Shown: positions 1 to 64,000 of the stretch, in pieces
Layout of the letters: the number at the start of each line of letters is the position of its first letter
Numbering within the stretch: the first letter of the stretch is position 1
Source of the DNA: Nostoc linckia FACHB-104
Lineage (GTDB): Bacteria > Cyanobacteriota > Cyanobacteriia > Cyanobacteriales > Nostocaceae
Direction: 5' to 3'
Assembly: GCF_014696615.1 (NCBI RefSeq)
Contig: NZ_JACJQJ010000013.1
Span: 95,620 to 159,619 of the forward strand
Length of the DNA: 64,000 bases
Made by a program: the position numbers and the translations under genes
Notes under the pieces: model-generated
What the model was told of the DNA's origin: nothing
What the model saw: the letters and a program-made list of their open reading frames with translations, nothing else
Database searches by the model: none

Positions 1-1
1 T

Positions 2-397
2 TGGGCATTTAATGATATTCAAACAGTTTTAAAAACCGATATTATGAAAGGCTATCGGGGTAATTTGTTTTTTCCTAATCAAAGGGTGACAAAGGCAGAA
101 GCCTTAGCAATTTTTGCTCAAGCTTACGGTGTATTTCAGTTTCCTGAAGATACTGTCAAAGACATTCTCTCTTCCCATCCAGACGCAGCTTCAATTCCCA
201 CTTGGGCTAGACAAGCGATCGCTACTGTAATTACTGAAGGTTTTCTGACTACAGATGCTCAAGGAAATATTTTCCCATTACGTCCGATGACGCGGGGGGA
301 TATGGCTGATGTATTAAGTAAATATTTGCAACGACAGCAGAAACAACCAGACACTCCAGTAGTTCCTACGAGTCCGGATAGCCCACAATTACCTTAG
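2..397 (+). CDS. SLH-domain protein, C-terminal part (5' end outside window)
   Basis: The reading frame is open from the window edge, so the gene begins upstream and only about 131 residues are visible. They read as S-layer-homology (SLH) modules: one ends around the RVTKAEALAIFAQAYG stretch, and another has the pattern IPTWARQAIATVITEGFL followed by RPMTRGDMADVL. SLH modules usually anchor exported proteins to peptidoglycan-linked polymers, and in cyanobacteria they also occur in outer-membrane porins. Here they are at the extreme C-terminus, followed by a Pro/Thr-rich tail, which fits a wall-anchored exported protein better than a porin, where SLH is N-terminal. What lies N-terminal cannot be told. 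The first in-window ATG at 44 is internal to the frame. Confidence 0.8.
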   Translation, partial: WAFNDIQTVLKTDIMKGYRGNLFFPNQRVTKAEALAIFAQAYGVFQFPEDTVKDILSSHPDAASIPTWARQAIATVITEGFLTTDAQGNIFPLRPMTRGDMADVLSKYLQRQQKQPDTPVVPTSPDSPQLP

Positions 398-523
398 TCA
401 CTGGGATTGAATCAGAATCAGGTTTTCAGGCTTAAAAGCCTTTAAAGGCTGATGGATAATGTTTTGCGATCGCTTTTGTGGCTGGCGATGTTTGAATTGT
501 GGTCAAAGCGATCGCAGATTCTA

Positions 524-623
524 ATACCAAATTAAATAATTGTGGCGACACATCAATAATATTCTAGAGGGCACGGCATTGCCGTACCCCTACAATCTGT
601 CGGATTATTTTTCCAAATAGGTA
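524..623 (-). repeat. MITE-like dispersed repeat A, copy 1
   Basis: A 100-bp element in inverted orientation relative to the copy at 2734-2834. It has degenerate terminal inverted repeats (ATACCAAATT at the left, AAATAGGTA at the right) and shares the interior ACATCAATAATATTCTAGAG, then GGGCACGGCATTGCC, then CCCCTACAATCTGTCG with the other copy. No ORF lies inside, so it is a non-autonomous repeat. Confidence 0.75.
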
Positions 624-662
624 AATTATGCGGATTTTGTAGACAGAAATTTTTAACAAAAA

Positions 663-881
663 ACTTGTGTTCTGTACGAATCAACTTGTGTTCTGTACGA
701 ATCAACTTGTGTTCTGTACGAATCAACTTGTGTTCTGTACGAATCAACTTGTGTTCTGTACGAATCGACTTGTGTTCTGTACGAATCGACTTGTGTTCTG
801 TACGAATTAACTTGTGTTCTGTACGAATCAACTTGTGTTCTGTACGAATCAACTTGTGTTCTGTACAAATCAACTTGTGTT
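663..881. repeat. 21-bp direct tandem array, ten copies plus a partial
   Basis: Ten contiguous copies of a 21-bp unit (ACTTGTGTTC + TGTACGAATCA) start at 663, 684, 705, 726, 747, 768, 789, 810, 831 and 852, then a partial copy at 873. Only a few bases vary: the 5th and 6th copies end TCG, the 7th ends TTA, and the 10th has TGTACAAAT. There are no spacers, so this is not CRISPR. Because 21 is divisible by three, both strands carry spurious open frames of 7-residue repeats. The rest of the 398-935 intergenic stretch holds only the MITE-like copy at 524-623 and no gene. Confidence 0.95.
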
Positions 882-935
882 GTTAACCAACAAACTTATA
901 CTAATTCACAAATAATATAATACAAATGCCAGCCC

Positions 936-2432
936 TTACTGTTGCAGCCTTTTCTGAGCAGATACTAGCAATTTTTGTGCTTCTGCGTAGGCTGTTGTTC
1001 CGGCTTGGATAGTTTTCAGGCGATTGATAATGCCTTGGATTTTACCTTTTAACTGCTGAGGATTAGCAGGAGGCGAAGCAATCAAACCTTGAATTTGCTC
1101 ATTTGCTGCTTGAAGAGATGCTTGTGCTTCACTTTCGGCTTTGCGTCGAGTTTCAATAATGCCTAAGTTAGTTTGATATTCTGCTAGAAGTTTTTGCGCG
1201 GCTACATAGCCTGGTTCTTCAACGCGAATGTTTTCTAGCTGGTCGATTGATTTTTGCCATAATTTTGCAATTTGTTCCCATTGAACTACAGAGTGGGGCG
1301 GATTTTGTGATGCTTTGGCAGCTGCTAGGGCAAATTGCTTTGCTGCTTCAATATATGTACCGCTACGAGGATCGGCTACTGTTTTGAGTTTGACTTGATA
1401 ACCAGCTAATAACCTTTGTGCTTCTAAGTAGCGAGGATTTTCTGTAGGAATTTGATTGAGACGTTTAATCGCCTGTTCCCACAGTTCTGTTGCGGCTTTG
1501 GCTTGTGTCGGTTGGATTTTTTCGGCTTCTAAATCAAATTCTTGCGCCGCAGCAATAAATGTACCGATGCGGGCGTTATCAAAATCGCGTTTGTAGGCTT
1601 TGAGTTTACTTTGTGCAGTTTCTCCCGCGAATGTGGCTTTGGGGATTTGATCTAATTGATCTATAGCTGCTTGCCAAGAAGCGATCGCATTTTCTTTATC
1701 CTTAATGGTACTAGCTTTGTCGTATTGCTGGCGTGCTAGTTTTAGCGCCATTTCTCCTTGTTCTAGGGGTGTAAAAGCATTCCTATCTTGGAAAGCTACA
1801 GCTTCTATCCGCGCTACTCTCCCACGCGCAGCTTCAAATTCATCTACAGTAAACTTCCAAGTGCAACCAAAAAAATTACAATAAGCTTTGGGATAATATC
1901 CTAAAAACCAAACTGGTAAGTTATTTAAATTGTTTTGAGCTGCTGCAGCTTTTTGGGAACCTTGCTCAATATCAGCTGGGCTAGTAGCTTGATTAATTAA
2001 CTGGTCTGCTTGCTCTAGGTTTTTAATTGCCTCACGATAGTGATAATCCATATTGATGTAGCTAGGCAATAACAGGATGGGAGCAGCATTAGCAACAGGC
2101 CAGCGAATCATAGGGTAAGGCAAATTTACTACCCATAATATTCCTGCGGAACTGCCTAAAAGTATAGTTACCCATTTTAATTTGGTAAAAAAACCCGGCG
2201 ATTGATTAGCTTTTGCGGCTTGTTTGAGTACTTTCTCGCTAAATTGTGGATAGATATCAATCACGCTATCCCGTAATTCATCCAATTTAGCGCGATCGCC
2301 TTTTTCTTTACACAGTTGTTCTAATCGCTTAATTACTATTTCCTGCTCAATTTTTCCTACCTGATCTTTACCACTACATCGTTGAACTTCTGCTTGCAAA
2401 ATTTGTAGAGCTTTTTTATTGAGACGATACAT
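936..2432 (-). CDS. membrane-anchored repeat/coiled-coil protein of unknown function
   Basis: A 498-residue protein of no recognised named family. The first 85 or so residues are hydrophilic and charged. A hydrophobic stretch follows at about residues 85-125 (WVTILLGSSAGILWVV, then PILLLPSYI), giving one membrane anchor or a hairpin. The remainder is Ala/Gln/Lys-rich helix. At least three degenerate units are visible with the pattern W-x-x-A-I-x-x-L-x-x-IP followed by Y-x-x-A-x-x-L-L-x-x-Y, so a TPR-like or coiled-coil rod is expected. Two cysteines flank CNFFGC near residue 187. It is transcribed convergently with the upstream repeats. The role is unknown; a scaffold at the membrane is only a guess. 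Confidence 0.8.
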   Translation of the reverse strand: MYRLNKKALQILQAEVQRCSGKDQVGKIEQEIVIKRLEQLCKEKGDRAKLDELRDSVIDIYPQFSEKVLKQAAKANQSPGFFTKLKWVTILLGSSAGILWVVNLPYPMIRWPVANAAPILLLPSYINMDYHYREAIKNLEQADQLINQATSPADIEQGSQKAAAAQNNLNNLPVWFLGYYPKAYCNFFGCTWKFTVDEFEAARGRVARIEAVAFQDRNAFTPLEQGEMALKLARQQYDKASTIKDKENAIASWQAAIDQLDQIPKATFAGETAQSKLKAYKRDFDNARIGTFIAAAQEFDLEAEKIQPTQAKAATELWEQAIKRLNQIPTENPRYLEAQRLLAGYQVKLKTVADPRSGTYIEAAKQFALAAAKASQNPPHSVVQWEQIAKLWQKSIDQLENIRVEEPGYVAAQKLLAEYQTNLGIIETRRKAESEAQASLQAANEQIQGLIASPPANPQQLKGKIQGIINRLKTIQAGTTAYAEAQKLLVSAQKRLQQ

Positions 2433-2662
2433 AGGAATTATATGTAATTTATAATCCTAGTATTCCCATGCTGTGCCTACTTATAAATTAATACGCTGGG
2501 GTTAAGCTGATTAGCGATTGATTTGTAACTTACTTAAAAAAGGCAGATCAATTGGGGGATTCTCCCCCAAACCCCCGATTGGGTGACGGTTGCGTCCCCC
2601 AAACCCCCTCCAAAATGATTGTTCTGTTTTGTTGTTGAGTCACTAGTTTTTTGGTTTTGTTC

Positions 2663-2706
2663 AGGACTTACGCAAAATTTGTCATTGCGACCGGAACGTA
2701 GTGCAA
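2663..2706 (+). repeat. truncated dispersed repeat B
   Basis: Begins AGGACTTACGCA and contains TGTCATTGCGACCGGAACG, matching the left end of the fuller copy at 57869-57996. The right terminal repeat is absent, so this copy is truncated. Just upstream (about 2553-2625) lies an unexplained C-tract-rich segment with several CCCCCAAACCCCC runs. No gene lies in 2433-2964. Confidence 0.65.
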
Positions 2707-2733
2707 TAATGCTCGGTTAAGGATTTTTAACTC

Positions 2734-2834
2734 ATACCAATTTGAAAAAAGAATGCGACAGATTGTAGGGGCACAGGCATTGCCTTGCCCTCTAGAATAT
2801 ATTGATGTGTCGCAAACATTATTTGAATTGGTAT
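2734..2834 (+). repeat. MITE-like dispersed repeat A, copy 2
   Basis: A 101-bp element bounded by perfect 9-bp inverted repeats, ATACCAATT at 2734 and AATTGGTAT at 2826. The interior shares long blocks with the inverted copy at 524-623. The end GAATGCGACAGA next to the left terminus recurs alone (as its complement) at 22909-22935. No coding capacity, so non-autonomous. Confidence 0.8.
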
Positions 2835-2878
2835 CAGAATTTGGTTTGGGGAAAAGGTGTACCCCTGGGGGGAAGCAA

Positions 2879-2957
2879 GCTACGCGTAGCGTCTTTGCAG
2901 GAGAAAGGGTAAGGGTTAAAGATTTTTTCTTGCCCCTTTTCCCCTAGCCCTTTTGCC
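2879..2957. repeat. palindrome GCTACGCGTAGC plus purine/pyrimidine-rich repeat
   Basis: A perfect 12-bp palindrome GCTACGCGTAGC (2879-2890) within GAAGCAAGC...GTCTTTGC context is followed by GGGTAAGGGTTAAAG and CCCCTTTTCCCC stretches related to the low-complexity blocks near 31440 and 41600. It sits just downstream of the PTS gene and is probably a dispersed extragenic repeat. Confidence 0.55.
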
Positions 2958-2964
2958 TTTAACC

Positions 2965-5442
2965 TTATGAAGTGAGTTGTCTTACTTGGGTGGCGGAATC
3001 TAGTTGTAAGGCTGATGCGGCGATTGCCTGACACTCACTGATAGTTAATTGGGCGATCGCTTGTTTTAATATGGGGATGGCTTGGGGATTAACGCTTAAT
3101 TCATTTAATCCCAAACCTAATAAAATCTCGGTAGCAGATGGATCTGCGGCGAGTTCACCACATAATCCTACCCAAATTCCCGCAGCATGACCGGCTTGGA
3201 CTGTTTGTTGTACCATTCGCAACACGGCTGGGTGGAGTGCGTCTGTTAAATTGGCGACACGGGGGTTATTGCGATCGCCTGCCATGACATACTGACTAAG
3301 GTCGTTAGTACCGATACTAAAAAAGTCTACTTCGGCTGCTAGTTGATCGGCGATGGCTACGGCTGCGGGTACTTCAATCATAATGCCGACTTTGACGTTG
3401 CTATCAAAGGGAATACCAGCTTGTGTCAGTTCCCTTTGCACTTGATTTAATATTGCTTTAGCTGCTCGAACTTCGGTAATGGTAGTAATCATCGGCAGCA
3501 TAATTTTAATATTGTGTCCGTGACTGGCTCGCAAAATTGCCCGTAACTGAGTTCTAAATAAATCGGGATGATCTAAACATAAGCGAATTCCCCGCCAACC
3601 AAGAAAGGGATTTGTCTCTAATGGAACTTTGATGTAAGGCAAAGGTTTATCACCACCGACATCCAATGTCCGAATAATTAATGGTTGTTGATCTAAAACT
3701 TGTGCGATCGCTTGGTATACTGCTAATTGCTCCTCTTCCGTGGGAGCACTTGTCCTACCTAGATACAGAAATTCTGTACGCAGTAGTCCTACTCCTTCAG
3801 CGCCGCTAGCTAAAGCAACTTGAACGTCAGCTATACTACCGATGTTGGCAAATACATTTACTTGCTTACCATCGCGGGTAATGGCTGGTTGGTGTGCTTT
3901 GGCTAGCGCTTCCTGTTGCACGGTTTGCCATGCTTCGCGTTTAGCTTCTAATATACTCAAAATATCTGCTTCTGGCTCTACCCAAGCTTTGCCACTCTCA
4001 CCATCAAGAGCCATGATTGTACCGTCTTCTAGATACAATATGCCTGCATCTACGCCTAATACTGCGGGAATCCCTAATGTGCGGGCAATAATTGCACTGT
4101 GAGATGTGGCACTTCCAGAAGTCGTACAAATACCTAAAACTTTGCTGGGGTCTAATCCGATGGTGTCTGAGGGAGTTAAATCACTGGCTACTAAAATCGC
4201 TGGTTCGGTGAGTTCCAAAGTCTGCGCTGATGTCCCTGCTAACAGCCGCAGCACTCGCTGTCCCACATCAACCACATCTTCAACTCGTTCTTGTAAGTAT
4301 GCATCTTCTAATTGGTGGTAGCTAGCAGCTACTTCATCAACCACAGCTTGCCAAGCGGCTTCAGCGTTGAGATGATGGTCAAAAATCCTCACTCGTACGG
4401 CTTCTAACAATACCGGATCTTCTAAAAACAGCAGATGGGCGACAAAAATCCCCGCTTCCGTGTCGCCAATTTGCATGGAAGCTTGGGAAAATAATGCTTG
4501 AATTTGCTGTTGGGCAGTAGCAATAGCTGCTTGTAATCTTTGCCACTCGGCTTCTACATCTTCTACGTTATATTCTGTAGGTATAATAGCAGCCGCTTGA
4601 TAATGAATTACAGGTGCGATCGCCACTCCAGGAGAAGCTGCAATTCCCGAAAGTTCGCCATGAGTTGTTGGAGTATGGTGTTCTACGGCGGTTGGTAATT
4701 TTAAACTAGAATCATCCTCCCCAAAGTTATTGGCGATTAATTCTGCTAAGGCTGCTAAAGCCTGTTCTGCATCTGCACCGCTAGCTGTAATTTCTAACTC
4801 GTGTCCTTGACGCACCCCTAGAGTTGCAACTTGATTAATACTGTCACCTCTAACAGTATTTGTACCTCTAGTAATATTCTTTACCCAGATTTGTGATTGA
4901 TATTGACCAGCAATGGTGACAAATTGTGCTGCTGGACGAGCGTGTAAACCCAAGCGGTTGTTGACTGTGAGGCGAATTTCTTTGGTTGCGGATTCTGTGC
5001 TAGCTGTGGCAACAACTGTCAGAGGACTATTAACCGCCCCTAATAAGGTTGCTTTTGCTACTAAAGCAGACCGTGCTTCTGCCAGTACTTGCTGGATATT
5101 ATGACCAAGTGAAGCTGCAACCACAGCTGCGATCGCACCTTCTACTAGCGGTGCTTCACACAAATGCACCTTTTCCCGTTGTTCTGGTGAGAGGAACTCC
5201 AGCGCCATTTCTGCACTCATCAAAGCGCTACCCAGATCCATTAACACCAGCACACCACCATCACTAAATACAGATGCGATCGCCTCATAAACCTGCATCG
5301 GATCTGTACCCAAAGGATTTTCTGGATCGTCAATCCCCGCTGCGATCGCTAAGGGAACTCGACCTTGAACCATTTGCGCTGCTAGTTGCTGTACGCCAAG
5401 CGCGAGTTGTTGACTGTGAGAAACAATAACAATTCCGACCAC
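2965..5442 (-). CDS. ptsP: trimodular PTS phosphoryl-transfer protein (DhaM-type EIIA - HPr - enzyme I)
   Basis: An 825-residue fusion of three phosphotransferase modules. Residues 1-135 are a DhaM/mannose-type EIIA domain with the phosphorylatable His in VSHSQQLA (His9). Residues 154-240 are an HPr domain with NRLGLHARPAAQF (His167). Residues 262-825 are a full enzyme I: the phospho-His loop is TTSGSATSHSAIIART (His448), the PEP-binding barrel includes EGVGLLRTEFL, and the C-terminal motif is GLCGELAADP. Enzyme I takes phosphate from PEP and passes it through HPr to EIIA. In DhaM systems the acceptor is the ADP held by DhaL of dihydroxyacetone kinase. No dhaK, dhaL or sugar permease is within the window, so the partner is unseen. 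It differs from short E. coli DhaM in carrying a complete enzyme I. It is divergent from the LRV gene. Confidence 0.93.
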   Translation of the reverse strand: MVGIVIVSHSQQLALGVQQLAAQMVQGRVPLAIAAGIDDPENPLGTDPMQVYEAIASVFSDGGVLVLMDLGSALMSAEMALEFLSPEQREKVHLCEAPLVEGAIAAVVAASLGHNIQQVLAEARSALVAKATLLGAVNSPLTVVATASTESATKEIRLTVNNRLGLHARPAAQFVTIAGQYQSQIWVKNITRGTNTVRGDSINQVATLGVRQGHELEITASGADAEQALAALAELIANNFGEDDSSLKLPTAVEHHTPTTHGELSGIAASPGVAIAPVIHYQAAAIIPTEYNVEDVEAEWQRLQAAIATAQQQIQALFSQASMQIGDTEAGIFVAHLLFLEDPVLLEAVRVRIFDHHLNAEAAWQAVVDEVAASYHQLEDAYLQERVEDVVDVGQRVLRLLAGTSAQTLELTEPAILVASDLTPSDTIGLDPSKVLGICTTSGSATSHSAIIARTLGIPAVLGVDAGILYLEDGTIMALDGESGKAWVEPEADILSILEAKREAWQTVQQEALAKAHQPAITRDGKQVNVFANIGSIADVQVALASGAEGVGLLRTEFLYLGRTSAPTEEEQLAVYQAIAQVLDQQPLIIRTLDVGGDKPLPYIKVPLETNPFLGWRGIRLCLDHPDLFRTQLRAILRASHGHNIKIMLPMITTITEVRAAKAILNQVQRELTQAGIPFDSNVKVGIMIEVPAAVAIADQLAAEVDFFSIGTNDLSQYVMAGDRNNPRVANLTDALHPAVLRMVQQTVQAGHAAGIWVGLCGELAADPSATEILLGLGLNELSVNPQAIPILKQAIAQLTISECQAIAASALQLDSATQVRQLTS

Positions 5443-5676
5443 GGCAACACCATCAACTCTTTTGAGAGACTTTGGCTGAGTCAGTTAACCCTTACATTCT
5501 TCCATTTTCTCCCAAGAAAATCAGCGTTGATTTTCAAATCGCAACTTTATATGACAAAGTCGAATTCTGTTTGCTATGTAACAGTTCTGGGAATTATGAA
5601 GATAGGAATAAAAACTGCGACTGTAGTTTATCTCCTGCAACTTTTATAGTATCAATGTACTACTGTATTAGGTTTT

Positions 5677-8600
5677 ATGGTGATGCAACCTCTTCAGCCT
5701 GTTAGCGTAGCCGATTTACAAGCATTTTTAGATACACCAGAGCAGTTATTACAGCAGTCGCCGCAATTGCAATTAGCTGTTGCTAGTTACATTGAAACGC
5801 CGCGATCGCTCTTAGAAGTTCTAGTTAATAGCCCTGATGAGCAAGTAGCTCAAGCCGCTAGCTTACACGTAAATTGGGTGGGAGAAATTACAGAAAATTG
5901 GCAGCAAGCGGTAGATACCATACTGCAACAACAGCAACTCGGACAAAATGACAGGCTAGCTGTAGAATTGCTCAAATTAGGAACTGTACCACCCTGCTTT
6001 TTCAGCGAATGGGTTCCCGCAGAACGGCTAATTCCGGCATTGCGTAATCCCTATATGCCATTAAAGTATCGTTTGCAACTGCTAGAACGTCTAGCGCAGG
6101 AACCAACTTTAGAACCACGCTTACAAGTAGCAGAATCACCAGAAACACCCTTAGCAGTATTAGAGCAGTTGGCTGGCGATTTAGAATTACCTATTAGGTT
6201 AGCGGTGAAATTTAACTCTAGTTGTCCACCATCATTAATTGAACTGGTGGAAGGACAGCATACGGTTGCATCTGATTGGAATACCGATGCAGAACAGCTA
6301 ACCATGTTAGGACAAAGCCGTTGGCCTTGGATTCGGTTGGCTGTGGCGCAAAATCCCTCAGCGACAGCAGCAACGCTGATGCAGTTGGCTGGGGATAGGG
6401 TATATAAAATTCAGTTAGCAGTGGCGAAGAATCCAGAAACACCCGCAGATGTGTTAGCTATATTAGCGCAACATCAAGATAAAACAATCCAAGCAACTGT
6501 AGCCGAACATCAAAATGCAACGGAAGAAATATTACATCAACTGTTTCCCACTCAGCAGCAACTTTTAAAAAGACGGAAAAATTTACCAGCTAGTATTTTA
6601 GAAAGATTTTTTAACGAAGCAGCGACGAATAAACCTATTTGGCAAAATAATGAACTGCGCTATTTATGTTTAGGACAACCGAATACACCAAATAGAATTT
6701 TAGCTGAGTTAGCAAATATTGATTTAGAACTATTAAGAGCAGAAAAAGCAGCAAAGTCCCAGCCGCCATCACCAGAAGTTTTTGAGCAATGGATTCAAGA
6801 TGATTTGAGATTTTTGGTTGAGGTTGCCAATCATCCGCAGGTTTCGGTAACAATTTTAGAAAGATTGATTCACTATCCTAATCCTTACATTAAGCTAGCT
6901 GTTGCCCAACATTCACAGACACCTGAAGAACTTAAACTGCGTTTATTACAGGAGTTAGGTGTTAATTCAAAAGAGGATATTAAAGTTAAAATTGCTGCAC
7001 ATCTAGATACTCCCTTACATATTTTGGAGGCGATGGGACAAAATGAGCTTTATCACACCAAGCTATTACAAGAAATTCGCCGCGTTTTAGTTTCTGAATA
7101 TGCAGTAAATGCTCACTCATTTAAGTCTCTGGCTGATAAAGTAATGTCGGATTTAAAGCACAAAGTTCTATATCCAGCAGGTATATCTGTAGATGTTGAG
7201 CAATGGATGGCAATTATTCAAAATCCTGATGTCATGGAGGTGATGGCAAGAAATTTAATGTCTGATGAAACAGACTATGAATTACATCCATTAATGATGG
7301 GATTAATGCCGCAATGGGCTGAATTACTTCCTGAACTAACACAGAAGTTAGTAGAAGAAGTAGTCATAAATATCCGGGGTATTTTGACAGTAATTAATAC
7401 TGATATCAAAATTACTGCTAGCCATCGTTCTGTGGGTGTAGCACTAGTAGGAAATCCGCATACACCGATAGGTTTGCGAGAAGAATTAAAAAACCAGCTT
7501 ATTCTTCCTCTTGATAGAAGAGGACATTACCGTGATGATTATGATGTGCGAATGTCACTAGCTTATAATCCCCAGATTCCTGAAGCCGAACGGAACACCT
7601 ATCTACAACAAGTTTTCCAAATGAAGGGGGAACAAAGAACTTTAGAAGAATTAGCTAAAAATCCTCAAACACCTACTCATCTATTAGCAGAATTGGCTAA
7701 TTCATCAGATAACATTATTCGCCATTACATTGCAAAAAATCCCTCGACTCCTGTAGAAATTCTGATTCAACTTACTGAAGATGACGATCAACAAGTGCGG
7801 GAGTGTGCTTTAAAAAATCCTCATGTGCCTATTCTCGAAGCACATCACCAAATGCAGTTAGGAGTCTATAAACTTTCATTAGCTCAAACTGAAGCAGAAG
7901 AGACTGCAAATGCTCATCAATTAATGGCGCGTCGTGCGGATAGTCCTTATGCATTGGCGCAGGTTGTAGAAAAAGGCGATCACAATTCTAAACTTACCGC
8001 CGCACGTAGCAATAAAACTCCTATCCAAGTATTACAACAACTAGCAAAAGATGCAGATGAAGCTGTGCGGCAGGCTGTCTCCCAAAATGCCAATTTACCT
8101 TTAAATAACTTACTAGAATTGGCGCGAGATCCAAGTTTGAATGTGCGCTCAAATCTTGCCTACAAACCATCTCATAGCAAAACACCAACACCTATTCAAC
8201 TATTAGAAATATTGGCACAAGATGAATCTGAGCGAATTCGCGCCAGAGTTGCAGAACATCCCGATACACCTGTGGAAATATTGGTGCGGTTAGCTAACGA
8301 TAGCAGCCGTGAAGTCAAAACCAAACTAATTGCTAACCCTAACACCCCCACAACAATTTTAAATCGCTTGGGATTAGAAGAAAATCTCGTAAATCAACGC
8401 AATCCCAATACACCAGGAATTGTCCTTGCTCAAGCAGTTAAAAGCATGAGTGGGAAAAATCTCGCTGATTTTATTAAACATCCTGTCAAAGGTTCGCAAA
8501 TGCCGGCAGAAACTTTGGCACAGTTAGCAACTCACACCGATAGTTCGGTGCGTTATCGCGTCGCGTCGCACCCTAACACCCCAGCCACAGTTTTAAGACA

Positions 8601-9732
8601 GTTAGCTAGAGATTCGTATGTCGCTACAATTCGTGCTGTCGCCAGTAATCCCAACACATCCCCGGAAACGTTAGAAGTACTCGCCAGCCATCCAGATTTC
8701 ACAACGCGTTTGGATGTAGTTCGCAATCCCAATACACCGCCTCACGCACTTTCCCAAATTGTTCAAAGTACCCAAAATTCAGGAAATACCCCAAATCAAA
8801 CCGTGGATATGCTCAAGAGTGCATTTCCTGGTAATCATAATGATGTGCTGCGTTCCATAGCTAGTAATCCGCGCACACCTATTGAAGCATTAGAAATTTT
8901 AGCCAGAAGGGAATTTGTCGGTGCAACACCCGATCCGCAAGCATTGATTCCACCTACAACCGATGATGAGATAATGCGATCGCTTGCATACAACCCCAGC
9001 TTAACACCACAACTGCTGGGCATTATCACCCAAGACCCTAGCGTAGAGGTGCGAGTTTGTTTAGTCCGTCATCCCAATTTAACAGAGGCTTTATGGTTGC
9101 GCTTGGCAGAAGATACAGCAATCTCTGTACGGGAAGCTGTTGCAGCTGCAAACAACGCACCTGTGAGTGTTTTGGAATTATTGGCGCGGGATGAACAAAG
9201 CGAGGTACGAATTAAAGTAGCAACTAACTCTAATACATTAATTCCTGTTTTAGAACTTTTAGCCAGCGACGAAAACCCCAGTGTCAGAACTGCTGCGGCT
9301 AGTAATCCTCATCTACCAGAAAGCATCCTGACACAACTAGGCAGCGATGAAAAAGTCGAAGTTCGCCGCGCAGTTGCTCAAAATCCCAACACTCCGGCTG
9401 CTATTAAACAAACGCTGCGCGATTTGCTTGTTCAACCCAACACCCAGCAAGCCACGAGTACCACCTTGCGCGGAATCAACCGCATTTACAACCCCAGCAG
9501 CGATGATATAACGAGCATACTTACAGAATATGCGACTTCCGAAAACGCCTTTGTCCGCTTAGTAACCCTACTCCACCCGCTAACTCCCCCAGAAATTTTG
9601 ACACAAGCAACGCAGTCTGCATCTTGGCTGGAACGCTATGCAGTTGCAGATAACCCCGCAACTCCAAGGGAATTACGCCAGCAGCTTACCCAAGATAGTA
9701 ATCGAGTTGTTCGTGTAGCAGCTAAAGTTTAG
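5677..9732 (+). CDS. giant leucine-rich-repeat-variant (LRV/HEAT-like) protein
   Basis: A 1351-residue protein built almost wholly from about 24-residue alpha-helical repeats of the LRV type. The pattern is NPNTP-x-x-x-L-x-x-LA-x-D-x-x-x-x-VR-x-x-VA, repeated dozens of times, for example NPNTPPHALSQIV and HPDTPVEILVRLA. LRV repeats form a right-handed superhelix and serve as protein or nucleic-acid binding surfaces. The classic LRV protein of Azotobacter has an N-terminal iron-sulfur cluster, but no matching cysteine cluster is visible here. Repeats are clearest after residue 550; residues about 330-560 are more diverged. ATG at 5677 or 5683 are both possible. The predicted nuclease gene starts 25 bp after the stop codon, with an SD in the gap, so cotranscription is likely. 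It is probably a scaffold; the binding partner is unknown. Confidence 0.88.
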   Translation: MVMQPLQPVSVADLQAFLDTPEQLLQQSPQLQLAVASYIETPRSLLEVLVNSPDEQVAQAASLHVNWVGEITENWQQAVDTILQQQQLGQNDRLAVELLKLGTVPPCFFSEWVPAERLIPALRNPYMPLKYRLQLLERLAQEPTLEPRLQVAESPETPLAVLEQLAGDLELPIRLAVKFNSSCPPSLIELVEGQHTVASDWNTDAEQLTMLGQSRWPWIRLAVAQNPSATAATLMQLAGDRVYKIQLAVAKNPETPADVLAILAQHQDKTIQATVAEHQNATEEILHQLFPTQQQLLKRRKNLPASILERFFNEAATNKPIWQNNELRYLCLGQPNTPNRILAELANIDLELLRAEKAAKSQPPSPEVFEQWIQDDLRFLVEVANHPQVSVTILERLIHYPNPYIKLAVAQHSQTPEELKLRLLQELGVNSKEDIKVKIAAHLDTPLHILEAMGQNELYHTKLLQEIRRVLVSEYAVNAHSFKSLADKVMSDLKHKVLYPAGISVDVEQWMAIIQNPDVMEVMARNLMSDETDYELHPLMMGLMPQWAELLPELTQKLVEEVVINIRGILTVINTDIKITASHRSVGVALVGNPHTPIGLREELKNQLILPLDRRGHYRDDYDVRMSLAYNPQIPEAERNTYLQQVFQMKGEQRTLEELAKNPQTPTHLLAELANSSDNIIRHYIAKNPSTPVEILIQLTEDDDQQVRECALKNPHVPILEAHHQMQLGVYKLSLAQTEAEETANAHQLMARRADSPYALAQVVEKGDHNSKLTAARSNKTPIQVLQQLAKDADEAVRQAVSQNANLPLNNLLELARDPSLNVRSNLAYKPSHSKTPTPIQLLEILAQDESERIRARVAEHPDTPVEILVRLANDSSREVKTKLIANPNTPTTILNRLGLEENLVNQRNPNTPGIVLAQAVKSMSGKNLADFIKHPVKGSQMPAETLAQLATHTDSSVRYRVASHPNTPATVLRQLARDSYVATIRAVASNPNTSPETLEVLASHPDFTTRLDVVRNPNTPPHALSQIVQSTQNSGNTPNQTVDMLKSAFPGNHNDVLRSIASNPRTPIEALEILARREFVGATPDPQALIPPTTDDEIMRSLAYNPSLTPQLLGIITQDPSVEVRVCLVRHPNLTEALWLRLAEDTAISVREAVAAANNAPVSVLELLARDEQSEVRIKVATNSNTLIPVLELLASDENPSVRTAAASNPHLPESILTQLGSDEKVEVRRAVAQNPNTPAAIKQTLRDLLVQPNTQQATSTTLRGINRIYNPSSDDITSILTEYATSENAFVRLVTLLHPLTPPEILTQATQSASWLERYAVADNPATPRELRQQLTQDSNRVVRVAAKV

Positions 9733-9757
9733 TTGTGAATAATTGAGGATGTTGCAG

Positions 9758-10378
9758 ATGGCATACAGTGATTTTACACTTGCTAAAGCTAGAGAAGCTT
9801 TTCAACTTGTAATTGATGAAAAGCGTAATTTATTCAAAGATGTGTCACCCGTTCAACCTTCCAGCACCTTAACAACTCTCTTAGAAGAATATACTCAACT
9901 AGCAACTGCAATTAACACTGAAAAAGCTCGTTCAGAATTACTAATTATGCCAATTCTCACAGAAGTTAGGCGACAGTTAAATTATCAAATTTCTCTGTTT
10001 TCTGGCACAGATTTTGATGTGGATGCGACTAAAGGATTGAATGGATTTTGTGATTTCATCCTTTCTAGTTCTGAAGAACAGTTTTACATAAAAGCGCCTG
10101 TTATGACTGTTGTTGAAGCCAAGAATGAAAATATTAAAAGTGGTTTAGGGCAATGTATAGCCACTATGGTAGCGGCCCAATTATACAATCAAGATAATCA
10201 ACAAGAAGTTAAGACAATTTATGGAGTTGTCACTAGTGGAACGAACTGGCGATTTTTAATCTTAGAAGGACTAACAGCATACATTGATGCAGTTGAATAC
10301 TACATTAATGATGTGAATAAAATTTTGGGAATTTTATTACAACCCTTTCAACCTGCTTTACTTACACCATCTTCCTAA
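9758..10378 (+). CDS. small PD-(D/E)XK-like predicted nuclease
   Basis: The 206-residue start at 9758 (MAYSDFTLAK) is chosen because GAGGA lies 8 bases before it; a TTG at 9743 and ATG at 9749 extend the frame but are less well placed. The core reads as a restriction-endonuclease-like fold: a helix with RSELLIMPILTEVRRQL, then GFCDFIL (Asp), a spacer, VVEAKNE (E-x-K), and GLGQCIATMVAA with the downstream Gln common in this superfamily. The order D - ExK - Q matches the large cyanobacterial family of about 200-residue type-I-R-like nuclease proteins. The pseudogene at 18240-18854 appears to be a relative. It lies directly behind the LRV gene and ahead of two nuclease-inhibitor-like genes. Nuclease activity is inferred from motifs only. 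Confidence 0.65.
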   Translation: MAYSDFTLAKAREAFQLVIDEKRNLFKDVSPVQPSSTLTTLLEEYTQLATAINTEKARSELLIMPILTEVRRQLNYQISLFSGTDFDVDATKGLNGFCDFILSSSEEQFYIKAPVMTVVEAKNENIKSGLGQCIATMVAAQLYNQDNQQEVKTIYGVVTSGTNWRFLILEGLTAYIDAVEYYINDVNKILGILLQPFQPALLTPSS

Positions 10379-10390
10379 ATCAGCAATTTT

Positions 10391-10418
10391 AGGTGTGTTT
10401 CACTTTGCTAACACACCT
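10391..10418 (+). other. hairpin between nuclease-like and NuiA-like genes
   Basis: A perfect 9-bp stem, AGGTGTGTT (10391-10399) with AACACACCT (10410-10418), around a 10-base loop. It lies 12 bp after the nuclease-like stop codon. On the + strand it is followed by an A-tract rather than a U-tract, so it is not a textbook terminator. It may act as an attenuator or mRNA-end protector between the genes. Confidence 0.5.
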
Positions 10419-10451
10419 GCAAAAAAAACTTAACATTCAATCTCTTAAATT

Positions 10452-11390
10452 ATGCAACCAAAAACAGAACAACTTCTTGCAACAATTCAAGTAATTCTTG
10501 ACCCTAAATCTGGCTTTCATTTACCCGGACATGAAGATGGCGGATATATTTACCCATTTGTTTGGGATGCAACCGAAAAAGGTGAATTTAATATTCTCAA
10601 TCTCAGCCTTTCTCAAAATTGGTTAAAACTTACAGATATTGAGAATACAATCAAGAGTTGGCGGACAATGGATTATGCTAGTAATTTTAATAGCTTTGAC
10701 TTAAATGAAAATGATAAAAATACTTGGGCTAATAAAATAGAAAGCTTATATCAACTCATAAGGGATAATTTACAATATTTAGAATCTTTTTATGTCAAAA
10801 CTTCCTCTTACTTTCCCTCAGACGATCTAGTTGGTTTGATTATTGGTAAAACAGCAGATGGAGATTGGGTTGCTGTTTTCCAGACTCTTTATAAAGAAAC
10901 TAATATTCCCCAAGGACTAATTTCTCGCGATCCTGTGAATTACTCTATCCCTAATCAAGTATTAGGAGAAAATACGCTAAATTTAATCTCGCAACTGCAA
11001 GCAATTACTTCCGAACTGGGAGCAATTAATTTAAACGGAGATTTTGGTGGTGGTTATTACTATAATTACGATTGTCAAATTGTCTATAGCGCTGCTGAAA
11101 CGAAAGAAGCCGCAATTATACAATCTCTGCAAGCCTCAGGAATGTTAGAAATTAGTCAATTTAACAATTTCTATTCTGAGCAAGAATATTTATATGATTG
11201 GTATAGCGATTCTGAAGCTGAATATGCAAAACACAATAAATTAAATCAATTTCTCAAATCTAATTTTGCAAAAGTAATGATGTACAGATTTAGCTTTTGG
11301 ACTCAGGAGAATATCTACATTATTGGTGAAACTACTAGTGGCGATTGGACAGGTATATATATCAAGAGTGAATTTGTATATAACCCATAA
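10452..11390 (+). CDS. NuiA-like (nuclease A inhibitor-like) tandem-domain protein
   Basis: A 312-residue soluble acidic protein. Its C-terminus (IYIIGETTSGDWTGIYIKS) closely resembles the end of Anabaena NuiA, the inhibitor of the sugar-nonspecific nuclease NucA, whose tail has the pattern YVIGETPAGN-x-AGISTK. A second such signature, GLIIGKTADGDWVAVFQ, sits mid-protein after a helix like the NuiA one (LYQLIRDNLQYLESF), so the protein looks like two NuiA-like domains in tandem. The single-domain NuiA is about 135 residues. The downstream gene is a paralogue. NuiA homology is inferred by eye from short motifs; binding to the adjacent nuclease-like protein is only a hypothesis. Confidence 0.6.
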   Translation: MQPKTEQLLATIQVILDPKSGFHLPGHEDGGYIYPFVWDATEKGEFNILNLSLSQNWLKLTDIENTIKSWRTMDYASNFNSFDLNENDKNTWANKIESLYQLIRDNLQYLESFYVKTSSYFPSDDLVGLIIGKTADGDWVAVFQTLYKETNIPQGLISRDPVNYSIPNQVLGENTLNLISQLQAITSELGAINLNGDFGGGYYYNYDCQIVYSAAETKEAAIIQSLQASGMLEISQFNNFYSEQEYLYDWYSDSEAEYAKHNKLNQFLKSNFAKVMMYRFSFWTQENIYIIGETTSGDWTGIYIKSEFVYNP

Positions 11391-11536
11391 TTTTAAATTT
11401 AACATATAAAGCATTCCTGAATAAAGAGATAAAACTGAAAAATTTGATTCCTCAAACTCTTCCTCTCTGCGCCTCTGCGCCTCTGCGTGAAAAAAATTAC
11501 CCTAATAAACAACACCAAATTAAATTAAAATAAACT
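11391..11536. repeat. short intergenic CTCTGCGC repeat
   Basis: Between the two NuiA-like paralogues there is a short direct repeat, three copies of CTCTGCGCC/CTCTGCGTG around 11465-11490. No ORF and no clear promoter. Confidence 0.45.
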
Positions 11537-12454
11537 ATGCAAGCTGAAACAGAAAAATTGCTTGGTACATTAGAAATCCTCTGTTCTAATGCTTTGATTT
11601 GGGAAACTATCTACCAAGGAGAATTTAACCTGTGGAATTTGATAATTTCTCAAAGATTGGTCAACCTAACCGACATAGAACTAGCTTTTGAACATTGGCA
11701 AAATATTGAGGAATGGGGAACGCCTACAAATCAAAAAGAATATGGTGAGTATGCTCCAACTCGTTCCGAACACAAAAACAATAACTGGAATCAAACTATT
11801 GCTGCTGAACGCCAAGAATATTATCAAAAAATTCAGCATATCCTGACTAAGAATTGTCAAAATTTGCAAGCTTATAGTTTATCTATACCCAAATCAAACC
11901 ATCAAAATTTTGAATGGGGACACCCTGATTTTTCTGTATCAATATTAGTAGCTGAAACTAAAAATAATAACTGGTTATGTCTCGCGCCTACTGTTCCCGA
12001 TCAAGTCAGCTATAATCGCCGTAAAACAAACCCAGCCACAACAAAAATTGTCCGTGAAAAATCAGCAACTTTAGCCGATGAAAGTTTAATATCACAATTA
12101 CAATCCTGTCTCGATAATCTCACGCCAATTATAATTTACGGCTACTATCACGGCGGATATAACTATACTTATGAACATCATCTCGTAGGTGCATACGCCA
12201 AAACTAAAATATCTGCTATTGAACTAGCACTACAAGCCGCAGCAATGGTGATGATAGAAAAGCCAACTGTTGAGTATGCTAGCGATGCCTACAATAGCCG
12301 CAAACTCAGCCAATTTATGAATAAGTGTTTAAGCGATCGCACTCTCTACACTATCAGCTTTTGGGATATTGGTTACACTTACGAAGTCGGACAAACCCCA
12401 GCAGGTGATTGGATTGGTGTACGTTCAACAAGCGAATTTGAATATAATCCTTAG
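11537..12454 (+). CDS. NuiA-like protein, paralogue of the preceding gene
   Basis: A 305-residue protein aligned in layout with the upstream gene: both begin MQ-x-x-TE-x-LL-x-T and end with SFW, then a VGQTPAGDWIGVRS motif, then SEFEYNP. The C-terminal signature matches the NuiA family tail even more closely (G-x-TPAG-x-x-x-G). The mid-protein counterpart (VAETKNNNWLCLAP) is degenerate, so only the C-terminal domain keeps the family signature. A shared YGYYHGGYNY / GGGYYYNY segment precedes the C-terminal domain in both. No signal peptide is seen, whereas classical NucA is secreted. It is likely the product of a tandem duplication. Confidence 0.58.
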   Translation: MQAETEKLLGTLEILCSNALIWETIYQGEFNLWNLIISQRLVNLTDIELAFEHWQNIEEWGTPTNQKEYGEYAPTRSEHKNNNWNQTIAAERQEYYQKIQHILTKNCQNLQAYSLSIPKSNHQNFEWGHPDFSVSILVAETKNNNWLCLAPTVPDQVSYNRRKTNPATTKIVREKSATLADESLISQLQSCLDNLTPIIIYGYYHGGYNYTYEHHLVGAYAKTKISAIELALQAAAMVMIEKPTVEYASDAYNSRKLSQFMNKCLSDRTLYTISFWDIGYTYEVGQTPAGDWIGVRSTSEFEYNP

Positions 12455-12478
12455 TTTTGTCGAACAAACACCAAATAC

Positions 12479-13318
12479 CTATCTTTTCTTCTTACCACGT
12501 TGCCAACTTTGGCTGTTAGGTTGTTTGTTAAATTCACCGTGGGGAAATAGTCGCTGTTCTAATTGTTCATAACTACCTTCAAAATCACAATGACCATAAA
12601 GCGGACATTGGCGACAATAAACTCCGTTGGTGTAGCGTTCTAAGTTTTCGCGGTTGAAATAATAGGGTTTTTGACTAAAGGTACTAGCAACCCATTGCCA
12701 TGACATATTATTGCTAGCAGGATCGCCATCTAATAAATGTTGTAGAAACCATTTTGCCCCAGCTTGCCAACGAATCCGCCGCCAATGGACAATATAAGCG
12801 GCTAACCACATCCGAGCATGGTTATGTAGATAGCCTGTCTCTCTTAAATTTTGGCTAAAAGTATCAATACACACTAAGCCTGTACTGCCTGTTTGAATAT
12901 CCTCTGGTAAATCAGGGGCGTAATTTTCAGCAGTGTAACCAGTTTTATATGCTTCTTGGTCTTCCCAAATTCCATTTCCTAGCTTCGCATATAATCGCTG
13001 CCAGTAATCGCGCCAGCCTAATTCGTTAATTAATTTAGTCGCATCGTCTGGGTTTTGTATCTGCTTTTGTATATAATCTCGAATTTCTCGCAGACTGAGA
13101 ACCCCATAGCGAATATAAGGTGAAAGCTTTGTGACTGCACCAGTTAAAAAATTACGTGTTTTTGCATAGGTAACAGGCTCAACTTTTGCTAATGCTTGTT
13201 CCGCAGCTTTCCGTCCCCCCACTATTTCGCTGATAGAGTCATCCCGTTCCGCTGATTTTGGGAATTCTTGGCGAAGATAGGCTATTAATTCATCCCGATG
13301 AGAAAATTCACGTCGCAT
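12479..13318 (-). CDS. photolyase/cryptochrome homologue with FAD-binding domain only
   Basis: The start is set at 13318 (MRREFSHRDELIAYL), giving 279 residues. The open frame extends upstream to 13450, but that part translates a GGTAATT-type tandem repeat and is not credible coding. The protein matches the C-terminal FAD-binding domain of DNA photolyases: LSLREIRDYI, INELGWRDYWQRLY, the block CIDTFSQNLRETGYLHNHAR, MWLAAYIVHWRRIRW, and DGDPASNNMSWQWVASTF. The N-terminal Rossmann domain that binds the antenna chromophore is absent. After the FAD domain, CRQCPLYGHC supplies clustered cysteines (C-x2-C-x5-C), which could bind metal or an Fe-S cluster. It is divergent from the lipoxygenase gene. 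Repair activity is uncertain. Confidence 0.85.
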   Translation of the reverse strand: MRREFSHRDELIAYLRQEFPKSAERDDSISEIVGGRKAAEQALAKVEPVTYAKTRNFLTGAVTKLSPYIRYGVLSLREIRDYIQKQIQNPDDATKLINELGWRDYWQRLYAKLGNGIWEDQEAYKTGYTAENYAPDLPEDIQTGSTGLVCIDTFSQNLRETGYLHNHARMWLAAYIVHWRRIRWQAGAKWFLQHLLDGDPASNNMSWQWVASTFSQKPYYFNRENLERYTNGVYCRQCPLYGHCDFEGSYEQLEQRLFPHGEFNKQPNSQSWQRGKKKR

Positions 13319-13329
13319 TTTTCCGATTA

Positions 13330-13402
13330 ATTGATAATTTTGGCATTTGGTAATTGGGAATGGGTAATTGGTAATCGGTAATTGGTAATGGGAGTAATTA
13401 GT
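13330..13402. repeat. GGTAATT-type heptamer-like repeat in divergent promoter region
   Basis: Repeated TTGGTAATTGG / TTGGTAATGG blocks occupy most of the divergent spacer between the photolyase-like gene and the lipoxygenase gene. They belong to the short tandemly repeated repetitive (STRR) class common in heterocystous cyanobacteria. Confidence 0.65.
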
Positions 13403-13463
13403 AATGAGAATTTTTCCCTGATTCTCCAACCTCCCATTCCACTGTTGCAAATAGGAGCTAATA

Positions 13464-15371
13464 ATGCAACGCCAAGCACTTTCTACAAAACAACAAGGTC
13501 AATATCGCTATAATCCCGCTACTCTTGATGATAAGGGGCCTGCACGGATTTTTCCCTATGGGGGAGAAGATGGGGTATTGCGCTATATATTGATGAAACT
13601 GCGGCAAAATCAGCTAAATCAAGGACAAGTATCGCAACCTTTGAGTTTGCTAGTAGCAGAGTTAGAAAAGCTAATTCATGATTTTGAGGGAAACTTCGAT
13701 AATTTATCGACTTTGCTGGCAGATTTTGAGATTTTTCAATCGGGATGGTTTAATTTTTATTTGCCACCTAATGAACAGTTTAATGCCAGCTATGTTCGCC
13801 AACGCAAGCAAATGTTACAGCGACTTTTGAAAGCAACGGACGCAGCAAAAAAGGCAGATTCTCATGAGCAACAGCGATCGCACTTTTACCAATCCCTAGA
13901 ACAAAGCGGAAAATGTCAGCCTCACTCACCCCAACGCCCCAGAGTTAGCTTAATTCATCAGCGAGATGGCGGGTTAAGCGATCGCGAGTTTGGGCGGCAA
14001 CGGTTAGCGGGGCAAAACCCAATGGTATTACGGCGTTTGCAGTCTGAGGAAACAGGTAGATTGCAAGCTTGGATCAATCAGCCTTATAAATTGGCTGATG
14101 ATAGCGTGATAGACTTAGTAGCATCCGCAGGGGCTAGCCGTTTGTTTATTGCTGACTATCCCCTGTTGCAAGATTTAAAAGCCACAGATTTGCATTATGG
14201 TCGCTATGTAGGGAGTCCTACGGCGCTATTTTATCGCTCTGATGATGGACTTGAACCATTACTGATTGAGGTAGAAAAAGGCAGAGTCGTCACGAATACA
14301 GATAATGCCGACGATTGGACAAGGGCAAAACTCTCTGTACAAACTGCCGATGTCACCGACCATGAGTTGATTACCCATCTAGCCTATACTCATTTGGCAA
14401 TGGAGACATTTGCGATCGCCACTGCTCGACAGTTACCAGAAAATCACCCCCTGTCTCGGCTATTGCGTCCCCATTTTCAGTTTCTTTTGGCAATTAACAC
14501 TAGAGGGAATAGCTTATTGCTCGGTGAAGGTTCTGCCATTGATAAGTTAATGGCGACTACCAGAGAAACTTCTTTAGGGTTAATTAATCGCGCTTATAGA
14601 AAACGTGCTTTTAGCGAATATTCTTTACTCAATGACATCACCACTCGGGGAATAGAAGCAAAATTCATCTCAGAGTTTCCTTACCGTGATGATGCCTTAT
14701 TGCTGTGGGAAGCGATCGCTAATTATACTACTCGTTATTTACAACGCTACTATGGCGATGACCGAGCAGTCCAACAAGACTTATATCTGCAAGCTTGGAC
14801 AGCAGAACTAGGCGCACCCTTAGACTCCCGTCCGCTATCGGAGTTTGCTCAAGCACCAAGTTGGGTACCTAACGAATGGGCGATCGCCACCGGGTTAGAG
14901 ATTGAAGAATTACCTAGCTATCCCCGTGTACCAGGGTTTCCAGAAATCACCAGCTTGCAACAACTCATAGATATTGCCACTGTAATTATTTTTACCTCTG
15001 GCCCGCAACACGCTGCGGTCAACTTTAGCCAGTTTGATTATGTCGGCTATGTTCCCAACGCACCTTTAGCACTTTACAGCCAACCAGATGTTCCCAGTAC
15101 TTTAAAACAATTACTACCCCCACCAGTACAAGACTTGGAACAGATGCAGTTATCATTTTCCCTGAGTGGGATTAATTGGGGTAAACTCGGCAGTTCTGAT
15201 TTAATCAATTTTACCGAACAAGGCGATCGCCAAATCCTCACCCAGTTCCAAAATGAACTCAAAGATATTGAAAGAACAATTAAAAACCGCAATCAACAGC
15301 GTGTAGCCGATAGCGGTGTTGAGTATCCTTACCTTTTACCATCTCGCATTCCTAACAGCATCAATATTTAA
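13464..15371 (+). CDS. lipoxygenase (cyanobacterial mini-LOX)
   Basis: A 635-residue non-heme-iron fatty-acid dioxygenase. Iron ligands are visible in the expected order: HLAYTH (His305 and His310), GPQHAAVNF (His516 and Asn520) and the invariant C-terminal isoleucine (PNSINI, Ile635). The helix motif LSRLLRPHFQFLLAINT and the DWTRAKLSVQTAD segment are also typical. Lipoxygenases insert O2 into polyunsaturated fatty acids such as linoleate or linolenate to give hydroperoxides that feed oxylipin formation. There is no N-terminal PLAT domain and no signal peptide; the length matches the short cyanobacterial type. ATG at 13464 has AGGAG six bases upstream. It is divergent from the photolyase-like gene, with no obvious hydroperoxide lyase nearby. 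Regiospecificity cannot be read. Confidence 0.92.
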   Translation: MQRQALSTKQQGQYRYNPATLDDKGPARIFPYGGEDGVLRYILMKLRQNQLNQGQVSQPLSLLVAELEKLIHDFEGNFDNLSTLLADFEIFQSGWFNFYLPPNEQFNASYVRQRKQMLQRLLKATDAAKKADSHEQQRSHFYQSLEQSGKCQPHSPQRPRVSLIHQRDGGLSDREFGRQRLAGQNPMVLRRLQSEETGRLQAWINQPYKLADDSVIDLVASAGASRLFIADYPLLQDLKATDLHYGRYVGSPTALFYRSDDGLEPLLIEVEKGRVVTNTDNADDWTRAKLSVQTADVTDHELITHLAYTHLAMETFAIATARQLPENHPLSRLLRPHFQFLLAINTRGNSLLLGEGSAIDKLMATTRETSLGLINRAYRKRAFSEYSLLNDITTRGIEAKFISEFPYRDDALLLWEAIANYTTRYLQRYYGDDRAVQQDLYLQAWTAELGAPLDSRPLSEFAQAPSWVPNEWAIATGLEIEELPSYPRVPGFPEITSLQQLIDIATVIIFTSGPQHAAVNFSQFDYVGYVPNAPLALYSQPDVPSTLKQLLPPPVQDLEQMQLSFSLSGINWGKLGSSDLINFTEQGDRQILTQFQNELKDIERTIKNRNQQRVADSGVEYPYLLPSRIPNSINI

Positions 15372-15422
15372 ATGATTTGTAAGCTAATACGCGTCTAAAT
15401 TGCATAACTACTAATTAAGGGC

Positions 15423-15499
15423 TGTTAACTGTTGACTGTTAACTGTTAACTGTTGACTGTTGACTGTTGACTGTTGACTGTTAACTGTCAACGGTCAAC
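15423..15499. repeat. heptamer tandem array TGTTGAC/TGTTAAC
   Basis: Eleven contiguous 7-bp units of TGTTGAC, TGTTAAC and close variants (last TGTCAAC, GGTCAAC) between the lipoxygenase and kinase genes. Typical STRR array; no ORF. Confidence 0.9.
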
Positions 15500-15621
15500 A
15501 CCCCACACAATAGCTTATTCCCCTTTTCCTCTTAACCGACAAGATTGCGATCGCTAAAACTCTTTACAGGAAAATCAAGGTGATAAAGGTAAACTAGCAG
15601 ATAAAACTGTTACCTGCTGGC

Positions 15622-17472
15622 GTGATGAGCTTCTGCATCAATCCTCAATGCACAAACCCACAGAATAGTAATGATGAACTATTTTGTATTAGTTGCGGCT
15701 CAGAACTACTACTACAAGGACGTTATCGGGTCGTGCGTCAGTTAGGCGGTGGTGGCTTTGCAGTCACTTTTGAGGCGATAGAAGTCCGCACTAACACGCC
15801 GAAAGTGATTAAAGTGCTTACCAACAATCATCAAAAAGCTATAGAACTATTTCAGCAAGAAGCAGAAGTTTTAAGTAAACTTAATCACCCTGGTATTCCC
15901 AAAGTTGAGCGCGATGCTTACTTTGTGTATTTTCCCAGAAACAGCCAAAACCCCAGCCATTGTTTTGTTATGGAAAAAATTGTGGGGATGGATTTGCAGA
16001 AATATATGGAAAACCGGGGAATGCGACCGATTGATCAGCATTTAGCCCTGCAATGGTTACGGGAATTAGTGACGATTCTTGATCGCGTACACAAACAGAA
16101 TTTTTTCCATCGGGATATTAAGCCACCTAATATTATGCTCCGGGCGAGTTCTGGGGAATTAGCATTAATTGATTTTGGTACAGCTAGGGAACTTACACAA
16201 ACTTATTATTTCGCACAGGCTCAAGGTCAAGTCACAGGAATTATTTCCGCAGGTTACACACCACTCGAACAAATGAACGGTCAGGCTGTAGTTCAGTCAG
16301 ATTTCTTTGCTTTGGGACGCACATTTGTTTATTTACTCACAGGTAAACAACCCACTGACCCAGCAATTTATAATTCTTACACCAATGAGATGGGCTGGCG
16401 GAGTTATGCGCCTCACATTTCGCCACTTTTGGCAGATTTAATCGACCAAATGATGGCGCATTTACCCGGTCACCGACCAGCGAACACTCAAGAAATTTTA
16501 CAACGATTAGACCAAATTGACCAAAGTTCACAACCACCGCCGCCGCCATTACCACCAGCCAAATGGCCTAGAAGGCGTGTAGTGCAAATGCTGGGTTTTG
16601 GTAGCATTGGGTTAGCTATCCCAGTTGGTTTATATACATTTTTTACTAAAAACAAAACGACTCTAACTGTTTCTAGTAATGGATTGGGTGACTATAAAAC
16701 TATTAGTGAAGCAATTAAAAATGCTCAACCTGGTACCCGTATCCTGGTAAATCCAGGTTTTTACCAAGAAAGTTTGATTATTGACAAGCCACTCAAGATT
16801 ATTGGTGACGGGCCTGTATCTAACATTGTGATTGAGAGTGCAAACTCAAATTGCATTGTCATGCAAACAGACCAAGCGGAAGTTCGAGGTTTAACTTTAC
16901 GTGGTGTAGCAGGAAAAAAGAACAAAAATTTCTTTGCTGTAGACATTCCTCAAGGTCAATTAATCCTAGCTGAATGCGATATTACTTCCGATTCCCTTTC
17001 TTGCGTCAGTGTGATTGGTGCAACAGCTAACCCCATTATCCAACAGTGCAAAATTCACGATGGCACACAAGCGGGAATCTTTTTTCAGAAAAACAGTCGC
17101 GGAACAGTAAAAGACTGCGATATCTTCGGTAATGGTTTATCAGGCATAGCAATTAAGAACAATAGCAATGCTGTCATCCAAAGGTGCAAACTTCATGATG
17201 GCAAACAAGGTGGAGTTCTGGTTTATGAGGATGGCCAAGCTACTGTAGAAGATTGCGAAATCTTAGGTCATGATTTATCAGGTGTAGAAATTAGAGTAAA
17301 TGGCAACGCTGTAATTCAACGCTGTAAAATCAATCAGAATAAGGGACGTGGGGTTTACGTCCACGACGGTGGTTTAGGTACAGTAGAAAACTGCGATTTA
17401 AGTAGTAATAATCTCGGCGCGTTTTATATAGATAGCACTTCTAAAGTGCAGCGCAGTGGAAATATAGAATAG
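15622..17472 (+). CDS. Ser/Thr protein kinase with N-terminal zinc ribbon and C-terminal beta-helix
   Basis: About 616 residues (GTG at 15622 or ATG at 15625). The N-terminus has a zinc-ribbon pattern, C-x4-C and later C-x2-C (FCINPQC, FCISCG). A Hanks-type kinase domain follows at about 33-300 with GGGGFAVTFE, the catalytic loop HRDIKPPNIML and LIDFGTARE, where DFG is intact, and GYTPLEQ in the activation segment. A Pro-rich linker leads to one membrane segment near 330-345 (MLGFGSIGLAIPVGLYTFF). The C-terminal 265 residues are a right-handed beta-helix of the pectate-lyase type, with SSNGLGDYKTISEAIKNAQPG and repeated NAVIQRCKIHD / GTVEDCDI units. The beta-helix would be on the periplasmic side, suggesting a transmembrane sensor kinase for cell-envelope carbohydrate; the ligand is inferred. 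Confidence 0.9.
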   Translation: MMSFCINPQCTNPQNSNDELFCISCGSELLLQGRYRVVRQLGGGGFAVTFEAIEVRTNTPKVIKVLTNNHQKAIELFQQEAEVLSKLNHPGIPKVERDAYFVYFPRNSQNPSHCFVMEKIVGMDLQKYMENRGMRPIDQHLALQWLRELVTILDRVHKQNFFHRDIKPPNIMLRASSGELALIDFGTARELTQTYYFAQAQGQVTGIISAGYTPLEQMNGQAVVQSDFFALGRTFVYLLTGKQPTDPAIYNSYTNEMGWRSYAPHISPLLADLIDQMMAHLPGHRPANTQEILQRLDQIDQSSQPPPPPLPPAKWPRRRVVQMLGFGSIGLAIPVGLYTFFTKNKTTLTVSSNGLGDYKTISEAIKNAQPGTRILVNPGFYQESLIIDKPLKIIGDGPVSNIVIESANSNCIVMQTDQAEVRGLTLRGVAGKKNKNFFAVDIPQGQLILAECDITSDSLSCVSVIGATANPIIQQCKIHDGTQAGIFFQKNSRGTVKDCDIFGNGLSGIAIKNNSNAVIQRCKLHDGKQGGVLVYEDGQATVEDCEILGHDLSGVEIRVNGNAVIQRCKINQNKGRGVYVHDGGLGTVENCDLSSNNLGAFYIDSTSKVQRSGNIE

Positions 17473-17543
17473 ACTATCTTCCTTCAAGGGGTGACAAATA
17501 TCGGTAAAATTCTAAAGCGATCGCAATTCTTGAATCTTCCAAT

Positions 17544-18038
17544 ATGAGCAATATTCCCCAAGTTGGACAACCAGCCCCTAATTTCTCCATCCCAGACCAA
17601 AATGGTAATTCTGTCAGTCTCGCTGATTTTAGCAGTCAATGGGTAATCCTTTATTTCTACCCGAAAGATAACACCCCTGGCTGCACAACAGAAGCAAAAG
17701 ATTTTACCGAGTTAAATCAAAACTTCAGCGCCCTGGGTGCAAAAATTTTAGGCGTAAGCCCCGATTCTAGCCAGTCTCATTGTAAGTTTATCGCTAAACA
17801 TAACTTAACAATTACCCTGTTAAGCGACCCAGAACATGAGTTAGCCGAAGCTTATGGAATTTGGCAATTAAAGAAGTTTATGGGTAAGGAATATATGGGC
17901 GTTGTGCGCTCAACTTTTCTCATCGCTCCTGATGGCAAAATTGCCTATACTTGGCCCAATGTGAAAGTTAAAGCTCATGCTCAACAGGTTTTAACTAAAT
18001 TACAGGAATTGGCAGCTATATCAAGCGCTTCATCTTAA
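17544..18038 (+). CDS. peroxiredoxin, BCP/PrxQ type
   Basis: A 164-residue thioredoxin-fold peroxidase reducing H2O2 and alkyl hydroperoxides. The peroxidatic Cys is in YPKDNTPGCTTEAKDF (Cys47, with Pro, Thr and Gly in the usual places). The resolving Cys found five residues on in classical PrxQ is Lys here (Cys-x4-Lys). Cys80 in SHCKF lies in helix 3, where some PrxQ proteins place the resolving Cys, so an alpha-3 type two-Cys mechanism is possible. Later family features include VVRSTFLIAPDGKI. No signal peptide, so cytosolic. Confidence 0.93.
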   Translation: MSNIPQVGQPAPNFSIPDQNGNSVSLADFSSQWVILYFYPKDNTPGCTTEAKDFTELNQNFSALGAKILGVSPDSSQSHCKFIAKHNLTITLLSDPEHELAEAYGIWQLKKFMGKEYMGVVRSTFLIAPDGKIAYTWPNVKVKAHAQQVLTKLQELAAISSASS

Positions 18039-18239
18039 AATTGTTGTTCAATCACCTATGGTTCCAATTCTCCAAGGGGAAAATACCAACCCTTACGGGG
18101 AACTCAACATTCAACATACCCTGCAGTTAGCACAAGCGCTACAAAATTCAAAATTAATTCACCCACTCTCATTTTATGTAGGCTCAAATTAATGTTGTTT
18201 TAGTTGTTTTATTCTCCTGCAATTAATTTCAGGGCTGGG

Positions 18240-18854
18240 ATGCTGATTTTTTCACTAGCTATCTCTTACCTCAAGGAAAACTTTGCTCTGAATAAATCTG
18301 AAAATCAGCAATTTTTTACAGATTGTTTTGACAGTTTACTTACGATCACAGAATTAGCAAGGCAATATCTTGACAGATTTCAAACTAACTTCATTAGCTT
18401 GGTAAAACGCTCACCAACTTTCGAGAATGTAGCCAAAATGGTGCTATCATCTCCTTTATTAGATTGAGCAAGATTTTATCGATCACCATTCTTACTGGCT
18501 ACAGAAGAGTCTTTAGAAATTGCGATTGAGGATAAAGCCGAAACTGTTAGAGGTTGCATTGACGTTTTAGTTATGCAATAACAACTACTGTTGTCAGCAA
18601 TTGAATCTAAAAGAGCTAATTTTGAACTTTTAGAAGCTATACCTCAAGCAATCGCTTATATGCTGATTAATGCTCATTCAGACAAAACTATGTCTGGCTG
18701 TGTAACTAGTGGAGAAGATTGCCAGTTTATCAAGCTCATCAAGCAAGATAAATCTGAGGATGCTTTGTCTAATAAATTTACTTTATCCAAGCGAGAAAAT
18801 GAATTATATCAAGTTCTCAGGATATTAAAAAAATTAAGTCAAATTTTGAGTTGA
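18240..18854 (+). pseudogene. decayed PD-(D/E)XK-type (type I R-like) nuclease family gene
   Basis: One frame runs from about 18240 to 18854 and is broken only by TGA at 18465 and TAA at 18579. Joined across the stops it gives about 204 codons that read like the cyanobacterial family of small type-I-R-like nuclease proteins: YLDRFQTNFISLVKRSP, FENVAKMVLSSPLLD, then ARFYRSPFLL, TVRGCIDVLV (Asp), AIESKRANF (E-x-K), and EAIPQAIAYMLINAH (Gln). The same D - ExK - Q layout is seen in the intact gene at 9758. It ends three bases before the cysteine desulfurase start. Two independent nonsense codons argue for decay rather than one read error. A short frame at 18058-18192 upstream is unrelated or unreadable. 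Confidence 0.8.
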
Positions 18855-18856
18855 TT

Positions 18857-20023
18857 ATGTCGAATCGCCCCATCTACCTAGATTGCCATGCTACTACCCC
18901 CGTTGATGAACGAGTATTAGCAGCAATGCTGCCTTATTTCACAGAAAAGTTTGGTAATCCAGCAAGTATCAGTCACGTTTACGGTTGGGAAGCAGAAGCA
19001 GCGGTTAAACAAACGCGAGAGATTTTAGCAGCAGCTATTAACGCCTCACCAGAAGAAATTGTGATTACTAGTGGTGCTACAGAAGCCAATAATTTAGCCA
19101 TTAAAGGAATAGCAGAAGCTTATTTTCAAAAAGGACAACATATTATTACTGTAGCGACAGAACATAAAGCTGTTCTCGACCCCTGTAACTATTTAAAAAC
19201 ACTGGGTTTTGACATTACAGTGCTACCCGTCCAAAAAGATGGGTTAATTGATTTAAATGAGTTAGAAAAAGCTATACGTCCAGAGACAATTTTAGTGTCG
19301 GTGATGGCTGCAAATAATGAAATTGGGGTATTACAGCCACTGTCAGCCATTGGCGAAATCTGCCGCGATCGCAATATTATTTTCCACACCGATGCTGCCC
19401 AAGCTATTGGTAAAATTCCCTTGGATGTGCAAGCCCAGAAAATTGACTTGATGTCACTGACTGCACATAAAGTATATGGGCCCAAAGGTATCGGCGCGCT
19501 ATATGTCCGCAGACGCAACCCCAGAGTCCAACTAGCCCCGCAACAACATGGCGGTGGACATGAACGAGGAATGCGATCGGGTACTTTATATACACCGCAA
19601 ATCGTCGGCTTTGGTAAAGCTGTAGAAATCGCCCTAGGAGAACAAGCCACAGAAAACCAACGCATCACAGCACTGAGACTCAAACTTTGGGAACAGCTTT
19701 CCCAAATACCAGGAGTTCATATCAACGGACATCCAACCCAACGCCTAGCAGGAAACCTGAGTATCAGCGTTGATGGCGTAGACGGGGCTGCACTTAGCTT
19801 AGGATTACAACCAATCATGGCAGTTTCATCCGGTTCTGCTTGTAACTCAACCAGTACAGCACCTTCCCACGTTCTCACCGCCTTGGGACACCCCTCACAG
19901 CTAGCCTATGCATCAGTACGCTTTGGCATTGGTCGTTTCAATACCCCAGAGGAGATTGATATCGTAGCCAAACACGCGATCGCCACTATTCAGAGTTTAC
20001 GCAAGCAGGCTAGTTTGGTGTGA
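18857..20023 (+). CDS. cysteine desulfurase (NifS/IscS family, group I)
   Basis: A 388-residue PLP enzyme converting cysteine to alanine and enzyme-bound persulfide for Fe-S cluster and thiocofactor synthesis. ATG at 18857 (MSNRPIYLDCHATTP) is preferred to the TTG at 18851. Visible features: SGATEANNLAIKG, the cofactor loop TEHKAVLDP, HTDAAQAIGK, the PLP lysine in SLTAHKVYGPKG, and the catalytic Cys in SSGSACNST, which marks the long-loop NifS/IscS group rather than SufS. The adjacent genes are not nif or isc genes, so it is probably a housekeeping or stand-alone copy. Confidence 0.92.
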   Translation: MSNRPIYLDCHATTPVDERVLAAMLPYFTEKFGNPASISHVYGWEAEAAVKQTREILAAAINASPEEIVITSGATEANNLAIKGIAEAYFQKGQHIITVATEHKAVLDPCNYLKTLGFDITVLPVQKDGLIDLNELEKAIRPETILVSVMAANNEIGVLQPLSAIGEICRDRNIIFHTDAAQAIGKIPLDVQAQKIDLMSLTAHKVYGPKGIGALYVRRRNPRVQLAPQQHGGGHERGMRSGTLYTPQIVGFGKAVEIALGEQATENQRITALRLKLWEQLSQIPGVHINGHPTQRLAGNLSISVDGVDGAALSLGLQPIMAVSSGSACNSTSTAPSHVLTALGHPSQLAYASVRFGIGRFNTPEEIDIVAKHAIATIQSLRKQASLV

Positions 20024-20029
20024 GGAATT

Positions 20030-20108
20030 GGGGATTGGGGACTGGGGACTGGGGACTGGGGACTGGGAAATGAGGGAGATAAGGGAGATGAGGGAGATGA
20101 GGGAGACA
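20030..20108. repeat. GGGGACT heptamer array and GGGAGAT-type repeat
   Basis: About five GGGGACT units (with a GGGGATT) run directly into GAGGGAGAT 9-bp repeats in the convergent spacer between the desulfurase and cyanophycinase genes. STRR-type low-complexity DNA. Near 20140 CCAATGC CCAATGC copies also appear. Confidence 0.8.
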
Positions 20109-20166
20109 AAACCAAATGACAAATGACAAATCCCAATTACCCATGCCCAATGCCCAATGCCCCATT

Positions 20167-21303
20167 TCAATACGGATCTGAACTAAACCTTCCCCGCTTG
20201 ACGCTGCGGAGATAATAACCTCTGGTGGGCAGGTTTTTGAGGTCGAAGGTATCGCCACGGGGGACACGCCAAATTTTGTAGTCGTGAAATGTTAAAGGTG
20301 TACGAGGTTTGCAAATTTCTGGGGGATGATCGCCCAAGACAAAGTATGCTGCACCTCTCCCCATGACTTTGGCTATCCCGTATTTGTCAATGACAACCGA
20401 TGTTTCTTCGCTAATGGCGATACCTAAAGCACGCTGAGTTCTGCCATCCTGAATTTGACGGGCGATAAAAGCCATAATTCGCCCCATTCTTTTACGCCTG
20501 TCAAAGTGGGTATCGACAATTGCTCCTGCTAAATACCTCCAGTTAAAAAAGTGATAACTGAAGGTAATATCCTTATAAGGATCTTCCAAAGCATCTCTGG
20601 TTTCAATGCCTTCTTCAGAAGAAGCACAAGCATCATAAACAAATTCACTTTGGATCATTGCACCCGCGCTAGTACCCCCAATACCACCACCTCTGGCGTA
20701 AACAGAGTGAATCGCAGCCTGTAGCTTAGTATTTTTCCAGTTGCGAATATATTGACATTGGTCGCCGCCAGCAATGAAAATTACATCTGCTCTGCGGATT
20801 TTATCAATAATCTCCCCTTTGTTGGCATCATGGCGATTACTAATAATCAGCGTCTCTACAGACCTCACGCCTTTCATCCCTTGAATCGGCCGATTGTAAT
20901 CGTGATTACCATAGGTGCGTAGAACTACAACATTCACTTTGGTCGCGCAGTTAGTACCACCTCTAACCTGATGGATCATCCATTGAATCGCCTCCTCTAC
21001 ATCCGGGCCACCTCCACCCAGGTTAAGAACAGGCCCAGCTAGGTGAGGTAAGGCAGGTAAAGCAGGTAAGGTCGGTACAGGCGATAAAGAATCGACATTT
21101 TCGGGAATAATGTCCTGAAAATAGCGTCTCAAGTTTGCTGTAATATGGGTTATGAAGGTATTTCCCATCTTCAGCAACATGGTTCCTAGGTTCTTTAACC
21201 ACTTTGCTATATTTGGAAAGGCCTTGGTCATGCTAACCTTCTGGTGCAAACTGCAAATATTGCTAACTCTCTCACCAGAAGGGGTGTAATTCCCAGCGTA
21301 CAA
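20167..21303 (-). CDS. cyanophycinase-family serine peptidase (S51)
   Basis: A 378-residue homologue of cyanophycinase, which hydrolyses the arginine-aspartate storage polymer cyanophycin to beta-Asp-Arg dipeptide. The catalytic Ser is in GGIGGTSAGAM, preceded by DVIFIAGGDQCQYI and followed by the His/Glu-rich segment ITFSYHFFNWRYLAGAIVDTHFDRRKRMGR. The N-terminal 80 to 90 residues before VLNLGGGGPDVEEAI are an extra extension with an amphipathic helix and a Pro/Leu repeat (PALPALPHLAG). An alternative start lies at 21231 (MTKAFPNIAK). No cphA lies next to it, and it belongs to a diverged subgroup, so the substrate may not be bulk cyanophycin. Confidence 0.85.
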   Translation of the reverse strand: MYAGNYTPSGERVSNICSLHQKVSMTKAFPNIAKWLKNLGTMLLKMGNTFITHITANLRRYFQDIIPENVDSLSPVPTLPALPALPHLAGPVLNLGGGGPDVEEAIQWMIHQVRGGTNCATKVNVVVLRTYGNHDYNRPIQGMKGVRSVETLIISNRHDANKGEIIDKIRRADVIFIAGGDQCQYIRNWKNTKLQAAIHSVYARGGGIGGTSAGAMIQSEFVYDACASSEEGIETRDALEDPYKDITFSYHFFNWRYLAGAIVDTHFDRRKRMGRIMAFIARQIQDGRTQRALGIAISEETSVVIDKYGIAKVMGRGAAYFVLGDHPPEICKPRTPLTFHDYKIWRVPRGDTFDLKNLPTRGYYLRSVKRGRFSSDPY

Positions 21304-21380
21304 GGCTTGTACTGTTTTTTAATGCCAAAAATGCAGAGTTATATTTTATTCTCTGTTTGGTTTTTTGCTGCTTGTGCAAT

Positions 21381-22571
21381 TTAAAACCATTCTACTCGCG
21401 ATCGCTCTTGCACCACTCGCTGATAAACATCTTCGGTTTGCAGGGCTAATTTTGGCCAGCTAAAGCGTTTCTCTAAATCCTCATAAGCATTATCTATCAG
21501 CCATTGGCGATAACCAGGATTTTTCAAAACTTCTAAAATACCCCACGCAATTGAGTCGGGACTGTTCACCCAGGTAACAATGCCTGTTTTAGTGTGTTGC
21601 ACTACTTCCGGAAAACCACCTGTATCAGATACAACCACAGGAACACGAGAGGCAAAGCTTTCTAATGCAACTATACCAAAGGGTTCATAAAGACTGGGGA
21701 AAACTGCACAGTCAGCCACAGTCTGAAATTTATCTAAGTATTCATCAGAAAGGAAACCAGTAAAATAGCATTTATGCCAAATTCCCAAATCCCAAGCTTG
21801 ACGCTTCAGATGGTCAGTATTACCACCACCAACAATCACAAATTTGACATTACCACCCATTTCCCACAGAACCTTGGGTGCAGCATTGAGTAATAAAGGC
21901 ACACCCTTTTCATAGGTCATGCGCCCAACATAATAAACAATTTTTTCATAATCTTCAGCAAATTGACGGCGAAAAGCTGGAGCATGAAAATCTTCATGAT
22001 GCTGTTTCTTTTCTGGCCGAATACCGTTAAAGATGACATCAATTTTGTCCCAAGGGCTGTGTAATGCTCTTTCTACTTCTTGGCGCATATATTCACTACA
22101 AACGATAATTCGCCAAGCGTTAAAAGCTAACAGATTTTCTTTACCACTAATATAGCGTTGGGTGTCTGTATGCAGACCGTTGTAGCGTCCGTATTCAGTT
22201 GCATGAATTGTCGCAATTAAAGGTACTTTAAAGTTATTTTTGAGAGCGATCGCCGCATCACCAACTAACCAATCATGAGCATGAATTAAATCAAAAGGGC
22301 CTTCTTCCAGCATCAACTTGCCGCCATGATGCCCCATGCTATCGTTCAAGTTTACTATCCAGTGAAAAAAGTCTCTACTAGTAGCAACCGGCACTCGATG
22401 TATATGTACTCCCTCAACTAATTCATACATCGAAGCCTGGCCATGCTCCACAGTAATCAAGTGGATTTCATGTCCTAATTTCACTAATTCCGGATATAAC
22501 TCCCCTACATGGCGAGCGATTCCACCCACAATTCTGGGTGGAAACTCCCAACTTAACACTAATATCTTCAT
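21381..22571 (-). CDS. glycosyltransferase family 4
   Basis: A 396-residue GT-B fold enzyme. The N-terminus LSWEFPPRIVGGIARHV is the acceptor-side glycine loop; FDLIHAHDWLVGDAAIAL and IATIHATEYGR follow; and the donor side has VYYVGRMTYEKGVPLLLNA and the E-x7-E nucleotide-sugar motif (EPFGIVALE) with SDTGGFPEVV. The N-terminal half resembles glycogen/starch synthases, but the protein is shorter. It probably transfers a hexose from a nucleotide sugar onto a polysaccharide or lipid; acceptor not readable. No other glycan genes are adjacent. Confidence 0.9.
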   Translation of the reverse strand: MKILVLSWEFPPRIVGGIARHVGELYPELVKLGHEIHLITVEHGQASMYELVEGVHIHRVPVATSRDFFHWIVNLNDSMGHHGGKLMLEEGPFDLIHAHDWLVGDAAIALKNNFKVPLIATIHATEYGRYNGLHTDTQRYISGKENLLAFNAWRIIVCSEYMRQEVERALHSPWDKIDVIFNGIRPEKKQHHEDFHAPAFRRQFAEDYEKIVYYVGRMTYEKGVPLLLNAAPKVLWEMGGNVKFVIVGGGNTDHLKRQAWDLGIWHKCYFTGFLSDEYLDKFQTVADCAVFPSLYEPFGIVALESFASRVPVVVSDTGGFPEVVQHTKTGIVTWVNSPDSIAWGILEVLKNPGYRQWLIDNAYEDLEKRFSWPKLALQTEDVYQRVVQERSRVEWF

Positions 22572-23084
22572 TAACTGGACTCCCCGAAGCTTTTCAAATT
22601 GATAAATAGCTAAAATCTATAATTTATCTAAAGGTACAAGTGTGACAATTAGAGTGAGTATATATACTAAAATTGTCAATATTCTTAACATTCTCTTTGG
22701 ATTCATCTGTCTGTAAATATGAATATTAGTGAAGCTAACTTTTCATATTTACCTTCATATGCATTCAATAAATTGCCATGATACAGCAACTTCAGATTAA
22801 TTGCTCAAAAATCTTCAACTCCTATAGATATATAGCTGAAGGGCGAAGGTAAAAATATTGCGATTTATATTAGGAATCCAGACAGAAAAAGGCTTTAGGT
22901 CTGTGTATCTGTCGCATTCTTTTTTTAATTGGTATTATTAGACAAATTTTGCATAAAAAGCCCAAAAAATAACGGAAATACTGCATCAAAGCTGTGTTTC
23001 CGTTAATAATTTTTATTTAGTTAGAGATAAGGGGGATTTGGGACTGCTTCCATGCCCAATGCCCAATGCCCCATACCCAATTAA
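22572..23084. other. intergenic stretch with a solo repeat-A end
   Basis: No gene seen. At 22909-22935 the sequence TGTCGCATTC followed by a T-tract and AATTGGTAT is a single end of MITE-like repeat A. Further right, CCAATGC repeats (about 23050-23080) lie by the lepA stop codon. Two gene units end or begin here: the glycosyltransferase upstream region and the lepA 3' flank. Confidence 0.55.
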
Positions 23085-24896
23085 TTAACTTTGATCCAGT
23101 CGCAATACTGCCATAAATGCTTCTTGAGGAACATCTACCGTACCTACAGATTTCATCCGCTTTTTACCTTTTGCTTGCTTTTGCAAAAGTTTTTTCTTCC
23201 GGCTGATGTCACCACCGTAGCATTTGGCTAGTACGTCTTTCCGCAAAGCGGGGATGTGTTCACTGGCGATGACTTTACTACCAATACTCGCTTGAATCGG
23301 TACTTTAAATTGATGGCGGGGAATCAGTTCTTTCAACTTCTCAGCCATTGAGCGACCGACGTTGTAAGCTTTATCGCGATGCACAATCATCGCTAAAGAA
23401 TCCACCGGATCGCCATTAATCATAATATCCAGCTTCACCAAAGGATTTTCGCGATAACCAATCAGGTGATATTCCATACTGGCATAACCACGCGATCGCG
23501 ATTTCATTTGGTCAAAAAAGTCTGTAACTACTTCAGCCAAAGGCAACTCATAAGTTAAGGTTGTCCGCCCTTGGGTAAGATATTTCATATCCTTGAAAAT
23601 CCCCCGACGGTTTTGTGATAACTCCATCAACGTACCCACGTAAGTTTCAGGAGTAATCATTTCCACCTTAACGTAAGGCTCCTCAATCTTTTCGCGCTCG
23701 TTGGGAGAGGGTAAATGGCTAGGATTATCTATATACAGTTCCTCACCCTTCAAAGTCGTCACTTTATAAACTACTGAAGGCGCTGTAATAATTAAATCTA
23801 AGTTATATTCCCGTTCCAAGCGTTCTTGCACAATTTCCATGTGCAGCAAACCCAAGAATCCACAACGGAAACCAAACCCCATCGCACTAGAAGTTTCTGG
23901 TTCGTAATGTAGCGCCGCATCATTAAGCCTGAGCTTTTCTAAAGCTTCCCGCAAGTCTTCAAATTGGTCAGCATCAATGGGAAACATCCCGCAAAAGACC
24001 ATTGGATTGGCTTCTGTGTAACCTGGTAAAGGTTCTGAGGCTTTAGCGTTAGACAGAGTAATGGTATCACCCACCCGCGCATCAGCTACGGCTTTAATGG
24101 CGGCGGCTAAATAACCTACTTCCCCAGCGTGCAGTTCATTAACTTGCTTTTGAGTGGGAGAAAGCACCCCTAACTCGTCAATTTCATATTCTTTATCAGA
24201 AGCCATCAAATAAACGCGATCGCCTTTTTTGAGGCTACCATCCATCACTCGGAAGTAAACAATTACGCCCCGGTAGCTGTCATAGTAGCTATCAAAAATT
24301 AACGCCCGCAAGCGCTGATCTACATTGTTGGGGGCTGGCGGTACCCGTTCGACAATTGTTTCTAAAATCTCATTAATGCCAATACCTTCTTTGGCTGAGG
24401 CTAAAATCGCACCACTGCAATCTAAACCGATAATTTCTTCAATTTCGCCAATAACTCTGTCTGGTTCTGCACCTGGTAAGTCGATTTTATTCAACACCGG
24501 AATAATTTCCAGGTTATGTTCCAGAGCCAAATACACATTCGCTAAAGTTTGAGCTTCTACGCCTTGGGAAGCATCAACCACTAACAACGCTCCTTCGCAA
24601 GCAGCAAGAGAACGTGACACCTCATAGGAAAAATCCACGTGTCCCGGCGTATCAATCAAATTCAGCACATACTGCTGACCATCTTTAGCAGTGTAATTCA
24701 TCCGGGCAGCTTGCAGCTTAATGGTAATGCCGCGCTCCCGTTCCAAATCCATATTGTCGAGAAACTGCTCCTTCATCTGCCGATCTTCAACAGTACCAGT
24801 GGCTTGGAGTAAGCGATCGGCAAGGGTGGATTTCCCGTGGTCGATGTGAGCAATAATACAAAAATTGCGAATGCGAACTGCGGGAACGTCAGTCAT
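23085..24896 (-). CDS. lepA: elongation factor 4 (LepA), translational GTPase
   Basis: A 603-residue GTPase that binds the ribosome and acts on stalled or pre-translocation states. G motifs are all present: [37 protein letters not shown]. Domains II to V follow, and the C-terminal domain specific to LepA is evident ([46 protein letters not shown]). Length is the normal family length. It stands alone on the minus strand; a strong hairpin lies 65-120 bases upstream of the start. Confidence 0.98.
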
Positions 24897-24960
24897 ATAC
24901 TATTTTTGCTGAAAAAGCAACCAAGGTAGAGAGAGCAAATTACTTAATGTATTTTAATGC

Positions 24961-25016
24961 TTTCTTAGGCAACGACGCTGCTATTCGGGCGAGAGAACCG
25001 TCGTTAGCCAAAGAAA
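24961..25016. promoter_or_regulatory. long imperfect hairpin upstream of lepA
   Basis: Left arm TTTCTT-A-GGC-AACGACG (24961-24977) pairs with right arm CGTCGTT-A-GCC-A-AAGAAA (24999-25016). That is 7 bp, a one-base bulge, 3 bp, an A-A mismatch and 6 bp, 16 pairs in total, around a 21-base loop. In the minus orientation it falls in the lepA leader. No U-tract follows tightly on either strand. It could be a leader structure or a small RNA. Elsewhere in 24897-25407 I see no gene. Confidence 0.55.
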
Positions 25017-25407
25017 TCTTTGTTAATTGTCATTTGTCATTGGTTATTGGTCGTTTGTCAAGATAAATTTTTATCTCCCCATTACCCATTCCCATTTTCC
25101 CTTCGGCCGATGGTATTGATCAACCAGAAGCGTACAATAAAGATGTATAAGTACATAGTGTAAAGAGCGTGGTAATTCCAGGCGTAATTGCCCGTAAATT
25201 ATAGATTTACTGACACAAATTCAATAGAGCTACTGTTTGGTATCTTCTATGAAAATTGCCACTTGCGAGGAGAAGCTGTTACTTTGGTACAATTTCGGGG
25301 AACTATGTAACTATAATTTTTTTCCTTTGTCAGTAAACTGAGCCGAAATTTATAAGAGTACTGCTTTAAAAAGCTTTTGACACAACAATTTCAGTGCATA
25401 TAAACCT

Positions 25408-25644
25408 ATGAATATGAAAGAGAAAGCTACGGATGCGGACAACAGACAAGCCGATAAGGTAGAAATAGCTGTCCGCCTAGACTCCGAGTTAGTAGAGCAA
25501 ATTCAGCATTTAACCAATGACCCTAGCAAAGTGATTGAGGTGGCAATTCGGCAATGGTTGCGGGGTGATATTCCTAGAGATGATGAATTGACACGTACTC
25601 CGGTACGCGCTCCGATTCCACCTCGAGGTGAATGGAACGACTGA
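25408..25644 (+). CDS. small ribbon-helix-helix protein
   Basis: A 78-residue protein with a predicted RHH fold: strand KVEIAVRLD, helix SELVEQIQHL, then SKVIEVAIRQWLRG. RHH proteins bind DNA as dimers through the strand, often as antitoxins or small repressors. The basic/proline C-tail (VRAPIPPRGEW) is typical of a conserved cyanobacterial small protein. No toxin-like gene is adjacent on the same strand, so an autonomous regulator is as likely as an antitoxin. ATG at 25408 or 25414. Confidence 0.7.
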   Translation: MNMKEKATDADNRQADKVEIAVRLDSELVEQIQHLTNDPSKVIEVAIRQWLRGDIPRDDELTRTPVRAPIPPRGEWND

Positions 25645-25781
25645 ATTCATAAATAAACTGTAAATAAAAAATCAAAAGAATGTAAAGTTTGCCACTTTGG
25701 CTGACAAAATATCCAAAACGTTCAACCAAAGGCTCAAAAGCTGTAATAATTTATGCCAGACTTTAAGCAGCTTTAGTAATA

Positions 25782-27569
25782 ATGTTGTCGGCTGCTAATC
25801 GTATATCCAACTCGATAATGACTATTACTGCCCATTCGCAATTGCCCAACTTATTCTCCCAGAATCGAAACTCTATTAATCATCAGACAGACTATATGTT
25901 ACCAACTCTAGGAGCCGAGTTGGTATATACACAAGATGGGTCAGGACGTTACCTGACTTTTTATTGGCAGCACAGTGAAATCCTAGGGTTAAATCCTGAG
26001 CAGATAGTTGATGAGCTTGATGAGGAAGCCAACTTTGTCCCAGTGGATAAGGTGGCTTATTTGGAACGGTTACACCAGATTTTGACAAATTTGGTGCCCG
26101 AAAAATTGCAATGTTGGTTTAGTTACGGGCAGGAATTATTTGAGTTGGAGTTGGTAATCACTCCGATTATGCCGCAATTGGGTAAAGCGGCTACTACAGT
26201 TTTGGTCATGGGACGGTTACTGCAAGCGAAAGTCAACATCAACAAAGTAGATGTGATTGCCAAAACACCTACACAGATAGAGTTGGCTGTCCGCTCACAG
26301 CAGCATCAAAAACTGGTGAACCGAATTACCAAAAATATTCGTCGCAACCTAGATATAGACATTATTTGGCAACAAACAGTTGATAGTTTGGGAAAAGTAC
26401 TGCGGCTAGAGCGCTGTATTATTTGTCCTTACCAGCCTTCTAGCCAAAAAGTACGGGTAATAGCAGAGTATCATCAGCCAGAGTGCAAATCTCTGTTGGG
26501 TGTAGACATAGATTTAGCTGCTGAACCTGCTTTTGCTCAGGCTGTGGCTACCCTGGAACCAGTAGTAGTAAAAGCACCAGGGTCTAGTCTATGCCCCAAC
26601 CAGAAAATTTTAGTGGTGGCGACATCCTATCAAGACCAAGCAAATGGTTTGGTGGCGTTGAATTTGCGAGATGAATGCTACCCGCTAACAGATGCAGAAA
26701 TTGAGCTAGCGAAAGAAGTAGCGGATCAGTTAGGGACTGCGATCGCTCATGCTACTTTGTACAAAGAATTGGAAGTAGCGCGTCAAAAAGCCGAAGATGC
26801 TTCCCGTCTCAAGAGTGAATTTCTAGCTAACGTCTCCCATGAAATTCGTACCCCCCTGAATGGGATGATCGGATTTTTAAAGCTGATTTTGGAGGGTATG
26901 GCAGACGATCCAGAAGAACAAAATCAGTTTTTGTTAGAAGCGCATCAGTTATCAATCCACCTGCTCAATATCATCAACGATATTTTGGATATTGCCAAAA
27001 TTGAAGCAGGTAAAATGGAGCTTGATTGTACTCCTGTGCAATTGGCTGAGTTATTTAACGATGTAGAAAGTTTCATGCGTCCTCAAGCCGAGATGAGAAA
27101 CCTCAGCTTCCAGATGCAAATGCCCCCCACTTCTGATGAAATAATTGTTCAAGGTAACTACCAACGACTGTTACAAGTAATGCTGAATTTGGTAGGTAAT
27201 GCAATTAAATTTACTCAAGAAGGTGGTATTACTATCAGTGCTGATATTGTCATTAAAAAGGCTAAATTCCAGGAACAGCAATATCCTGGCATGGTAAAAG
27301 TGCGCGTAGCAGATACAGGTATTGGTGTTTCTTTAGACAAGCAAGATAAACTATTTCAATTATTTTCTCAAGTTGATGGTTCCCGTACCCGACAGTATGG
27401 GGGAACTGGTTTAGGACTGGCTATATCTCAAAAGCTAGTAGAAGCAATGGGTGGTGAAGTCAATTTTTACAGCTTAGGTGAAGGACTTGGTTCGACAGTG
27501 ACATTTACTGTACCCTTGTATCAACAACCAGTAATTGTTACCTGTGGTGACGATTGTCTTGGGAAATAG
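25782..27569 (+). CDS. GAF-domain sensor histidine kinase
   Basis: A 595-residue soluble hybrid-less kinase. The N-terminal 130 residues look PAS-like. A GAF domain occupies about 190-330, followed by a short coiled helix. The phosphoacceptor box is FLANVSHEIRTPLNGMIGF. The ATPase part has the N box (QVMLNLVGNAIKFT), G1 (VRVADTGIGVSLD), F box (FQLFSQVDGSRTRQYGG) and G2 (TGLGLAISQKLVEAMGG). There is no receiver domain and no response regulator next door. No membrane segments. The GAF domain has Cys residues but no phycobilin-type DXCF motif that I can see. An alternative start is 25818 (MTITAHSQLP). Confidence 0.9.
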   Translation: MLSAANRISNSIMTITAHSQLPNLFSQNRNSINHQTDYMLPTLGAELVYTQDGSGRYLTFYWQHSEILGLNPEQIVDELDEEANFVPVDKVAYLERLHQILTNLVPEKLQCWFSYGQELFELELVITPIMPQLGKAATTVLVMGRLLQAKVNINKVDVIAKTPTQIELAVRSQQHQKLVNRITKNIRRNLDIDIIWQQTVDSLGKVLRLERCIICPYQPSSQKVRVIAEYHQPECKSLLGVDIDLAAEPAFAQAVATLEPVVVKAPGSSLCPNQKILVVATSYQDQANGLVALNLRDECYPLTDAEIELAKEVADQLGTAIAHATLYKELEVARQKAEDASRLKSEFLANVSHEIRTPLNGMIGFLKLILEGMADDPEEQNQFLLEAHQLSIHLLNIINDILDIAKIEAGKMELDCTPVQLAELFNDVESFMRPQAEMRNLSFQMQMPPTSDEIIVQGNYQRLLQVMLNLVGNAIKFTQEGGITISADIVIKKAKFQEQQYPGMVKVRVADTGIGVSLDKQDKLFQLFSQVDGSRTRQYGGTGLGLAISQKLVEAMGGEVNFYSLGEGLGSTVTFTVPLYQQPVIVTCGDDCLGK

Positions 27570-27989
27570 GGATTGGGGACTAGGAAAGGGAAAAGGGGAA
27601 GGGGGAAAGGGGAAAGGTGAAAGAGCGACCTAAGCAAATCTCTGCAGCTTGGGAAGTATTTTTTGATGATAAAAATGTTCTGCAGTTACTTACCTGGGGT
27701 AGTAGTCTGCTAAATCTGCTGTTTGCTGACTCAGAACTGTTTGGTAGGTGCGATCGCGCTTTTGCGTTTACGTAATAATGGAATCAGAACAAGGGAAATC
27801 AAGGGAACTAAGCACAGTAACTAATCATCAATACCCTATATTCCATCACTCATCAGAAATAAATCTCCATGAGCAGGTAGACTTTATTGTTACCATGTCC
27901 ATCGCTCACACAGATGTTATTTTAAATTTAGAGCATTAAACCCGTCAGCGTTGGGTGGCAGAAATTAATAAAAATAACCAAAAATTAAT
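27570..27989. other. intergenic stretch with a possible 52-codon remnant
   Basis: Directly after the kinase lies a G/A-rich low-complexity block (about 27583-27615). A GTG-started frame at 27617-27775 encodes about 52 residues (ERPKQISAAWEVFFDDKNVL, then WGSSLLNLLFADSE) and may be a remnant; it has no recognisable family. A further frame at 27748-27939 has no support. Otherwise empty. Confidence 0.35.
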
Positions 27990-29975
27990 ATGAAAGTAAA
28001 AGTTAACTATTCACTAGCAGCAGATGAAGTTAACGAACTTGATCTAGCATTAGCAACTGCACCGACAGGAGAATGCTTGATTGGTCGTTCTCCCGATTCT
28101 CATTTAGTCTTAAACAGTCCCGATGTCAGCAGAGTACATGGTAAATTTTTTGCTCACAATGGTAATTACTACTTCTGCGACCTTGGAAGTAGAAATGGCT
28201 CAGTTATTAACGGGAGATTGGCTAAAAAAAATGTCCCAGTCCAGTTGAAGGATAAAGACATTATCCGGATTGGTGATTACGTGATGACTGTGGAAGATAT
28301 TATTCCTGTACCTCAACAATTGCCAGTGACGGTATTTAGGACTATCGATCCGACACTGTTTGCTGGTTGGCGAGTAAATGAAAATCTCGGCAATATTAAT
28401 GTTGCTAATCCTGCAGGAAAAGTAAATAGCAAAGTTTCCCATGATTTAAGCTCTGAATCGGCTGAAGCATTTAGTGCAGATAAAGGCGAAATGGAAACTT
28501 CAGAACTAGAACCAGAAATTAATGCACAAGAAAAGGTCATTGAAAATACACCCATAGCAAATGAAATTACCCCATCTGTAAGCGAGCTAAACGCTGATGC
28601 TGCTCAACCAGTTATAGAAGAAATCACCGTTGTGCAGCTACAGGGTTTAATGTCTCCAGTCCCAGAGGTAGTAAAAGAAATTTCTGCAGAGGTTAATAAT
28701 GTAGATGTTGATGTACCTACACCTTTTCTAGAAGAAGTTACTTTTGTACAGCCACAAGATTTAAATGAATCAGTACCAGAGGCTGTAAGCGAAATTCCTG
28801 CAGAGATAAACACTGAAGATATAGATGGGGATGCAGAAATACTGCGAGAATCCACGATTATACAGCCACGTGAGAGATTGAGTCCAATAGCAGAGGATTT
28901 GAACGAAGTTGATCCAGATGATAAAAATGATTTTTTCGATTTAGAAATGCCAATTCTGCAAGACTTTACCGACGTACAACCGCGTGATAAATTCCGGCAA
29001 TCAGCAGAAGTGGTAAGCGAAATTCCTTCAGAGATCACCGATCAAGATATAGATTGGGATGCAGAAATTCCGAGAGAATTGACAATTGTACAACCACGTA
29101 GCGTATTTCAACAACCACGAAATATAGTAATTGAAGTTCCACCACATATAAGTGATGAAGTAATTGAAGATGATTTTAAAGTCGATATTGGTGGTGTCGA
29201 AGCTCCAAAATTTGTGGATGGTTTTACTCCCGAGTTTAGCAATGAAGAGGCTATATTCTCAGACGAAACTCTGATTGAATCAGCAGGGTTATTTTGCAAA
29301 GTGCCAGACCCGATAAGCAATCAGGGTGCGGATACCAATACTGATGATGCAGCGGTAGTTAGCGAAGTTGCTGTTCCTATCGAATTACCCGAAGATACTA
29401 GCGATGTGAGCGAATCGGATACTCTATCTTCTCTATTAGATGAAGAACTAGAAGCTGATTTTAGCTCAGAATTAACTCTGTTAACATCTGAGTCAATTAA
29501 TCAACTTTTTGCTGAAATTTATGACACCTCAGAAGAAGAATATACGGAAATTTCTGAGGAAGCGTCTGTCAGTAATTCTCTTCCAGGAATTGCTCAAAAA
29601 AATATAGTTCTTTTAGCTCATGAAAGCAAACAATCAGAGTTAGCTGAATTTGTTAATCAGCATCAAGAGTTTTTTGCACATAATCATACTATTGCTTGGT
29701 CATCTATTAGCGAAGTTTTGCATGAACAAGCAGGTATCACTATTAGTCAGCAAATACCAGCCGCAATATCTGCAGGTTATCAAGCGATTAATACATTAGT
29801 TAACTCTGGTGATATCTCAGCAGTTATTTTCTTGAGAGATTTCCTCATCCCTCAGACTAGCCAAGCAAATGAAGAAGCACTATTGAGGAGCTGCAATATT
29901 AACAAAGTTTTACTAGCAACTAATGTACCTACAGCAGAGGCGCTTGTATTTTATCTTCAACACTTACAACAATAA
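27990..29975 (+). CDS. FHA protein with acidic repeats and a degenerate methylglyoxal-synthase-like domain
   Basis: A 661-residue fusion. Residues 24-105 are an FHA phosphothreonine-binding domain with GRSPDSHLVL (Arg33), SRVHGKF (Ser47, His50) and GSRNGSVING (Asn69, Asn74), all key residues intact. Residues 209-398 are five 38-residue acidic repeats. The C-terminal 125 residues align with methylglyoxal synthase: IVLLAHESKQSELAEFVNQH for IALVAHDHCKQML, and AVIFLRDFL and EEALLRSCNINKVLLATNV for the DPDVKALLRLA / NIPVATN region. The catalytic GGDQQ loop is AGYQ and the HDPDVK region is QANEE, so both active-site aspartates are missing. It is therefore probably a non-catalytic ligand or protein-binding MGS-like module tied to Ser/Thr phosphorylation. 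The partner kinase is unknown. Confidence 0.88.
   Translation: MKVKVNYSLAADEVNELDLALATAPTGECLIGRSPDSHLVLNSPDVSRVHGKFFAHNGNYYFCDLGSRNGSVINGRLAKKNVPVQLKDKDIIRIGDYVMTVEDIIPVPQQLPVTVFRTIDPTLFAGWRVNENLGNINVANPAGKVNSKVSHDLSSESAEAFSADKGEMETSELEPEINAQEKVIENTPIANEITPSVSELNADAAQPVIEEITVVQLQGLMSPVPEVVKEISAEVNNVDVDVPTPFLEEVTFVQPQDLNESVPEAVSEIPAEINTEDIDGDAEILRESTIIQPRERLSPIAEDLNEVDPDDKNDFFDLEMPILQDFTDVQPRDKFRQSAEVVSEIPSEITDQDIDWDAEIPRELTIVQPRSVFQQPRNIVIEVPPHISDEVIEDDFKVDIGGVEAPKFVDGFTPEFSNEEAIFSDETLIESAGLFCKVPDPISNQGADTNTDDAAVVSEVAVPIELPEDTSDVSESDTLSSLLDEELEADFSSELTLLTSESINQLFAEIYDTSEEEYTEISEEASVSNSLPGIAQKNIVLLAHESKQSELAEFVNQHQEFFAHNHTIAWSSISEVLHEQAGITISQQIPAAISAGYQAINTLVNSGDISAVIFLRDFLIPQTSQANEEALLRSCNINKVLLATNVPTAEALVFYLQHLQQ
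28614..29183 (+). repeat. five 114-bp in-frame repeats in the FHA gene
   Basis: Units start at 28614, 28728, 28842, 28956 and 29070, exactly 114 bp apart, each coding 38 residues around a core of EE/RE-x-T-x-x-QP-x-x and VSEIPAEI-x-x-x-DID-x-DAEI. The regular spacing and codon phase indicate recent tandem duplication of an acidic, probably disordered segment. Confidence 0.85.
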
Positions 29976-30118
29976 CTGTGAAGGATTAGCTATTAGTGTA
30001 AAGCGGAATTCAAATTAAGGTATGTATGCAGTATCAGCGTTTCTTCTGTTCCAAAATTTCAAGTTCAACAGGGTATAAGTTCATCAATTATATCTGATGG
30101 CTGTATACTGCTGATTAT

Positions 30119-31117
30119 TTACTGCATTACTACAGATTGGGGAACAAGATTTTGACTTCCTGGTTGAGTAAACCAGAATTTAAGGTTAGAACCTTCTACT
30201 ACAATTTCACCTTCAGGTGTTTGGATATAAAGTTTTCCTTGATGTAGTTTGACAATATTATTACTTGTAACTGTAGGTGATGATACAAGCGATGCAATAA
30301 ATGGATTGGTTTCGCAAGCTACATAATCATTTTGCTGTTTATTTGGCGCTACACAAATTGGTTGTTCTTCAGTGACTTTTGCAATTTGTGGAGATTTATT
30401 TTCTTTGACTACTTTACTTGTTTGAATCACAGTTGCAAGTTCTGGTTCTTCTTGGATATACAGCAGCCAAATAACGCGATCGCAGTTATCAACCACAATC
30501 TCATCATGCGCGGTTTTGATAAAAATACTTTCTCTGCTAAATGCTAAGTCTACAATTTTCTGCCAATTATTATTATTCAATACTAATAAGTTTAATTGCT
30601 CGCAATTGTTCAGTTTGTGATGACTATGAGAACGCCAAAACTTCCATAAATCTAAAGCTTCTGTATAATGCATTTTGTAGCATTTAGGCAAGGGATAATA
30701 TTCATATTGCAATAAACCACTACCACTTTTAATAGTTGGCATGAATTTATTGTCAAGTAATATTTGATTAAGAAATTCCCAATGATGGGATTCTTGCCGT
30801 ACCTGAAAGACTCTAGTTTCATCTGCTAAGTTTGTGGTAGCGATAAAGAAGCCATTTTTAGTTAATAATTGAATGGTTTCTCCTATAGATTCGATGCGGA
30901 AGTTTTGGCTAAATCCCAGCTTAATTTTACCTTGAATATATTGCTCGATTAAAATTTGGTCATTCATTAAGGTCATTGTTTTCATTGTCTTTACACCCTT
31001 GGTGATGATTAGTGTTTTGATAGAAGTTTGGGTTAGGTGCTGGGTTATGCAAAAATCCAAATGATTAGACTCGGTATTTTGCAGGATGTCTTCCAGTGTT
31101 CCTAAATACATCTTCAA
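30119..31117 (-). CDS. hypothetical protein with two related short beta motifs
   Basis: Up to 332 residues; starts at 30985 or 30976 (MKTMTLMNDQ / MTLMNDQIL) look more natural than 31117 because the first 44 residues are weak. No recognised family. Two short similar segments, IFIKTAHDEIVVDNCDRVIW and LYIQTPEGEIVVEGSNLKFW, suggest a duplicated small beta hairpin. No signal peptide, no membrane segment. It is convergent with the FHA gene. Function unknown. Confidence 0.7.
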   Translation of the reverse strand: MKMYLGTLEDILQNTESNHLDFCITQHLTQTSIKTLIITKGVKTMKTMTLMNDQILIEQYIQGKIKLGFSQNFRIESIGETIQLLTKNGFFIATTNLADETRVFQVRQESHHWEFLNQILLDNKFMPTIKSGSGLLQYEYYPLPKCYKMHYTEALDLWKFWRSHSHHKLNNCEQLNLLVLNNNNWQKIVDLAFSRESIFIKTAHDEIVVDNCDRVIWLLYIQEEPELATVIQTSKVVKENKSPQIAKVTEEQPICVAPNKQQNDYVACETNPFIASLVSSPTVTSNNIVKLHQGKLYIQTPEGEIVVEGSNLKFWFTQPGSQNLVPQSVVMQ

Positions 31118-31550
31118 TAGCCAATCTATAAATCCGGATACGAAAACTGGAACAAAACAAACAAGTTATACAGTAATTACACGTATAAAATTGTTAAAGC
31201 TTTGATATTGAAATCAAAAGTTTTTATCTGAATCGGATTTGCTCATTTCAAATTCACAATTCACAAATTTAACTAATAGAATATACGTAGACTACGTATA
31301 TACAAAATGTGTGAATAAGATGCGTTGTATACTAGTATTGATTATGTTAAGAAAAGTTAAGATTTAATTTTTTTAGATCTTTAATAAAAAAAATTAGAAA
31401 CTGTGATTTTTTCTGTCTGAGGTTCCAATACTTGTCGGTTAAAAAAAGGGGAAGGGGGAAGGGGGAAAGGGGAAAGGGAAAGAAAAAAACCTTTAACCCT
31501 TAACCTTTAACCTTTTCCCCTTAAGCAATTTTGGGTTTCCTGATTAATTG
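31118..31550. repeat. AT-rich spacer ending in a purine/pyrimidine composite repeat
   Basis: No gene seen in 31118-31440; TACGTAGACTACGTATATAC near 31287 is a partial palindrome. At about 31438-31525 a composite block (GGGGAAGGGGGAAGGGGG, then GAAAGAAAAAAACC, TTTAACCCTTAACC, TTTTCCCC) is found again in inverted orientation near 41605-41685. Confidence 0.6.
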
Positions 31551-32840
31551 CTACAGGTTGCTGTAAAACTGGTTGTTAGCATTTTTGACTTTAGATACCC
31601 AACCTTGGTAAGACTGCAAAATTTTTCCGTAGGGAACTGTAGTGTCAAATGCGACTTCAAATAAGGATGGTAAGAAGCGTTGGGGAAATAGTTGGTGCAG
31701 AATTTGCGACAGACGTTGTCTGAGAATAAATTCCAAAAATAGTCCCTTAGTGGCAGGTAAGGCATTTTCGCTGAGTTCTGCTAATGCATCAGCATCTGGT
31801 TGGCGGCGAATACTGAAATTTTCGATGGCGGCTGCTAAATTGTCGGCATACTCGTCTAAAAGATTGTCGAACACAACCACATCTTCCAGCGCGGAATTAC
31901 AACCTTGACCTAGAGCGGGGGTAACAGCATGAGCCGCATCTCCAATTAATACCACACTATCACCATAGTGATAACGGTTACAGCGAATTGTGATTACTTG
32001 GGAAATGGGCCTCTGGGCGAAAGCTTCTGCTTCTGATTGTGGCATCAACTGAGCCACCTCTGGGAAATTTTGGCGAAAGAATTGCAGTACTTGTTCTGTG
32101 GTGGTCAGACTTGCTATTTGATTTTTCTCTTGGGGAAAATGGATGACACCACTAATGCTGCCGTCAGGTTGATTGAGTAGTATGATGTTGCTGCCATCAT
32201 CAATTCTCCATGTGTGAATTTTACCGGGTTGCAGGTTAATTGGGGGATTGGGGATATAGATGGATTTGTACTCGTTGCGGTGGGATTGCTTTTGGCATTC
32301 AAACATTTCTGTTGTACAAAGATGATCTCTAACCGCAGAATTTGCCCCATCAGCACCAACTAATAAGTCATAATCAGCAGTAAATTTCTCTCCAGAATCT
32401 CTTTGCAAGGTGACTTTTTTTGCGGCAAAATCTACCTGAGTACATTGGCAGTTGAAATGAATATTTAATCGGCTGTTGTCATATTTTTCTACTAATTGAT
32501 TTAAAAGCGCGATCGCTAAATTTGTGCGATCGAGAGTAAACAGAGGTTCCTTTCTGTTGATTGTTCGCGTCTTGCCATTATTTTGATGTGCTATAGACCC
32601 CGTAGTGGGTAAACTCATGGCTTTGACTGTTTCCACAAGTCCAGGGATTTTCTGCAAAGCACCTATTCCCCGATTTCCCAACGCGATGGGAAAAGTTCGG
32701 GATTTGGAAAATGGCACAGTACGCGGATCGCTGCGGCGTTCATAAATGTCGATTTGGTATTGTTCACCACGACGCAGTAAATAATGTGCTAGGAGAAGTC
32801 CACTAGGGCCAGCACCCACGATCGCTAATTTCTTAACCAT
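31551..32840 (-). CDS. FAD-dependent monooxygenase (kynurenine 3-monooxygenase/UbiH-like)
   Basis: A 429-residue class A flavoprotein hydroxylase. The dinucleotide fold is LAIVGAGPSGLLLAHYLL, then the DG motif LLVGADGANSAVRD, and the second FAD motif VVLIGDAAHAVTPALGQGCN. Position DRTNLAIALLNQL corresponds to the family loop. Such enzymes hydroxylate aromatic substrates with NAD(P)H and O2; the substrate is not readable, though the FAD-domain spacing and C-terminal helix (LFLEFILRQRLSQILHQLFP) resemble kynurenine 3-monooxygenase. It lies 41 bp behind priA on the same strand. Confidence 0.88.
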   Translation of the reverse strand: MVKKLAIVGAGPSGLLLAHYLLRRGEQYQIDIYERRSDPRTVPFSKSRTFPIALGNRGIGALQKIPGLVETVKAMSLPTTGSIAHQNNGKTRTINRKEPLFTLDRTNLAIALLNQLVEKYDNSRLNIHFNCQCTQVDFAAKKVTLQRDSGEKFTADYDLLVGADGANSAVRDHLCTTEMFECQKQSHRNEYKSIYIPNPPINLQPGKIHTWRIDDGSNIILLNQPDGSISGVIHFPQEKNQIASLTTTEQVLQFFRQNFPEVAQLMPQSEAEAFAQRPISQVITIRCNRYHYGDSVVLIGDAAHAVTPALGQGCNSALEDVVVFDNLLDEYADNLAAAIENFSIRRQPDADALAELSENALPATKGLFLEFILRQRLSQILHQLFPQRFLPSLFEVAFDTTVPYGKILQSYQGWVSKVKNANNQFYSNL

Positions 32841-32881
32841 AGATTAAATCAAGAAACTCTCAAAAGTTTATTTTTCTAGCA

Positions 32882-35458
32882 TCACATAATATTTAGCGGG
32901 TCAACATCTATAGTCAAACTCACAGCAGCCGGACAAAGCGATCGCACTTGTTCCCAATCTGGTAATTTAGGTAAATCATCAGGTGCAAATTTAATCAGGA
33001 TTTGCCAGCGATAACGATTAGCTACTCTTAAAATGCTAGCTGGTGCTGGCCCTAAAATTTCAAATCCATCTTCTGTCCCTAATGCTGTGGCGATGATCTG
33101 AGCAGTATTTTGTACTTGAATTGGATCTAAACTGCTCAAGCGCAATAAAATCAACCTGCCGTAAGGAGGGTAATTCAGTGCTTGTCTTTGTTCCAGTTCG
33201 GCAGCAGAAAAAGAGTGATAATCGTGATGTTTAACGGACTCAATTACTTCATGTTCTGTGTTGTAAGTTTGGATAATTACCCTACCAGGATCGTCAGCTC
33301 TCCCCGCACGTCCGGCGACTTGGGTTAAAGTTTGAAATGCTCGTTCGCTGGCACGATAATCTGAGAGATGTAATAATCCGTCAGCGGCGACAACACCCAC
33401 CAATGTCACCTGTGGTAAATCCAAACCTTTGGTAAGCATTTGCGTCCCTACTAATAGATGTGCTTCGCCATTAGCAAATTTGGTGAGGAGGGTACGATGT
33501 GCGCCTTTGTTGCGGGTGGTATCGCTATCAAAGCGAATGTATTTCAGTTGGGGAAATTGGCGTGATAATTCTTGCGCCACACGCTGAGTACCACTACCAA
33601 AAAATTTTAGGTAAGGGGAAGCGCAATCGGGGCAGAATTGTGGATGCGATCGCGCATAATTGCAGTAATGACAGCGCAAAAGTTGCGGCGCGCCGTCTTC
33701 GGTGTGGTGATAGGCTAGCGATACATCACAGTGAGGACATTCCAACACATAGCCACAACTGCGACAAGAGACAAAGGTACTGTGTCCCCGGCGATGGATA
33801 AATAATATTCCCTGTTGTTGTTTTTCTTGCAGTTCGTTTAAAGCTGCTTGTAGGGATCTACTAAATATAGAACGATTTCCCGCCTGTAATTCTTGCCGCA
33901 TATCTACTATTTCTATCGGCGGTAAGGGGCGAGAGTTGATGCGTTCCGGGAGGCTGAGGTAGTAAGTGCTGTGTAGTGAGTGCTGAGTGCTGAGTGCTGA
34001 GTGCTGAGTAGTGAGTTCATTGTTTGTGAAATTTACCCAGCTTTCTAGGGAAGGTGTTGCAGAACCTAAGACTAAGGGACAATTTTCGATTTCGGCGCGC
34101 CATTGAGCAACGGTGCGCGCATGGTAGGTGGGGATGGGGGTATCTTGTTTAAAGCTGCTGTCGTGTTCTTCATCTAGGATAATTAAACCCAAGTTGGGTA
34201 AAGGCGCAAAAATGGCGCTGCGGGTGCCAATTACTACTTGTGGTTCGCCTGTGAGCATTTGCCGCCACGTATCGTAGCGTTCTCCATCCGAGAGTGCGCT
34301 GTGATAGACGCTAACTTTGTTACCAAAGCGGGCACGAAAGCGATCCGTTAGCTGGGGTGTAAGTCCAATTTCGGGGACTAAAACTAAGGCTGATTTACCT
34401 TGTTGTAATAAAGGTGCGATCGCTTGGAGGTAAACTTCGGTTTTACCCGAACCTGTTACCCCATGCAACAACACTTGAGCATATCCATCTAATGCTTGGA
34501 TTCTAGCTAAAGCATGAGATTGATCTGCTGTTAAAGATTTAGCGCGATCGCTTGTAATTTCTGGGCCTTGTTCTGTGCGTAAAACTTCTCTTTCTTCTAT
34601 AGTGATGTAGCCTTTATTTGCTAACGTCTTTAATATAGAAGTAGTAGTATGACAAATTTGCAATAATTCATTTTGCCATAATTCCCCGCCACGTTTTCGT
34701 AGTACTTCTACAATTTCTCGTTGGCGCGCGGTTAAATCTATATCTATGGTGGCAATAAGTGTAACAGCTTTCTGTAATTTCGGTCTTGTTAATCTTGGAG
34801 GTTCTAAGTAACTTTCTACTAAACCAAATCGCCTTAACTCCCGCACTCCTCGATAAGCAGATTTCACTTTTTGTTGCAGGTAAGCAAAGCTATAGTCTCC
34901 TGCTGGTTGAGCTTGTAAAAGTTGTAAAATTTGTTGAGCAGATGAACTCAGGAAGGACGCAGTGGGAGAAATAGTAGGAGTTATTACATCATTATTCCGA
35001 TCTGCTACTTTTTCACTTTGCTTGACTAAAGAAGTCAAGCGAATACGACGCTGCGATCGCCCTAATAAACCTGGTGGTAAAGCTACCCTGATCGCTTGAA
35101 TTAAAGGTGTATAATAATACTTTGCTACTTTATTTAATAATTCCCAATAACCACTAGGAAAAAAACCTACACTCACAACATCTTCTACATCTCGGATTTT
35201 ATCTAGTGGTATATCAGTATTTGGTTGTGACAATAAACGGATGGCAATCCCTCCCATTTGTTGTGTGCCGAAGGGTACAGTTAAAATATCACCTGGTTTG
35301 ATTTCTAACTGTTCAGGTAAACGATATGTAAATAGCCCTAAGTTTCCTGGACAGTCTACCAGTACTTCAACCCAGCGATTTACATTTGTTTTTGACTGAT
35401 AGGATACTCCCGGCTCATTAACTACCAAATGGGATAAATTTACGCCATCAATATACAT
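32882..35458 (-). CDS. priA: primosomal helicase N' (PriA)
   Basis: An 858-residue replication-restart helicase that reloads the replisome at collapsed forks. N-terminal 3'-DNA-binding region, then Walker A LLHGVTGSGKTEVYLQAI, Walker B with DEEH (IILDEEHDSSFKQ), LGSATPSLESW, the zinc-binding insert with paired C-x2-C motifs (CRSCGYVLECPHC, RCHYCN, CPDC), and the C-terminal helicase core (GTQMLTKGLDLPQVTLVGVV, QVAGRAGRADDPGRV). Slightly longer than E. coli PriA (about 730). A Ser/Thr/Gln/His insertion at about residues 481-500 arises from a GAGTGCT heptamer array inside the gene. Confidence 0.97.
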   Translation of the reverse strand: MYIDGVNLSHLVVNEPGVSYQSKTNVNRWVEVLVDCPGNLGLFTYRLPEQLEIKPGDILTVPFGTQQMGGIAIRLLSQPNTDIPLDKIRDVEDVVSVGFFPSGYWELLNKVAKYYYTPLIQAIRVALPPGLLGRSQRRIRLTSLVKQSEKVADRNNDVITPTISPTASFLSSSAQQILQLLQAQPAGDYSFAYLQQKVKSAYRGVRELRRFGLVESYLEPPRLTRPKLQKAVTLIATIDIDLTARQREIVEVLRKRGGELWQNELLQICHTTTSILKTLANKGYITIEEREVLRTEQGPEITSDRAKSLTADQSHALARIQALDGYAQVLLHGVTGSGKTEVYLQAIAPLLQQGKSALVLVPEIGLTPQLTDRFRARFGNKVSVYHSALSDGERYDTWRQMLTGEPQVVIGTRSAIFAPLPNLGLIILDEEHDSSFKQDTPIPTYHARTVAQWRAEIENCPLVLGSATPSLESWVNFTNNELTTQHSALSTQHSLHSTYYLSLPERINSRPLPPIEIVDMRQELQAGNRSIFSRSLQAALNELQEKQQQGILFIHRRGHSTFVSCRSCGYVLECPHCDVSLAYHHTEDGAPQLLRCHYCNYARSHPQFCPDCASPYLKFFGSGTQRVAQELSRQFPQLKYIRFDSDTTRNKGAHRTLLTKFANGEAHLLVGTQMLTKGLDLPQVTLVGVVAADGLLHLSDYRASERAFQTLTQVAGRAGRADDPGRVIIQTYNTEHEVIESVKHHDYHSFSAAELEQRQALNYPPYGRLILLRLSSLDPIQVQNTAQIIATALGTEDGFEILGPAPASILRVANRYRWQILIKFAPDDLPKLPDWEQVRSLCPAAVSLTIDVDPLNIM
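33964..34014. repeat. GAGTGCT heptamer array inside priA
   Basis: Four perfect GAGTGCT units (33978-34005) with degenerate copies on both sides (GTGTAGT and GAGTAGT) lie within the priA reading frame. On the coding strand they encode STQHSAL-type residues between LESWVNFTNNE and the following YYLSLPERINS segment, an area not conserved in other PriA proteins. Confidence 0.88.
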
Positions 35459-36288
35459 ATGTTGTGTGTTAATAGATAGATTTTTCTATGCCTTTAATCT
35501 AGTTTTGCAAAAGTTAGCTTCTACCAAAGAATTTAACTTTTTGATTTTGCAGGCATAAACTGTAAATCGCAATACTTTTATCTCGCATAAGACTTGGTAA
35601 GTTTCCTCTTATGTAATTCACTTGCCTATTTCACCTCAACTATAGATGCCATAAATATTCGCTACTCCCTACACCTAAAATAAGCGTTTCATCTGCAATC
35701 TTCTAAACCTAGTTATATCTACTAAAGAGGGTATCGAATTTTCACCCTATTGATAGATATTACCTTGTTTATATATATGAGATGCTTTTATACAAATCAA
35801 ACACAAAATTTCCGCATTTTAAATTGCTAATTTTGTATCACCCACAAAATTTGTCAACAAGTTAAAACTCAGCAGTAAAATTTCCATTTTGGCAATGAAT
35901 CCCAACCTTATAAAAATAACTGTAAAATTACATAAAAATTTAAGATTTGGGAATGCCAAGCTGAAAAATTTATCTGAGTTCAGGTTGAGAAAGTTTGAGG
36001 GCATTTGACATATTTGGTGATCGAGAAAAGAATGAGGAATATATGGTTGGGGGAGCTGAGGAGAAAGTTGGTGGGTGCATAGGCCAGTATTTGTGATGAT
36101 ATCTATCTAGCAGGAACTAAAGTAATGACAGCTAGACAATGATTCTAACTTCTAATGAGAAATTAGCATAAACTTGCGTTTTGCTACCGGACGTGTGCAT
36201 TTGTCCCTTAGGGAAACTACCAAGCCTCAAGCAAGCAGCTGTCACTGAAATATGTACCAAACAAAGCAACAATCCCTAAAGGAAAGTT
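35459..36288. other. long AT-rich spacer upstream of the sigma-factor gene
   Basis: About 830 bp with no credible gene. Short repeats of TTTGT and ACAAAATTT appear around 35800-35850. Nearer the sigma gene, the palindromic-looking GTCCCTTAGGGA (about 36204-36215) and AAGCAAGCAGCTGTC could be leader structure. Promoters for priA (leftward) and the sigma gene (rightward) should be here, but no consensus is clear enough to call. Confidence 0.4.
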
Positions 36289-37422
36289 ATGAATATTGCT
36301 CAATTGGGAACAATGGAACTACTGGAGAATGCTGCTGAAAATGAAGAACAATCATTTGAAATTTTAGAAGCAGTGGCAGAAGAAGATTCCCCAATTCCAG
36401 AACCACTGGAATCGGAGGAACGCGATGGCGATGAGATGGCGGCAGCCCGCCCTTCGGGATACAATAAAACCGAGCATGACGATGCTGTGGGCGCATTTTT
36501 TAAGGAAATGGCGCGCTATCCCTTGCTAAAAGCCGAAGAAGAGGTGGAATTAGCAAATAGGGTCAGATTTTTAGAAGAATTTCGCCAAAAACAAGAAGAA
36601 TTATACTCCAATTTAGGACAACAACCGACAAAAGCACAAATAGCTGCCGAATTCGATATGACAGAAAAGCAGCTAGAAAGTCGCTTATATCAAGGTAGAG
36701 TAGCGAAACGCAAAATGATTCGCTCAAACCTGCGGTTAGTCGTCTCCATTGCTAAACGATATCTTAATCGCGGAGTGCCTTTTCTAGATTTAATCCAAGA
36801 AGGCGCAATGGGTTTAAACCGCGCTACAGAAAAATTTGATCCAGATAAAGGATATAAATTTTCCACATACGCCTACTGGTGGATTAGACAAGCGATTACT
36901 AGAGCGATCGCTAATGATGCGCGCACAATCCGCTTACCAATCCATATAGTTGAAAAACTTAATAAACTCAAAAAAGCACAACGCGAACTCAAACAAAAAT
37001 TTTCCCGCAATCCTTCCGAAGCAGAAATGGCAGAAGCTTTGGAAATGAATGTGCAGCAACTACGCCAACTACAGCAACTGCGGCGACAAGCACTTTCCCT
37101 CAACCACCGTGTAGGTAAAGAAGAAGACACGGAATTGATGGATTTGCTAGAGGATGAAGATAACCAATCTCCCGAAGCAAAAATGAACGAAAACATGATG
37201 CGTCAGGAGATTTGGGAAGTTTTGGGTGATGTTTTAACCCCCAGAGAAAAAGATGTAATTTCTCTGCGTTACGGCTTAACAACCAGCGAACCCTGCACTT
37301 TAGAAGAAGTTGGCAATATGTTCAACCTCTCCCGCGAACGAGTGCGCCAAATTCAAAGTAAGGCGATGCGGAAATTACGCCGTCCACACATAGCCAAGCG
37401 GTTGAAAGGCTGGTTGATTTAA
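36289..37422 (+). CDS. group 2 RNA polymerase sigma factor (sigma-70 family)
   Basis: A 377-residue sigma factor. Region 1.2 is DAVGAFFKEMARYPLLKAEEEVELA, region 2 has RLVVSIAKRYLNRGVPFLDLIQEGAMGLNRA and KGYKFSTYAYWWIRQAITRAI, region 3 is RLPIHIVEKLNKLKKAQRE, and region 4.2 is TLEEVGNMFNLSRERVRQIQSKAMRKLRRP. Region 1.1 of the primary sigma is absent, placing it in the non-essential group 2 set that adjusts cyanobacterial transcription to nitrogen, light and carbon. The acidic N-terminus includes MAAARPSGYNK, coded by DNA resembling a dispersed palindrome (CCCGCCCTTCGGG). SD AAGGA precedes the ATG. The exact Sig letter cannot be assigned. Confidence 0.92.
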   Translation: MNIAQLGTMELLENAAENEEQSFEILEAVAEEDSPIPEPLESEERDGDEMAAARPSGYNKTEHDDAVGAFFKEMARYPLLKAEEEVELANRVRFLEEFRQKQEELYSNLGQQPTKAQIAAEFDMTEKQLESRLYQGRVAKRKMIRSNLRLVVSIAKRYLNRGVPFLDLIQEGAMGLNRATEKFDPDKGYKFSTYAYWWIRQAITRAIANDARTIRLPIHIVEKLNKLKKAQRELKQKFSRNPSEAEMAEALEMNVQQLRQLQQLRRQALSLNHRVGKEEDTELMDLLEDEDNQSPEAKMNENMMRQEIWEVLGDVLTPREKDVISLRYGLTTSEPCTLEEVGNMFNLSRERVRQIQSKAMRKLRRPHIAKRLKGWLI

Positions 37423-37612
37423 GGGTCAAGGGTCAAGGGTCAAAGGTCAAGGGTCAAGGGTCAAGGGTCAAAGGTCAAGGGTCAAGGGTCAAAGGTCAAA
37501 GGTCAAGGCTCAAGGGTCAAGGGTCATTTGTACCATTCCCCATTCCCCATTCCCCATTCCCCATTCCCCATTCCCCATTCCCCATTCCCCATTCCCCAGT
37601 CCCCAGTCCCCA
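37423..37612. repeat. two heptamer arrays, GGGTCAA and CCCCATT
   Basis: Immediately after the sigma-factor stop codon, GGGTCAA/AGGTCAA units run to about 37525; then CCCCATT units run from about 37534 to 37600, ending in CCCCAGT. Two different STRR families lie side by side. The second array could mislead start calling for the next gene. Confidence 0.92.
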
Positions 37613-37671
37613 CTAATCCCCAGCCCCCCATTAGCTATAGACTATGGACTATCTCTATAGACTATGGACTA

Positions 37672-38175
37672 ATGACCTTGGGTAGCAATTTAACTTTGCG
37701 TTTTGCCGAACCTGCTGATTGCGATGTTTTATTTGGCTTAATTCAGCAGCTAGCTGAGTATGAGAAACTTTCTCATGCTGTGACTGGCAATGCGATCGCA
37801 TTGCAAGAGCATTTATTTGGCTCTCCCAAATTTGTGGAGGCAATTTTAGCAGAATATGCAGGGCAAGCTGTAGGTTTTGCCCTATTTTTTTACAATTATT
37901 CAACATTCTTGACTAAGCCAGGTATCTATTTAGAAGACTTGTTTGTTGTCCCTGAATATCGCCGTCAAGGAATAGGTAAAGCTCTGTTATCTAAATTAGC
38001 CCAAATAGCTGTTGAACGGAATTGTGGCAGGTTAGAATGGAGCGTTTTAGATTGGAATGAACCTGCACAAAAATTTTATCGCAGTATGGGGGCTGATATT
38101 TTAGAAGATTGGCGAATTTGTCGCGTTACTGAAGAATCAATGGCACAGTTAGCGGCAAGATACAATATCTCATAA
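37672..38175 (+). CDS. GNAT N-acetyltransferase (diamine acetyltransferase-like)
   Basis: 167 residues from the ATG at 37672 (MTLGSNLTLRFAEPADCD). The open frame runs back to 37528, but that part reads HSPFPIP repeats from the CCCCATT array and is rejected. GNAT fold: ILAEYAGQAVGFALFFYNYSTFL, the strand and turn YLEDLFVVPEYRRQGIGKALL with the acetyl-CoA pyrophosphate loop R-R-x-G-I-G, and WNEPAQKFYRSMGA. LEWSVLDWN is shared with spermidine/diamine N1-acetyltransferases. It transfers acetyl from acetyl-CoA to an amine; the substrate is inferred. Confidence 0.9.
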   Translation: MTLGSNLTLRFAEPADCDVLFGLIQQLAEYEKLSHAVTGNAIALQEHLFGSPKFVEAILAEYAGQAVGFALFFYNYSTFLTKPGIYLEDLFVVPEYRRQGIGKALLSKLAQIAVERNCGRLEWSVLDWNEPAQKFYRSMGADILEDWRICRVTEESMAQLAARYNIS

Positions 38176-38291
38176 AGGTAAAATAATGGAGAAAAAATTA
38201 ACAATTCTTCACTATTTTGACAATAATTTGTATCAGCAGTTAATTAAGAAAAAATCTTGGAAACCTAAGCTGGAAAAAGGTTTCAACGAAG

Positions 38292-38312
38292 TATGACAGC
38301 CTGTCTATTGAC
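38292..38312 (+). promoter_or_regulatory. operator-like palindrome upstream of petJ, shared with the TonB receptor gene
   Basis: Contains GACAGCCTGTC (38295-38305), a near-perfect inverted repeat of the GACN5GTC type, followed three bases later by TTGAC, a plausible -35 element. A 21-base stretch with the same layout is at 45117-45137 (19 of 21 bases identical). In Synechocystis, the BlaI-family repressor PetR controls petJ by copper through GACN5GTC sites, as I recall, so this is probably a copper-responsive operator. Confidence 0.65.
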
Positions 38313-38385
38313 GGAAGATCTTGGCTCATCTGAAAATATGAAGGAAATAGCGCCGAATACGCTTTGGTTGTAGAGGAAACACGAA

Positions 38386-38721
38386 ATGAAGAAGTTTTTT
38401 TCAATAGTACTGTTAGGCATAGCAATCTTCACTTTTGCCTTCAGTAACCCAGCTTTAGCAGCAGATAGTGCTAGTGGAGCCAAGGTATTTAGTGCTAATT
38501 GTGCTTCTTGTCATGCAGGTGGAAAAAATTTGGTTCAAGCCAATAAAAACTTGCAGAAAGCTACTTTAGAAAAATACAGTATGTACTCCGCTGATGCCAT
38601 TATCGCGCAAGTGACAAATGGTAAAAATGCTATGCCTGCTTTCAAAGGACGTTTAAAGCCTAACCAAATTGAAGATGTAGCTGCTTACGTACTTGAAAGT
38701 GCAGATAAAAGCTGGAAATAA
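38386..38721 (+). CDS. petJ: cytochrome c6, soluble photosynthetic electron carrier
   Basis: A 111-residue precursor with a signal peptide ([19 protein letters not shown], cleavage after ALA-A) and a mature protein of about 86 residues beginning [10 protein letters not shown]. The heme site is [11 protein letters not shown] (C-x2-C-H) and the axial Met is in [12 protein letters not shown]. It carries electrons from cytochrome b6f to photosystem I in the thylakoid lumen, substituting for plastocyanin when copper is scarce. The palindromic element 90 bp upstream matches a copper-regulated operator. It is preceded by the GNAT gene, and its own promoter lies in the 210-bp gap. Confidence 0.97.
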
Positions 38722-38827
38722 AGTTAAGTATTCACTCAACTCTAGAGGTAGACTGACAGCTAAAGTTGTAAGTGTGAAGTCTGACGTATGGAATTATTTC
38801 ACCTATGAGGGAATAGGATAATCATCA

Positions 38828-38848
38828 CGAAAAAACCTGATTTTTTCG
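38828..38848 (+). terminator. hairpin downstream of petJ
   Basis: CGAAAAAA (38828-38835) pairs perfectly with TTTTTTCG (38841-38848) over a 5-base loop. A second hairpin, AGCGGG / CCCGCT, is at 38921-38941. Both lack a clean GC-stem plus U-tract form, so termination of petJ here is a tentative call. The rest of 38722-39329 contains no gene. Confidence 0.4.
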
Positions 38849-39233
38849 CCTAATATTCTATTCAGCTTGTAATAATTTTCACTTCATCTTGCATCTTTTA
38901 GTTGACTAAATTCGTTCATTAGCGGGGCTTTTTGTCCCGCTTAATTGTAGCAATATCAAAATTATCAAAATAATTAGTAATTTATACAGCAGAGAACAAA
39001 AGATTGAGGTACAGATTATTTCAGGAGGGCAAAAAAATGTGCAAGACCCTTGTACTTCATTGACCGGGAAAATGCTGTAATTCGTAATTAATATAGAGAC
39101 TTATATTTGATTGTTGAAATAAGCATGACGCAGCTTTATCAAAGCTTGTGGTGCGTTACGGCTTACGCCTAATACACGCTACAAACAGGGTAATAGGGTT
39201 TGGTTAAGAATTTTTCGTCATGATTTTGGAGTT

Positions 39234-39261
39234 GTAGAGACGCGATGAATCGCGTCTCTAC
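39234..39261. repeat. REP-like palindrome GTAGAGACGCGAT
   Basis: A 13-bp stem, GTAGAGACGCGAT with ATCGCGTCTCTAC, around a two-base loop. The arms contain GAGACGCGAT, which recurs in many Nostoc-type genomes as a dispersed extragenic palindrome. Upstream at about 39150-39180, GTGCGTTACGGCTTACGCC and CACGCTAC are another palindromic block. Confidence 0.7.
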
Positions 39262-39329
39262 AGGATTTAAAGGCCAATCGATTAATTACGAATTACGAAT
39301 TAGTAATTATTTACTCAAATGTATTGCTT

Positions 39330-40262
39330 ATGGCTTATTTTTGGCGATTACTTTTCAGTGCGATCGCAGTTTTTGCTTTTACTTTTTTGACTCATACGGC
39401 TAACGCTTCACCCCTAAATGACACTCCAACTACTGCGCGGGAATTTTTGCAGATGGGTGTAGAGAAAATTAGCCACAGTCATTACGAAGAAGCGATCGCG
39501 GATTTCAATCAAGCAATTCAACTGCAAAACAATTTAGGGCAAAATCATTTGGGGGAAGCTTATAGCGATCGCTGTCTTGCTTATCTACAAATCCAAGAAT
39601 ACCAGCAAGCGATCGCAGATTGTACGCAAGCAATAAATCTCTCACCAGAAAATGCTGAGGCTTATATTAATCGCGGGTTGGCAAACTACAGACAACAAGA
39701 TTATCTCTCTGCGATTGCCGATTATCAACGAGCGATCGCCCTGAAGCCTGCTGATTTTCGAGCTTACTATAATCTTGCTCTCGCCCATGCAGCCACCAAC
39801 AAGTATTTAGAGGCGATAGTTGATTATAATTTAGCCCTCAGCCAAATTCCCCCCTCAGCAAATTTACTCCTTGCAGATATATACAATGACAGAGGTTTAG
39901 CACGGTTACAGATGCAAGATTTTGAAGCCGCTATGGCCGATTTTAGTAAAGCAATTCAACTTGATGTTAACGATTACAGAGCCTACTTTAACCGGGGTTG
40001 TGCTTGTGGTAAAAAAGGAGATAACTTTGGGGCATTGCGTGATTTCTCCAAAGTCATCCGCCTTAATCCTAGTAATGGTATGGCTTACGTTAACCGTGGA
40101 GTAGCCCGCTATCAACTGGGATATTATCAAGGAGCGATCGCCGATTTACAAAAAGCATCCGAGTTCTTTGGCTACACAGGCGAAAAGCTAGCCTATGAAA
40201 AGGCTGTCAAAATACTTGAGACAATGCAAAAACAATTACCCGCAGCCTCGGAATTTGTGTAG
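39330..40262 (+). CDS. TPR-repeat protein, exported or membrane-tethered
   Basis: 310 residues from ATG at 39330 (MAYFWRLL); the TTG at 39324 is less likely. A signal peptide covers residues 1-28 (FSAIAVFAFTFLTHTANA, cleavage before SPLND). The rest is about six to seven tetratricopeptide repeats of the kind AYSDRCLAYLQIQEYQQAI, EAYINRGLANYRQQDYLSAI, DFRAYYNLALAHAATNKYL and AYFNRGCACGKKGDNFGAL. TPRs mediate protein-protein contacts. The partner is unknown; periplasmic or thylakoid-lumen location is suggested by the signal peptide. Confidence 0.88.
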   Translation: MAYFWRLLFSAIAVFAFTFLTHTANASPLNDTPTTAREFLQMGVEKISHSHYEEAIADFNQAIQLQNNLGQNHLGEAYSDRCLAYLQIQEYQQAIADCTQAINLSPENAEAYINRGLANYRQQDYLSAIADYQRAIALKPADFRAYYNLALAHAATNKYLEAIVDYNLALSQIPPSANLLLADIYNDRGLARLQMQDFEAAMADFSKAIQLDVNDYRAYFNRGCACGKKGDNFGALRDFSKVIRLNPSNGMAYVNRGVARYQLGYYQGAIADLQKASEFFGYTGEKLAYEKAVKILETMQKQLPAASEFV

Positions 40263-40269
40263 AGACAAG

Positions 40270-40340
40270 GGGGACAAGGGGACGAGGGGAAATAACTCTC
40301 ATCCTAGTCCCCATTCCCCATTCCCCATTCCCCATTCCCC
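40270..40340. repeat. CCCCATT-type repeat
   Basis: GGGGGACAAGGGGACGAGG and then CCCCATTCCCCATT units lie in the spacer between the TPR gene and serC, which converge here. STRR-type repeat. Confidence 0.75.
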
Positions 40341-40345
40341 ATTCC

Positions 40346-41524
40346 CTAAACCACAGCCGCCAACTCAGCTTTAACTGAACTGTAAGCCCAGTCTAGCCAA
40401 GGAAGCAGTGCTTCAATATCTGCGGTTTCTACTGTTGCACCGCCCCAAATTCTCAATCCTGGAGGTGCTGCACGGTAAGCGCCGATATCATAAGCTACTT
40501 TCTCCTTTTCTAGGAGTTTGGCTAATTGAGTAGCACATTTTGCTTGTGCTTCTGGACTTTGGCTAGTAAACCAAGAATCAGTTATTTTCAAGCAAATGGA
40601 AGTACAAGAGCGAATTTCTGATGTTTCTGCCAAAAAGTCAGCCCAATCGCTTTGTTCAATCCATTTGGCGATCGCTGTTAAGTTGGCTTCACTACGCTTA
40701 ATCAAACCAGGTAGTCCGCCAATGCTTTCTGCCCACATTAAACCATCTAGAGCATCTTCTACACACAACATTGATGGGGTGTTGATGGTATCTCCTTGGA
40801 AAATACCTTCAATCAGCTTCCCTTTTTGGGACATACGGAAGAGTTTAGGTAGAGGCCAAGCTGGTTTATAAGTTTCTAGGCGTTCCACAGCGCGAGGTGA
40901 AAGAACAATTACACCATGTTGTGCTTCGCCACCTAATACTTTTTGCCAGGAATAAGTCACAACATCCAATTTATTCCAGGGTATATCCATCGCAAATACT
41001 GCGGATGTTGCATCGCAAATAGTCAAACCTTCGCGATTATCGGGAATCCAATCACCATTTGGCACTCTCACACCAGAGGTTGTACCATTCCACAAAAACA
41101 CGACATCATGGCTAAAATCTACCTGGCTTAAATCTGGCAAACTACCATAGGGTGCTTTAATCAGGCGGGTATCAGGTAACTTTAATTCATCGGTGACATC
41201 TTTTACCCATTCCTGACCAAAGCTTTCCCACGCCAGGATATCAAGGGGTTTGTGTCCTAGCAGTGACCATAAAGCCATCTCTACTGCACCTGTATCAGAA
41301 GCGGGAACGATACCCAAGCGGTAATCAGCAGGAACACCGAGGATTTGCTTAGAACGTTCAATTACTGCGGCTAATTTAGCTTTACCATCTTTGGAACGGT
41401 GGGAACGACCAACACAGGCGTTTTCTAGTTGCGAAACAGACCAACCGGGACGCTTAGAACAAGGGCCAGAAGAGAAGAAAGGATTGCTAGGCTTGGTTGT
41501 AGGAGGAGAAACAGGTTGGGACAT
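40346..41524 (-). CDS. serC: phosphoserine aminotransferase
   Basis: 392 residues from ATG at 41524 ([17 protein letters not shown]); an upstream TTG at 41542 adds six residues. A fold-type I PLP enzyme converting 3-phosphohydroxypyruvate plus glutamate to phosphoserine in serine synthesis. Key features: [13 protein letters not shown] at the start, [44 protein letters not shown], the PLP site [13 protein letters not shown] and the Lys in SWQKVLGGE. It belongs to the variant type found in cyanobacteria and alphaproteobacteria rather than the E. coli form. Confidence 0.9.
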
Positions 41525-41604
41525 AAGTGCACTCAAAGACAATTACTTATTGAGGGACATGGCAATACTACACGGTTAAGTGTTTTGAACTCAAAATTGG
41601 TTTT

Positions 41605-41685
41605 GGGGAAAAGGTTAAAAGTTAAGGGTTAAAGGTTTTTTCTTTCCCTTTTCCCATTCCCCTTTTTTCCCTTAACCGAAAAGTA
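41605..41685. repeat. purine/pyrimidine composite repeat, inverted relative to 31438-31525
   Basis: GGGGAAAAGGTTAAAAG, then TTAAGGGTTAAAGG, a TTTTTTCTTTCCC block and TTCCCATTCCCC. Its reverse complement matches the order of blocks at 31438-31525. It lies upstream of serC; 41525-41840 contains no gene. Confidence 0.65.
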
Positions 41686-41844
41686 TTGAGGGACATGGTA
41701 TCGAAGAAGAAGTACTTGATATGATGTCCGGCAAGTTACTCATAATAAGTTATTGTGAGTGCAACGTATAATCAATAGCCCAATCTGATTGATAGTAATT
41801 TTTGCCTTGTTTACAAAAGCTTACAGGCGTATAGTTGAAGTCTC

Positions 41845-41977
41845 TTACTTAGCGCGACGTTTGGCATGACGCTCATAATCTTCAAATCTTAACTTGGCGA
41901 TCGCTTGCTAAATAACGGCGATAAATTTCCCGGTCTTCAGGACAGTCATCAACAATCAGAACAGTGTGCTGCAGCAT
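41845..41977 (-). pseudogene. truncated response-regulator remnant
   Basis: The frame from 41977 gives MLQHTVLIVDDCPEDREIYR then RYLASDRQ and stops at 41882. This is the acidic-pocket start of a CheY-like receiver or hybrid kinase. The remaining receiver is missing. Beyond the stop, a shifted frame reads AIAKLRFEDYERHAKRRAK before TAA at about 41845, and the junction falls at a GCGATCGC site, so two fragments seem joined. In related cyanobacteria a further signalling gene would be expected behind the phytochrome and its regulator. Confidence 0.65.
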
Positions 41978-41990
41978 AGTTACGCCTTAC

Positions 41991-44733
<2,743 letters not shown>

Positions 44734-45116
44734 AATAAAATCGTAGATTATAAATTAACAGCAACAATTAAAACCTTAATATTTTGGGAATTTTTATTGT
44801 TTATTCTACATCTACCTTCAGATATAAATTAAACTAATACGTCAAAAAAGAGATAAAATATTGTGCCTTTCTCTCATTAAAATAACATTTTGTCTGAAAA
44901 TTTTGATGCATGAAACCAAAAAAATAAATTCTCGACATCTCAAAAAAATAGTACATCAAAGTTTTTCTAGAAGAATCATATTTAATTAATTTTTGAATTT
45001 CACGTGGTAGGATGCGTTAGCAATAGCGTAACGCATCATTTTTAACGCTTCTTGTAGATTTTTTTTAATTAAATATCATTTTTATATCAATATTGAGAAT
45101 TACTTGAATAACTAAC
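44734..45116. other. divergent AT-rich spacer with REP palindrome
   Basis: Between the phytochrome and the TonB receptor gene there is no coding ORF. GATGCGTTA at 45011-45019 pairs with TAACGCATC at 45029-45037 over a 9-base loop, a REP-like palindrome also represented near 47340-47450. The shared operator begins at 45117. Confidence 0.6.
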
Positions 45117-45137
45117 TATGACAGCTTGTCTTTTGAC
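45117..45137 (+). promoter_or_regulatory. operator-like palindrome upstream of the TonB-dependent receptor
   Basis: Contains GACAGCTTGTC (45120-45130) followed, three bases later, by TTGACA (45133-45138), a consensus -35. It is nearly identical to the petJ element at 38292-38312, including spacing to TTGAC. The overlap with a -35 fits a repressor site. Confidence 0.65.
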
Positions 45138-45200
45138 ATTTCTTACTAATCACCCAAAAAATATACTTAGTGAGTATGTTGACGGGTGTGAGAGAATAAC

Positions 45201-47318
45201 GTGAATAAATGTCTTTTGTTGCTGCCAGTTTTTGTGCAAACTGTACTGCTAGATGCTACTGGCTTTGCGTCTGAGGCTGAAATCAAGCAGGAAAATGCTG
45301 AGAAATTGCCTGCAATAATTACCCAAATTATCGATATCAGTGAAATTGATTTACCCTCTACAAATGCTGAATTATTAACCCAAACACCGGAAACAGGTGC
45401 AGAAAATTCAGAAACTCAACCAGCAGATACTCCAACAACAAACACCAATTCTAGCGATGAGGCAGATATCACCATAGAAGTAATTGGAGAAGAAGATACT
45501 CTTCCGCAATCAACTCCAACTTATGTAATTGAGCAAGAAGAAATTAAAAAGCAAGGTGCTAATAGTGTCGCCGATATTTTAAAAAGAATGCCAGGATTTG
45601 CTATCAATGATGCAGGTCATGGTGCAGATATTCACACAGGGACATATTACCGCGGTGCTTCTATTAATCAATCTGTATTTCTGATTAATGGCAGATCAAT
45701 TAACACCAATATCAATACATATCATGGTGGCACAGATTTAAATAGTATTCCTGTAGAGGCGATTGAGCGAGTAGAACTCTACAGTGGTGCTGCATCCGCT
45801 TTGTATGGTTCATCAGCCTTTGGTGGAGTAGTTAATATCATCACCAAAGAAGGTTATACACAACCCAAATTAACCAGTAGTGTGGAATTTGGCTCCTTAA
45901 GTCAAAATAATCAACAATTTAGTTATGCTGGCTCTACTGGTTCTGTAAAATATAACTTTAGCTTTGAGCGATACTTTACAGATAATCGTTACCGCGTTCC
46001 TATAGGCGCAGCTAATCGCGATCCACAAGGATTTTTCTTCAATGCAGATACAGCCACAAGTACTTACTTTGGCAGTATTGGCGTAGATTTAGATCAAAAA
46101 AATTCTTTGAATTTCGATATTACTAAATTAAGCAGTCGTCGCGGCTTAATTTATTTTGGTTTCCCTCTCCAAAGAGACAGACTAGACCATGATGGATTTA
46201 ATACTGGCTTATCTTGGAAAACTCTTCTAGGAAATGGTGAAAATTCGATTTTAACTACCACATTGGGTTATAACCAAGATTACTTCAGCACTTATGGCCC
46301 TACAGTTTTTCAAGGTAGAGAATTTTATCGTACAGGTGTTTTAGACACACAACAATTAACAGCTAGGCTGGATCATCAATGGAGAATTACTCCTAATAAT
46401 CAATTGCGTTGGGGATTAGATTTAAAAAATACTGACTTAACTGGCGATGTGTTAAGTAGCAGTCCTAATAGAATTGCGACGAATGAAACTGAAGATAGAA
46501 GCGTATTTACTACAGCTTTATTTGCCGTAAATACATTAAATATCAGCGATAGCTTCCTGATAGATTTAGGGCTAAGACAAAACTTTGATAGCCAGTTTGG
46601 AGATTATCTAAATCCTAGCGTAGGGTTGCGTTATGCTGTTGCACCCAGCATAGCCATACGTAGTAGCTGGACAGGAGGACAACGTAACCCAGGGTTAGAT
46701 CAGTTATATGTTTACGATACAGTTCATGGTTGGGAACCCAATCCTGATTTAACACCAGAAACAGGTTCCTCTTGGACTGCGGGAGTAGATATTAACTTCT
46801 CGGAAAATTTGAGTGGACAATTTACTTACTTTGGTAGTAGTTTGGACAACCGCCTAGGTGTAATAGCTGGAAAATGGCAAAACATTGGCTTAGTCGATAC
46901 CAATGGTTTAGAGGCGGCGTTGCAATTAAAATTTGCTCGTGGTTGGTCAACCTTTGTTAACTATACTTATACAGATGCCCAAATTAAAACCGGAGATGAA
47001 AGAGGTTTACAGTTGGGTTTAATTCCCTATTCTGTACTGCAAACAGGTATAGGTTATCAAAATTCAGGTTGGCAGGCTAATTTGTATGTTACCTATAACA
47101 GTGGTGCGCGTCGCTCCCTCTTTAATAGAACTGGCGACAGACCTACAGATTTTGCTCCCTCTTTCCTCAACTTAGATTTGAGTGGAAGAATTCCTTTAAC
47201 GAGAACTTTAGGATTAATTGTTTACCTAGAAAACTTATTAGGTGAACAATACGAAAGAGTTAACCGCATCTATAGTCCTGGCTTTACCTTCCGCCTAGGT
47301 TTATCTTCAGAATTGTAG
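45201..47318 (+). CDS. TonB-dependent outer-membrane receptor (BtuB/siderophore class)
   Basis: 705 residues from GTG at 45201. A short signal-like segment (LLLLPVFVQTVLL) is followed by about 80 hydrophilic residues, an ITIEVIGEED stretch acting as TonB box candidate, and a plug domain at about 110-220 (QGANSVADILKRMPGF, TYYRGASINQSVFLINGR, IERVELYSGAASALYGSSAFG, VVNIITKEG). A 22-strand barrel fills the rest, ending PGFTFRLGLSSEL. It imports metal complexes or cofactors with energy from TonB/ExbBD, none of which are in the window. It lacks the AMIN domain common in cyanobacterial receptors. The upstream operator shared with petJ suggests copper control and a copper-related or mixed metal substrate. 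Confidence 0.93.
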   Translation: MNKCLLLLPVFVQTVLLDATGFASEAEIKQENAEKLPAIITQIIDISEIDLPSTNAELLTQTPETGAENSETQPADTPTTNTNSSDEADITIEVIGEEDTLPQSTPTYVIEQEEIKKQGANSVADILKRMPGFAINDAGHGADIHTGTYYRGASINQSVFLINGRSINTNINTYHGGTDLNSIPVEAIERVELYSGAASALYGSSAFGGVVNIITKEGYTQPKLTSSVEFGSLSQNNQQFSYAGSTGSVKYNFSFERYFTDNRYRVPIGAANRDPQGFFFNADTATSTYFGSIGVDLDQKNSLNFDITKLSSRRGLIYFGFPLQRDRLDHDGFNTGLSWKTLLGNGENSILTTTLGYNQDYFSTYGPTVFQGREFYRTGVLDTQQLTARLDHQWRITPNNQLRWGLDLKNTDLTGDVLSSSPNRIATNETEDRSVFTTALFAVNTLNISDSFLIDLGLRQNFDSQFGDYLNPSVGLRYAVAPSIAIRSSWTGGQRNPGLDQLYVYDTVHGWEPNPDLTPETGSSWTAGVDINFSENLSGQFTYFGSSLDNRLGVIAGKWQNIGLVDTNGLEAALQLKFARGWSTFVNYTYTDAQIKTGDERGLQLGLIPYSVLQTGIGYQNSGWQANLYVTYNSGARRSLFNRTGDRPTDFAPSFLNLDLSGRIPLTRTLGLIVYLENLLGEQYERVNRIYSPGFTFRLGLSSEL

Positions 47319-47329
47319 AATTGTAGGGT

Positions 47330-47455
47330 GTGTTGGGCTAAGCCTAACGCACCACCAATATCATTAAATATGATGCGTTAATCGAATATATCTTTTTAAG
47401 AATCGCCGAATATTAAATATGATGCTGCGTTAACGCATCCTACAATAATATAGGA
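47330..47455. repeat. REP-like palindromes downstream of the receptor gene
   Basis: Blocks GTGTTGGGCTAAGCCTAACGC (split repeat arms GGCTTAGCC-like), GATGCGTTAATCG and CTGCGTTAACGCATCC occur in 47330-47450. The core TGCGTTAACGCA is a perfect palindrome. These are dispersed REP-type elements like the one at 45011-45037. Confidence 0.55.
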
Positions 47456-47485
47456 GAATTGATTTTTTGATATTTCCTAATATCC

Positions 47486-47782
47486 ATGAGAGCCAGAATT
47501 GAGAATCAGGTGCTAATCATCAACAGCGAAGACTTACCAGAATTTAAAAAGGGCGGTTCTGTGGTGAGAAATTCTTATTTCTGGGCGCTACGTTCAATTG
47601 CTGGTAAATCTGGGCGTTATCGTGATTGGGAATATGAGCCTGAAGTGTGGCTAGCACTGACCAGAATGCTATTATCTTTTGCGGAGTCTGGCTATTTAGG
47701 TTATCGAGAAACCCTGCTAGAGTTTCCCCAATCCCAAGAGCAAATTCCCGATTTACTACGCGATGTCTCAACTTGGGAGTGA
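47486..47782 (+). CDS. small conserved-looking hypothetical protein
   Basis: A 98-residue soluble protein without a recognised domain. It starts MRARIENQVLIINSEDLPEF and has aromatic-rich segments (NSYFWALRSIAGKSGRYRDW, YEPEVWLALTRMLLSF). Three Trp residues and few Cys. The codon use fits the neighbourhood. It is convergent with the histidine kinase gene. Function unknown. Confidence 0.65.
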   Translation: MRARIENQVLIINSEDLPEFKKGGSVVRNSYFWALRSIAGKSGRYRDWEYEPEVWLALTRMLLSFAESGYLGYRETLLEFPQSQEQIPDLLRDVSTWE

Positions 47783-47787
47783 ATCAA

Positions 47788-47875
47788 TTTTAAATTTTGG
47801 ATTTTGGATTTCGGATTTTAGATTTTGGATTTCAAAAACGTAGCGTGTGTTGTCGCGTAGCGCAACGCACCACAG
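47788..47875. repeat. TTTTGGA heptamer repeat and palindrome
   Basis: TTTTGGA-type units (TTTTGGATTTTGGATTTCGG) at 47793-47835 are followed by GCGTGTGTTGTCGCG and AGCGCAACGCACCAC, a palindrome-like block. No coding. Confidence 0.7.
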
Positions 47876-47922
47876 CCATAATTAAACCATCTCCTCATTC
47901 ATAAAATACCTTATTTATTTGG

Positions 47923-49584
47923 TCATTTTAAATTTGATGAGAGACTTGTTTTCAACTCAATGATAAATTCTGTACCTTGCCCAACCGTTGATTTACAAGA
48001 TAGCTTACCACCATGTTTTTCTACTATAATTTGGTGACTAATAGATAGTCCTATTCCTGTACCATGACCCACAGTTTTGGTAGTAAAAAATGGGTTAAAT
48101 AGTTGAGAAATAATATTCTCTGGAATACCTGCAGCATTATCTTTAATAGATATTAATATCTTATCTGGGTTTAATAATTGAGTAGAGATATGAATATAAC
48201 TAGGTTGAGTTTCAATTTCTGCCGATTTACACTGTAAGTTTTGCTCCTCTAAAGCATCAATCGCATTGGCAAGGATATTCATAAATACTTGATTAAGTTG
48301 ACTAGGATAACATTCAATCGCTGGTATTATGCCATAATTTTTGACTATAAAAATTTCTGGTTGTATATCTTGAGATTTCAAGCGGTGGCTTAAAATCATT
48401 AATGTACTATCAATCCCTTCATGGATATCTACTTGCTGAACTGCTGTCTCATCTGTACGGGAAAAGTTACGCAGCGAATAGATTATTTCCTCAATTCTTT
48501 TTGTTCCTACTCTCATAGATTCGAGAAGTTTAGTAAAATCTTTAACCAAAAAATCCAAATCTATTGCTTTTATTACTGCTTGGATTGCTTGAGGAGGATT
48601 GGGATAGTTGTCTTGATATAGCTGGACTAATTTTAGTAAGTCATGGAGATATTCTTGAGCATAAATAATATTCCCAGATACAAAATTAACAGGGTTCTTA
48701 ATTTCATGAGCAATCCCTGCTAACATTTGACCCAAAGAAGACATTTTTTCAGTTTGAATCAATTGCATTTGGGTTTGTTGTAGTTCTTGCAGAGTTCGTT
48801 GGAGTTGAATATTTTTATCTGTTAATTCCTCTGTCCGTTGTTCTACTCTAATTTCTAAATCTTGATTAGCTTGTTCTATAGCAATTTGAGTAATTTGCTT
48901 AATTCTTAAGTATTCTCTGAAGAGACTTAATACAAATAGCCATGCCGGAATCAGCATTGCTAAACTAAAAACAGAGGCGAATGTTGCCCAAAATAGATGT
49001 TGGCGATAATCAGCTATTTTAGTATCAAGCTGAATGGAAATAGAATGGTTCCTGCTAGCGACACCATCTGCATATTTTTGTTTCTCTAATTCATATTCTT
49101 TACTAGATAAAATTGCTTGCGCTGCATCTTTTTGAGTTTTTTTTACTAACTCAAATGATTGATATTCCATCTCAACCAAACGCTGATTAGCAATATCAGT
49201 TTTTTTCGCATCTTCTCCTGTATAGGCTTGGGGTGCCAGTTTAATCGATTCTTTAATAGCTGCGTCTAATTTAGGCTCAAATGAACGATAACGCTGCTCC
49301 CACATAGAATTACCTGTAGCAGCATTCATTCTAGCCGACATAGTTAATACTTCATCTAGATGTGTAATTGTATCGCTTAATTTTTGCAATCGTAATTCAT
49401 GTTTGATAATACTATTAAAATCTTGGTAAGCTTGCCAAGCAACCCAAGTTTGGGGAATAAATAAAAATAGAGTTAAAACTACTGTCACACTAATAACTTG
49501 TGATGGACGTAGTGCAAGTTGATGCGCGAAATATTTCCAGCAGACTTTAAGTAGACTGGCAGAAATCTTATATTTCCTCTTCAT
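47923..49584 (-). CDS. membrane sensor histidine kinase
   Basis: 553 residues with two membrane segments (about 30-48 ISVTVVLTLFLFIP and 195-218 FWATFASVFSLAMLIPAWLFVL) enclosing a periplasmic helical sensor domain of about 145 residues. A coiled coil (QANQDLEIRVEQRTEEL, then IQLQRTLQELQQTQMQLIQ) precedes the H box AGIAHEIKNPVNFVSGN. N box FMNILANAIDALEE, G1 SIKDNAAGIPENI, G2 GHGTGIGLSISHQIIVEKHGG complete the kinase. No receiver or response regulator is adjacent. Signal unknown; the periplasmic domain resembles a four-helix-bundle sensor. Confidence 0.92.
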   Translation of the reverse strand: MKRKYKISASLLKVCWKYFAHQLALRPSQVISVTVVLTLFLFIPQTWVAWQAYQDFNSIIKHELRLQKLSDTITHLDEVLTMSARMNAATGNSMWEQRYRSFEPKLDAAIKESIKLAPQAYTGEDAKKTDIANQRLVEMEYQSFELVKKTQKDAAQAILSSKEYELEKQKYADGVASRNHSISIQLDTKIADYRQHLFWATFASVFSLAMLIPAWLFVLSLFREYLRIKQITQIAIEQANQDLEIRVEQRTEELTDKNIQLQRTLQELQQTQMQLIQTEKMSSLGQMLAGIAHEIKNPVNFVSGNIIYAQEYLHDLLKLVQLYQDNYPNPPQAIQAVIKAIDLDFLVKDFTKLLESMRVGTKRIEEIIYSLRNFSRTDETAVQQVDIHEGIDSTLMILSHRLKSQDIQPEIFIVKNYGIIPAIECYPSQLNQVFMNILANAIDALEEQNLQCKSAEIETQPSYIHISTQLLNPDKILISIKDNAAGIPENIISQLFNPFFTTKTVGHGTGIGLSISHQIIVEKHGGKLSCKSTVGQGTEFIIELKTSLSSNLK

Positions 49585-49865
49585 TTTTGTGTAAAATTCA
49601 TGCAGTAAACTGCAAAAATATATCAGCTAATTTAAATGTAAATTATGTCATCATAGTAAGATTTCTGATGCCACTGATGTGAACATCAGAAAAGTCCTCT
49701 TATGGGCAACTAACCCCACAATAAACTGATGAGCAAATTTTTATATGTAAATTAGATTGATTTTAGCTTTGTCTTGATTCCAGGTTAGTCAAAAAACATC
49801 AAGAATCTAAAGGTTGAAAATACGGTATTTTGGAATTTTAGGCTCAATTTTCAGGAGATTACTCT

Positions 49866-50738
49866 TTATATCGCTATAACTGTTGTTGGTATTAATACTT
49901 CATAATTAACTTGTCCAATCCCTAAAAAACGAGTCGGTTCCTCGTAAACTCGCAGGTTTCCAGATATGTCTGTAGTTACGGAAATTCGCTGTCCTTGACA
50001 CCATTTTTGAGCAGATGTTGCTGGTAAAACCACGGACGGTAAATGCTGCAAAGGTGCATCAAGGGGAATTGGTTGAAATGTCCCAGCTTGCAGTTGAGTT
50101 TCTAAATCACTCAAAGTTAAACTCTGTGCTAAATCAAACCCACTACTTGTAGTACGGGTCAAAGCGGCGAGGGTTCCGCCAGTTTGTAAAACAGCACCTA
50201 AATCCCGCGCGATCGCTCTAATATATGTCCCAGATCCACAAGCGATCGCAATATCTAATTCTGGAAAATCCCCTTCTCGCCAAGCTAAAATCTCCATTTG
50301 CAATATTTCTACTGTGCGTACAGGAACTTCTACCTTTTCCCCCCGCCGTGCTAAGTCATATAAACGTTGTCCATCTACTTGAATAGCGCTATAACTAGGC
50401 GGAATCTGCTCAATTTTTCCTAAAAATTGCGGTAAAGCTGTTTCTACCTCTGCCAAACTCAACTGAGGACAATGTGCAGAAGTAATAACTTCCCCTTGTA
50501 AATCATCAGTTGTCGTCTGCACTCCAAACCTAATGGTGGCATTGTAAGCTTTATTACCTGGCAAATATTGTAATAATCTCGTGGCTCTACCAAATGCAAT
50601 GGGTAAAACCCCCGTAGCTGCTGGATCTAAAGTTCCTGCGTGTCCCACACGTTTGAGGCGCAGGAGTTTCCGCACCCGCGCCACACAATCATGAGAAGTC
50701 CAGTCAAATGGTTTGTTTAAGTTGAGAAAACCTTGCAC
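49866..50738 (-). CDS. truB: tRNA pseudouridine-55 synthase (TruB)
   Basis: 290 residues. The catalytic motif is [20 protein letters not shown] with Asp. N-terminus [16 protein letters not shown] and later [37 protein letters not shown] and [14 protein letters not shown], all family signatures. Converts U55 of the TPsiC loop. There is no full PUA domain at the end; the C-terminal part is short, as in cyanobacteria. It is separated from the upstream hydrolase by repeats. Confidence 0.96.
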
Positions 50739-50839
50739 AGTTGAATTTTAGAAAGCGAAGATGATATTCTCCCACAAAAATTATGTAGAGACACGAGCGA
50801 TCGCACTCAACATAATTTTTGTATGAGATTCCACCTAAT

Positions 50840-50900
50840 TCACCCACAAGAATTTTCCCAGTCCCCAGTCCCCAATCCCCAATCCCCAGTCCCCAACTCA
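50840..50900. repeat. CCCCAGT / CCCCAATC heptamer-type repeats
   Basis: CCCAGTCCCCAGTCCCC and CAATCCCCAATCCCC blocks lie between the hydrolase and truB. STRR-type. On the other strand TTTTGGATTTTGGATG continues into the hydrolase C-terminus. Confidence 0.75.
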
Positions 50901-52682
50901 CAGAAACATAATCACATGCAATAGCGCCACCCCCACATCCAACATCCAAAATCCAAAATTAACGATGGAGTTAGGCGACTTTTTGCTCAATCCTTTAGCT
51001 GCTTTACCTTCGGTGTCAATAATTTGTGCTAATTCAGTAGGTTGTAGAGACTGCACAAAACTCACACTCAAAGGCTGGCTAGAAATAGCTTTGGCGTAGG
51101 CGGCGTTGAGGTAGGGGAAGTATGTTGAGGTTCCCGCAACGTAAGTTTGGAAGAAGGGTAAACTCAAAGCATTCATGTAACGACGTGCTTGAGCTGGATT
51201 ATCGCCAATAACTTGAGCTAGCGACCCTACAGCCTCGCGATCGCTATTACCATTGCCAATGGTAGAAAAGTGACTTGCACCCATTAGCATCACCAAATAC
51301 TTTTGGGAATTCGCAAACCAGGAGAAGGGGACAATTTGCTCGAATAAGGCTGGTGCAACCGTATCATCACTACTACCAACCAACATCACGGGAATTTTAA
51401 CTTGGCTCAAGCCAGCTTTGCCAAAAATGGAGCTAGTAATTGGGTTAACTGCGATCGCAGCTTTAACTCTCTCATCGCGCAAGTTACTTTCTTCCCCAGA
51501 CTGCCGATTTTTCAGCGCCAAGGCGCGACATTGGAGAAGTAAAGACATATTCCAAGTATCTTCGAGTAACTTTGGCTGACAATCTCGTTGCAGTTGCTCA
51601 AAGTTAATCTTAGCGCCCGCTAAAGCTAAGGCTGTATAACCGCCTAAAGATTGTCCAAACACTCCTACTTGTTGCAGATTTAACTTACCTCTAAACCGAG
51701 AATCAGACTGGTTCGCTGCGTCCAGTTGATTCAGGATATATTTCACATCTAAAGGTCGATTGGTAAATTCATCTGCTTGTGTAACTTCAATAGTCTTGTT
51801 ATTAATTGGCGATCGCAATTGTTCAGCATCGCCATGATTAGGCACAACAACGGCAAATCCATAGGAAGCTAAATGAGTAGCTAAATAACGGAAATTGCTG
51901 CTATCTGTACCCAAACCGTGGGAAATGACAATTACTGGTGCCGGACTTTGGACATTAGGTATATAAACATCCGTTAACAATTGCCTGCGTCGTGACAAGT
52001 CGAAAAATTCTAGTGCGTATTTTTGCGCTGTGAATTTTCCTAATTGTCGTAAATCTGGCAATTGGGAGAAATTTATTGGTTCTTGGTTAGTAGCTTCTAT
52101 ATTGGACTTACGGTTAACTTCTGCGATCGCTAGGCTAGTTTCATTGATGAGATGTTCTAGTTCCCCAGCTATCCCCATACTGTGCGCTAAATCGATATTA
52201 ATACTGCTATTGGGATACTTGCGTAACAGATTTAATAATGTTAGCCCTCCCGGTTCCGCAGTCGCTGAAATAAACGCCGCACGTAAAGTTTGATATTCAG
52301 GTTGTGTTTGTGGAGATGTGGTTTTAATTGCTTCTGCTAACCGTCGCAGAATAAATTCCCCTTGTGGTGTGTAGAGAAATTGTGCAACCACTACCGGACT
52401 TACTTTTACAGGAGTAAGTAAAATTCTCCGTAAGTCTTGGAGTTTTTGTGGTGGTAGGTACTGTTGGTATACATTCAGCTTGTTATCGATTACACCAGTT
52501 TGGGCATACGTTTCTAAAGAAGTTATTGGTATAGAAAGCCTTAAAGCTGAATAAGAACCATAAACTTGTTCTGCTGCTAGCACAGAATTACTCATTCCAA
52601 ATGTTGGCAGCAACACTGAAAGAACCAGCACTATTGAAATTCTTCTCAGGCTGCTGGCCCACTTACCATACAAACTAATCAT
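50898..52682 (-). CDS. exported alpha/beta hydrolase with DUF1400-type N-terminal domain
   Basis: 594 residues. A signal peptide (RISIVLVLSVLLPTFGMS... SVLAAEQ) precedes the DUF1400-like domain at about 38-190, which has YSALRLSIPITSLETYAQTG and LLTPVKVSPVVVAQFLYTPQGE. The hydrolase core has VISHGLGTDSSNFRYLATHL, the nucleophile elbow GVFGQSLGGYTALALAG, and PVMLVGSSDDTVAP with the acid, and the histidine in MGASHFSTIG. Probably periplasmic or lipid-directed esterase/lipase-like. The last 25 residues (KSPNSIVNFGFWMLDVGVAL) are coded by the TTTTGGA heptamer repeat and probably result from stop-codon loss. Confidence 0.87.
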   Translation of the reverse strand: MISLYGKWASSLRRISIVLVLSVLLPTFGMSNSVLAAEQVYGSYSALRLSIPITSLETYAQTGVIDNKLNVYQQYLPPQKLQDLRRILLTPVKVSPVVVAQFLYTPQGEFILRRLAEAIKTTSPQTQPEYQTLRAAFISATAEPGGLTLLNLLRKYPNSSINIDLAHSMGIAGELEHLINETSLAIAEVNRKSNIEATNQEPINFSQLPDLRQLGKFTAQKYALEFFDLSRRRQLLTDVYIPNVQSPAPVIVISHGLGTDSSNFRYLATHLASYGFAVVVPNHGDAEQLRSPINNKTIEVTQADEFTNRPLDVKYILNQLDAANQSDSRFRGKLNLQQVGVFGQSLGGYTALALAGAKINFEQLQRDCQPKLLEDTWNMSLLLQCRALALKNRQSGEESNLRDERVKAAIAVNPITSSIFGKAGLSQVKIPVMLVGSSDDTVAPALFEQIVPFSWFANSQKYLVMLMGASHFSTIGNGNSDREAVGSLAQVIGDNPAQARRYMNALSLPFFQTYVAGTSTYFPYLNAAYAKAISSQPLSVSFVQSLQPTELAQIIDTEGKAAKGLSKKSPNSIVNFGFWMLDVGVALLHVIMFL

Positions 52683-53014
52683 CGCTCAACTGTTTCGGTG
52701 ATGTGGTGTCACGAGGCGTTGGCTCTGGTAGTTATTCGGACACCCTGGTAAGGTTATTTAATATTAATCGCCTCATTAATTCGCAGATTTTTGAGTATTT
52801 ATCTCGTTGTTACAATGCCAAAAATTAAATGTAACAAAGCCATCCTGATACTACAAATATCTACTTGGCAAGAGAGTTACTCAACTGGTTGATGCTTACT
52901 GTGAAATCATAACAAAGAAAAAAATACCCTGCCTCAGTATTTATAATGTAGCTTTAGATTGATGATTAATTTACTACAATTAACACACAGTAAAAACTCT
53001 GAAAAAGCTACCAT
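52683..53014. other. intergenic stretch, nothing recognised
   Basis: 332 bp between the hydrolase start and the end of the transporter gene; both genes are on the minus strand, so this should hold the hydrolase promoter. No repeat, RNA or ORF stands out. Confidence 0.4.
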
Positions 53015-53932
53015 TTATTCAGTTTTTACTATAGCAATTGCCCCAGCGCCAGTAACAACTAAAGCAGCTCCTATGAGTCCCAAAAATGTAAATTTTTCTG
53101 GGAGAAGTAATGAAGGTGCAATTACTGATACAATCCAAACCGCAACTAAAGTTACAACAGGCGCTAAAGCTAATACTGCACTCACTCGTGAGGCTTCCCA
53201 ATGTGCCAATGATTCAGCAAAAGCACCATAGGCAATTACTGTATTTAACGCACAAAAAACCAATGTGCCTAAATAGAAATTACTAAGTGTAAAAATTGTT
53301 TGACTTGTAGCCAAAGGCGCAAATAAAATAGCGCATCCGCCATAAACCACAAGCATAATTTGTGCAGAAGACCAAGATTGTAATAATTGTTTTTGCGCTA
53401 AAGCATAAATAGCCCATGCTGCTGCTCCTAACACAATTAAGGTACTGCCAAAAAGATAATCATGATGGGCTGTGATCAAATTAGTCAACTGTTCGTGAAA
53501 AAATAAAATATAGCCGAGAGTCATTACAAATACTCCCATCCATTGATGTAGCTGGTAACGTTCTCGAAAAATCACTAACCCTCCCAAACCTAAGAAAACT
53601 GAAGACAACTGAATAATTATTTCTGCAGTTGCAGGAGAAGTCAGTGACAAACCTTGCAAAAATAAAAAGTAATTCAGCGCCAAAAAAATGGTTGCGATCG
53701 CTAATAACTTCCAAGATGCAGAACGCAATTGTGCAAATGTCGGTAATTTACCTTGTACCCCTAAATATACAGCCAGCAAACAAAAGGCTACCGAAAATCT
53801 AAACCATATAACTGTATAAACATCAAGCGCTTTAAGAGTCACCATCAGGGCAATAGGTAGAACACCCCACAATATCACCGTTAGCAGCGATAAAGCCAGC
53901 CCGAAACGCCAACGACCAGAACTTTGATGCAT
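53015..53932 (-). CDS. EamA/DMT family transporter
   Basis: 305 residues with about ten hydrophobic helices in two halves, typical of the drug/metabolite transporter superfamily. Markers are WGVLPIALMVTLKALD, NYFLFLQGLSLTSPATAEII, and FRERYQLHQWMGVFVMTLGY, then repeat elements in the second half (NTVIAYGAFAESLAHWEAS, AVLALAPVVTLVAVWIVS). Likely exports or imports a small metabolite; the substrate cannot be read. Confidence 0.92.
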   Translation of the reverse strand: MHQSSGRWRFGLALSLLTVILWGVLPIALMVTLKALDVYTVIWFRFSVAFCLLAVYLGVQGKLPTFAQLRSASWKLLAIATIFLALNYFLFLQGLSLTSPATAEIIIQLSSVFLGLGGLVIFRERYQLHQWMGVFVMTLGYILFFHEQLTNLITAHHDYLFGSTLIVLGAAAWAIYALAQKQLLQSWSSAQIMLVVYGGCAILFAPLATSQTIFTLSNFYLGTLVFCALNTVIAYGAFAESLAHWEASRVSAVLALAPVVTLVAVWIVSVIAPSLLLPEKFTFLGLIGAALVVTGAGAIAIVKTE

Positions 53933-54327
53933 AGTTAAAGGTCAAAGATAAAATTATAGATTTTATCTAGCAGCTAGTGGTCTATGCCGTTAGTTTTGTT
54001 TAAGCATTTCTGACAAAAATAGATTTGATTTTAGCAGTTGCACTAAGAAGGCGATCGCAAATTTATTGTCATCTGATTTTCAACAGAATATTGCACACAA
54101 CTCCCCCTACTGTCCCTTATTCACTATTTTTTGTGATTTGTTGCATAAGTTTAAGCGTGCCAAAAATAGTGATATATGTAATTCAGCGATGGTGTATCTA
54201 CCATCACTAAAGAGGGTGCATCCACTTTTGCAAGAAACATAATTATTTAGCGCTAGAAACCCCATTATGTGGGTTGTTTAAAAAGTCTACCTGCCAAGAC
54301 CGGATGCTCCCGCTTAAGATAATCGTG
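53933..54327. other. intergenic stretch upstream of the exoprotein gene
   Basis: No gene seen. Around 54160-54220 GATATATG and CATCACTAAAGAGG could be promoter or operator, but no consensus is strong. The exoprotein has three candidate starts (TTG 54274, ATG 54304, ATG 54328). Confidence 0.35.
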
Positions 54328-57300
54328 ATGCCTAAGATACAGAGTTTATTTCAAAAATTTTTCATACCTACACTTTTTCTACTTGCCAGCACACCAGCCA
54401 AGGCACAAATTACGCCTGACAATACCCTTGGGACAGAGACTTCTAGCATTACACCCAACGCGCTGATTAATGGTGCCAACGCAGACTTAATTAACGGTGG
54501 CGCTCAACGTGGCAGCAATCTTTTTCATAGTTTTACTGACTTTAATATTAATGTTGGGCAAAGTGTGTATTTTGGCAACCCTTCTGGAGTACAAAATATT
54601 TTGACACGGGTGACGGGCGGGAATGGGTCAAATATTTTGGGGACTTTGGGTATTAATGGAAATGCAAATTTATTTTTAATTAATCCCAATGGCATTGTGT
54701 TTGGACAGAATGCCAGTTTAGATATCCGGGGTTCATTTGTGGGGACAACTGCGAACGGTTTACAGTTTGGCAATCAGGGTATTTTTAGTGCCACAAATCC
54801 CCAAGCACCGCCATTGTTAACGGTGAATCCTTCGACATTGTTGTTTAATCAGATTAATCAAAGTGGAATAATCAACCGTAGCCGTCAACTTTTAATACCG
54901 GGAAGTTTTTACTTAATAGGTGGAGATATTACATTTGATGGTGGTGTTGCAGCTTCCCTAGGAAATCGTTTGGAATTGGGTGCAGTTGCAGGAACCGGAA
55001 CAGTTGAGTTGATTGGTAGCGGGAATCAAATGCAGTTAGCCTTCCCAGAAAGTTTACCGAAAGCGGATATTGTCTTGCAAAATAACGCCTTTGCTATGAC
55101 GACCGGAGGGGGTGCAATTACTATAAACTCTCGCAATACTAGTCTTTCTGGGAATAGTTCTATTAGTTCAATACTTCAACCAGGGGAAGGTACGCCGGAT
55201 GTTGCTACGGGAGATGTTGTAGTTAATGCAACTGGCGATGTGACGCTGGATAATGTTAGTAGGATTACAAGTCAAGGTTTAGAAAACTCTTTGGGTGATA
55301 GCGGAAATATCGCAATTAATGCCCAATCGCTTCGTCTCACAAATCAAAGCATCATCGATACTGATGGTCAGAGAAGTCGGGGAAATATCATTTTAAATGC
55401 CAAGGATAATGTCAGCCTTGATAGTAATAGTTTTATTGGTACCAGTGGAATCATCAATTCGGTAGGTAAATCTGGTGATATTACAATTACAACTCGAAAC
55501 ATTAATTTAAATAACCAATCCGGTATTAGTTCTGCCAATATTGGACAAGGGCAAGGTGGAAAGATAGCCCTCAAAGCCCAGGAAAATATTTCACTGACTA
55601 GGGGAGGTAGTATTGTAAGTGCTGCTTCTGCATCGGCTTTTGGTCAGGTTAATAATCAACCTAGTGGTGATATTGAAATCACAACGAGAACCCTAACACT
55701 TGATGGCAATAATACTTTAATCACCTCTGCGAATCTTGATGAGGGAAAGGGTGGCAATATTCTTATTGTCGCTGATGATTCAATTTTATTAAATAATTCT
55801 GCGGTGATTTCCTCTCCCAGCGCTGGTCAGGGTGACAGTGGGAATATCGAACTGAAAACACGCGAACTTACGTTTTCTAACGGTGGAAATATTCTAACGC
55901 AGTCAGTCGGGGGAGGTGGGAATAGTGGTGACTTATTAGTTAACGCTTCAGATTCCGTTACTATACGAGGCATCGCAACATTAATTGATCCACGAACTGG
56001 AGAAGAATTTACTACAGCCAGCGGACTAACAACTGCCACTTATGGTGCTGGAAATAGTGGCAAATTAACTATTAATACGCAAAGATTGAGCATTAAGGAT
56101 GGTGGAATAATTACAACTTCTACATTTTTTGGTACAGGCAAAGGAGGAGATTTGACCATAGATGCTAAAGACTCATTAGAAGTTGTAGGTGATTTATTTA
56201 ATAGAGGTAGCACTATTATTACCAGCACTTTTGGATCTGGAGATGCTGGAAATTTGAATATTAGTACGGGTAGTTTCAGCATTCGTGATGGGGCACAGGT
56301 TAATACTGGTACATCTGGTGCAGGTAACGGAGGTAATTTAACTATTAATACCTCCCAGAATCTGCAAATATTTGGTATGTCTTCTGACGGTAGTACTGTT
56401 AGTAGTTTGGGTGCTTCTGCTAACCGACGTTCAACTGGAAATGCAGGAAACTTGACAATTAACACCCAAGATTTACTTCTACGCGATGGGGCACAAGTAA
56501 ATGGAACCACATCTGGTCAGGGTATAGGGGGAAATTTGACTATTAATGCCAGAGGTAAAGTAGAACTGATTGGCACATCCCTAGATGGTAATATACCCAC
56601 TGCTTTCTCTACTTCTGCTAACCGAGGTTTAACTGGAGATGCCGGAGATTTGACAATTAACACCCAAGATTTATTTGTACGGAATGGGGCACAGATAACT
56701 ACTTCGACATACGGGAGAGGTCAAGCAGGTAATTTAAATGTCAACGCTTCCAATAAAGTAGAACTAAGTGGTACCTCTGCGAATGGTCGTATTATTAGCG
56801 GTTTAGGTGCTTCTGTTCAACAAGGTTCAACTGGAGATGCTGGAAGTTTAACGATTAAAACCCTAGATCTACTTGTACGCGATCGCGCTGGGATATTTGT
56901 CAATAGTCAAGGTACAGGTAATGCAGGTATCATGACCATCAGCGCTGACACCATCCGCCTAGACAACAAAGCCTCCCTCAACGCCAACACCCGCAGTCCT
57001 AACAAAGACCCAAACCGCGAACAAGCAACAATTAACCTCAACTCGCCGTTTATACTACTCCTTCGCAACAGCAACATCACCACCAACGCCACAGGCGAAA
57101 ATGTCATCGGTGGCAATATCAACATCAACACCGATATCTTAGCGGCTGTACAAAACAGCGATATCAACGCTAACTCTACCGACTCTCGCGGTGGTAGAGT
57201 TAAAATCACTGCCCAAGGTATCTTTGGTACTCAACCCCGAAATTTCCCGACTTTAGCCAGTGACATCACCGCTACAGGTGCAAATCCTGATTTAAGTGGT

Positions 57301-57696
57301 ACTACGGAAATTAACACCCCTGATATTGACCCAACAAAAGGGCTAACCGAACTACCCACCCAAGTGATTGACGCTAGTACTAAATTTTCCCAAATCTGCC
57401 CCAGAGATCCCAACCCTAAACCGTTAGCCAAATTTGTTTTTACCGGACGTGGTAGTTTACCACCTAGCCCTCTAGAATTTTTGACGGGTACAAGCATTAG
57501 CATTCCCCTAGCAACTTTGGACAAGCAAACAGCTACACCAATAAATAGGGTAATCACTCCAGTAAGTAATCCAAATCCAGAAATTATCGAAGCTCAAGGT
57601 TGGATTAAAACTGCTAACGGAATTGTTCTTGTTGCCAATGCACCAAATGCTACTCCATCATCGCACCCGAAGTCAGATGTCTGTCCGCACCGCTAG
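54328..57696 (+). CDS. filamentous-haemagglutinin-type exoprotein (two-partner secretion TpsA)
   Basis: 1122 residues from ATG at 54328; the start at 54304 is also possible. A signal peptide (FFIPTLFLLASTPAKA) is followed by the TPS domain, with NALINGANADLINGGAQRG, FLINPNGIVFGQNASLDIRG (the NPNG motif) and GSFYLIGGDITFDGGV. The rest is a long beta-helix with repeated GNAGNLTINTQDLLLRDGAQ-type units of about 60 residues at roughly 57 to 85 percent of the length. The C-terminus (GRGSLPPSPLEFLTG, IIEAQGWIKTANGIVLVANA) is the conserved tail of cyanobacterial FHA-like proteins. Export needs a TpsB pore; none is in the window. Acts probably in adhesion, contact or wall coating. Confidence 0.9.
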   Translation: MPKIQSLFQKFFIPTLFLLASTPAKAQITPDNTLGTETSSITPNALINGANADLINGGAQRGSNLFHSFTDFNINVGQSVYFGNPSGVQNILTRVTGGNGSNILGTLGINGNANLFLINPNGIVFGQNASLDIRGSFVGTTANGLQFGNQGIFSATNPQAPPLLTVNPSTLLFNQINQSGIINRSRQLLIPGSFYLIGGDITFDGGVAASLGNRLELGAVAGTGTVELIGSGNQMQLAFPESLPKADIVLQNNAFAMTTGGGAITINSRNTSLSGNSSISSILQPGEGTPDVATGDVVVNATGDVTLDNVSRITSQGLENSLGDSGNIAINAQSLRLTNQSIIDTDGQRSRGNIILNAKDNVSLDSNSFIGTSGIINSVGKSGDITITTRNINLNNQSGISSANIGQGQGGKIALKAQENISLTRGGSIVSAASASAFGQVNNQPSGDIEITTRTLTLDGNNTLITSANLDEGKGGNILIVADDSILLNNSAVISSPSAGQGDSGNIELKTRELTFSNGGNILTQSVGGGGNSGDLLVNASDSVTIRGIATLIDPRTGEEFTTASGLTTATYGAGNSGKLTINTQRLSIKDGGIITTSTFFGTGKGGDLTIDAKDSLEVVGDLFNRGSTIITSTFGSGDAGNLNISTGSFSIRDGAQVNTGTSGAGNGGNLTINTSQNLQIFGMSSDGSTVSSLGASANRRSTGNAGNLTINTQDLLLRDGAQVNGTTSGQGIGGNLTINARGKVELIGTSLDGNIPTAFSTSANRGLTGDAGDLTINTQDLFVRNGAQITTSTYGRGQAGNLNVNASNKVELSGTSANGRIISGLGASVQQGSTGDAGSLTIKTLDLLVRDRAGIFVNSQGTGNAGIMTISADTIRLDNKASLNANTRSPNKDPNREQATINLNSPFILLLRNSNITTNATGENVIGGNININTDILAAVQNSDINANSTDSRGGRVKITAQGIFGTQPRNFPTLASDITATGANPDLSGTTEINTPDIDPTKGLTELPTQVIDASTKFSQICPRDPNPKPLAKFVFTGRGSLPPSPLEFLTGTSISIPLATLDKQTATPINRVITPVSNPNPEIIEAQGWIKTANGIVLVANAPNATPSSHPKSDVCPHR

Positions 57697-57868
57697 AGAT
57701 AATGATAATGCCGTACTCTCGTGTAACACACCCTTGTTTATTAAATATTTTTTTAATTTGAAATTCCTACTTTACAAGATAGAAAACAAAGAAGAATGAG
57801 GAAGAGATATTTTTTCTGTCAAGTTGTTGGATATTTTTTGATTTGGAAGTTCCTCTGAAAAATTTAGT

Positions 57869-57996
57869 AGGACTTACGCAACGCCCATAATGTCATTGCG
57901 ACCGGAACGAATTGTAGGAAAGCAATCTCAGCTTTAGAGGAGATTACCTCGCTATCTCTCGTAATGACAGAGTTACGTTATTTTTGCATCAGTCCT
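57869..57996. repeat. MITE-like dispersed repeat B, full copy
   Basis: 128 bp between imperfect inverted ends AGGACTTACGCA (57869-57880) and TGCATCAGTCCT (57985-57996), with inner inverted blocks GTCATTGCGACCGGAAC and CGTAATGAC. Related truncated copy at 2663. It has no ORF, consistent with a non-autonomous element. It sits in the otherwise gene-free 57697-58044 spacer. Confidence 0.75.
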
Positions 57997-58044
57997 TTTT
58001 AGGATAAAAAATATTTATTATTGGTAAAACCTAATTTAGTAATT

Positions 58045-60237
58045 ATGTTTGCAAATTTTAAAACTTTATTCATACAGCCAGCTATTATTACCAGTGCCTG
58101 TATTACTGTTTTGATGCTAGGTATTCAAAAACTGGGAGTTATAGAACCGCTAGAACTAAAAGTTTACGATCGCATGATCCAAATGCGCGCCGATCCAGGG
58201 GTAGATCCCAGGTTGTTAATTGTTGCAGTCACAGAACCAGACCTGAAAAAATGGAATTGGCCCCTTCCTGGTGAAGTTCTAGACAAGGCTTTAGGCAAAT
58301 TAGAAGCATATGAACCCCGCGCCATCGGTCTAGATATTTTTCGTGACTTGCCAGTACAACCAGGACATGAAAAACTGCTGAAGCGTCTACAAGATAGCGA
58401 TATTATCACTCCTGTATGTAAACATGCAGAAAAAGCCAACCCAGGAAATTCGGGAACAGCACCTCCTCAAGGCATAGAAGCAGAACGATTAGGATTCAGC
58501 GATGTTGTAGAAGACACTGATGGCATAATTCGCCGCAATCTTTTATCAGTAGGTACAGATCCTAAAGAGTCATGCCAAGCTGTTTCTTCCTTTAGCTTGC
58601 AGTTAGCACTCAAATATTTAGCAGTAGGAGGCATTCAACCGCAATTGACCTCTAACAAACAACTGCAACTGCGTAATATTATCTTAAAACCTCTGCAACC
58701 TCATGATGGCGCTTATCAGCACGCCGATACCACAGGCTATCAAATCCTGCTCAATTATCGTTCTCCCCGCCAAATTGCCCAGCAGGTGACAATTACCGAA
58801 CTACTTTCTGACCAAGTAAAACCAGAATTAGTCAAAGACCGCATCGTTTTAATTGGTTCTACGGCATCTAGTCTCAATGATTTTTTTAATACGCCTTATA
58901 GTACAGGGAAATCAGATCGTTCTGGCAAAATTCCTGGAATTGAGATTCACGCCCACAGCATCAGCCAAATTCTCAGTGTAGTCCTCAACAAGCAGCCGCT
59001 ATTTTGGTTTTTACCAGAGTGGGGAGAAGTATTGTGGATTTGGGGATGGACTTTAGTAGGGGGATTAATTGCTTGGCGCATTCAACATCCACTCGGCTTA
59101 GGAATCGCAGAAGCCACAAGCATATTAGTACTATTTGGTAGCAACTTTCTGATTTTTACCCAAGCTGGATGGTTTCCTGTAGTGTCTCCAGCATTAGGAT
59201 TATTACTTGCCAGCGGAGGTGTACTAGCTTATACAGCTTACCAAAGCAAGCAAGAACAAGCAGTAATGATGCAAAAAGTCCAAGAGCAAAAAGAATTAAT
59301 TGCTCAACTGCAAAACTTTGTTAGCAGGAGTAGCGACGCTACCACAGTAGCAGCCATCACGCATACTTTCTCTCCCATCACTCAAGAACTACAAGCAGAC
59401 ACCATACTCAACAAGCGCTATAGAATTACTAGTAATTTAGGTTCTGGTGGTTTTAGCTATACTTACTTAGCGGAAGATAGCCAACGCCCTGGACATCCTC
59501 AATGTGTAGTTAAACAGTTGCGTCCTGCTAGCCAAGATACTGAATATTTAGATATTCTCAGACGCTTATTTAAAACAGAGGCCAAAATTTTAGAAATTGT
59601 AGGTAACCACCCGCAGATACCATCTTTACTGGCGTTTTTTGAAGAAAATAAGCAATTTTATTTAGTACAAGAATTTATATCTGGGCATCCTCTTTCCGAA
59701 GAAATCAATTCAGATAAACGCCTGGAACAAACTGAAGTTATAGATATTCTCAAGGATGTTTTGCAAGTCTTAATTTTTATTCACAGCTATGGTGTGATTC
59801 ATCGAGATCTCAAACCTAGTAATTTAATTAGGCGAGAATCAGATGGACGCATTGTTGTAATCGACTTTGGTGCAGTCAAGCAAGTCCAACCGCAAGAACA
59901 AGACAACCAAACAATCGCTATCGGTACACCAGGCTATGCTGCAACTGAGCAATTGAGTGGTCAACCCACACTCAACAGCGATATTTTTGCCTTAGGAATG
60001 ATTGCTATCCAAGCTTTAACAGGGGTATATCCCAAAGTCTTCCGCAGAGATATCAATACAGGGGCAGTTATTCTCCCAGTAGAATCTAAAACAGACGATC
60101 AGACTTGGCAATATTGGTGGGAACTAGCAGAAACTACCGTAACCTTTGCCAGAGTCTTAGATAAAATGGTACACCTCGACTTTACCCAAAGATATCAGTC
60201 AGCTAGTGAAGTATTGAATACTTTGGAAAATATGTAG
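58045..60237 (+). CDS. CHASE2-domain Ser/Thr protein kinase
   Basis: 730 residues from ATG at 58045 (MFANFKTLFIQP); TTG at 58021 is an alternative. One N-terminal membrane helix, then a CHASE2 extracytoplasmic sensor of about 300 residues (ELKVYDRMIQMR, RAIGLDIFRDL, DRIVLIGSTASSLNDFF), three further membrane helices at about 310-400, and a Hanks kinase from about 460: GSGGFSYTYLAE, VVKQLRP, HRDLKPSNLI, VIDFGAVKQ and GTPGYAATEQ in the activation segment. It signals from an envelope cue to cytoplasmic phosphorylation. It might phosphorylate partners such as the FHA protein, which is only a suggestion. Confidence 0.93.
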   Translation: MFANFKTLFIQPAIITSACITVLMLGIQKLGVIEPLELKVYDRMIQMRADPGVDPRLLIVAVTEPDLKKWNWPLPGEVLDKALGKLEAYEPRAIGLDIFRDLPVQPGHEKLLKRLQDSDIITPVCKHAEKANPGNSGTAPPQGIEAERLGFSDVVEDTDGIIRRNLLSVGTDPKESCQAVSSFSLQLALKYLAVGGIQPQLTSNKQLQLRNIILKPLQPHDGAYQHADTTGYQILLNYRSPRQIAQQVTITELLSDQVKPELVKDRIVLIGSTASSLNDFFNTPYSTGKSDRSGKIPGIEIHAHSISQILSVVLNKQPLFWFLPEWGEVLWIWGWTLVGGLIAWRIQHPLGLGIAEATSILVLFGSNFLIFTQAGWFPVVSPALGLLLASGGVLAYTAYQSKQEQAVMMQKVQEQKELIAQLQNFVSRSSDATTVAAITHTFSPITQELQADTILNKRYRITSNLGSGGFSYTYLAEDSQRPGHPQCVVKQLRPASQDTEYLDILRRLFKTEAKILEIVGNHPQIPSLLAFFEENKQFYLVQEFISGHPLSEEINSDKRLEQTEVIDILKDVLQVLIFIHSYGVIHRDLKPSNLIRRESDGRIVVIDFGAVKQVQPQEQDNQTIAIGTPGYAATEQLSGQPTLNSDIFALGMIAIQALTGVYPKVFRRDINTGAVILPVESKTDDQTWQYWWELAETTVTFARVLDKMVHLDFTQRYQSASEVLNTLENM

Positions 60238-60241
60238 GGTA

Positions 60242-60330
60242 TGGGGTATGGAGTAATGGGCAATGGGTAATGGGTAATGGGTAATGGGGATTTCTCCCTC
60301 ATCCCCCTCATCCCCCTCATCTCCCTTAAT
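60242..60330. repeat. GGGTAAT and CCCTCAT repeats
   Basis: AATGGGTAATGGGTAATGGG units are followed by CCCCCTCATCCCCCTCAT in the convergent spacer between the kinase and the PLP enzyme. STRR-type. Confidence 0.8.
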
Positions 60331-60332
60331 CC

Positions 60333-61535
60333 TTAACCAGGCACGAGCTGACTCAGTGCTTTTGCCAAATATGCATACTGTTCTAGGGTATTGTAAATTT
60401 GTGCCGATATCCGCAGCAGGAGGCGTGGTGATTCCTGCCAGGGTACTACCTGTACTTGAATGCCAAATTTATCAAATAATTCATCATGTACAGACATAAA
60501 ATGCCGATTTTCCCATGCAGCTGGCATGGGTACAACTGCCATCGAACCAATCATTGACTCAGGACAAGGTGGTAAAACTCCCAGAGATTGACACAGTAGC
60601 TGTCTGGCTTCTAAAACTAGCTGATGATTTCGCTGCCTTAGCTCATCCCAACCACCAGGAAGCAAGGAACTCATAAAGGCGATCGCTTCTGGAACGCACA
60701 TATAAGCTGTAGGATCGTCTGTACCAGTCCAATCGAATTCTAGTTGAAATCTTGATTTATCAGTTCTGGGTGAATTAGCACCGTGACTAATTGTCAGAGG
60801 ACGAATTTCTGGCTGTTTATCCCGTTGCACGTACAAAAATGCGGCTCCCTTGGGCGCACATAGCCATTTATGGCAATTGCCTGTGTAATAAGTTGCGCCA
60901 ATCTCTCTTAGATTCAACCCTATCATTCCTGGAGCATGGGCACCGTCTATTAGTGTATCAACGCCTCGCTGTCGCAATTCCTTGACTAACTGCTGAATCG
61001 GGAAAATTAACCCTGTCTGACTGGTTACATGATCCACTAGCGCTAATCGAGTATTCACAGAAACTCGCTCTATTACCGCAGCTATTACTTGCTGTGGTGA
61101 CTCAATCGGAAACGGAATTTTAGCAATGACTATCTTTGCCCCAGTGCGACTAGCAATAAAATCTAAAGCATTGCGGCAAGCGTTATATTCGTGGTTGGTA
61201 GTCAAAATTTCATCTTCAGCAGTGAAGGTCAGGGAACGCAATACTGCATTTACACCAGTCGTCGCATTATTGACAAATACCACATCCTCGCTATCCGCAC
61301 CCACAAACTCTGCTAGTTTGCTTCTAGCATTATCTATCAGGGGTTCCCACTCTCTACCAAAAAAGTTGATTGGCTCTTGTTCCAGCTGCGATCGCAATTT
61401 TTGCTGAACACTTAACACCGCTTTCGGACAAGCACCATAAGACCCATGATTCAGAAATGTCACGCTTGGATCAAGCGACCAAAATTCCTGATGTTGAGAA
61501 GAATGAAGTTTGAAATTTACATTTTCATCCTTCAT
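60333..61535 (-). CDS. class V aminotransferase / isopenicillin-N-epimerase-like PLP enzyme
   Basis: 400 residues. VTFLNHGSYGACPKAVL at the N-terminus, FVNNATTGVNAVLRSL, DEILTTNHEYNACRNALDFI, TLIDGAHAPGMIGLNL and the PLP lysine YTGNCHKWLCAPKGAAFLYV identify the class V family close to isopenicillin N epimerase-type proteins, but the actual substrate is often a different amino-acid-like compound. The start lies only 24 bases after the tRNA-Asn on the same strand. The first ATGs overlap AAGGATGAA repeats, so the precise start is uncertain. Confidence 0.88.
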   Translation of the reverse strand: MKDENVNFKLHSSQHQEFWSLDPSVTFLNHGSYGACPKAVLSVQQKLRSQLEQEPINFFGREWEPLIDNARSKLAEFVGADSEDVVFVNNATTGVNAVLRSLTFTAEDEILTTNHEYNACRNALDFIASRTGAKIVIAKIPFPIESPQQVIAAVIERVSVNTRLALVDHVTSQTGLIFPIQQLVKELRQRGVDTLIDGAHAPGMIGLNLREIGATYYTGNCHKWLCAPKGAAFLYVQRDKQPEIRPLTISHGANSPRTDKSRFQLEFDWTGTDDPTAYMCVPEAIAFMSSLLPGGWDELRQRNHQLVLEARQLLCQSLGVLPPCPESMIGSMAVVPMPAAWENRHFMSVHDELFDKFGIQVQVVPWQESPRLLLRISAQIYNTLEQYAYLAKALSQLVPG

Positions 61536-61559
61536 CCTTCACCTTTTATCCTTTTTTAA

Positions 61560-61631
<72 letters not shown>

Positions 61632-61779
61632 TTGCTCACAGTTTTTAATCTTAAGGGTAAAAATAATATTTGGCAAGTACCTGGGCCAATTTTTTTTAAA
61701 ATGCCTAAAACTGGGTAATTTTTGCAGTCCAAATAGGCTCTGGATTTAAAGCAGAGATTTAACAGACTCCAATATCGAG

Positions 61780-62331
61780 CTACTTCAATCCCATTCGCAG
61801 TTCCACCAACCGCTGCCGAGACTTAGCATCGATAGCATTAGCTAAAAATCTGCTCTTAGATTGTTTGCGTGACTGGTACTTATATCGCATCCGACAAACA
61901 GTAGTTTCGACTTCGCCACATAGTTGTTGTGCAGACAACCATTCAGCACCATACCCCTGTACCATCAGTTGCTGCGCCCGATCTGATGTGGCGACAATCA
62001 CGCGAGAAATTCGCGACTGAATTATTTGGTAGCGTAAAGACGCACAGAGTTTTTCAATATAGGTATCTGCTGTTTGCCCAAAATCAGTGTAATGAACTGA
62101 TAATAGCTCTGTAACAACTTCTTTGTTACTACAGGTATTTTGATATTGGGCATCAAAAACGATTTGAGTATCGTAACCTTGAAACGAACTATAACTAGTC
62201 ATCGTTTCCACTAATTCAACTCGTGCAGCCTCAAGTCCTGAATTATCACGAGTTTTTTTCAAACAAGGCCAAGCGCCAATTATGTTGTAGCCGTCTACTA
62301 ACAAAACGGCTTGGGATAAGGAACGGGGCAT
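61780..62331 (-). CDS. YacP/Rae1-type NYN-domain ribonuclease
   Basis: 183 residues. The NYN/PIN-like fold begins VLLVDGYNIIGAWPCL (Asp and Asn of the active site), DTQIVFDAQYQ, the acidic FGQTADTYIEKL and VIVATSDRAQQLMVQGYGAEW. Homologues in Bacillus (Rae1) cut mRNA on the ribosome. Here RNase action is inferred from the family. Minus strand, monocistronic in appearance. Confidence 0.88.
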   Translation of the reverse strand: MPRSLSQAVLLVDGYNIIGAWPCLKKTRDNSGLEAARVELVETMTSYSSFQGYDTQIVFDAQYQNTCSNKEVVTELLSVHYTDFGQTADTYIEKLCASLRYQIIQSRISRVIVATSDRAQQLMVQGYGAEWLSAQQLCGEVETTVCRMRYKYQSRKQSKSRFLANAIDAKSRQRLVELRMGLK

Positions 62332-62458
62332 GGTTTTTAATCACAATTATCTAGAGTTGACAAGATTCGTTCATAACTTTATATAGTAATTGAAGCACCG
62401 CTTGTCACACTATGTTACAGAACACAAAAGTTGTTTAAAAATACAGCTAAAAATTGCA

Positions 62459-62481
62459 AACGCGCCTGTCAAAGGCGCGTT
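62459..62481 (-). terminator. intrinsic terminator of the ABC-ATPase unit
   Basis: AACGCGCCT (62459-62467) pairs with AGGCGCGTT (62473-62481) over GTCAA; TGC/GCA pairs extend the stem with one bulge. On the minus strand a T-run (GCAATTTTTAG) follows soon after. It lies about 70 bases beyond the ABC gene stop codon. Confidence 0.75.
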
Positions 62482-62548
62482 GCAGTTGTTGAAGTTATTT
62501 TGTTGAATTGTGATCTGCGGACAAAGAACTAGCAAAGAAATTGTGATT

Positions 62549-63226
62549 TTATGACACTTCTTTGTGTACTTCCATCAAACGCTGTTTGAGGCGCAGGGGT
62601 TCACCTTGATCTACAAGGGAGCCATTTTCTAATAGAAAAGCACCGTCACAATAGTTCAACTCATCTAAGCGATGGGTTACCCACAGCGCTGTAATACCAC
62701 GACTTTTGACAAGGTTACGGACACCAGCCACTAAATCTAGTTGGCTATCTGGATCTAGTAGAGCAGTGGGTTCATCTAATAGTAAGATTTCACAGCGACG
62801 TGCGATCGCACCAGCAATTGCTACTCGTTGTTTCTGTCCGCCACTCAAAGCATATATAGGACGGCGTTGTAGGGTGTGTAAATTCACAGCACCTAAAGCC
62901 TCCTCTACTCTGGCTCTAACTGCAGCAGGGGGCAATTTTTCTTCGACTAGTCCAAAAGCCACGTCTGCACCAACTGTTGGCATTACTAATTGATGATCGG
63001 GATTTTGAAACACAAAGCCAACGGGATGCAAAACCCCAATCTCTCCTGATGTGGGAGCTAATAATCCTGCTAACAATCTCAGTAGCGTTGATTTCCCACT
63101 GCCATTTGTACCCAAAAGCATCCAAAATTCGCCTCTAGGTACTTCTAAAGAGCAAGATTTAATGGCTGTCTGTCCACTTGGCCAACTAAAGTGTAAATCC
63201 TTAACTTTAATTCCCGCTTCCGCCAT
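62549..63226 (-). CDS. ECF-type / CbiO-like ABC transporter ATP-binding protein
   Basis: 225 residues. Walker A LLGTNGSGKSTLLRLLAG, Q loop FQNPDHQLV (as in CbiO/EcfA ATPases), signature YALSGGQKQRVAIAGAIA, Walker B EILLLDEPTALLDPDS and switch His WVTHRLDEL. It energises import of a vitamin or metal in ECF systems, with a separate T and S component not seen here. It lies 13 bp behind the 90-residue gene, probably one operon. Confidence 0.93.
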   Translation of the reverse strand: MAEAGIKVKDLHFSWPSGQTAIKSCSLEVPRGEFWMLLGTNGSGKSTLLRLLAGLLAPTSGEIGVLHPVGFVFQNPDHQLVMPTVGADVAFGLVEEKLPPAAVRARVEEALGAVNLHTLQRRPIYALSGGQKQRVAIAGAIARRCEILLLDEPTALLDPDSQLDLVAGVRNLVKSRGITALWVTHRLDELNYCDGAFLLENGSLVDQGEPLRLKQRLMEVHKEVS

Positions 63227-63239
63227 TTAGATAACCTGC

Positions 63240-63512
63240 TTACTCAGCAGTAAGGGAAACAAAGCCAGGTGGTCTACCACTACTAGTAGTGACACCATCT
63301 TTTTGCAGAATCTGTACCCCAGAAATTTCACTAGCACGAACAGCAATTTTTTTCTCTGTCTTGCCTTCACACTTTAGTTCCACAATATCAGGGTTACCAG
63401 AGCGCATCGCTGCCAAAATTAGTTGGTAGACAGCCTCAGCATCCTCTGCTGACTTACGTTGTACCGATATTGGGTAAGCCGTATTTCTGACGGTTAGGTC
63501 GATCGTAAACAT
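63240..63512 (-). CDS. conserved small hypothetical protein in the ABC operon
   Basis: 90 residues, no signal peptide or membrane segment. It has VRNTAYPISVQRKSAEDAEA, a helix YQLILAAMRSGN, then IVELKCEGKTEKKIAVRASE and IQILQKDG-like strands; an alpha/beta mini-domain. It is 13 bp ahead of the ABC ATPase gene and probably cotranscribed. The role is unknown; the fold suggests a small regulatory or RNA/protein-binding domain. Confidence 0.75.
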   Translation of the reverse strand: MFTIDLTVRNTAYPISVQRKSAEDAEAVYQLILAAMRSGNPDIVELKCEGKTEKKIAVRASEISGVQILQKDGVTTSSGRPPGFVSLTAE

Positions 63513-63899
63513 TTAGCTTTAATGAATTTAACTGTAGCACTCATTCTAGCGCTAGCTGCTTAATTACTGGTGTAGGGCAGAGGAGGGAAAAGGGGCAGAT
63601 GAGGAGACTGGGGGCTGGGGACTGGGGACAAGGGGAAAAGGGAGAATGAGGAAACAGAGGAGAAATACCCATTACCCATTACCCAATGCTTTTCCACACA
63701 AATATATACAAATCTTAAAAAAAATTTAAATATACCTGGAAATATTAGAGATTTGCACCTAACATAATTAGAGACAGTAAAAAATTGTAAACTGGAAACA
63801 AAAGCCAGTTACCTTTCTGTTCATAGAGAGCTAAATCATAGCGATCTATAATACAGAAGTAAAAACCCGTACTTATAAACTTTTTGGAGATTTATTCTC
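63513..63899. promoter_or_regulatory. psbD upstream region
   Basis: The left half has GGGGACTGGGGAC and ATTACCCATTACCC STRR-type repeats (about 63590-63690). The right half (63700-63899) is AT-rich and should hold the psbD promoter and leader; I see no confident -10/-35. GGAGA at 63886-63890 is the ribosome binding site, about 10 bases before the ATG. Confidence 0.6.
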
Positions 63900-64000
63900 A
63901 TGACCATCGCAGTTGGGCGCGCCCCCAGTAGAGGGTGGTTTGACGTTCTAGACGACTGGTTGAAGCGCGATCGCTTTGTATTCGTAGGTTGGTCAGGGAT
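63900..64000 (+). CDS. psbD: photosystem II D2 protein, N-terminal fragment (3' end outside window)
   Basis: The first 33 codons ([20 protein letters not shown], then [13 protein letters not shown]) match the highly conserved start of D2, the PSII reaction-centre subunit that with D1 binds P680, QA and the non-heme iron. The reading frame is open to the window edge. In cyanobacteria psbC usually overlaps its 3' end. The start at ATG 63900 fits the GGAGA site upstream. Confidence 0.98.

Follow-up and report, generated by a model that had tools for sequence, protein, structure and literature searches.

In type I restriction systems, the specificity subunits (HsdS) have two modules that can be exchanged independently and are flanked by conserved segments. 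A further system of relevance is the nuclease and inhibitor pair NucA/NuiA, in which the C-terminus of the canonical inhibitor is said to reach into a pocket of its partner, its C-terminal residue reportedly taking part in a metal bridge. NuiA acts as a competitive inhibitor of NucA, its known partner, which is a His-Me finger nuclease, according to PMC5758888.

The window analysed in the present work is a 64,000-nt stretch of the genome of Nostoc linckia FACHB-104 (G000). It contains a presence/absence block (5596..12472, without strand), in which four genes are encoded on the plus strand. A giant LRV/HEAT-type solenoid protein of 1351 aa (5677..9732; PF01816, 4.8e-64, PF25591 and PF02985) shows LRV repeats at 208.9 bits, compared to the Pfam profile cut-off of 21.6. 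It is followed by a PD-(D/E)XK protein of 206 aa (9758..10378), which is an optional member from a dispersed multicopy family, and by two double-domain NuiA-like proteins of 312 aa (10452..11390) and 305 aa (11537..12454), with the codons of their conserved Y-N-P C-termini at 11379..11387 and 12443..12451, respectively. Between the nuclease-like gene and the first NuiA-like gene lies a plus-strand hairpin with a 10-bp stem (10390..10419; -12.7 kcal/mol, z -3.14), with no U-run 3' of it. The block of an LRV gene, a nuclease gene and two NuiA-like genes described by the first-pass annotation was confirmed, and both folds predicted there are supported: the 206-aa protein exhibits the PD-(D/E)XK fold with its E-D-ExK-Q residues and motif intact, and the double-domain proteins belong to the NuiA fold, with PF07924 matches of 49.3 and 23.3 bits against a cut-off of 22.1. 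In a search with PADLOC 2.0.0, the optional nuclease was the sole cassette protein matched (PD_DExK), and the LRV and NuiA-like proteins (three of the four) had no match even at E values as high as 1.

The block is absent at the same site in two sister species (G229 and G273), and has been gained or lost as a clean unit. In both, the genes flanking the site are 94-96% identical to those of the window and stand, by protein matches, 347 bp (G229) and 543 bp (G273) apart, with about 103 bases of no clear resemblance to the block taking the place of window bases 5596-12472; G198 and G281 are uninformative on this point, since their flanks are on different contigs. A lipoxygenase gene (PF00305, 6.1e-56; window 13464-15371) adjoins the block and is also missing in G229, where the locus jumps from window base 13349 to 15514. 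Short tandem repeats, recognised as repeating ORFs and multiple overlapping blastn matches, are present at about 653-870 and at 15424-15500 of the window, and the second of these is found at the empty site too, where it lies between the flanks.

Every listed place with an LRV match was fetched, and the loci were thus not chosen for the presence of NuiA. The LRV ORFs that reach 800 aa number 18, from 14 genomes, and in all 18 the next gene downstream on the same strand is a double NuiA gene. The spacing between the two genes ranges from -115 to +149 bp in 16 of these loci, the negative values being a product of longest-ORF starts, and reaches about 720 bp in the remaining two (the window and L014, which shares its contig and its single count with L105), where the nuclease-like gene sits between them. 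The gene order seen in the window is thus conserved for the LRV and NuiA-like genes, yet not for the nuclease. The locus tags of named strains are consistent with the LRV-NuiA order, namely those of Aphanothece hegewaldii (C7H19_06495/06500), Tolypothrix PCC 7910 (HCG51_19155/19145) and Anabaena cylindrica FACHB-243 (H6G54_26345/26335). The units may also be repeated, with two in tandem in G248 and four in G224. Three loci carry no NuiA-like gene (G174, G278:C41 and G139); their LRV frames are all broken, and with LRV ORFs below 800 aa they stand outside the 18. The fragmentary LRV loci L085, L088 and L089 do carry one. The presence of LRV relatives (E 1e-50) is patchy: they occur in 11 of the 145 genomes from the family and in 7 of the 148 from the order, both sets being samples of larger groups in which the window's own genome is counted, and since at most four candidates were scored per genome, more distant LRV paralogues may be missed. 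Genes of the Mrp-type antiporter adjoin LRV-NuiA units or their remnants in L079, L088 and L090, as found by PF00420, PF00361 and PF13244 in L079 and judged by similar ORF sizes in the other two.

Alignment of the LRV windows reveals conserved ends and two variable regions. In the window's protein, the conserved N-terminal segment (aa 1-220; 6336 being the last base of 5677..6336) and C-terminal segment (aa 1200-1351; 9274..9729) enclose two exchangeable modules, V1 (aa 226-745; 6352..7911), marked by a drop of DNA identity against G262, and V2 (aa 951-1150; 8527..9126), marked by a similar drop against copy B of G248, all on the plus strand. The DNA identity between G000 and G262 is 50% over aa 226-650, 77% over aa 651-745 and 96-98% over aa 751-1351, with dS values of 2.18, 0.78 and 0.05-0.12, respectively; the N-terminal segment is not wholly constant, exhibiting a dS of 0.37 over aa 1-220 compared to 0.05-0.12 in the C half. 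Between G262 and copy A of G248, the dS is 0.17 over aa 1-220, 0.03 over aa 226-650 (where the DNA is 99% identical), 0.00 over aa 651-745 and 0.33-0.40 over aa 751-1351. G262 thus combines a V1 module nearly identical to the one found in another species with a C half close to that of G000, which argues for exchange in blocks. Against copy B of G248, the window's gene shows 86% DNA identity over aa 1-220 (dS 0.59), 43% within V2 (dS 2.88 over aa 951-1150) and 74% over aa 1151-1351 (dS 0.77). The LRV modules recombine between species.

The same pattern is reflected in a survey of 100 full-length sequences (the window's own being P0076) with 4243 scorable pairs, for which 120 homologues were listed and 20 outside 1100-1450 aa were excluded. 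Among the 142 pairs with at least 85% identity in the N-terminal segment, identity falls below 60% in V1 in 80, in V2 in 53, in the spacer (aa 751-900) in 26 and in the C-terminal segment in none; such pairs are not independent, those with low V1 coming from 38 proteins. The corresponding figures for the 100 pairs with at least 85% identity in the C-terminal segment are 51 (V1), 23 (V2), 14 (spacer) and 0 (N-terminal segment). V1 is below 60% in 83 of the 129 pairs alike in V2 (at least 85%), and the reverse case of high V1 and low V2 is also found (P0082/P0100 and P0146/P0158). Module exchange diversifies the protein, and does not in itself reveal a target of recognition. The earlier suggestion that the LRV protein recruits a target is possible and is strengthened by the exchangeable modules.

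The NuiA-like proteins are distinguished by their C-terminus. Among 75 homologues, five of which lack the C-terminus, 69 of the 70 with an intact end terminate in YNP and the other in YNT, whereas all six canonical NuiA sequences read end in VVET (three further loci yielded none with the filter used); the LRV-linked proteins lack this mark of NuiA proper. The tails of 33 LRV-linked proteins comprise 31 of the Y/F-N-P type, one IWT (L076:9909) and one YRG (L093:8512). Among 18 NuiA-like proteins without an adjacent LRV gene, two orphans end in YNP, and a terminal Thr is found in 11 of the other 16. A quick tree was built without the last five residues, from 31 of the 33 LRV-linked rows (the L014 pair, being near-copies, was left out) and 17 of the 18 without LRV (L153 was left out). 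In this tree, 30 of the LRV-linked rows fall with the two orphans on a single branch (SH-aLRT 100), and 31 of its 32 rows end in N-P, versus none of the 16 other rows. The tree, its root being unplaced, requires at least three changes of the LRV label and at least five of the tail label (three tail states); on the simplest reading, the link to LRV and the new tail would have arisen together once. Nuclease inhibition may have gone with the loss of VVET. Sequence identity in the first NuiA protein tracks that of the LRV ends (Spearman 0.53-0.54) and that of V1 (0.47; 15 loci) to a similar degree, and no docking site is thereby indicated.

The genomic context differs as well. The window's own genome codes for two canonical NuiA genes, each beside a PF01223 gene. 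In 19 genomes (15 with the cassette and 4 without; coordinates compared by hand), a PF01223 nuclease lies within 1 kb of 14 of the 17 canonical NuiA genes that matched strongly (E below 1e-38), in one case at about 0.9 kb, the exceptions being in G168, G121 and G135. In the same 19 genomes, none of the LRV-linked NuiA-like genes has such a neighbour within 1 kb, which again sets them apart from NuiA proper. The cassette genome G056, with an LRV gene and two NuiA-like genes, gave no PF01223 match, and at least one was found in each of the other 14 of the 15; a resident NucA is thus apparently not required. PF01223 domains are also present inside ORFs of 10,368-11,600 aa (G272:C2, G224:C2, G248:C2 and G255:C4), and no PF07924 match was found on these contigs. 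NuiA domains fused to pentapeptide repeats occur in five proteins of two genomes, G224 and G144 (L097, L151, two in L152, and L153), four of which end in Thr. In G261, a double NuiA-like gene (L100:2-6486) overlaps the end of an alpha-2-macroglobulin gene (PF17973, PF07703, PF00207) by 4 bp, a pairing of a protease trap with a NuiA-type protein; relatives of 299 aa are found in G195, G228 and G247.

The reading preferred here, to which a probability of roughly 0.4 is assigned, is that of a two-part cassette, in which an LRV recognition subunit would guide a nuclease-binding inhibitor, likely onto the nucleases of phages or other invaders. That the inner modules are swapped while the ends are conserved would fit a recognition protein facing changing targets, and the NuiA fold of its partner would point to a nuclease. 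The absence of a constant nuclease gene from the cassette would make a foreign target more plausible than a resident one under guard, and the pentapeptide-repeat fusions lend support to the notion of a repeat scaffold that aims NuiA domains. In such a mechanism, the two exchangeable modules would bind variable foreign proteins, and the conserved LRV ends would dock the NuiA-like proteins. By analogy with the canonical pair of NuiA and NucA, the NuiA domains would engage a nuclease in the same way, and the Y-N-P tail would enter the partner's pocket in the manner of the canonical C-terminus. A more specific proposal, tentative and perhaps doubtful, is that of a hitherto undescribed type of cyanobacterial immune cassette, whose solenoid with two swappable modules would aim duplicated NuiA domains, with Y-N-P as a plug, at fast-changing phage or plasmid nucleases, thus disarming the nuclease of the invader instead of cutting DNA.

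Several other explanations have been considered. The first-pass annotation had proposed that the adjacent nuclease is kept in check by the NuiA-like proteins, such that the PD-(D/E)XK protein would serve as a toxin or in defence, with the NuiA-like proteins conferring immunity to it. The two are indeed adjacent in the window and in L014, the nuclease fold and motif are intact, and traces of the gene occur elsewhere, as similarity to its first 26 codons between LRV copy B and NuiA in G248 and as a truncated copy upstream of the LRV fragments at the degraded G278 locus (L085). Yet in 16 of the 18 intact loci the gene does not lie between LRV and NuiA, and a nuclease is thus not constantly found beside its supposed inhibitor. 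The family is dispersed over 16 of the 21 genomes searched, with 2-21 matches in each, and no relative (E 1e-15) was found in the other five, all of which have LRV matches; moreover, the PD-(D/E)XK fold is unlike the His-Me finger of NucA. The proposed restraint is therefore unsupported and this explanation very improbable. The association of the nuclease with LRV recurs but is not constant, and the protein is taken to be an optional component, either a passenger or an accessory, rather than the target. A guard model is somewhat unlikely. Here the double NuiA would hold a resident nuclease inactive, until the LRV protein, by way of its variable modules, senses a protein of an invader and pulls the inhibitor off, leading to DNA degradation and cell death. 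The competitive inhibition of NucA (PMC5758888), the PF01223 matches (at least one in 14 of 15 cassette genomes) and the sensor-like exchange of modules would all accord with it, but the cassette contains no constant nuclease gene, G056 contains the cassette genes without a PF01223 match, 14 of 17 canonical NuiA genes already stand beside NucA-type genes and, as a weaker argument, the block is cleanly gained or lost.

The same components may alternatively serve as a housekeeping or developmental scaffold, in which the NuiA-like parts would be plain binding domains and the LRV modules would change by drift or by conversion between paralogues, with no selective pressure for recognition. This is unlikely, in that the ends stay alike while the modules swap (in none of the 142 pairs does the C-terminal segment drop under 60%), V1 has been transferred nearly unchanged between species, and the block is patchy with an empty site, although the LRV gene is rich in repeats and the two tandem paralogues of G248 could act as donors. 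It is less likely still that the NuiA-like proteins neutralise NucA-type toxins of competing cells, with LRV as a specificity scaffold: the canonical VVET has been lost and PF07924 is missing from the contigs of the giant ORFs, even if the presence of PF01223 within these ORFs and the fact that canonical NuiA answers a PF01223 enzyme would suit such a role.

The guided-inhibitor cassette preferred above can be compared with known systems. No description of the LRV-NuiA pair, nor of an LRV protein with recombining modules and a NuiA neighbour, was found in the literature searched, which comprised mainly titles and abstract openings and also portions of PMC5374557 and PMC5758888. The domains themselves are known; the partnership and its evolutionary behaviour are new, and the function is predicted from sequence. 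Compared to NucA/NuiA of Anabaena (PDB 2o3b, 1j57), the cassette has two tandem NuiA domains, proteins ending in Y-N-P instead of VVET, and an LRV rather than a NucA neighbour; a family known from one studied inhibitor is here duplicated, ends in a conserved C-terminus that is new, and is coupled to a polymorphic repeat protein. The LRV (PF01816) solenoid proteins share their common repeat family with the cassette protein, which differs by its two recombining inner modules between conserved ends and by its constant NuiA-like neighbour. The pentapeptide-repeat/NuiA fusions, for which the parts of the literature searched returned only natural-product reviews, likewise join a repeat scaffold to NuiA domains, yet do so in a single chain, with another type of repeat and without the Y-N-P tail. 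The natural LRV alleles of G000, G262, G150 and G248 are directly testable. The likeness to HsdS is one of layout only, not implying DNA binding: none of the four cassette genes is an HsdM or HsdR by Pfam, and the LRV protein is an acidic alpha-solenoid (pI 5.5), yet in both, conserved segments enclose two modules that can be exchanged. Should the modules determine the target, the LRV protein would thus represent a protein-recognition counterpart of the exchangeable specificity subunits.
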